Both the position numbers and the translations under genes were made by a program. Positions 1-32,556 of a stretch of DNA of 32,556 bases are shown here, piece by piece. The notes under the pieces are model-generated. The model was not told the origin of the DNA. It did not search any database and saw only the letters and a program-made list of their open reading frames with translations. Source of the DNA: an uncultured cyanobacterium (GTDB lineage: Bacteria > Cyanobacteriota > Cyanobacteriia > CACIAM-69d); NCBI GenBank assembly GCA_937883785.1, contig CALGDE010000065.1:1-32556 (forward strand). The letters run 5' to 3'. Positions within the stretch are counted from its first letter, which is position 1, and each line of letters opens with the position of its first letter.

Positions 1-30
1 AGTTTGGATTCGATGGCTGATCACTTCCCA

Positions 31-411
31 TCATCTCTCAATCCTGCAACGCCACAAGTTGGTTGTATAGCCGCCCGTGCAATGTTGCATCACGTGGGTC
101 GCCTTAGGATCCAGCGTCACCTGGGCAAGGAGGTCGGTGATTTTAACCCCCTTCCATTTCACATCTAGCTTGGACCAGCGGGTGACGCAATGGAAATCCG
201 CCGTAAATTCTGACTGCGGCAACGCCATCAAGTCCTGCCAGGTAAAGGTTTTCGCCTCCGCCAGCCCTGAGATAGCCAGCGTCCAAGCCGCTGAGTCAAT
301 GCTTGGGGTTGGTCCATAGGTCAGCACGGGAAAGCCCCTTGCCAGACTCTGTCCAGGGGGAACACGGTCTTTTAGCTCAGGATCCGGGCGTTGGAAATAT
401 TTACCCATCAT
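31..411 (-). pseudogene. Sulfite-oxidase-like molybdopterin oxidoreductase, N-terminal part, frame broken
   Basis: The protein reads like the N-terminal half of the cyanobacterial sulfite-oxidase-like family (molybdopterin-binding fold, related to YedY/MsrP). It has a GQSLARGFPVLTYGPTP segment, then TADFHCVTRWSKLDVKWKG, whose Cys is the expected molybdenum ligand region, and HCTGGYTTNL. After TTNL the family normally continues for roughly 70 or more residues, but here the frame gives WRCRIER and a stop. Fragments resembling the expected continuation (LQD, LRDDG) appear in the other two frames, so one or more indels are likely. I place the start at the ATG pair at 406-411 (MMGKYF), which matches the family, rather than at 465. 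The start overlaps the stop of an upstream small ORF. Only 30 bases remain before the window edge, so the rest cannot be checked. Sequencing error at a contig end is as likely as true decay. Confidence 0.7.
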
Positions 412-653
412 GGTGGTTGGGAATTTGTGGACGTTGGATGGCGAAGATGGCGATCGCAGCACCATTTCTAACCACTTCTAAGGTTACCGGCAGCGCCATC
501 GGCACCGGCTCGACCCCAGGCAAAACGATAGGATTAGTCACCCACAGCAACATTCCCCGCCAGAATCGCCAACTGAATCAGGGCAAGGACTAACGAATAA
601 TGTCTATTGGGAGCGCACAAAAATGCAACAAAGCAGGCATGGTCTAACTCCAT
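401..653 (-). pseudogene. Small hydrophobic protein upstream of the molybdoenzyme, apparently frameshifted
   Basis: Two short leftward ORFs adjoin here. The first runs from an ATG at 653 to a stop at 534 and ends in a hydrophobic run (SLVLALIQLAILAGN). The second runs from an ATG at 553 to a stop at 401 and begins MLLWVTNPIVLPGVEPVP. Removing one A near 553 joins them into one protein of about 83 residues with a continuous membrane segment (LALIQLAILAGMLLWVTNP) and a second hydrophobic stretch (GAAIAIFAIQRP). The second ORF ends ATGATGGGTAA, overlapping the start of the molybdoenzyme, which suggests translational coupling and a functional pairing, perhaps as a membrane partner. I do not recognise the family. 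The join is my inference; two separate small ORFs or chance are alternatives. Confidence 0.4.
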
Positions 654-684
654 CCCTGCTTCTGAATTAGTAAATAACTGGCAA

Positions 685-737
685 GCAGTAGACGAACGTA
701 CTGCGCAGCACAGTTGATAGTCAAATGTTGACAGTCA
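685..737. repeat. Two small inverted repeats after rpmF
   Basis: GCAGTA at 685-690 pairs with TACTGC at 699-704. TGATAGTCAA at 715-724 pairs with TTGACAGTCA at 728-737 with two mismatches and a 3-nt loop. Both lie just past the rpmF stop on the leftward strand and could fold in its 3' end. Neither is followed by a U-run, so intrinsic termination is uncertain. Confidence 0.35.
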
Positions 738-744
738 GTTAAAT

Positions 745-927
745 TTACTCTTCGCCGCCTTCTTCTTCCTCTTCATCCTTGGTGGGATAAACAAAGTTAG
801 AGCGACCACTTAGAACAGCCTTGCCCAAGGATAGGGCGCGCTGAGCCTGTAGGTCTGCCTTACGAACCCAGTGGGCGCGGCGGGAATTTTTCTTTTGTTT
901 AGATGTGCGTTTCTTTGGGACTGCCAT
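745..927 (-). CDS. rpmF: 50S ribosomal protein L32
   Basis: This 60-residue protein is a structural component of the large ribosomal subunit. It begins [20 protein letters not shown] and continues with [18 protein letters not shown], the hallmark of cyanobacterial and plastid L32. The very basic N-terminal half (RNA-binding) and the acidic tail ([10 protein letters not shown]) are visible. It has no zinc-binding cysteines, as is usual in cyanobacteria. In many bacteria rpmF sits directly upstream of plsX and fabH. Here plsX-fabH is present but about 12 kb away on the other strand, so that linkage is lost. No strong Shine-Dalgarno sequence precedes the ATG. Confidence 0.97.
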
Positions 928-1017
928 GGCCGGTTGCCTGCGGGGTCAAAATTTCAATACAGCCCTCCAATAGTAGTCGAGCTTCTAATTTTGGCCAAAT
1001 TTTCGTTGTGATTGCCC

Positions 1018-2730
1018 CTAAGAGTTTTTCGACAAGCACCGGGCGTCTAGTAAATACAGCGCTGAATTTTCAAATACTTTGCAGGTATTCAGGCGGCTAG
1101 CGATATGGCTGTTTTGACTGGGTGTTGGGTTAGGCGATCGCTTCTCCAGGTCTTCACGAACAGCCGAATACGCAGGGTCATACTGCTTCAGCCACTTTTG
1201 ATCCCCCAAATAGCCCGGCATATAGGCGTTACGGTCAATTAGCCAGTGGGTGACGCCGTATTTTTGAATCACCTCAGCAACGGTGGTAGGGTCAGGGGCG
1301 TATTGGGCGATGATCAGGTCGAGGGTGCGCTGACGGAACGGCTCGTAGTAGCCCCAGTGGTAAGGAATGGCGTATTCGGCTCCGGTGAGGATGGTGCGCT
1401 GGGCGAAGGTGGGGATGTTGTTGGCGGCGCCGGAAAGGGACGCGATGCGAATGGTTTTGGGTTGGGTTTGCAGGTAGGCGTATAGGTCTGGCTGATCGCC
1501 AATAACGTAGTTGGTTTTTGGGAAGTTTTTGTAGGTGAGGGGGTAGAGCAGGGTGAAGGTGAGAAGGGCGATCGCGATGAGTTTTCCCCAGTGGTTACCT
1601 ACGCGATTCCAGGCAAATTCTAGGAGGGCAAACAGGGCAATTCCGGCGGCGCTGGCCAGGACGATACGCAAACTGTGTTGGGTGTAACGGCTGGGAAGGT
1701 GTAGGCGAAATAGGAAAATATGGGCGGCAAAAAAGGTGATTAGGCTGGCAAGGGTGAGCCGCGTTAGGAGTTTTAAGTTGGGATTTACCTGTTGCAGGAG
1801 CGGCAGTTTTGGCTTCCAGCGATAAAGAATTGGCAACAGTAATCCAAAACAATAAAGGGGTGGATCTAAGGGGATTTGTAAACCGCTGCGACCGCCGGAA
1901 AGCCAAAATCGTCCAAAGTCATCGTAGAAAAAACGGCTCCGTCCATTGGGCAGAAACTCGGGCAGTTGTTCGGCAATGCCTCGGGAAATTGTGGGTCCAA
2001 ATTCTGATGCGTTAATGGCAAATGGCAGTAAGACTAGAATGCAAACAATAACGCCAATAATCTCTAGCCTAAAGATATCAATGTCTCTATCTTTTTCTAT
2101 AATTATTTTGTCCAATAAGCCAAGACCTAGAATTACGCCTGTAACTAGAACATAGTGGGGATAGAAGCCGCCTAGAACGATAACGCTGGGGATTAAAATT
2201 TGGGGCGATCGCCGTTGAATTCCCAATAGAATCAGTAGGAATAGCGGATTTAGAAATGCCCGAGCGGTACCCGATGCCAGGTCATCCCGCAGCCATAAAT
2301 TTTGGAGCAGCAAGATTCCAGTTAGGGCGTTGGCTGCTGGCAGGGAAAGCCAGGTTTCGCTCAGTAGAAATCCAGCACCAGCGGTGGCTATACTGAGGGG
2401 AATTGGCAGCCATTTTTCCAGGTCCCAGGGGGCAATATTAAACCAAGCACCCACTCGATAAATACTTTGAAATGCCCACGGCGACACTGATTGAAAATAG
2501 TGAGAAATGGAATCATTGGGAAAGAGTTCGGGATCTAAAAATTGCACCATCCAAAATAAATGTTGGCGACCATCATCAGGAATTAAATAGGCGCTAGAAA
2601 TTTTAGGCAGGGCAGCAAGGGCGTAAAAAAAACCTACTGCCAATGCGATGCCTAACCAAATCCATCGCACCGACTTTGGTGGATTGACAACAATCCAAAG
2701 TTGCCGATCAAAAATACGATTAAGAATCAT
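1018..2730 (-). CDS. Large membrane protein, GT-C glycosyltransferase-like
   Basis: This 570-residue polytopic protein has about ten hydrophobic segments, starting with WLGIALAVGFFYALAAL near residues 25-41. A YLIPDDGRQH motif follows at about 48-57. Paired acidic residues (D52, D53) in the first periplasmic loop are the typical catalytic signature of GT-C lipid-linked-sugar transferases. The C-terminal soluble part (about 400-570), with repeated aromatic and proline-rich stretches, also fits that class. The start codon overlaps the end of the upstream glycosyltransferase gene by 11 bp, so the two are almost certainly co-translated and may act in one pathway of surface glycan or glycolipid assembly. 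The family assignment rests on topology and the DD motif, not on a recognised named enzyme. Sugar donor and acceptor are unknown. Confidence 0.6.
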   Translation of the reverse strand: MILNRIFDRQLWIVVNPPKSVRWIWLGIALAVGFFYALAALPKISSAYLIPDDGRQHLFWMVQFLDPELFPNDSISHYFQSVSPWAFQSIYRVGAWFNIAPWDLEKWLPIPLSIATAGAGFLLSETWLSLPAANALTGILLLQNLWLRDDLASGTARAFLNPLFLLILLGIQRRSPQILIPSVIVLGGFYPHYVLVTGVILGLGLLDKIIIEKDRDIDIFRLEIIGVIVCILVLLPFAINASEFGPTISRGIAEQLPEFLPNGRSRFFYDDFGRFWLSGGRSGLQIPLDPPLYCFGLLLPILYRWKPKLPLLQQVNPNLKLLTRLTLASLITFFAAHIFLFRLHLPSRYTQHSLRIVLASAAGIALFALLEFAWNRVGNHWGKLIAIALLTFTLLYPLTYKNFPKTNYVIGDQPDLYAYLQTQPKTIRIASLSGAANNIPTFAQRTILTGAEYAIPYHWGYYEPFRQRTLDLIIAQYAPDPTTVAEVIQKYGVTHWLIDRNAYMPGYLGDQKWLKQYDPAYSAVREDLEKRSPNPTPSQNSHIASRLNTCKVFENSALYLLDARCLSKNS

Positions 2731-4411
2731 TGCCAGGGAGCCCTAATCGTATTAGTTGACCAGGAGCATTGATGGTTTGTAGTTGCCATCCTTGGGCTTG
2801 TAAGCCGTTTATAAGTTCGCTGTAAGGGCGGTACAAATAAATAGTTTGAAATTCTTGGACGGTGTCCTTAGGTAAGGACGGGACGGCGGGTTTAGCTGCG
2901 AGTAAAACGGTGGGATCGACGGGACTTTTTTTGACGTTTAAATAGTGGGCAATGGACATTAGGCGACCGGATTTTTCTGCGCCGGTGATGATTAATGGGC
3001 GATCGCTCTCCACTAAAATTTCTGCCACCGCCGGGTCGTAATAGCTGGTGTACTTATTCCAGCCCGTGGGCGATCGCCCCTGCCAAACCGTGGAGCCGAT
3101 GCCCAGCATAATTACCAGCACCAGAGCTAGAGCCGTTCGAGGATCCCCCCCAGCCCCCCTTTTTAAGGGGGGAGTCGGAGTTAGGGCGTAACCCATAGCA
3201 AGCTGCATTGCTAGGACCACGGGCATTAGGAAGCGTCCCACTGTGGAGCGCTGGCCGCTGTCTACCAAATCAGGAAGCGCCAGCATTAGAAACGGTACCA
3301 GTCCCAACGCCGTTACTACCCACGCTGATCGCCGCGAGCCTTTCCACAGCCGCCAAAAGCACCAGATCCACAAACCTCCGCACATCACTACCAAACCCCA
3401 ACCCCAGCCCAGGTCAGTTAAATCCTGAATTGCCGCTACGTCAAAAATTTGGTCGTTGTACAGAGTTTGTAAGTCGAAAATCGGTAGGGTCCAGGCGATC
3501 GCCCACCGCCGCAATAAACCGATAAGGCCCAAGTCGCGACCAATCCAGCCGATGCCGCGAAAATAAACCAAATAGGCCACCATCCACGGGATAAATGCGC
3601 CCAAGGCTCCCGCGATCGCCAGCCCAAATTTTCGCGCAATCGGCGATCGCCACCCCGCCAGCGTCAACACCATCACCCCGTGGGCCACAATGCCGTAGCC
3701 CATCAACAGGTGTGTGTACAGTCCAACGGCAATTCCCCCGCCATAAATCCACCAGCCGCGCCGGGTTCCATCCATAGCGCGCAGCAATAGCCCCGTCGTT
3801 ACCACCAGCATCACGCCCAGCAGGCTATATTCTCGCGCTTCCTGGGCGTACGCAATTTGGAATGGGGATACCGCCGTCACGGCCATGGTTACGACTGAAA
3901 TACTGGGCGATCGCCACAGCACCCACGCCAACCAGCCCATTGCCGGGATTAATGCCACGCCGAATATTGCTGCGGTGCCTCGGAGGGTGGCGATCGCAGG
4001 ACCAAAAATCGACACCATCAGCCGCGCTGCCAGATAGTAGACCGGCGGATGTTGCGGGTTATCAGTGGCTAGGGCTTTGATCGTTCTGCCCATACCGGCC
4101 AGTGGATTCTGATCTTCAGGCGGACGCTGAAATTGCAGCAGATCGCTGAGGAGCATCACATGCGCCGGGCGAGTATCGGTAGCTGCAACGGTTTGCTCAA
4201 GCTGCTCCGTTAATGCGGTTTTGCCGTAGCCTCCCACCCGCATAAAGCTGTGAACTTCGTCGATCCACACCACTTTGCCATCTAAATTGGTGAAGCGTAG
4301 GGCGATGCCAACGGCAATAATTAGCGCCAAAAGTATCGCCCCCCATCGGCGATCTCCCCTGGTCAATAGCCCCCACTGTGCCCGAAAAAACTCGTTCAAA
4401 ATCCCGATCAA
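2720..4411 (-). CDS. GT39-like membrane mannosyl/glycosyltransferase
   Basis: This 563-residue protein resembles the dolichyl-phosphate-mannose/ArnT-type GT-C superfamily. A first membrane helix (about 24-38) is followed by LRFTNLDGKVVWIDEVHSF, where D51-E52 match the conserved catalytic acidic pair after helix 1. HPPVYYLAARL (about 120-130) is also typical, and about ten more hydrophobic segments follow. These enzymes move a sugar from a polyprenyl-phosphate donor to a protein or lipid on the periplasmic face. The gene overlaps the Atab2-like gene upstream by 4 bp (ATGA) and the next gene by 11 bp. A short stretch, TPPLKRGAGGD, is encoded by an inserted cyanobacterial palindromic repeat (3141-3176) and is unlikely to belong to the ancestral protein. 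The substrate is unknown. Confidence 0.7.
   Translation of the reverse strand: MIGILNEFFRAQWGLLTRGDRRWGAILLALIIAVGIALRFTNLDGKVVWIDEVHSFMRVGGYGKTALTEQLEQTVAATDTRPAHVMLLSDLLQFQRPPEDQNPLAGMGRTIKALATDNPQHPPVYYLAARLMVSIFGPAIATLRGTAAIFGVALIPAMGWLAWVLWRSPSISVVTMAVTAVSPFQIAYAQEAREYSLLGVMLVVTTGLLLRAMDGTRRGWWIYGGGIAVGLYTHLLMGYGIVAHGVMVLTLAGWRSPIARKFGLAIAGALGAFIPWMVAYLVYFRGIGWIGRDLGLIGLLRRWAIAWTLPIFDLQTLYNDQIFDVAAIQDLTDLGWGWGLVVMCGGLWIWCFWRLWKGSRRSAWVVTALGLVPFLMLALPDLVDSGQRSTVGRFLMPVVLAMQLAMGYALTPTPPLKRGAGGDPRTALALVLVIMLGIGSTVWQGRSPTGWNKYTSYYDPAVAEILVESDRPLIITGAEKSGRLMSIAHYLNVKKSPVDPTVLLAAKPAVPSLPKDTVQEFQTIYLYRPYSELINGLQAQGWQLQTINAPGQLIRLGLPGNDS
3141..3176. repeat. Small dispersed palindromic repeat inserted in a coding region
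   Basis: The element has a C-rich arm (CCCCCCAGCCCCCC), TTTTTAA and a G-rich arm (GGGGGG). This is the common cyanobacterial dispersed repeat that, read in a protein frame, gives TPPLKRGAGG-like peptides. It keeps the frame of the GT39-like gene open, in a loop between hydrophobic segments. Its base composition is unlike the flanks. Confidence 0.75.
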
Positions 4412-5292
4412 TTGCTATCGCATAGCAACCATAGCCCAGTGTCGGTCACGCCGGAATCATCGGGACGAATCAGCAAAAAATGTAGCCCATTGCTGGAGCG
4501 CTTTCGGTTTTCAAAATTGCGCCCCGCCTGCCCCACTTCCTTATCGTCAAAGGTGGTCAAAATCCACCGATCTACCAGCTTTGCCTCCAACAGCAACCCA
4601 TCGGGCATCCCGCTTTTGTACTGCATCGCCGCCGGAGCCTGACTGAGCAACCACTGAGCCAACACCATCGCCGATCGCCCCGCCTCAATAATCACCCCCG
4701 GTAACGGATGGTCCACCGACAGCCCAAAATTATCCGGGTGCAACACGCTGGGCAAATTTTTAATGGGAATTGGGCGGGGCACAAGCTGGTCAATAAATCC
4801 CCCCACGGGCAAGGTGGCAAATCGCCACTGATCTCCCCACAAATTATCGGTCAGCGGCAGCGGGGCAGGCTGCTCTAGCTTCAGGGCGTCGTAGGGCGTC
4901 CGGGTGGTGGGATCCATGATGGGATTTTTCCGTTGGCGATCTCGCAGCCAGGTTTTCAGCGCTAAGGTGTGCCGGGTCAGTTTTACCGGAATATTCAGGC
5001 GATTCCCTGCCAGTTGCAACAGCTGGGCCGTTGCCGGTCGAAAGGCACAAAGCTGCTGGGGCAGGGGGCTGTCTTTCCCCGCCGCCGCCTCAATGCGCCC
5101 CGCCAACCATTCCCCACTGACGCGAGCTTGGGGACATAAATCGCGAAATACAAAGGACCGGGCGCGATCGCACAGCACCAGCTCCCACAGGGTTGTATCT
5201 CCCTCATCGGGCGCAGCAGGGCGGCGGTAACAATCCACCTCCCACACTCGCCGTGGTTCAAATTGCGGTTCAAACTGTGGATCTAACATCAT
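4408..5292 (-). CDS. Atab2/Tab2-like RNA-binding protein (DUF1092)
   Basis: This 294-residue protein matches the Tab2/ATAB2 family. The pattern WEVDCYRRP, LWELVLCD and a later FRPATAQLL appears in the N-terminal third. The C-terminal half has VIIEAGRSAMVLAQWLL, DRWILTTF and GLHFLLIRPDDSG. Plant and algal members bind RNA and are needed for translation of photosystem I (psaB) and other thylakoid messages. The cyanobacterial protein is presumed to have a related role in photosystem biogenesis, but its exact function is not fixed. It is the first gene of a three-gene overlapping operon with two membrane glycosyltransferases, a pairing that is not an obvious pathway. Tandem ATGs at 5287-5292 leave the exact start open by one codon. 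Confidence 0.85.
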   Translation of the reverse strand: MMLDPQFEPQFEPRRVWEVDCYRRPAAPDEGDTTLWELVLCDRARSFVFRDLCPQARVSGEWLAGRIEAAAGKDSPLPQQLCAFRPATAQLLQLAGNRLNIPVKLTRHTLALKTWLRDRQRKNPIMDPTTRTPYDALKLEQPAPLPLTDNLWGDQWRFATLPVGGFIDQLVPRPIPIKNLPSVLHPDNFGLSVDHPLPGVIIEAGRSAMVLAQWLLSQAPAAMQYKSGMPDGLLLEAKLVDRWILTTFDDKEVGQAGRNFENRKRSSNGLHFLLIRPDDSGVTDTGLWLLCDSN

Positions 5293-5507
5293 GAAATCAC
5301 CCCAACCAGCCGCCTGGCTTACGTCTCATCTTCACTTATTATTTTCACACCTCGACCTCTCCACCTCCAAAACTGTCCCGCCTCTGAGCTGGTGGTCAAT
5401 ACAAATATGCGACAACGTAAATGACAGCATTAGAACGCGAATTGAATGCGCACTGAACGCAGCAAAACACAGTTCAAAAGTGATTAGCGAGAACGGGGAG
5501 AGTGGTG

Positions 5508-6440
5508 ATGGCTAAAGGATTACAGTGGATTGGTGGGGTGGCGATCGCCCTTACATTAGCAGCGTGCAATGGCACCGGAGCAGGAAATGTGTCCCCCGGC
5601 GCTACGCAGCAAGAACTGTCCGTCGCCGCCCCTGAAGCCGTTGAATCCGCCCCCCCGGCTGATGCCCCAGAAGCCGCCGGATCCTCCGCCCAATCCTCCG
5701 CCCAAAATGTGAGCAACGAAGCTCCCAAAGCCCGCCGCCGCCAGCTTATTAAAAACGCCAATATCACCGTACGGGTAGATTCGGTAAACGAGGCGGTGAA
5801 TGCTTTACGAACGATCGCCCAAAAATATAATGGCGATATTTTAAGCCTCAATGCCAGCGAGAACGGCGATCGCCCCTCTGCCAACGTCCAGCTCAGCATT
5901 CCCCAAAACACCCTGGAAGCAGCCCTAGAAGACGCCTCTCTGCTGGGCACCGTGGACAGCAGCACCGTATCTGCCAACGACGTAACCAACCAAATTGTGG
6001 ACGCGGACGCCCGCCTGCGGAACCTGCGCCGCACCGAGCAGCAATATCTCAAAATCCTAGATCGAGCCGGAGCCATCAAAGACGTGCTGGCGGTAACCGA
6101 GCAGCTTAATCGCACCCGCCAGGAAATTGAACAAATCGACGCCCAGCTCAAATCCCTGCGGGAACAGGTGGCTTATTCGACCCTCACCGTTAACGTGCAA
6201 CAAAAGCAGGCGGCGATCGCCCTAGATAATCCCCTCGGTCAACAGCTTGGCGATAGCTGGCAAAGTGCTACCCGATCCATGGGCGACCTCACCGTAGGCT
6301 TGCTCAAAATCATCCTTTGGCTATTAGCCTATACCCCTTACTGGCTAGCATTATTTGGAATCGGCTGGGGTGCCCAGAAACTGCTGAAACGTCAAAGCAG
6401 CAGAAACACAACCACCCCCTCCCAACCATCCAGTAACTAA
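5508..6440 (+). CDS. DUF4349 lipoprotein
   Basis: This is a predicted lipoprotein of about 310 residues. A short signal ends in the lipobox LAAC, with the lipid-carrying Cys at residue 20. A low-complexity Ala/Pro/Ser linker follows, then the DUF4349 domain (RQLIKNANITVRVDSVNEAV at about 75-94) containing a helical coiled coil (about 175-215). One membrane helix near the C-terminus (IILWLLAYTPYWLALFGIG) ends in a basic tail (KLLKRQSSR). Family members are envelope proteins of unknown function. I prefer the ATG at 5508, seven bases after GGGGAG, over the in-frame GTGs at 5502 and 5505. No gene follows closely on the same strand. Confidence 0.88.
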   Translation: MAKGLQWIGGVAIALTLAACNGTGAGNVSPGATQQELSVAAPEAVESAPPADAPEAAGSSAQSSAQNVSNEAPKARRRQLIKNANITVRVDSVNEAVNALRTIAQKYNGDILSLNASENGDRPSANVQLSIPQNTLEAALEDASLLGTVDSSTVSANDVTNQIVDADARLRNLRRTEQQYLKILDRAGAIKDVLAVTEQLNRTRQEIEQIDAQLKSLREQVAYSTLTVNVQQKQAAIALDNPLGQQLGDSWQSATRSMGDLTVGLLKIILWLLAYTPYWLALFGIGWGAQKLLKRQSSRNTTTPSQPSSN

Positions 6441-6476
6441 AGTCGAGATCGCGCAGCGTAAAACTGGGCTTCATCA

Positions 6477-6509
6477 TCTATCCCTATATGCTCTACCTGT
6501 AGGGATAGA
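6477..6509. repeat. Perfect 10-bp inverted repeat
   Basis: TCTATCCCTA at 6477-6486 pairs exactly with TAGGGATAGA at 6500-6509 across a 13-nt loop. It lies 37 bp past the DUF4349 stop and about 220 bp before the PEP-CTERM gene. No U-run follows, so it may be an operator or a 3'-end stabiliser rather than an intrinsic terminator. Confidence 0.45.
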
Positions 6510-6729
6510 AATAAGTCGACAGAACCAGTGGAAATGAAGTTTCCATGAAGTGACCTGCCTAAAAATTAAAGATTTGATGAAGTGTCGCACCTCACCCTAG
6601 ACGATTCTGAAAAATTAGGGACAATGTGTGAATAACAAATAAAGGGTCTAATATTTTTTTCTTCGACCCAGTTGGGGCATCCGCAAGCGAATTTGACAAA
6701 GCTCGACGATAGATAAGAAACGAAGTTCA

Positions 6730-7662
6730 ATGTTTTCCAACCCTATCCCCAAAGCCACCAAATCCTCCCTGGTCACCTCAGTGGCGACCGTTGTTGGTGC
6801 GGGAGTTTTATCCGCTGGTTCAGCCGGTGCCCTGACAATTAACTTTGACGAAGGACTAGCAGGGACTCCTGGAGACAAAACCCGGATCACCAACCAGTAT
6901 GAAAAAGACTACGGTGTGACCTTCAGTTCCAAGAACAATCGGAACGTTGATTATGGCCTTGTTCTCTACGACACTGAGTGCATCAGCCGACGGAAAGGCG
7001 GCAAGGATTCTATCTCGCTGAACGGATTCCAAAACAATGTGTGCAGCGGGAAAGATGAGGACCTGGCAACAGGTCGTGGGAAGTACGGCAACTACGATTA
7101 CGACACTCCTCTTCAGGGCAACGTCCTCATCCTTCAAGAGAATAAGGATTACGGCGACCCTGACGATGACGCGAAAGGAGGTCAGGTAACCCTCAATTTC
7201 AACACGGATGTGAACTCCCAGAATCTTTCCTTCATCAACGGCATCACTCTGGAGAAGTTTGGTTTTGTCGATCTTGATGAAGCGATGCTCCGAAACAAGA
7301 AGCTGTCCTTCGTCTTTGAGTATGTAGACCCCGACCGTAGCTCTTTTGTCATTGATAAGAACAACTACGATAACTTCATTGAAGAAGTGATCTTGTCTAC
7401 GGACTGGGATGGCGATGAGTTGGACGGTGATAACTCTTTGCGAGAGTACACTTTCAACAATGACAATGGTGATTTCGACGCCATTAAGAACATTACGGTT
7501 GAGTATCACCAAGTCAGTGGGGCGATCGCCTACGTTGAGTATGATGGAACTCCGCCAGTGGAAGTCCCTGAGCCCGGCATGTTGATGGGGCTGGGAGCCT
7601 TTGCCCTAGGTGCTTTTAAGCTACGTCGTCGTAAAGATGATGATCTGAATAGTGGCGAGTAA
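6730..7662 (+). CDS. PEP-CTERM sorting-domain surface protein
   Basis: This 310-residue exported protein has an N-terminal signal region (SSLVTSVATVVGAGVLSAGSAGAL, about residues 12-35) and a Gly/Asp/Asn-rich body of about 240 residues. It ends in a classic PEP-CTERM tail: VPEPG at 279, a hydrophobic helix (MLMGLGAFALGAF) and basic KLRRRK. That tail is recognised by exosortase, which cleaves and anchors such proteins, usually in species that make exopolysaccharide. The acidic body with DGDELDGDN-type stretches could bind calcium; this is inference. No exosortase gene is in the window, so the processing enzyme must be elsewhere. The ATG lacks a strong Shine-Dalgarno sequence. I do not recognise the body domain. 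Confidence 0.85.
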   Translation: MFSNPIPKATKSSLVTSVATVVGAGVLSAGSAGALTINFDEGLAGTPGDKTRITNQYEKDYGVTFSSKNNRNVDYGLVLYDTECISRRKGGKDSISLNGFQNNVCSGKDEDLATGRGKYGNYDYDTPLQGNVLILQENKDYGDPDDDAKGGQVTLNFNTDVNSQNLSFINGITLEKFGFVDLDEAMLRNKKLSFVFEYVDPDRSSFVIDKNNYDNFIEEVILSTDWDGDELDGDNSLREYTFNNDNGDFDAIKNITVEYHQVSGAIAYVEYDGTPPVEVPEPGMLMGLGAFALGAFKLRRRKDDDLNSGE

Positions 7663-7677
7663 TCCTTGCGAAAAAGT

Positions 7678-7708
7678 TGGACCCAAGCAAACTACCTTCT
7701 TTGGTCCA
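7678..7708 (+). terminator. Weak stem-loop after the PEP-CTERM gene
   Basis: TGGACC at 7678-7683 pairs with GGTCCA at 7703-7708 over a 19-nt loop, 15 bases past the stop codon. No clear U-run follows, so this is only a possible terminator. Confidence 0.3.
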
Positions 7709-7818
7709 GCCTTTCTGAACCCTGGTCTTGGTTGATTCACAGATCGGGGTTTTGTCTATCTGAAGAATGAGGAATGTCCTGTCGCTCACACGCAGCATTT
7801 CGCCACATGTAGCTTTGA

Positions 7819-8095
7819 CAGGACTTACGCAAACTGGAACTTGAGAGCGGGGGACTTGAGTTATTGACGTAGAAACGGCGACCACAGCTGACGAGCCACT
7901 GCGTACACCGTTCGCCTCTGCCTCAGTCCTTTCACGCCTCAAAGAGTTCCACACCGGCAAGGCGCAGTGGATATGGCTACGCTGAATCCATCCTTCACGA
8001 CATTGACAGGACTCCACTCCCGTCAATTGCTTCAGCCCTCGGTGAAACTGCTCGATCTTCCAACGCACTGCACACTATTCCTCTCGTGTGTACTG
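7819..8095 (-). pseudogene. Transposase C-terminal remnant with insertion-sequence end (copy 1)
   Basis: The leftward strand encodes CAVRWKIEQFHRGLKQLTG and ESCQCREGWIQRSHI, the C-terminal signature of a common cyanobacterial DDE transposase (IS4/IS701 type). The remnant is dead. A stop interrupts it just upstream of the CAVRWK segment, a frame change follows NSLRR, and in the resumed frame (RTVYAVARQLWSPFLRQ) a stop replaces a Gln before LKSPALKFQFA and the true end at 7825. The insertion-sequence terminus CAGGACTTACGC begins at 7819 and overlaps the transposase stop. The upstream two thirds or more of the element is missing. The lipoxygenase gene ends about 30 bp beyond the homology. Confidence 0.8.
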
Positions 8096-8126
8096 GTAAG
8101 CAATTTTGCATAGGTCCTAACGGTGC

Positions 8127-9659
8127 TCATATGCTTACGCTCGAATCTAAAAGAGTTGGATTAAATGTTTGGAAAGGCTGTTCTCGATTGAGGTTTCGTC
8201 TGTTAACGTCATGGACCAACTGCTCTAACGCCCGTTGGTAAACCTCGAAAACTCGCAGCGCTTGGTCTTTATTTTGGGACGGAAGGGTGTGCCGATAGTC
8301 GCCAATGATGGTGGGTTGAATCAGCCCCGTGGTGACGGTGAGGTTGACGAGCTGCACCGTTGCCTGTACATCCCCCAGGGTTTGTCCCGCTCTGATTTTT
8401 GAGCCCACAAAAGCTGGATCGCGGGTGTAATCAGCCACATCACCAACCTGGCTGTGCATACCGGTCACTGTAAAAACAAAATGCGTCGTCACTCGGATGA
8501 GTTGCTCAGCAGTTTGCAGAGGCTTGAGACCGAGGTTGGGGCACTGCTGCGTCAATGCCAGCCACCAGCGACGAATCGCAGGATCTGCGACGGCAGTGTC
8601 ATCTGGGTAATAAATCGCCAGATAGTCCCGCACATACTGCTCCAAAATGTCGTACAAGGCTAGCCCATCTGTGGCGTAGGGAAACTCATCTCCCAGGGAA
8701 TCCATTCCCGCGTTGACCAGCGCTTCTGGAAAGGTTTGTAGGCGAACGGACTCGACCCCCTTCAACAGGCACCTCACCATACCGTCATAGGTAAATGCGA
8801 AGGTACGGTGGGCGAGCCCTTGCTTGGGAGAAAGCAACACGTAGGCATCTCGGTTAACATCAACCGTGCCGTAGATAAATGGGGTCAGTAGCCGACGGAA
8901 GGGATGCTCTGGCGGCAGTTGTTCCCGAGTGGCGGTGACCAGAAGATTGGACGTTAGGTAGTGCACAGAACCGAGGTGATCGGCGATCGTTACCCCTACG
9001 AACAACGAGGTGCGCCAGCACCATTTCGCAGTTTCCCAGGAGGCATCGCTGGGGTAGTGGGTGGTGTCGTTGTGGGCGGTGTAAACCCGAACAATCTGCC
9101 GATTGTCATCGAAGAAAGCGCAGGCTCCGTATCGCTCAAAACCTTCACGCACGGGGAAAGCCACCATCCAGGATAAATCCACGATGTAGGTAGCCTCTGG
9201 ATCGTCATCGACTCGCTCTAGACGATGGGAGCCTAGTCCCTGAAACGCCATGAGCGACATGGCTCGGTCGGAGGTTGTCTCTTGCCACTGCACATGGGTT
9301 TCTGGCAAAATCTCGCCGTACTGAATCTCTATCTGCTCCATCGCCTCCCCACGACTTGACCAGCGTTTATCGTCATCTGACAGTGGCAAATTTTGAAGTG
9401 CCCAATGGGTCGCCTGTTCTGAGAAAGTAATCTTTTTGCCGTCTTCGTCTAAGGCTGGGACAGAGAGAAAGGGTGCGGCGACGGCATATTTCTCTAAAGT
9501 TGCCATCTGTTTGGGAATGCCCACCGCTTCAGGACCGCGTGGTTCCCAGGCACGAGCTTCATCACAAAAGAGGGCGGATGAGATTTGGCTGTGTAGGTCA
9601 AAGGGAGATAGGGGGATATCTCCCTGGGTCGGAAATACTGGATCAGTAATAGACGACAT
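8127..9659 (-). CDS. Lipoxygenase
   Basis: Lipoxygenases are non-haem iron dioxygenases that add O2 to polyunsaturated fatty acids. This 510-residue protein lacks the N-terminal PLAT domain of plant enzymes, as bacterial forms often do. The catalytic core shows ADHLGSVHYLTSNLLVTATR, with H228 and H233 spaced H-x4-H like the first two iron ligands. TREQLPPEHPFRRLLTPFI matches the conserved block that follows. A third His is most likely H402 in TGMHSQVGDV. The protein ends ...SSVSI, with the obligatory C-terminal Ile as iron ligand. The usual Asn four residues after the third His is Gly here (Asp at +5), an atypical fourth ligand position. An AGGA lies about nine bases before the ATG. It is probably co-transcribed with the amine oxidase 114 bp upstream. 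Confidence 0.88.
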   Translation of the reverse strand: MSSITDPVFPTQGDIPLSPFDLHSQISSALFCDEARAWEPRGPEAVGIPKQMATLEKYAVAAPFLSVPALDEDGKKITFSEQATHWALQNLPLSDDDKRWSSRGEAMEQIEIQYGEILPETHVQWQETTSDRAMSLMAFQGLGSHRLERVDDDPEATYIVDLSWMVAFPVREGFERYGACAFFDDNRQIVRVYTAHNDTTHYPSDASWETAKWCWRTSLFVGVTIADHLGSVHYLTSNLLVTATREQLPPEHPFRRLLTPFIYGTVDVNRDAYVLLSPKQGLAHRTFAFTYDGMVRCLLKGVESVRLQTFPEALVNAGMDSLGDEFPYATDGLALYDILEQYVRDYLAIYYPDDTAVADPAIRRWWLALTQQCPNLGLKPLQTAEQLIRVTTHFVFTVTGMHSQVGDVADYTRDPAFVGSKIRAGQTLGDVQATVQLVNLTVTTGLIQPTIIGDYRHTLPSQNKDQALRVFEVYQRALEQLVHDVNRRNLNREQPFQTFNPTLLDSSVSI

Positions 9660-9773
9660 GGGAATGGTTCCTGTTCTGTATGGTTCTCTTCTTCTTCTAT
9701 GCAGCGGATATGCAGCGGACTAAATGGTCTCGATCGCCATCAATACCTGTGCCTGCGCAACTCAAGAGGGAGG

Positions 9774-11156
9774 CTATGTAGAGTGCGATCGCGTCTCCAA
9801 CACCGCATTAGCCGCCGCTTCACCGGAAGCGCAGGCCCCTTCCATGTAGCCTCTCCAAACCCGCGACAGATGAGTGCCCGCCCAATGAATTCGTCCGCAG
9901 GGTTCCCAAAGGCGATCGCCCACTGCCGTCAACGTTCCCGGCGTCATATAAGAGCAAGCCCCGCCCTGGGACCAAGGCTCATTAGCCCACTGCTGCACCC
10001 TCATCTCCACAGGATGACGCCCCTGATCCCCTAACGCCTTGGCAACCTGGTCGAGAATAAACTGGTCCCGATCAGCCTCCGTCAAACTGTCCAGAGGTAT
10101 CGAGGGCTTTCCACCAAACAACACAGTAATCACCCCATGCTTAGACGCCGCATCGCCTAGGTCATAGGAGCCGGTTAAATTGTTGTCGATGCTCGTGATG
10201 ATGCCGGCAAGCCCCTGCTCGCGCCAAAAGGGTGTTTTGTAGGTAAGGACTGCCTTGGCATATCGACCCATCGGGCAGCGCTGATGAAACGCGCGACGGT
10301 AAGCAGGTAGCATCGGCGCGAACTCGATGCGGTTGATCATCACAGGCGGCAATGCACAGATAACCTGCTTACCCCGCCAAACCGTTCCGTCGCACTCAAC
10401 AGCCACGCCGTGGTCATCCTGGGTAATGCGGCGCACTGGGGAATTTAGGGACACTACTCCGTTCACCGTTGCCGCCAACTTTATAGAGACCAGTTGGCTA
10501 CCCATCATGTGGGCAGACTGGGCACCCGTGCAGGTATCAGCCATCATCAAGACATCGTCACAGGTCTTGAACAAATGCAGCACTTCAAGAAAGGACACTT
10601 CTTCAGGCAACACCCCCCAAAAAGCATTGGTACTGATGGCGAGCAATTCTCGTGAGGCTGGCAGCTCAACGTTTTGGTCAATCCATTGCCTAAAGGTCAT
10701 GGCATCATATTCGTCAGCTCTCTCGTGGGACCACGGTGCGTTCACATCAACGCCAGCAATCTCGGCCTCCAACTGAGCAACAGCAGCTTGAAATTCTGGT
10801 AAAGCAGCCTCCTGTCCAGGGAAGCTACCCACTTCGCCAATGTGACGATCGCCCCCGTCAATGGCCACCTCTTTCCCGGTCACGAACTGTCGAACCAGGG
10901 GCACATCAAACTCTTGAACAAGTTCGTGCATCCGCGTATGGCTGTCCGCTAGCCAAGCGCCACCCAAATCCACATGCTCCCCAAGATACTCACTGTATTC
11001 GGAGCGGGTGAGGCCACCGACGCGATCGCGAGCTTCTAAGACCGCCACATACTGTCCCGCCCGCGAAAGGACTCGCGCTGCATAGAGACCAGACAACCCT
11101 CCACCGACAATAATCGTGTCGAAAGTTGCTTGTTCTGAGGACTTGCTTAAATTCAT
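9774..11156 (-). CDS. Flavin-containing amine oxidase
   Basis: This 460-residue FAD enzyme of the monoamine oxidase superfamily oxidises an amine, or related C-N or C-C bond, with release of H2O2. The N-terminal Rossmann motif is IIVGGGLSGLYAARVL (G18, G20, G23), followed by LEARDRVGG, where E41 binds the FAD ribose. DLGGAWL (about 63-69) matches the family. The C-terminal FAD-contact region is IHWAGTHLSRVWRGYMEGA, ending in SGEAAANAVL. There is no signal peptide, so it is probably cytoplasmic. GGAG lies seven bases before the ATG. A near-perfect palindrome 74 bp upstream (11230-11253) is a likely operator. The gene sits in the cassette with lipoxygenase, GNAT and TetR genes. The substrate is unknown. 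Confidence 0.9.
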   Translation of the reverse strand: MNLSKSSEQATFDTIIVGGGLSGLYAARVLSRAGQYVAVLEARDRVGGLTRSEYSEYLGEHVDLGGAWLADSHTRMHELVQEFDVPLVRQFVTGKEVAIDGGDRHIGEVGSFPGQEAALPEFQAAVAQLEAEIAGVDVNAPWSHERADEYDAMTFRQWIDQNVELPASRELLAISTNAFWGVLPEEVSFLEVLHLFKTCDDVLMMADTCTGAQSAHMMGSQLVSIKLAATVNGVVSLNSPVRRITQDDHGVAVECDGTVWRGKQVICALPPVMINRIEFAPMLPAYRRAFHQRCPMGRYAKAVLTYKTPFWREQGLAGIITSIDNNLTGSYDLGDAASKHGVITVLFGGKPSIPLDSLTEADRDQFILDQVAKALGDQGRHPVEMRVQQWANEPWSQGGACSYMTPGTLTAVGDRLWEPCGRIHWAGTHLSRVWRGYMEGACASGEAAANAVLETRSHST

Positions 11157-11229
11157 AGTGATCTCCTATTTGATGACGGGCACATGCCCTTGCCGGTACC
11201 GCATTAAAAATTGAATTGATGGGTCTAAA

Positions 11230-11253
11230 TAAATTCGTCAATCGATGAATTTA
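11230..11253. promoter_or_regulatory. Candidate TetR operator upstream of the amine oxidase
   Basis: TAAATTCGTC and GATGAATTTA form a 10-bp inverted repeat with one mismatch around a 4-nt spacer. Length and symmetry suit a TetR-family dimer. The right half-site recurs in the GNAT/TetR divergent promoter. An A-run at about 11261-11267 (U-run on the leftward strand) lies just beyond and could mark the end of the GNAT transcript. Confidence 0.6.
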
Positions 11254-11336
11254 TCACCCAAAAAAAAGACTGAACCGGACTGCCTTTTGAAGCCTGTAGC
11301 AGCGTCGTAATTCTCTGGGAATCGAACCAACGCTTC

Positions 11337-12005
11337 TTACAGGTGCTGGAACATCAGCCAATACTGCTGTCCACTGGCCGACGGAACCTCGGTATGAGCT
11401 TGCTGGAAGCCTAGATACTCATACAAACCCACATTTTTCGGATTCTCAGTGCGCAGCCAGCAGGTGGAGTACCCCTGTTGACGCATCTGCTCTAGAGCGG
11501 CATGAATCATCTTCTTTCCCAGACCCTGACCCGCTCGATCTGGGTGCACACCTATCGCCCAAAGGTAAGCAAAGTTCTGAGAAGCGTGGCGAAGCAACGC
11601 CTGTTCACATACATCGTCATGATCTACTAGACGCTTAAAAGCGGCTGGTCCCAATGACAGGGGCAAACCAAGTGCCCCACTACGAAATATGTCTAGAAGG
11701 TTGGCAGTATTGGGAAAAAATTCACCCGGCACCCAAGCCAGAACCCCGCCACCATCTGGCGTTGCAATCACTTTACCGTGGCGCTGACTGAAGTAAACCA
11801 GCGGGAAAAAGATCTGACTCAACTGCTGAATACGCGTAGCACTATGGGGCAGCACGTAGGCCATGAAAGAGTCTTGCGCAAAAGCCTGACCCAAGACCTT
11901 GGCGGCAGCATTTTGCTGGGCGATGGTCAGCGGCTCTACCAAGGATGAATGGGGCGTAAGGCTGTTGTTGGCAGTGTTCATGTTGGGGGATAGCGGGCGT
12001 TTCAT
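11337..12005 (-). CDS. GNAT-family N-acetyltransferase
   Basis: This is a 222-residue acetyl-CoA-dependent acetyltransferase. The acetyl-CoA-binding motif A is WAIGVHPDRAGQGLGKKMI, containing the R/Q-x-x-G-x-G/A signature (about 150-168). LRTENPKNVGLYEYLGF follows, typical of the C-terminal half of the fold. The N-terminal half (AFAQDSFMAYVLP) resembles GNAT enzymes that acetylate drugs or small molecules rather than ribosomal proteins. GAGGA lies five bases before the ATG at 12005, supporting this start. It is transcribed divergently from the TetR gene 152 bp away and lies upstream of the amine oxidase on the same strand. A detoxification or tailoring role is plausible but not proven. Confidence 0.85.
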   Translation of the reverse strand: MKRPLSPNMNTANNSLTPHSSLVEPLTIAQQNAAAKVLGQAFAQDSFMAYVLPHSATRIQQLSQIFFPLVYFSQRHGKVIATPDGGGVLAWVPGEFFPNTANLLDIFRSGALGLPLSLGPAAFKRLVDHDDVCEQALLRHASQNFAYLWAIGVHPDRAGQGLGKKMIHAALEQMRQQGYSTCWLRTENPKNVGLYEYLGFQQAHTEVPSASGQQYWLMFQHL

Positions 12006-12054
12006 ATAAATCCTCGCTGAAGCAAGTAAATCGCAGCGCCTAAAAATCCTACGA

Positions 12055-12092
12055 TTGATGAATCTAAAATAGTTCTACACTTGATGAATTTA
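12055..12092. promoter_or_regulatory. Two candidate operator half-sites in the GNAT/TetR divergent promoter
   Basis: TTGATGAATCTA (12055-12066) and TTGATGAATTTA (12081-12092) are direct repeats 26 bp apart. They carry the half-site seen in the palindrome upstream of the amine oxidase. The opposite half is degenerate here (about 5 of 10 positions). The placement between two divergent starts suits autoregulation. Confidence 0.5.
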
Positions 12093-12157
12093 TTTTGTCA
12101 ACCCCTTTCCGTTCCTGTAGGCTCAAGGGGGCACGACAGGCATAAGGAACATTCCCT

Positions 12158-12754
12158 ATGGGACGGAGAAGCTTAGCTGCTGAGCGGCGAGGAGACATAC
12201 TCGACGCTTTTGAGCAGTGCATTTTAGAGCGTGGAATTGAGGGCACGTCCTTTCAGCACATCGCTCAAGTTTTGGGCATGGACCGCAAAATGATCAGCCA
12301 CTACTTCGGCAATCGAGAAGCGCTGGTTGATGCGGTGACCAAACGCATCGTTGACAAAATTGATGCGAAAAAAAACGAAACCCTAGCCAATTTGGAACAG
12401 TCGGCGAGCGTCATGGATCTTGTGGACGCATTCGACACTCACCAGCAACTGTCTACGGAGCGTACCGAAATTCTCTGGGCGGAGATTTCGGCCTATGCCA
12501 CTCGCTCGAAGCCCGTGCGCGATCGCCTGCGACGGAGCTACGACACCATGTTCTCAACGGTGGAAGAGATGCTGGAGCGGGAATATCCAGATGTGTCGAA
12601 ACAGCAGCTAAAAACGACAGCCTATATCGTGACCGTCCTGATTGATCGATCGCCCATGTTGGAGTGGATTGGGGTGAAAGGATCCCCCACTGAGTCAGCC
12701 AAGGTAGGGATCGCAAAAGTGCTGCAAGAGCTGACACGTGCTGCGCCAAAATAA
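12158..12754 (+). CDS. TetR-family transcriptional regulator
   Basis: This 198-residue protein has an N-terminal DNA-binding domain: RRGDILDAFEQCILERGIEG, then a helix-turn-helix (TSFQHIAQVLGMDRKMISHYF, about residues 31-51) and GNREALVDAV, the classic TetR layout. The remaining 140 residues are helical and should bind an inducer and dimerise. Such proteins usually repress neighbouring divergent genes until a small molecule binds. AAGGA lies about ten bases before the ATG. It faces away from the GNAT gene, with the half-sites 12055-12092 in the shared promoter. It most likely controls the GNAT, amine oxidase and lipoxygenase genes. The inducer is unknown. Confidence 0.9.
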   Translation: MGRRSLAAERRGDILDAFEQCILERGIEGTSFQHIAQVLGMDRKMISHYFGNREALVDAVTKRIVDKIDAKKNETLANLEQSASVMDLVDAFDTHQQLSTERTEILWAEISAYATRSKPVRDRLRRSYDTMFSTVEEMLEREYPDVSKQQLKTTAYIVTVLIDRSPMLEWIGVKGSPTESAKVGIAKVLQELTRAAPK

Positions 12755-12867
12755 CCGATTTTGTCGTAAAGACTTCAGGGCGCAAGGACATCCAAAAAAT
12801 TCAGTCATTTCTCGATGTCTCGATTACCCTCTCCCCCTCTCAGTGATTGAAAACATTGAAAACGTTG

Positions 12868-12974
12868 CAGGACTTACGCGAACTGGAACTTGAAAGCGGG
12901 GGACTTGAGCTGTTGAGGCAGAAACTGTGACTAGGGCTGACGAGCCACTGCGTCCACCATTTTTCTCTGCCTCT
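12868..12974 (-). mobile_element. Insertion-sequence end remnant (copy 2)
   Basis: About 107 bp are clearly homologous to 7819-7925 and in the same orientation, starting with the same terminus CAGGACTTACGC. On the leftward strand they encode the last transposase residues (VDAVARQP, stop, SQFLPQQLKSPAFKFQFA), again with a nonsense codon. The rest of the element is gone. Copy 1 and copy 2 flank the lipoxygenase to TetR cassette as direct repeats. Confidence 0.75.
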
Positions 12975-13021
12975 CATTAGCTAGCTACGCCACTGCTGCT
13001 GACAACTATTGGTTAGGGAAA

Positions 13022-13046
13022 GCGTCTTAGTGACGCTCTTTTTTAT
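13022..13046 (+). terminator. Intrinsic terminator
   Basis: AGCGTC and GACGCT form a 6-bp stem with a TTAGT loop, followed by CTTTTTTATT. This is a good rightward Rho-independent terminator. It lies 268 bp past the TetR stop and about 200 bp before plsX, so it probably ends readthrough from the cassette. Confidence 0.7.
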
Positions 13047-13247
13047 TAATGGTTTTATTAACGGCAAAGAAAGGATAGACAGGAAGTGTGATCCCGTATC
13101 CATTTGGGCTGATGGGTCGCCATTAACGGGGCCTTCGGTAATCTCCCCAGCAAGGCTGAACAAAGTGCGGTATTGTTAGCCCGTCAGCGTTTCCTTTGGA
13201 CGTAAATCCATCTGGTAAAATTTTGAGGATTTTTGGCGGATAAACCT

Positions 13248-14345
13248 ATGGGGTTAGTGGGGGAAAAAATTGCATTAGACGCTATGGGCGGCGACCACGC
13301 CCCTGAAGCGATTGTTGCTGGTGCAGTTAAAGCCTGTGAAGAATTGGGCGTCTCCGTGCAGCTCGTGGGGAGTCGCGAGTCCATCCAAAATTGCCTAGAC
13401 ACCCACGGTTCCCACCCCAATATTGAAATTATCGACGCTCCAGACATTATTGATATGCACGAGGACCCGGTAAAGGGTCTGCGCCGTAAGCCCAAAGCGT
13501 CCATTAGCGTCACCATGAAACAGGTGCGCAAGGGGCTGGCTGATGCGGCGGTATCTGCGGGACATTCTGGCGCAGCAATGGCGGCGGGCTTATTGCGGCT
13601 GGGGCGCATTCCGGGGATTGATCGACCGGCGATCGCGGCCATATTTCCCACCGTGGCAGAGGGCAAACCCGTTTTGCTTCTGGACGTGGGCGCAAACGTT
13701 GACTGTCGTCCAAAATTTATCGAGCAGTTTGCCGTTATGGGCTCGGTGTACAGCAACCTGGTCCTTGGTACCCCCAATCCCACCGTTGGTTTAGTCAATA
13801 TCGGTGAAGAAGAAAGCAAAGGTAACGACCTCGCCATCAAAACCTATCCCTTCTTAGAAGCCAACCCCAACGTTAACTTCGCTGGCAACGCAGAAGGGCG
13901 TGATATTTTATCCGGCGACTTCGACGTGGTTGTGTGCGACGGGTTTGTGGGCAACGTGGTTTTGAAGTTTGCTGAAGCCGTTGGCTCCGTTGTAATTCAG
14001 CTTCTTAAGGAAGAATTACCCCGAGGAAAGCGTGGTAAGGTGGGCAGCCTAATTCTGAAATCCAACTTAAAGCGGTTGAAAAAGCGTATTGATCACGCCG
14101 AGCATGGCGGTGGACTGCTGTTGGGCGTGAACGGCGTTTGCGTCATTGGTCACGGCAGTTCCGATGCGGCGTCAGTTTGCAACGCCATTCGCACGGCCCG
14201 CGATGCAGTTCGCAGCAAAATGTTGGAGCAGCTCAAGGAAAAATGCAACAGTACGGTCCAAGAGTCTGACCCCGATGCCGGTGGGCAAAATGAGTCAGCC
14301 ACCTCCCAAACAGTTACCCAAGAGCCAGTTACCACGGAGAGTTAA
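13248..14345 (+). CDS. plsX: Phosphate acyltransferase PlsX
   Basis: PlsX converts acyl-ACP and phosphate to acyl-phosphate, the first step of phosphatidic acid synthesis via PlsY. The protein begins MGLVGEKIALDAMGGDHAPE, the conserved family start. SAGHSGAAMAAGLLRLGRIPG, LDVGANVDC, GLVNIGEEESKGN and VCDGFVGNVVLKF are all family blocks. I choose the ATG at 13248, seven bases after GGCGGA, over an in-frame TTG at 13233, since it matches cyanobacterial PlsX starts. A C-terminal tail of about 30 residues, rich in Ser, Thr, Glu and Gln, extends past the core. The stop overlaps the fabH start by one base (TAATG), so the two are translationally coupled. Confidence 0.96.
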   Translation: MGLVGEKIALDAMGGDHAPEAIVAGAVKACEELGVSVQLVGSRESIQNCLDTHGSHPNIEIIDAPDIIDMHEDPVKGLRRKPKASISVTMKQVRKGLADAAVSAGHSGAAMAAGLLRLGRIPGIDRPAIAAIFPTVAEGKPVLLLDVGANVDCRPKFIEQFAVMGSVYSNLVLGTPNPTVGLVNIGEEESKGNDLAIKTYPFLEANPNVNFAGNAEGRDILSGDFDVVVCDGFVGNVVLKFAEAVGSVVIQLLKEELPRGKRGKVGSLILKSNLKRLKKRIDHAEHGGGLLLGVNGVCVIGHGSSDAASVCNAIRTARDAVRSKMLEQLKEKCNSTVQESDPDAGGQNESATSQTVTQEPVTTES

Positions 14346-15352
14346 TGCAAAATCAGATGGGCAGCGGCATATCTCTCATTGGCGTAGGGGCAGCAACCCC
14401 TCCGGCGGCACTGGATAACGGCGATATGGAGCGGTTGGTGGAAACGTCCGATGATTGGATTACAACTCGCACCGGCATCCGTGAGCGGCGTATTTCTGGT
14501 GCAGAGGGCACCTTAGCCGATTTAGGCACGGCGGCAGGGCGTAATGCGCTGGAGATGGCGAACGTGGCGGCGGAAGACCTGGATTTAATTATTTTAGCCA
14601 CGTCTACCCCCGACGATTTATTTGGCTCGGCGGCGGCAATTCAAGGAAAGCTGGGAGCAGCTCAGGCTGTGGCGTTTGATTTGACGGCGGCTTGTTCAGG
14701 TTTTCTATTTGGTCTGGTTACGGCGGCTCAGTATATTCGCACAGGAGTTTACAAGCGGGTGTTGCTGATTGGGGCGGATGTGTTATCCCGCTGGGTGGAT
14801 TGGAGCGATCGCCGCACCTGTATTTTGTTTGGGGATGGCGCTGGGGCGGTGGTGCTCGAAGCGAGCGATCGCGATCAGCTGCTGGGGTTTGAAATGCGCA
14901 GCAACGGTGCCAACAACTGCGTGCTGAATTTAAATTATCAAAGCGAAGAGAAGGAGCTGTTGCCGGGAATTAATGTGAGCCAAGGTGGCTACCAAGCCAT
15001 TTCCATGAACGGCAAAGAAGTGTATAAATTTGCGGTGCGAAAGGTGCCGGAAGTGATTGAAAAGGCGATGTTTTATTCGGATATCGTCGCCGATGATGTG
15101 GACTGGCTGGTGCTGCATCAGGCCAATTTACGCATTGTGGAAGCGGCCGCTCAACGGCTAAAGTTCCCGCTGGAAAAGTGTTTGGTGAATTTGCAGCGCC
15201 ACGGCAATACGTCGGCAGCGTCTATTCCCCTGGTCCTTAATGAGGCGGTACGCGACGGGCGAATTCAGCCGGGGCACGTGATTGCAGCATCCGGCTTTGG
15301 GGCGGGTTTAAGTTGGGGCGCGGCGGTTTTCCGCTGGGGTGCTGCTGCCTAA
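14345..15352 (+). CDS. fabH: 3-oxoacyl-ACP synthase III (FabH)
   Basis: FabH condenses acetyl-CoA with malonyl-ACP to start fatty-acid synthesis. This 335-residue protein carries the full Cys-His-Asn triad: C117 in TAACSGF, H258 in LVLHQAN, and N288 in HGNTSAASIP. DDWITTRTGIRERR at the N-terminus and GFGAGLSWG at the C-terminus are also diagnostic. GGAG lies five bases before the ATG, inside the plsX end. In many bacteria fabD and fabG follow; here the next gene is on the opposite strand, so the operon ends after two genes. Confidence 0.97.
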   Translation: MQNQMGSGISLIGVGAATPPAALDNGDMERLVETSDDWITTRTGIRERRISGAEGTLADLGTAAGRNALEMANVAAEDLDLIILATSTPDDLFGSAAAIQGKLGAAQAVAFDLTAACSGFLFGLVTAAQYIRTGVYKRVLLIGADVLSRWVDWSDRRTCILFGDGAGAVVLEASDRDQLLGFEMRSNGANNCVLNLNYQSEEKELLPGINVSQGGYQAISMNGKEVYKFAVRKVPEVIEKAMFYSDIVADDVDWLVLHQANLRIVEAAAQRLKFPLEKCLVNLQRHGNTSAASIPLVLNEAVRDGRIQPGHVIAASGFGAGLSWGAAVFRWGAAA

Positions 15353-15392
15353 GTGGCGACTAAGTGGCAACTAAGTGCTAGCTCAACAATCT

Positions 15393-15812
15393 TTAGCGGC
15401 GACCATGGTCGCGAGCTAGGCGTTCCAGAGCCGCTTGCCAGTACCAGTTTTCTGATTTGCCTGGCACCCGCGATCGCTCATAGTCCACCAGTCGCATCGC
15501 CGTTCCCGAGCCCACTTTATTTTCCAACTGTCGCCGTATTCGTCCGCTGACGCGACCGTGCCCGTGTATTGTGGGCACGCCCAGGCGGCCGCTGCGCTTG
15601 CCCTTTTTTTGAAACACAAACGCTAGCACTAAGATCACCGTTAAGGCGATCGCCAGCCCCGTCGCCATATTCTGCTGCTGTTGCTGATTGGAAACGGGGC
15701 GGGGAGGCTGAGTCGTAATCTGAGCCAAAGGAGTCATGGTCGAGAAGCCAATAATTTTGGGGCTTTGGCCAGTGTAGCGTGGGAAAAAAGGGTGGCGACT
15801 TAGTGGAATCAC
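15393..15812 (-). CDS. Small single-pass membrane protein, unknown function
   Basis: This is a protein of 139 residues or fewer. After a Gln-rich stretch (NQQQQQN) it has one membrane helix (GLAIALTVILVLAFVF), then a basic segment (KKGKRSGR). A conserved-looking C-terminal domain contains RLVDYERSRVPGKSENWYWQAALERL. That C-terminal pattern (YERxRxPGKSExWYWxxA) recurs in small cyanobacterial proteins of unknown function. The longest reading starts at GTG 15812; an ATG at 15737 (MTPLAQITT) is an equally reasonable start and gives 114 residues. It converges with fabH 40 bp away, and its start is 22 bp from the end of the protease gene, which is on the same strand and may be upstream in the same transcript. 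Confidence 0.65.
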   Translation of the reverse strand: MIPLSRHPFFPRYTGQSPKIIGFSTMTPLAQITTQPPRPVSNQQQQQNMATGLAIALTVILVLAFVFQKKGKRSGRLGVPTIHGHGRVSGRIRRQLENKVGSGTAMRLVDYERSRVPGKSENWYWQAALERLARDHGRR

Positions 15813-15833
15813 TACCCTTGGGCAATATTCTTC

Positions 15834-18827
15834 TTAAGCGGCCGCCAAAATATCTGGCGAGTCCAAGGTACCCAGTTCCCCTTCTGCCACCATGGCTTGG
15901 TGCACAAAAGCAGCCACCTCGGCACGGGTAATGGGGCGGTTCCCTTCAAACCGGTACGGGTCAGGATAATTCACCAAAATTTGCCGGTCAATGGCCGCCG
16001 CCACTTTCCCCGCTGCCCAGCTCGGCACCGTATCTGCATCTTCCAACACGTCTAAAAATTGTCGCGACCCATCAAGCCAGCCCAGGCCACTGGCGAGGGA
16101 AACGGTGAGCTGAAGCCGGGTGACAGGATCGTTAGGGCCAAAGCGATCGCCAGAAATTCCACTTAAAAATCGCCCCTGGTATACCTGGTTAATGGCGGTG
16201 GCGGCCCAAAAGTCGGGAGGGACATCGCTGAATTCTTGGGGCGATCGTCGGGCTTGGGGCTTAAAGGCGTGGGCTAACAGCGCCGCTAGCTGGGCACGAT
16301 TCACTGGTTCGTCTGGCTTAAAGGTGCGGTCCAAATAGCCACTCATCATCTTTTCCAGCACCATCACCTCCACAAATTCCTGGGACCAATGCCCCGCCAA
16401 GTCCGTAAACATAGGGCTGGCGCTGCTTCCTAGCCAGGTGCCCGGTTCCACAATGTAATCCGATTCAATGGGGGTGGCTTTGCCCGTGGCCACCAACGCT
16501 TGGTAAAGTGCTGCTGCCATTTCACCACGGGTCATGGGCTGATTCGGGCGCAACTGGTTTGTGTTGGGATAGGACACCACAATGCGCCGCAAGGTGGCGG
16601 TGGCGATTTCATCCTTGGCGTAGTCAGGAACGGCGTTGCGATCGCTATAAAGCCCAAGTAAATCTAAGGGACCACCAGTCATACTGAGCCCATTAACCAA
16701 AGCCACCGTGGACTGGGCGCGGGTCAGGGGATCATCAGGGCGAAAACTACCGTCGGGAAAGCCTGATAAAAATCCCATTCGATAGCATTTATCAATGGCG
16801 GCTGCTCCCCAAAAACCGCTGGACACATCCCAGAAGCGCGAGGGAGATCGCCGCAGGGGCAAGTCAAAGGCTTTCACCAGCAACGCTGCAAACTGGGCCC
16901 GGGTCAGGTCATTTTGAGGACGAAAAGTACCATCCTCCGCAAAGCCCTTCATAATGTCCCGCTCCACCAGCGCCTTAATAAAGTCTTCCGCCCAGTGTCC
17001 CGTCACATCATCGCGGGGGGTGCCGCCGCCCGTGCCTCCTCCGGTACCACCGCCAAGACCTGCCGCCCGGCGCACCGCTTCGTAGGCATTTACCTTACCG
17101 TGACCAAACCAAAAGGAATGCCCGCGAGAATTGTAGGTGCCGTAGCGGAAATTTAGCTGGGGATCGGGATTGTTGTCCACAATTTTATCGGCGGTATCCT
17201 CCAAAATTTGCTTCACCTGGGACGCCGTTAAATTGGGATTCGCCGACAACACCAGCGCCGCTACCCCCGCCACTGCCGGACAGGCGCTGGAGGTGCCCCC
17301 AAAGGTTCCTGTAAAATCCGTGCGGCTATAGCCAGCGGACCCCAGGCGATCAGCGGTAAAAATGCCTTTGCCGGGCAAATAAGTACGCACCGCTGGTGGC
17401 GTTAAAATACTGCCCGTTTCCGCCAGCCACACCCCCGGCGGCGCGTTATTACTGGGGGCACACACGGAAATATTGGGACCCCAGTTGCTGTAGGCCGCCT
17501 TTCGATTCAGGCTGGTGGACGCCGAAACCGCAATCACGTCCGGGTGCACCGAATAGCCCGACAGCCACTCAGTGTTGCCGCTTACCGCATTTTTGGGCCA
17601 GCCTCGCTCATTAACTGCGCCGCTCACCGGACGATTGGCATTGCCCGACGCAAACACCACCACGCAACCTTTGCCCCCTCGCCCCTTGGTGGCCGCCTTA
17701 GCAATCACCGCCTGCTGGCGAGCGGACAGGGGAAAATACACGGAGCTAGGACCCCAGCTACAGGAAATCACCGCCGCACCCCGGTCGATGCACCAATTAA
17801 ACATATTTTCGATGGAGCGATCATCTAGATAGCCCGTGGTGCGAATGGGCATCATGGCACAGCCGGGAGCCACCCCCACAATGCCCGTGCCCGTTTCTTC
17901 CCCAACGGCCACCCCAGCGCAGGCGGTGCCATGGCTGTCCTCAGCGGTGCCAGGCAACGGCGTAAAGTCGTTATCGCGAAAGTCCCGGGGAGCCACGATC
18001 TTTCCGGGTCCCCGCAAGTCGGGATGGTTGATATCGATGCCGTCGTCAGTAATAGCTACCACCACAGACCGCACCCCGCGGGTAATATCCCAAGCCCGCT
18101 CCACATGGATATGGGAATTTGCCGCCAGGTCCGTGCCGCCGCGATGGTTTAAGTACCACTGCTGGGCGTAATAGCTATCTCGAGGGGTATAAAATTGCTG
18201 GGTCGGCACCAGCACATTGGGCTCGGCGAGGAGCACCGAAGGGTTCACCATTAGATCATTGGCGAGAGCGATCGGATTAGCGGGCGATGCTTCCGTTAGG
18301 GCAAATACAAAACCGTTAGGCAACCCGTCGATGGGCTCAATTTGCTGCAGCCCCAGCCCAGCAACCAAAGTCGCCGCCGCTTCTGCGGTTACTTTCGGTC
18401 CAAACTGCACCGTTAATTCGCTGGTGGTATAGAACAGGGTCTGGGGCTCGTCCGCCAAATGGTACACATGGCTAACGTATTCAAACTGCCCCGATAGGCG
18501 CGCCGTTTCCATCGCAGCATCGCGCCGTTCTGGATCCACTTGCACCTCATCCAGGGGCACCCCTAGCCCCAAACTGCGATAGTCCCGAAATCCGTCCAGC
18601 ATTTCCCAGCTAAAGTCCATCAGCCCCCTGGGCACCACCGCAAACCGATCTGCACTGCGTTCCAGCAACACCTCGTCGCCTCCTCGCTGCAACACGAGCG
18701 ATCGCGCCGCCGGATTTACGCCTCGCCCCCAGCTGGCCGAATCAGTGCTCTGTACCGCTGGGTCAGTGACCAAACCACTGGCGTCGTCAAAGGGAAGATC
18801 GGCATTGGGGAAGTTCGAATTCGTCAT
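15834..18827 (-). CDS. Subtilisin-like (S8) protease with SLH repeats
   Basis: This 997-residue protein has an N-terminal region of about 215 residues, probably a propeptide or inhibitor segment. The S8 peptidase domain has the full triad: D261 (AITDDGIDINHPDL), H299 (DSHGTACAG) and S513 (FGGTSSACPAVAG), with oxyanion N396 (ASGNAN). A Gly/Thr-rich linker (GGGTGGGTGGGT, about 592-603) leads to about six SLH repeats (607-990), such as HWAEDFIKAL...FRPQNDLTRAQ. SLH modules bind peptidoglycan-linked polymers, so a cell-envelope location is expected. The N-terminus (MTNSNFPNADLPFDDASG) shows no signal peptide, so the export route is unclear. The linker marks a domain fusion of protease and anchor. 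Confidence 0.92.
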   Translation of the reverse strand: MTNSNFPNADLPFDDASGLVTDPAVQSTDSASWGRGVNPAARSLVLQRGGDEVLLERSADRFAVVPRGLMDFSWEMLDGFRDYRSLGLGVPLDEVQVDPERRDAAMETARLSGQFEYVSHVYHLADEPQTLFYTTSELTVQFGPKVTAEAAATLVAGLGLQQIEPIDGLPNGFVFALTEASPANPIALANDLMVNPSVLLAEPNVLVPTQQFYTPRDSYYAQQWYLNHRGGTDLAANSHIHVERAWDITRGVRSVVVAITDDGIDINHPDLRGPGKIVAPRDFRDNDFTPLPGTAEDSHGTACAGVAVGEETGTGIVGVAPGCAMMPIRTTGYLDDRSIENMFNWCIDRGAAVISCSWGPSSVYFPLSARQQAVIAKAATKGRGGKGCVVVFASGNANRPVSGAVNERGWPKNAVSGNTEWLSGYSVHPDVIAVSASTSLNRKAAYSNWGPNISVCAPSNNAPPGVWLAETGSILTPPAVRTYLPGKGIFTADRLGSAGYSRTDFTGTFGGTSSACPAVAGVAALVLSANPNLTASQVKQILEDTADKIVDNNPDPQLNFRYGTYNSRGHSFWFGHGKVNAYEAVRRAAGLGGGTGGGTGGGTPRDDVTGHWAEDFIKALVERDIMKGFAEDGTFRPQNDLTRAQFAALLVKAFDLPLRRSPSRFWDVSSGFWGAAAIDKCYRMGFLSGFPDGSFRPDDPLTRAQSTVALVNGLSMTGGPLDLLGLYSDRNAVPDYAKDEIATATLRRIVVSYPNTNQLRPNQPMTRGEMAAALYQALVATGKATPIESDYIVEPGTWLGSSASPMFTDLAGHWSQEFVEVMVLEKMMSGYLDRTFKPDEPVNRAQLAALLAHAFKPQARRSPQEFSDVPPDFWAATAINQVYQGRFLSGISGDRFGPNDPVTRLQLTVSLASGLGWLDGSRQFLDVLEDADTVPSWAAGKVAAAIDRQILVNYPDPYRFEGNRPITRAEVAAFVHQAMVAEGELGTLDSPDILAAA

Positions 18828-19085
18828 GGCAGCAACCCAACCAAGGAGGGAATTTTAAAAACGAGCAATATTGGGAAAGAAGTATCAAATAAATTTGTTC
18901 AGCAGCGATCGCCATTGGGGCCACTTTAAAAGAGAGATTGCTTCTAAAAATAGCTCTACCCTAGGTTTTAACTGGTGTTGCCAGGGGTTAGCCAGTGACA
19001 AGCTTAGGGTTCTTAACCGGGAGCGGGACTCAAAAGTGGTTTAATAATGTCTAAAGACTTCGCCAGAACTTGGACCTGGTTTACT

Positions 19086-19637
19086 ATGGCTAGATTTCAA
19101 AACATTATGAACTCTCAATTGGGACGCGCAGTGGCTGTGGCATCCATCGCGATCGCCGGCTTGCCAGTGGGCGCAGTCCAAGGTCAGGAAGGTCCTGTTG
19201 AACTGGTGCCCGTTGACCAGGTTCAGCAAACCACCAGCGTCCTAAGCTTGGAAGGTGGCGCCCAGCTACTGACCGAAGCGGAAGCTGCCGTTACTGCCCA
19301 AAATTATGACCTGGCAGAACAGCGGTTGCGCCAGGCACGGCAAATTTTCAACCAGCTTTCCAACTTCCACCAGCAGCTTGCTGGCGCTTACTCAGGAATT
19401 GACAACCAGATTTCTGAAGATCAGCGCCGCCGAGCCCTAGACGCTGCCCAGGAACGCGATCGCTCCACTTACCGTTTGGCATTGGTTCACCGCTACCAGG
19501 GCAAGCCTGAGTTGGCCATTCCTTTGCTGGTACAGATTATTGGCAGTCAGTCTCCCACCCGTGAGTTAGGCATCAAGGCGGGACAGCAACTGCGAGAGTT
19601 GGGCTTTATTGGCACCATCGACACTGCCCAGCAATAA
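19086..19637 (+). CDS. Secreted helical protein, unknown function
   Basis: This exported protein of roughly 180 residues has a signal peptide (AVAVASIAIAGLPVGAVQG) and a mature part that is mostly helical. LLTEAEAAVTAQNYDLAEQR looks like a tetratricopeptide-style helical pair, followed by LRQARQIFNQLSNFHQQLAG and LALVHRYQGKPELAIPLLVQ. Similar small proteins are widespread in cyanobacteria without known function. Start choice is uncertain: ATGs at 19047, 19086 (MARFQN) and 19110 (MNSQLG) are in frame, and the two later ones give a normal signal-peptide length. No operon partner lies within 100 bp. Confidence 0.75.
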   Translation: MARFQNIMNSQLGRAVAVASIAIAGLPVGAVQGQEGPVELVPVDQVQQTTSVLSLEGGAQLLTEAEAAVTAQNYDLAEQRLRQARQIFNQLSNFHQQLAGAYSGIDNQISEDQRRRALDAAQERDRSTYRLALVHRYQGKPELAIPLLVQIIGSQSPTRELGIKAGQQLRELGFIGTIDTAQQ

Positions 19638-19779
19638 TTTCTAATTTTATTGCGTTCACCATCACTTCTAATTTTTGGCAACTTTAGGGGACCGATCCTC
19701 CTGTCACGTTCAGTGGCCTTTCAGCGATTCTTGATGATCTTCCCCGGTGCCTATTGGCGTAGCAACTTGGGTAAAAGCC

Positions 19780-20589
19780 ATGAAAAGTCCGCGTCTGGCT
19801 CGCATTGATATTTTTCCTGTAAAAGCCCTAGACGGGGTTTCCGTTGACCGAGTGCGTATTTCTTCCACAGGCACCTTGGCAGCGGACCGGGAATTTGGGT
19901 TCGTGGACGAGAAAGGTTACTGGATTAACGGCAAACGAAATAGCGCCATTCACCGACTGCGATCAACCTTCGACATAGAACAGCGCCAGGTGACTTTGAG
20001 TATTCAGGGACATGGCGATCGCGCCGTTTTTTCCCTGGACCGCGAACGCGATCGCCTGACTACCTGGGTGGGGCGATATCTCCAGCAGCCCGTGAAATTG
20101 CGCCAATGCAAAGAAAGCAGCTTCTCCGATGATCTACGGGCATCGGGGCCCACCATTATTAGCACCGCCACCTTGGAAGCCGTTGCCCGGTGGTATCCCG
20201 ACTTATCGGTGGACGAGCTGCGGCGGCGATTCCGCACCAATTTGGAAATTGATGGTGTGCCAGCATTTTGGGAAGACCGTCTTTACGATACTCCCGGCAG
20301 TCTGAAACCGTTTACCGTCGGTGCGGTGCCGTTTTTAGGATGCTATCCCTGTCAGCGGTGTGTTGTTCCCACCCGCAATTCCTTAACGGGTGAGAGCGAT
20401 CGCCAATTTCAGAAAACCCTATCTGCCCAGCGAAAAAAAACACTGCCCACCTGGGCTAATCGCGACCAGTTTAAGCATTACTATCGCCTGGCAGTGAATA
20501 CCAAAATCCCCGAGCCTACCAGTGATCTGTGGCTATCCGTAGGCGATACCCTCACTTTCCCCACCGACACCACCGACAGTGCTTCGTAA
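19780..20589 (+). CDS. MOSC-domain protein
   Basis: This protein of about 269 residues has an N-terminal MOSC beta-barrel domain (ARIDIFPVKALDGVSVDRVR, then REFGFVDEKGYWINGKRN). The C-terminal MOSC domain contains FRTNLEIDGVPAFWEDRLYD and the conserved Cys of FLGCYPCQRCVVPTRN. MOSC proteins relate to molybdenum-cofactor sulfurase C-termini and to mARC-type molybdoenzymes that reduce N-hydroxylated compounds. This one probably binds molybdenum cofactor or carries sulfur; the substrate is unknown. I use the ATG at 19780 because the protein then begins as the family does. A GTG at 19747 is the longest alternative. Confidence 0.85.
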   Translation: MKSPRLARIDIFPVKALDGVSVDRVRISSTGTLAADREFGFVDEKGYWINGKRNSAIHRLRSTFDIEQRQVTLSIQGHGDRAVFSLDRERDRLTTWVGRYLQQPVKLRQCKESSFSDDLRASGPTIISTATLEAVARWYPDLSVDELRRRFRTNLEIDGVPAFWEDRLYDTPGSLKPFTVGAVPFLGCYPCQRCVVPTRNSLTGESDRQFQKTLSAQRKKTLPTWANRDQFKHYYRLAVNTKIPEPTSDLWLSVGDTLTFPTDTTDSAS

Positions 20590-20766
20590 GCCATGCCGTG
20601 CATCTCTACGCCATAAATTTCAGGGTAAATTCACGATGGCAATCGTAGTCAGTTCCACGGTCAGCGGACCACACACGACGATTTGTAAGGAACAATTCGC
20701 AGCGCAAAATTTATAGGTAAAGATCACCCTAGGGAAACAAAAACACCAAAAATAACGGAGCGCCCC

Positions 20767-21252
20767 ATGATTCACGGTCTAATGTGGCTGCCGCTGCTGG
20801 GAATTTTTATTGGGCTAGCGTACGCCGGCTGGAATGAATATCAGCGCCTGGAAGCCTATAAAGTTTGGGCAGAGGATTTTGAACGGGCAAAGTATGACGT
20901 GCGAGCAGCCCTGGGACAGCGAGACCGGCTGCTCACCTGGGGAACGCCAACGCGTCAGGGACCGACACAGCTAAAAACGGTTTCTTTGGATCATATTCAA
21001 CAGCTACAGGTGCTCCTTGATCAGGAGTTGATTGATCCCCAGAGAATTGCCCCGGACGATTTGGACAACAATCCTTACCCCAACAAAAAATCCATTGCCC
21101 TGGAGCTGACGCTGGACGCTCAGGCAGATGGAGAGGGGCGATCGCAAGTCACCATCCCCTTCACCGACAGCGTCCTAGCCATTCGCTGGGGTCAAGCTTT
21201 GCAAAAGCTGATGGACACGTCTGCGGAAACAGCGACAACGTTAAGCCAATAG
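20767..21252 (+). CDS. Membrane-anchored protein, unknown function
   Basis: This 161-residue protein has an N-terminal hydrophobic helix (LMWLPLLGIFIGLAYAGW, about 5-22) followed by a soluble domain. EYQRLEAYKVWAEDFERAKY and LTWGTPTRQGPTQL are patterns also seen in conserved cyanobacterial proteins of unknown function, and a later segment (VTIPFTDSVLAIRWGQALQKL) ends the domain. The helix is probably an uncleaved membrane anchor. Only about 180 bp separate it from the upstream MOSC gene on the same strand. It converges with the carboxypeptidase gene 23 bp downstream. Confidence 0.75.
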   Translation: MIHGLMWLPLLGIFIGLAYAGWNEYQRLEAYKVWAEDFERAKYDVRAALGQRDRLLTWGTPTRQGPTQLKTVSLDHIQQLQVLLDQELIDPQRIAPDDLDNNPYPNKKSIALELTLDAQADGEGRSQVTIPFTDSVLAIRWGQALQKLMDTSAETATTLSQ

Positions 21253-21275
21253 AGTCACTCTTATAAACCCCAAGG

Positions 21276-22730
21276 CTACTGAACTGTGGTTTTTGATGGT
21301 TTTGGAGATGTCAGTAACGGGATTATGCTTCGCTGGCGATCGCCCACTTTGGGATCACTATGGGTACGTCCCTGTTGATTTTTCTGTGGCGTTAGCGCTG
21401 TAGGTATGGACCCAGGTTTCCCCCAGGCACCTTGTAAATTTTGCAGCAGCCGATCCTGATTAATTCTCAAAATTCGCGGCAACCCACCATTCACGATGGC
21501 AAATCCTGTAACGCCGTAGGTATCCGTGGCAAATAATCCAGAGAGAGCGCTGACAGCATTTAAGGTCCCGGTTTTTACGGCGGAGCCAACGGGCATGTTT
21601 CTATCTTTGATGGTTGCCCGATCAAAACCTGCCACCGGAAATACATCGGCAAGGGTATAAGATTTTGTGCCATCGACGGGATTTTCCAGGGTGTGAGCCA
21701 GGCGAAAAACCATCGCGGTGGCTGCTCGGGGAGATATACGATTATCCACCCCCAAACCAGAGCCGTTAATAAGCTGGATTTCGTTGGCGGGAAAGTCCAT
21801 GGATTCCGCCAGGGTTTGGGCGATCGCCGGTCCTCCCCCAAGCTGCTCCGCCAGCTGCTCCGCCATGGCGTTATTGCTATATAGATTCATCAGCTTTAGC
21901 AACTGCACCAGGGGGAATGAGCGTCGCTCCACCAGCAACGTTGCCCGTTCTCCGGTAGGTTTGACCTGGGGTAACAGGCGCACTTTTCCAGCGATTCTCA
22001 CCTCCGGCTCCACTGGGTCCAAGGTGTCCGAAGCGTCTTTAAAAAATTTCTCCACGGGCGGCGTCCACTTATCCGCATCAAAGGCAACTTTCAACAGCTC
22101 CCCGGCATAGTTATCGGGAAAGCGGTCAGGATCCTGAGGGTCCGGCAGGAAATTCATATTGAACTGCCCGGTCAGCACCAAATCCTGGGTAACTTCACGA
22201 ATGCCCAGCTGATTCAAAGCTTGCCCCACGGCGATCGCCTCTTCCCACACAAAAAACGGATCGCCCCCCCCTTCCACAATTAAATTGCCCACCAGGCGAT
22301 CGCCCTGAATCTCTCCGTCGGTCCAGAACTTCGTCACAAATCGATGGTTGACGCCCCACTTGTCTAGCGCCGCCAGGGACGTGGCTACCTTAGTTAACGA
22401 CGCTGCCGACCGAGGCACTGAGCCGTTATAACTCCCCAAATGTCGATAGCCCTGCTGTAGCCAAACGCCGTGGTTAGCAGGGTCCATACCATCTGCCTGA
22501 AGCTGGGCGAAATACCTTGCCAGCACCGTGTCTGCACCGGAAGTCTCAGTTTCTGACTTCATTTGCTGGGGCGATCGCTCAATCCCCGACCAACTTAGCC
22601 GTGCCCCATTCCCTACCGCCACCGACTGTACCGCCCCCGCACCGAGCAACATCGTCGCCACAATTCCCCAGCCGCCCACCACAAACATTCGCAATGTAAA
22701 GCACCGTATTAAATTCCTAGGGCGTGTCAC
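21276..22730 (-). CDS. dacB: D-alanyl-D-alanine carboxypeptidase, PBP4 type (S13)
   Basis: This 484-residue penicillin-binding protein trims or cleaves peptidoglycan stem peptides in the periplasm. The three active-site motifs are present: S111-x-x-K114 (ASLTKVATS), S285-x-N287 (YSNNAMAEQL) and K386-T-G (AVKTGTLN). The insert between motifs one and two, containing LVGNLIVEGGGDPFF, is typical of PBP4. An N-terminal hydrophobic segment (MFVVGGWGIVATMLLGAGAV, about 15-34) is a signal or anchor. The last 50 residues or so (LTPQKNQQGRTHSDPK...) extend past the catalytic fold and look disordered. The gene stands alone and converges with the anchored protein gene. Confidence 0.93.
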   Translation of the reverse strand: MTRPRNLIRCFTLRMFVVGGWGIVATMLLGAGAVQSVAVGNGARLSWSGIERSPQQMKSETETSGADTVLARYFAQLQADGMDPANHGVWLQQGYRHLGSYNGSVPRSAASLTKVATSLAALDKWGVNHRFVTKFWTDGEIQGDRLVGNLIVEGGGDPFFVWEEAIAVGQALNQLGIREVTQDLVLTGQFNMNFLPDPQDPDRFPDNYAGELLKVAFDADKWTPPVEKFFKDASDTLDPVEPEVRIAGKVRLLPQVKPTGERATLLVERRSFPLVQLLKLMNLYSNNAMAEQLAEQLGGGPAIAQTLAESMDFPANEIQLINGSGLGVDNRISPRAATAMVFRLAHTLENPVDGTKSYTLADVFPVAGFDRATIKDRNMPVGSAVKTGTLNAVSALSGLFATDTYGVTGFAIVNGGLPRILRINQDRLLQNLQGAWGKPGSIPTALTPQKNQQGRTHSDPKVGDRQRSIIPLLTSPKPSKTTVQ

Positions 22731-22860
22731 CAGTTCAGCATCAGAAGATTAATACCCTGGGCGTCACACGTCCTTTCAAAGGAGAAGTTCCATAACTTGA
22801 AACCTTGTGGCTCTCAAATTATCGATCTATCTCAGTCAAAGACCTAACCGACGATAGCCT

Positions 22861-23622
22861 TTAGCCTTTCGCTTCTTTAAAAGACTGACGCATCACTGAT
22901 CGGAGTCCTAGTCCCAAGAAAATCAGAGAAATAACCGCCAGCAACCCGCCCCAAAACCAGTAGGGGAGAAGCAACTGTTGGGCAATCATTCCGGTGTCAG
23001 AATACTGCAAACCGCGACCACCCACGCTGACTCGCTCGGTAAATAAATAATCGAGGTGCTGGTAGGAGCTTATACAGGCCTGCACTCCTAAAAATTGCAC
23101 CGAAAAGTACTGCATCCACTTAGGCATGTAAAGGGGAATCGCCGCGATCGCCACCCCCAGCGCTACCACAATAGCCACCCCAAACAACGTGCGCACCCAA
23201 ATCAGCGCCGACGCCAATAACCCCAGCCCCAGAAAAAATAATCCAAGCTGAACCCGGGATAATTTTCGGGTGGATAGCCACAGCAGCACCATGCCGGCAA
23301 TGGACGGTCCCAGCAATCCCCCTGCCGATACCAGCGCTCGCCCAATGGGTCCAAACCACAGCTGACCGCTATGGTACGCCAGCCCCGCTCCTGATGGATA
23401 CAGCATCAATTGCTTAAAAGTTCCGCCCATGGCGATCGCCGTCAATCCGTGCCCCATTTCATGGAACCACGTTGCCAAGATCGAAAACGGGTACAGCACG
23501 TAACGCCCAAAAGGAATTTGCCAAAGAATAACTGTGGCGATCGCCGCTCCAATCAGCCAAGTTAGGGACTGGGGCGAATTCTGTGGAATTGGAGGCGTAT
23601 CAGCGGGCGAGGGCGATTTCAT
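22861..23622 (-). CDS. M50-family membrane metallopeptidase
   Basis: This 253-residue polytopic protein has the zinc-metalloprotease motif HEMGH (H54, E55, H58) within FHEMGHGLTAIAMGG, next to the first hydrophobic segments (about 22-52). At least four further hydrophobic stretches follow (for example VQLGLFFLGLGLLASALIWV and VAIVVALGVAIAAIPLYM). A later DTG (about 209-211) may supply the third zinc ligand. This resembles the M50B-like group related to site-2 proteases, which cut substrates inside the membrane. It ends with a basic tail. The physiological substrate is unknown. It is on the same strand as metK, with 130 bp between. Confidence 0.85.
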   Translation of the reverse strand: MKSPSPADTPPIPQNSPQSLTWLIGAAIATVILWQIPFGRYVLYPFSILATWFHEMGHGLTAIAMGGTFKQLMLYPSGAGLAYHSGQLWFGPIGRALVSAGGLLGPSIAGMVLLWLSTRKLSRVQLGLFFLGLGLLASALIWVRTLFGVAIVVALGVAIAAIPLYMPKWMQYFSVQFLGVQACISSYQHLDYLFTERVSVGGRGLQYSDTGMIAQQLLLPYWFWGGLLAVISLIFLGLGLRSVMRQSFKEAKG

Positions 23623-23752
23623 AGGGGCTTAGGGATTCCCATCCCAAACAAAGTTGCGTTTTTCTATGTCCTCCCATTTTAGAAGGTCTTCAAAAGGTTC
23701 ATAGAAACTTCGCTTTCACCCCAGCAGATCGCCCAGCCAGAACTCACTGCAT

Positions 23753-24991
23753 CTACGAGAGGCGGGCTTTCAAAGCGTCCACCTTATCAAGCTGTTCCCA
23801 GGGCAAATCCAAATCCAACCGTCCAAAGTGACCGTAGGCCGCCACGTCCTGGTAAAACCGTCCACCGCGATCTCCCGGTAAACTTTGCAGCCCATAGGCG
23901 TGGATAATCCCCGCCGGACGCAGCTCAAAAATCTCTTTCACCGCCTCCAGTAGCTTTTCCTCGTCCACGGTGCCAGTGCCAAAAGTATCCACCATAATAC
24001 TCACCGGGCGTGCCACCCCAATGGCGTAGCTCACCTGCACCTCGCACTTTTCCGCCAGCCCAGCAGCCACAATATTTTTTGCCACGTGGCGGCAAGCATA
24101 AGCCGCACTACGGTCCACCTTAGTGGGATCCTTGCCGGAAAACGCACCACCACCATGCCGCGCGGAACCGCCATAAGTATCCACAATAATCTTGCGCCCG
24201 GTAAGCCCCGAATCTCCCTGGGGACCACCAATCACAAACTTACCGGTGGGATTCACCAACAGCCGCGTATTGTCATCGGGCTGCAACTGCGCATCGCCAA
24301 ATACCGTTTTAACGGTGCTTTCCCATAGGTCGTCACGGATACGCTTTTGAATGGCGTCGTTATCGGTTACCCCGTCAATGGCGTCAGCATGCTGGGTAGA
24401 AATCAAAATCGTATCAATACCCACGGGCTTACCGTCTTCGTAAACCACCGACACCTGAGTTTTACCATCAGGACCCAAATAGCCCAACTGACCCGACTTT
24501 CGCACCACCGCCAGCTGTCTCGACAGCCGGTGAGCCAAACTAATGGGCAGTGGCATCAGCTCCGGCGTTTCATTACAGGCATAGCCAAACATCAATCCTT
24601 GGTCGCCCGCACCGATGGAGTCAAAGGCTTCATCGTTACCCGTGCCGCGATTTTCCTGGGCAACGTTTACCCCTTGGGCAATATCCGCAGACTGCTCATC
24701 CAGGGCTACCAACACTGAGCAGCTGTTAGCAGAAAATCCATTGTCGGCGTTGGTGTAGCCAATTTCAGCAATTTTTTGCCGAGCCAGGTCAATAAAGTTC
24801 ACCGTTGCCTTGGACGATACTTCCCCGGTAATCAGTACCAGCCCGGTGTTCACTACCACCTCCGCTGCCACTCGCGATCGCGGATCTTCACTGATCAGGG
24901 CATCCAAAATAGTGTCTGAAATTTGGTCACAGATTTTGTCGGGATGTCCCTCAGTGACGGACTCGGAGGTGAATAGGTAACGACGAGACAA
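23753..24991 (-). CDS. metK: S-adenosylmethionine synthetase
   Basis: MetK makes S-adenosylmethionine from ATP and methionine in the cytoplasm. The protein has [20 protein letters not shown] at the N-terminus, [12 protein letters not shown] (ATP site) and [19 protein letters not shown] (phosphate-binding loop and metal site). I place the start at TTG 24991 (residues then read [11 protein letters not shown], 412 in all), seven bases after a strong GGGGGA. The longer reading from another TTG at 25054 adds a hydrophobic stretch that no family member has. AhcY, which recycles the product S-adenosylhomocysteine, is encoded about 6 kb downstream on the other strand. Confidence 0.97.
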
Positions 24992-25236
24992 GGAAGCGTC
25001 CCCCAAAAACGATAGGAAATAAGAAGAATAAAATTTGATGCAGGGACCAGGCAAGGATCCACTGTGCCCTTTGGCAAGGCTGTCGTGTGTTGCGACGACA
25101 CCGACCCTAGCAAGAGACGCCTTAGAAAGACTTGAATCATTCTAAAGGGTGACGTTGGGCAAAATTTAACTCTTAGCCAATTAACGTAATAAGTTTTTTC
25201 GAGGAAAGGGCAAACTCAACGCTAAGAAATTGCGGC
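24992..25236 (-). other. metK leader region
   Basis: These 245 bp hold only the metK promoter and leader. A small hairpin (TGTCGT...ACGACA, about 25081-25100) lies in it. I looked for the SAM-I core (GGAGGGACTGGCCC-like block) and did not find it. No gene is evident. Confidence 0.4.
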
Positions 25237-25995
25237 TTAAGACTTGTTGACTTCAGCGATCGCCACCAACTGGTCCAGGGTATCTATACAAGCATCGGCA
25301 CCAAAATCCACATCTTGTAGTGCGGCATCGCGACGCACAATCACCACTCCAGCACACCTCCCTTGCCTCGCCAAAAGCACATCTGACGACGCATCTCCCA
25401 CCACAATCACCTCTTCGCTCCTCACTCCAAGCCGCCCACAGGCTTTCCATAAAAGCTGCGGATCTGGCTTCAGGCAATCGGGCGTTGATCCCAACGCCAC
25501 AGGGCATAGAGCTTGCAATCGATAGTGACCCACAAATTCGGTTACAAATTTTGGACTGTCTGCAGACACGATGCCCACTTTCAGCCCCGCTGCCCTTAGC
25601 CGTTCCAAGCAGGGTTGGACATCAGAAAAGGGGTGTGTGTGAGCCGCTTTCGGATCTAGGACATCGTCTACCTCAGCAAAAGCATTGCGGGCGATCGCTA
25701 AAGCGTCCGACCAACCGTAGCCTTGGGCTGCGATTAGGGTCGCCGCCGACACCTCGTTCTCAAAACGCGATGCCACCGCCAGCGCCCCTTGCATATCTAC
25801 ATTGCTAGGGGAAATTCCCAAAGCCCGCCGTAAAAATTCACCCGTGCCTGGAACGTGATGATCAACAGCTTTGGCACGGCGATCGCCTAACTCTCGTAAA
25901 AAGCTCCTTACATCAGCAAGCGTGCCGTCCTTATCAAAAAGAACAGCACGCAGCTGATTAAATCTAATGGCATCACACTGAACAGCAGCCATCAA
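25237..25995 (-). CDS. HAD-family phosphatase
   Basis: This 252-residue haloacid-dehalogenase-superfamily hydrolase has motif I LFDKDGTLAD, with nucleophile D21 and acid D23. Motif II is the Ser of GIVSADSPKF, motif III the Lys of CLKPDPQL, and motif IV GDASSDVLLARQG. A helical cap (about 50-125) lies between motifs I and II. Such enzymes hydrolyse phosphate esters such as phosphoglycolate, pyrophosphate or sugar phosphates. Phosphoglycolate phosphatase is possible in a photosynthetic cell, but the sequence does not decide it. It lies between rpsA and metK on the same strand, 35 bp from the end of rpsA. Confidence 0.9.
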   Translation of the reverse strand: MMAAVQCDAIRFNQLRAVLFDKDGTLADVRSFLRELGDRRAKAVDHHVPGTGEFLRRALGISPSNVDMQGALAVASRFENEVSAATLIAAQGYGWSDALAIARNAFAEVDDVLDPKAAHTHPFSDVQPCLERLRAAGLKVGIVSADSPKFVTEFVGHYRLQALCPVALGSTPDCLKPDPQLLWKACGRLGVRSEEVIVVGDASSDVLLARQGRCAGVVIVRRDAALQDVDFGADACIDTLDQLVAIAEVNKS

Positions 25996-26030
25996 TTTTA
26001 GGGGAGCATCAGCCGAAGAGGGAACACACC

Positions 26031-27143
26031 TTAAGCCTCAACGGGCTCGGGAGCTTCCCCCTCAGAGGTCTCTGCCACTTCTGCCACTTCTGCCATTTCT
26101 TCTGGCACCTCTGCCACTTCTCCCTCAGAGGTCTCTGCCACCTCTGCCACTTCTGCTATCTCTGCTTCCGTGCTTGCCGGAGCTTCTTCCTCGACGGGTT
26201 CGCTAGCAGCAGCAGGCTCATCAGCAGGCAAGGGCAACCCTTCTTGCTGCAAGCGCATTTGCTCGCGATATTTCTCCGCCATCTCCTCCGCCTTGTCATA
26301 GACAATATTCGGATCCTTCAGCATGTCGCCAGGCTCAGGCTCAAGCTGCTTGGTGGATAGAGAAATCCGGCCACGCTCTGCATCCAAGTCGATAATCATC
26401 ACCTTCACCTCATCGTTAACGCCGAAGATGCTGTTAGGCGTATCGATGTGGTCGTGGGAAATTTCGGAAATGTGCAACAAGCCGCTTACGCCGCCAATAT
26501 CGATAAACGCACCGTAAGGCTTGATACCGCGAACAGAGCCGATAACAACCTCGCCCACTTCCAGGCGATTCATCTTACGCTCCACAAGGGCACGACGGTG
26601 GCTGAGCACCAGACGGTTGCGATCCTCATCCACCTCAAGGAATTTTAGAGGTAATTCTTCAGCCACTAAATCTTCCTTAGGCTTGCGGGTGCTGATGTGG
26701 GAGCCAGGAATAAATCCTCGCAGTCCCTCAATACGTACCAAAGCACCACCACGGTTAGTGGCAAATACATTGGATCGTACCGTTGCATCTTCCGCTTGAA
26801 GCTGACGAACCCGCTCCCAAGCGCGCATATACTCAATGCGGCGAATCGACAACGTTAGCTGCCCATCCTCATTTTCATCAGACAAGATAAAAAATTCGCG
26901 GGTTTCGTTCGATTGAAGCACCTCATCCGGGTTCTCAATGCGATTAATCGACATTTCCTGGATAGGAATATAGGCCGAAGTTTTCGCACCAATGTCAATC
27001 AAAGCGCCACGAGGCTCAAGGCTGAACACAGTGCCAGCAACAATATCACCAGGGCTAAAGTGATAGTCGTACTTGTCTAAAAGGGCGGCAAACTCATCAA
27101 GAGTAAAGCCAACGTCAATGTTTTGGTTTTCTTGGGTGGGCAT
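26031..27143 (-). CDS. rpsA: Ribosomal protein S1
   Basis: S1 binds mRNA on the small ribosomal subunit. This 370-residue cyanobacterial form has three S1 RNA-binding repeats: about 30-98 (PGDIVAGTVFSLEPRGALID), about 115-180 (TNRGGALVRIEGLRGFIPG) and about 195-265 (VGEVVIGSVRGIKPYGAFID). This matches the short plastid-like class rather than the six-repeat E. coli protein. The last 75 residues or so are an acidic, low-complexity tail with an internal 21-residue duplication (VAEVAETSEGE repeated), encoded by DNA repeated at 26059 and 26122. The tail probably lies off the RNA-binding surface. Confidence 0.95.
   Translation of the reverse strand: MPTQENQNIDVGFTLDEFAALLDKYDYHFSPGDIVAGTVFSLEPRGALIDIGAKTSAYIPIQEMSINRIENPDEVLQSNETREFFILSDENEDGQLTLSIRRIEYMRAWERVRQLQAEDATVRSNVFATNRGGALVRIEGLRGFIPGSHISTRKPKEDLVAEELPLKFLEVDEDRNRLVLSHRRALVERKMNRLEVGEVVIGSVRGIKPYGAFIDIGGVSGLLHISEISHDHIDTPNSIFGVNDEVKVMIIDLDAERGRISLSTKQLEPEPGDMLKDPNIVYDKAEEMAEKYREQMRLQQEGLPLPADEPAAASEPVEEEAPASTEAEIAEVAEVAETSEGEVAEVPEEMAEVAEVAETSEGEAPEPVEA
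26059..26164. repeat. 63-bp-period repeat in the rpsA 3' end
   Basis: CCTCAGAGGTCTCTGCCAC recurs at about 26059 and 26122, within a 40-bp block that differs at only a few positions. The period is 63 bp, or 21 codons, so the frame is kept and the acidic AEVAEVAETSEGE segment is doubled. Shorter CTGCCACTT units repeat inside each block. Confidence 0.75.
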
Positions 27144-27304
27144 GCTAACGGTTGAGGCTGTTTCCGCAGGTAGATCAATGTAAAAACGCCGCTTGGCAGC
27201 TTTGAAAACAAACTCAAAACACTAGCGGTAATTTCTAATCGACCCTACGGCATAGGTTTAACTAGAAGATTCGGAGCTCTCATAGTACCACGCCCAAACA
27301 TATT

Positions 27305-27348
27305 TCAATGCTCAAGGACAGCGAATGTTCTCTGTCCTTGAGCATTGA
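27305..27348. terminator. Perfect 17-bp stem-loop between clpC and rpsA
   Basis: TCAATGCTCAAGGACAG at 27305-27321 is exactly complementary to 27332-27348 around a 10-nt loop. It lies 82 bp past the clpC stop and upstream of rpsA. No U-run follows on either strand, but the stem is long enough to act as a terminator or RNA-stability element. Confidence 0.6.
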
Positions 27349-27430
27349 AGATTTAACCATCAGCCAGTTCTAATCCCTGGGACTTAGTCTTTTCAATAAC
27401 GGAAAGCCAAGTCCTAGAAATTATCGAGGT

Positions 27431-29923
27431 CTATTCAGCGCCTTGGGGGAGAAGTTCCCGAGGCTCCGAGCCGTCCAGCTCAGACTCAGAAGCTTTAACC
27501 TCCACTTGACCATCGTCATCTAGATCGACGATCGCCGTATGCCCCTCTCTGACCTTGCCGGACAACATTGCTTCCGCAAGGGTATCTTCGAGAAGTCGCA
27601 TAATGGCACGACGTAGCGGTCGAGCACCGTAGCTGGGATTATATCCTTCCTCAATTAGACGCTCCTTAAAGCGATCTGTCACCTGGAGCTCAATTCCTTT
27701 CTCCGTTAGGCGACCAAACACTTCTTTAAGCAGGATCTCAGCAATTTCCTTAACCTCGTCCTTAGATAGCTGACGGAATACGATGATTTCGTCAAGGCGA
27801 TTCAAGAACTCAGGGCGGAAGTACTGCTTTAGCTCCTCGTTAACCAAGGACTTAATGCGGTTGTACTGAGAATCTGCCAGGTCGTCGGAGAATTCAAAGC
27901 CTAATCCACCGCCACCTTTCTCAATAACCTTAGATCCAATGTTGGAGGTCAAGATTAACAACGTGTTCTTAAAGTCCACCGTGCGCCCTTTGGCGTCGGT
28001 CAAACGACCATCTTCCAAAATTTGCAGCAGCATATTGAAAACGTCGGGGTGTGCCTTTTCGATCTCATCGAACAGCACCACAGTGTAGGGACGACGGCGA
28101 ACCGCTTCCGTAAGCTGACCGCCTTCGTTGTAACCCACGTATCCCGGAGGAGAACCAATCAGCTTAGAAACCGTGTGGCGCTCCATAAACTCAGACATAT
28201 CTAGGCGAATCATCGCTTCCTCTGAGCCGAAGAAATAAGACGCTAAAGCTTTCGTCAGCTCGGTCTTACCCACACCCGTGGGACCAGAGAATACGAAGCT
28301 GGCGATGGGACGGTTGGGATTCTTTAAGCCAACCCGTGCCCGGCGAATTGCGCGGGACACCGCTCGTACCGCTTCGTCTTGACCGATTAGACGCTGGTGA
28401 AGGGTTTCCTCCATGTTCAGCAGCTTGGTGGATTCGGATTCGGTCAGCTTATTGACAGGAACACCGGTCCAAGATGCCACAATTTGTGCGATGTCTTCTT
28501 CGTCAACGACAGGAGACAAGTCGGTAGCGGTTTCGTCAGTCTTTTTGCTTTGGGCGATCGCGCGGATTTCCGCTTTGATCTCCATTTCACGATCCCGCAG
28601 TTCCCCAGCCTTATCAAAGTCCTGGGAGCGAACCGCTTCGTCCTTATCCTTAAGAACCTGACGCAGCTCCTTATCTAGCTCCTTGGCGGCGGGAGGCAGC
28701 TGGGAATTAAGCAAGCGCACCCGGGAACCAGCTTCGTCAATCAAATCAATAGCTTTGTCGGGTAAGAAACGGTCACTAATGTAGCGATCCGAAAGCTTAG
28801 CCGCCGCATCCAACGCATCGTCGGAAATCTTTAGCTTGTGGTGTAGCTCATAACGCTCCCGCAAACCGTGAAGAATCTCGATGGTCTCCTCCACAGAGGG
28901 CTCACCCACATTCACCGGCTGGAAACGACGCTCTAGGGCTGCATCCCGCTCGATGTGCTTACGATACTCATCCAAAGTGGTGGCACCGATACATTGCAAC
29001 TCACCGCGAGCAAGTGCAGGCTTCAGGATATTGGCCGCGTCGATCGCCCCTTCCGCAGCGCCGGCGCCAATCAAGGTGTGCACCTCGTCAATCACCAAAA
29101 TGACGTTACCCGCTTGGCGGATTTCGTCCATGATTTTCTTCAGGCGCTCTTCAAATTCACCGCGATACTTGGTGCCAGCAACCAGCAAACCAATATCTAA
29201 GGTGACAACCCGCTTTTCCTCAAGAATGTCGGGCACGTCGCCATGGGAAATGCGCTGGGCAAGTCCCTCAGCGATCGCCGTTTTACCAACGCCGGGCTCA
29301 CCAATTAACACTGGGTTGTTTTTGGTACGGCGACCCAGGATCTGAATCACACGCTCAATTTCTTTCTGGCGCCCCACCACCGGATCTAATTTGCTCTCCC
29401 CAGCCATTTGGGTCAGGTTAGAACCAAACTCGTCCAAGGTGGGAGTCTTGGTTCGCCCTTGGGAGCCACCTCCGGTGCTAACCTCAGCGGTTTCGCCGAG
29501 CATCCGAATCACCTGAGTGCGTACCTTCGTCAGATCGACCCCAAGGTTTTCCAATACTCGCGCGGCAACGCCTTCGCCTTCGCGGATCAGCCCTAGCAAC
29601 AGATGCTCAGTACCGATGTAGTTGTGACCCAGCTGACGGGCCTCTTCCAATGACAGCTCTAGAACTCGCTTGGCACGGGGGGTGAAGGGAATTTCAACGG
29701 CAACGAAGCCAGACCCTCGTCCAATAATTTTTTCAACCTCAATCCGGGCGTCTTTAAGATTTACACCCATGGATTTCAGCACTTTGGCGGCCACTCCAGT
29801 GCCTTCACCAATCAATCCCAATAGGATTTGCTCGGTGCCGACAAAATTGTGACCTAGGCGACGCGCTTCCTCCTGGGCAAGCATGATCACCTTGATGGCT
29901 TTTTCAGTGAAGCGTTCAAACAT
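27431..29923 (-). CDS. clpC: ClpC, AAA+ chaperone of the Clp protease
   Basis: This 830-residue Hsp100 unfoldase feeds proteins to ClpP. It has two N-terminal Clp repeats ([20 protein letters not shown] and the copy near residues 80-145). The first AAA+ domain carries Walker A GEPGVGKT (208-215). A middle domain has the UVR-like helix pair ([20 protein letters not shown]). The second AAA+ domain carries Walker A GPTGVGKT and the sensor/arginine region [13 protein letters not shown]. The length and middle domain mark it as ClpC rather than ClpB. It is essential in most cyanobacteria. It starts at the ATG at 29923 and stands as a single leftward gene. Confidence 0.98.
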
Positions 29924-30270
29924 TGGCGGTTACCTAATCACCTGCTTAGTGCTGGCAAAGTCGATTTTAACATAGGGCAAAGGGACCGCTGAGACTGGTG
30001 TGGTGCGGTCTAAACCGGAATTTAGCGTTCTGAAAACAGGCTGTAGTTTTAGATACCGAACCGTTAAAAGAGCGCCAATTTTTCAGAAACATTTTGTTGA
30101 AAAATGATCCACATTACCCGGTCAGACGGTGCAGTGTTCCGGTTCTGGGCGGTAGCCCGATGGCGCAGAGCATTTGCTGACTATTAATTTAGCGCAGGTT
30201 TTTTGTGGGGGGGATCGGTGAAAGGTAGGGATACCTGCCGTTGGGACTGGGACGGAGGGGATTGCGAGGG
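29924..30270. other. Intergenic region upstream of clpC
   Basis: No gene is evident in these 347 bp. They hold the clpC promoter, a 7-bp hairpin (TTTTTCA...TGAAAAA, about 30079-30104) and a GC-rich block at 30118-30200 with a GGGC-GGTA-GCCC hairpin before a T-run on the rightward strand. That block might be a small RNA. Confidence 0.4.
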
Positions 30271-30948
30271 TTACGTTGCGCCGGAGGCTGTGTCAGGGTC
30301 CCGGCTAAAGCAAGGCAAGGTAACGGTTAGGGGGGCTAGGGATGGTGGAATCCACTGGTACTTTTTTAGGCGATCGCCAACGGTTGTTTCCCACTGTTGC
30401 AATGTATCGATAAATTGCGGCCAGCTTAGGCGGTTTAACCAAAGGATTGACGCACTATCGCCATTGGAATAGTACTTTTTGCGGATTCCCACCTGTTTGA
30501 AGCCAAACTTTTCATAGAGGGCGATCGCCTGGAAATTATTACAATTTACTTCCAGCGTTGCTCGCTTCATGCCTTGACGACGGCTGGCTTGCAGCAGCGC
30601 CAGTAGCAGCTGCTGCCCCAGTCCTTGGCGCTGATATTTGGGATCAATGGCGATCGCGGTGATGTGAGCCTCGTCAACGATAAACCAAGTGCATCCCAAG
30701 CCAATTAGCTGCTCCGCTGGCTGACCTGCGCTGCCATCTTCACCGTTGCCATGGGGTTTAATCCACAGTCCTAAAAGGGTGCTGGTGTCATTATCAAGTT
30801 CTCGGCGATAGCCATCACGGTTCCATAATCCACCAAGGGCGGTTTGATCCAATGCCAGTACTTGGTCCAAATCGGACTCGGCGATCGTCCGCAGTATTAG
30901 CCTTCTATTGTGTTTTCCTTCAAAGGAATCAGTGGGAATGTTTGACAC
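30271..30948 (-). CDS. rimI: RimI-like N-acetyltransferase
   Basis: This 225-residue GNAT protein has ITAIAIDPKYQRQGLGQQLL as the acetyl-CoA-binding motif A, followed by ATLEVNCNNFQAIALYEKFG. That EVN...N..A..LY..FGF block is the mark of RimI, which acetylates the N-terminal Ala of ribosomal protein S18 and other proteins. The protein is longer than the usual 150-residue RimI: it has about 40 extra C-terminal residues and a loop of polar Gly/Asn/Glu residues (HGNGEDGSAGQPAEQ). The ATG at 30948 fits the family. It is a single gene, divergent from ahcY. Confidence 0.85.
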   Translation of the reverse strand: MSNIPTDSFEGKHNRRLILRTIAESDLDQVLALDQTALGGLWNRDGYRRELDNDTSTLLGLWIKPHGNGEDGSAGQPAEQLIGLGCTWFIVDEAHITAIAIDPKYQRQGLGQQLLLALLQASRRQGMKRATLEVNCNNFQAIALYEKFGFKQVGIRKKYYSNGDSASILWLNRLSWPQFIDTLQQWETTVGDRLKKYQWIPPSLAPLTVTLPCFSRDPDTASGAT

Positions 30949-31140
30949 TGGCGGTTTGGGGGGAAAGGCGCATCGAGAGCACTGGTCTAGAAAGGAATTG
31001 AATAAAAGGAATCAAACGGAGAAGATTTGAAGACAGCGGTGTTTGAACCTGTGTGGCGTGACGACGATTTTAAACGGACTGGGGCGATCGCTTGCTAACC
31101 CTATTCCCAAGGAATTGCAGTAAAACGTTACTCTTGTTAA

Positions 31141-32469
<1,329 letters not shown>

Positions 32470-32538
32470 GCTCGATTCCATTAACTAAGCCCAAGTTCGT
32501 TCATTGATGCGTTTTTGGGTGAAATAAGCAAGGGGGAG

Positions 32539-32556
32539 GCATCGCGATCGCGATGC
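32539..32556. repeat. 18-bp perfect palindrome containing HIP1
   Basis: GCATCGCGATCGCGATGC is fully self-complementary and centred on GCGATCGC. It lies 69 bp past the ahcY stop at the window end. It is an extended example of the HIP1 octamer found throughout the window and may also fold as a 3'-end hairpin. Confidence 0.7.

Follow-up and report, generated by a model that had tools for sequence, protein, structure and literature searches.

In the tetA/tetR system, both divergent genes are controlled from two operators in the intergenic DNA between them, and TetR regulators that are transcribed divergently and lie less than 200 bp from a neighbouring gene usually repress that neighbour (PMC3511530). 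QacR-type operators are occupied by a tetramer on one 28-bp palindrome (PMC4482099). The locus analysed here is contained in 32,556 nucleotides of DNA from an uncultured cyanobacterium (the window). As in tetA/tetR, a gene of the TetR family is divergent from its putative target, and two palindromic candidate operators lie in the shared intergenic region. Unlike the 15-bp operators of tetA/tetR, those described here span about 24 bp, including a 4-bp spacer, the predicted targets are enzymes and not an efflux pump, and an extra operator is present at a third promoter. Two dimers are expected on one promoter, as for QacR, but each on a palindrome of its own, and the two palindrome centres are 26 bp apart.

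The locus very probably constitutes a ligand-released, autoregulated repressor circuit of the tetA/tetR type that controls tetR itself and the genes of a GNAT acetyltransferase (GNAT), a flavin monoamine-oxidase-like enzyme (AO) and a lipoxygenase-like protein (LOX). No description of such a TetR/AO system was found in a literature search. The TetR group and its operator appear to be undescribed and the regulatory logic itself is textbook (tetA/tetR); the interest of the locus lies in the enzyme set and the signal, not in that logic.

Genes of the locus

The features of the locus are listed in Table 1. The TetR_N domain of the regulator (PF00440, residues 14-60) scored 38.5 bits against a cut-off of 24, and the protein was predicted to fold into an all-helical structure of nine helices (pLDDT 88.2). 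A search with the predicted fold returned 242 PDB matches at E ≤0.001, and those listed were TetR-type regulators. Some of these fold neighbours have structures that contain choline, benzamidine or N,N-dimethylmethanamine, a weak hint that the ligand of the regulator may likewise be an amine. BetI, a choline-sensing TetR-family repressor, was the best NCBIfam match and covered most of the protein. Identification of the regulator as BetI was nonetheless rejected, as the scores of 47.6 and 46.5 bits were far below the curated cut-offs of 201.3 and 118, and no betaine genes were identified beside the regulator.

Table 1. Coordinates of predicted genes, candidate operators and promoters in the window.
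Feature	Position	Strand	Basis and remarks
TetR-family regulator (tetR), 198 aa	12158-12754	+	Pfam TetR_N (PF00440), 9.9e-10; fold model and PDB neighbours
GNAT acetyltransferase (GNAT), 222 aa	11337-12005	-	Pfam Acetyltransf_1, 1e-12; divergent from tetR
Flavin monoamine-oxidase-like enzyme (AO), 460 aa	9774-11156	-	Pfam Amino_oxidase, 1.4e-63
Lipoxygenase-like protein (LOX), 510 aa	8127-9659	-	Pfam Lipoxygenase, 6e-18; 114 bp downstream of AO
Candidate operator unit O1, tetR-proximal	12068-12092	+	ATAGTTCTAC-ACTT-GATGAATTTA at 12069-12092; 38.4 bits; equivalent in 8/8 loci
Candidate operator unit O2, distal	12042-12066	+	AAAATCCTAC-GATT-GATGAATCTA at 12043-12066; 31.0 bits; 26 bp from O1
Candidate operator unit O3, AO promoter	11230-11253	both	Near-perfect palindrome; 32.4 bits on +, 31.2 bits on -
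Degenerate fourth half-site GATGGGTCTA	11218-11227	+	26 bp from O3 right arm; in shared 39-mer; weak
Predicted divergent promoter TTGACA-N18-TAGAAC	12069-12100	-	Faces GNAT here, AO in most relatives; overlaps O1
Predicted tetR promoter TTGTCA-N17-TAGGCT	12093-12125	+	Consensus match only; -35 overlaps the opposite-strand -35 box

The closest structures to AO included a monoamine oxidase (8p84, 2e-68), a cyclohexylamine oxidase (4i58) and a putrescine oxidase (3rha). LOX is assumed to be co-transcribed with AO, which is probable; the same gene order recurs in one of the related loci (L079), where LOX is 81% identical. We know of no description of an AO-LOX gene pairing. The starts of GNAT and tetR are 152 bp apart. 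AO stands about 1 kb from tetR, a distance larger than usual and one that counts against the proposed circuit. Elsewhere in the window, positions 6730-7662 encode a protein in which a PEP-CTERM anchor motif was weakly matched (E 8e-4), narrowly missing the cut-off.

Candidate operators in two promoters

A preliminary description of the locus had placed one half-site upstream of AO, inside an imperfect palindrome of 24 bp, and twice, with one copy changed, in the GNAT/TetR promoter. Indeed, a search of the window located exact copies of GATGAATTTA at 11244-11253 and 12083-12092, and a copy with a single change, GATGAATCTA, at 12057-12066 within the GNAT/TetR promoter. The copy upstream of AO is the right arm of a 24-bp palindrome, TAAATTCGTC-AATC-GATGAATTTA (O3). 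Its left arm (11230-11239) is the opposite-strand counterpart of GATGAATTTA with one change, so that the arms are complementary at 9 of 10 positions. The two half-sites of the GNAT/TetR promoter are the right arms of two 25-bp units, O1 and O2, spaced by exactly 26 bp or about 2.5 helical turns. The symmetry of O1 and O2 is poor (5/10 arm positions), and is exceeded by that of O3. A complete tandem pair at AO was considered and rejected: the distal unit there (11203-11227) contains only the degenerate half-site GATGGGTCTA, which was rated weak because the full unit scored 8.6 bits.

A scoring matrix was built from 14 units at the loci of six relatives, with the window left out of training, and was applied to the window and the retrieved loci. 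The three highest-scoring sites in the window were O1, O3 and O2 (38.4, 32.4 and 31.0 bits), and the next scored 17.9 bits. The maximum over 300 simulated Markov windows was 20.7 bits, and the best other genomic locus among the candidates checked with the matrix reached 19.6 bits. No operator site was found at three more distant TetR relatives (L022, L074 and L080; matrix scores ≤10.3 bits).

Conservation of the operators in related loci

Relatives of the window tetR gene were retrieved from five other genomes, and seven of them encode proteins 64-78% identical to the regulator (one, at L025, interrupted by a contig end). Because L076-L078 share one genome and L024 and L025 are nearly identical, some of these loci are not independent. 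In the window and in each of the seven relatives, that is, at 8/8 loci, tetR is preceded by two palindromic units with a spacing of exactly 26 bp, and the recognition-helix region DR(K/N)..SHYF is kept across the related proteins. In L023, L024, L025, L077 and L079, AO is directly divergent from tetR, with the operators between the two genes and no gene intervening. Conservation of the sites before related TetR genes, five of them in an AO/TetR divergent region, is as predicted for an autoregulated TetR regulon, and at the level of sequence supports the preliminary description, which had proposed one.

The position of GNAT differs among the loci. In L023-L025 it is found 3′ of AO, whereas in the window it stands between the two operators. 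The layout of L079 corresponds to the two promoters of the window, and its AO operator is a perfect 24-bp palindrome. The O3 region and this L079 operator, each directly upstream of AO, are identical at 39 of 46 bases (E 2e-11). Arrival of GNAT in the window and loss of GNAT in L079 cannot be ordered from these data. Neither this position of GNAT, unlike that in the relatives, nor the tandem arrangement of the sites nor their overlap with promoter elements had been part of the earlier reading.

Promoter anatomy and predicted mode of regulation

At all eight loci a minus-strand promoter of the form TTGAC(A/G)-N18-TAG(A/T)A(C/T) overlaps one operator unit, which is the TetR-proximal unit at every locus but L078, whose middle unit of three is the one overlapped. 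A plus-strand promoter toward tetR, T(T/C)G(T/C)C(A/C)-N17/18-TAGNCT, is likewise present in 8/8 loci. A sigma-70 promoter scan returned no match in the window because the -10 box of the divergent promoter is TAGAAC; its equivalent in relatives scored 11/12. The proposal that use of the O1 left arm as a -10 box accounts for its weakness was not established, as an identical left arm occurs in some distal units.

The location of an operator unit between the conserved -35 and -10 boxes fits steric repression. Repression of this kind, relieved by ligand, is the most likely mechanism given the analogy with tetA/tetR and the tendency of closely divergent TetR regulators to repress their neighbours. 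In the proposed model, dimers of the regulator would bind 24-bp imperfect palindromes with a consensus of about AAAATTCWWC-N4-GRTGAATTTA. Two dimers, their centres 26 bp apart, would sit side by side on the GNAT/tetR promoter and block RNA polymerase, the inner one covering the stretch between the -35 and -10 boxes of the divergent promoter. The separate operator O3 would repress AO and, via read-through, LOX. Polymerase blockage there is less clear, since the AO copy shows no evident consensus sigma-70 promoter. Release of the repressor would come from binding of a small ligand, which may be an amine or a product of oxidation, and expression of AO, LOX, GNAT and tetR would then rise together. 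For a cyanobacterial TetR group that appears to be undescribed, the analysis thus provides a sharply defined, directly testable candidate operator. It also joins AO, LOX and GNAT in one probable regulon, which narrows the search for a shared substrate or signal.

The same sites could be operators of a regulator that activates or has a dual function, for example by aiding its own promoter and repressing the divergent one. The operators are upstream of the predicted tetR promoter and not over it, which is the usual position for an activator, and AtrA, a TetR protein with long divergent spacing, activated its target (PMC3511530). However, in 8/8 loci the divergent promoter has an operator unit spanning its -35/-10 spacer, the classic position for a repressor, and most studied members of the TetR family are repressors (PMC3511530). 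Activation or dual action is for these reasons improbable, although it is the strongest competitor of the repressor circuit.

Specificity of the operator

The motif might instead be the site of a different regulator, carried along with the gene block. This was judged very unlikely, since the site tracks the TetR gene across changing partners (AO, GNAT and, in L078, a Coq4-like gene with a dehydrogenase) and the genomes searched contain no other instance of its tandem form. The pattern GRTGNNTYTA-N16-GRTGAATTTA had two perfect matches in the 4.84-Mb genome G000, at the AO and the GNAT/TetR promoters. It was defined once the window sites had been seen, and its uniqueness therefore counts more than its match. 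In each of three relatives' genomes, the pattern with zero mismatches occurred at the TetR promoter only. The preliminary description would have been undermined by a motif common in unrelated intergenic DNA; as far as searched, the full site was present only at the two promoters. A palindromic operator is thus shared by the promoters of the regulator and its putative target and is rare elsewhere.

The AO and GNAT/TetR promoters are identical without gaps at 30 of 39 bases (maximum of 26 in 1000 shuffles), which suggests a common origin. It could be argued that the similarity is no more than duplicated intergenic DNA and that the AO copy is functionless. Yet neither of the other two window sites is as symmetric as this copy, and the corresponding L079 site is perfectly palindromic, which fits selection and not decay; a functionless duplicate is accordingly given little credence.

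With one mismatch allowed, GATGAATTTA had 8 matches in the window against 1.7 expected, a number reached in 0 of 100 shuffles. Genome-wide, 20 exact copies were found, compared with 5 for a reversed control pattern, and 17 of the 18 copies outside the two promoters sit in stop-free frames of at least 108 codons. The decamer by itself is weak evidence for this reason and was rejected as proof of an operator. Chance repetition of an A/T-rich decamer, which these 20 copies might suggest, is refuted by the extended context, the tandem spacing and the conservation across genomes, and was accorded a negligible probability.

Related regulators and other targets

Searches of 6 genomes of the window's own order and of a 386-genome sample of the phylum detected no further orthologue of the regulator, and the same kind of search gave no further close copies of AO. 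Plasmids contained only distant TetR matches, at about 33% identity or less. It is conceivable, though doubtful, that these proteins form a small cyanobacterial TetR subfamily whose double operator is fixed, whose signal derives from an amine or a lipid, and which regulates monoamine-oxidase-like and lipoxygenase-like enzymes together. If true, this would amount to a regulated amine/oxylipin pathway.

Two related loci depart from the common gene content. In L076 (5168-5547), AO is reduced to fragments next to an intact TetR gene and intact operators, which suggests a decayed target gene with the regulator kept. In L078 (3293-5255, genome G446), a TetR paralogue is accompanied by three operator units and, instead of AO, by a Coq4-like gene and a zinc-type dehydrogenase. 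From this gene set, the TetR group probably also controls other enzymes.
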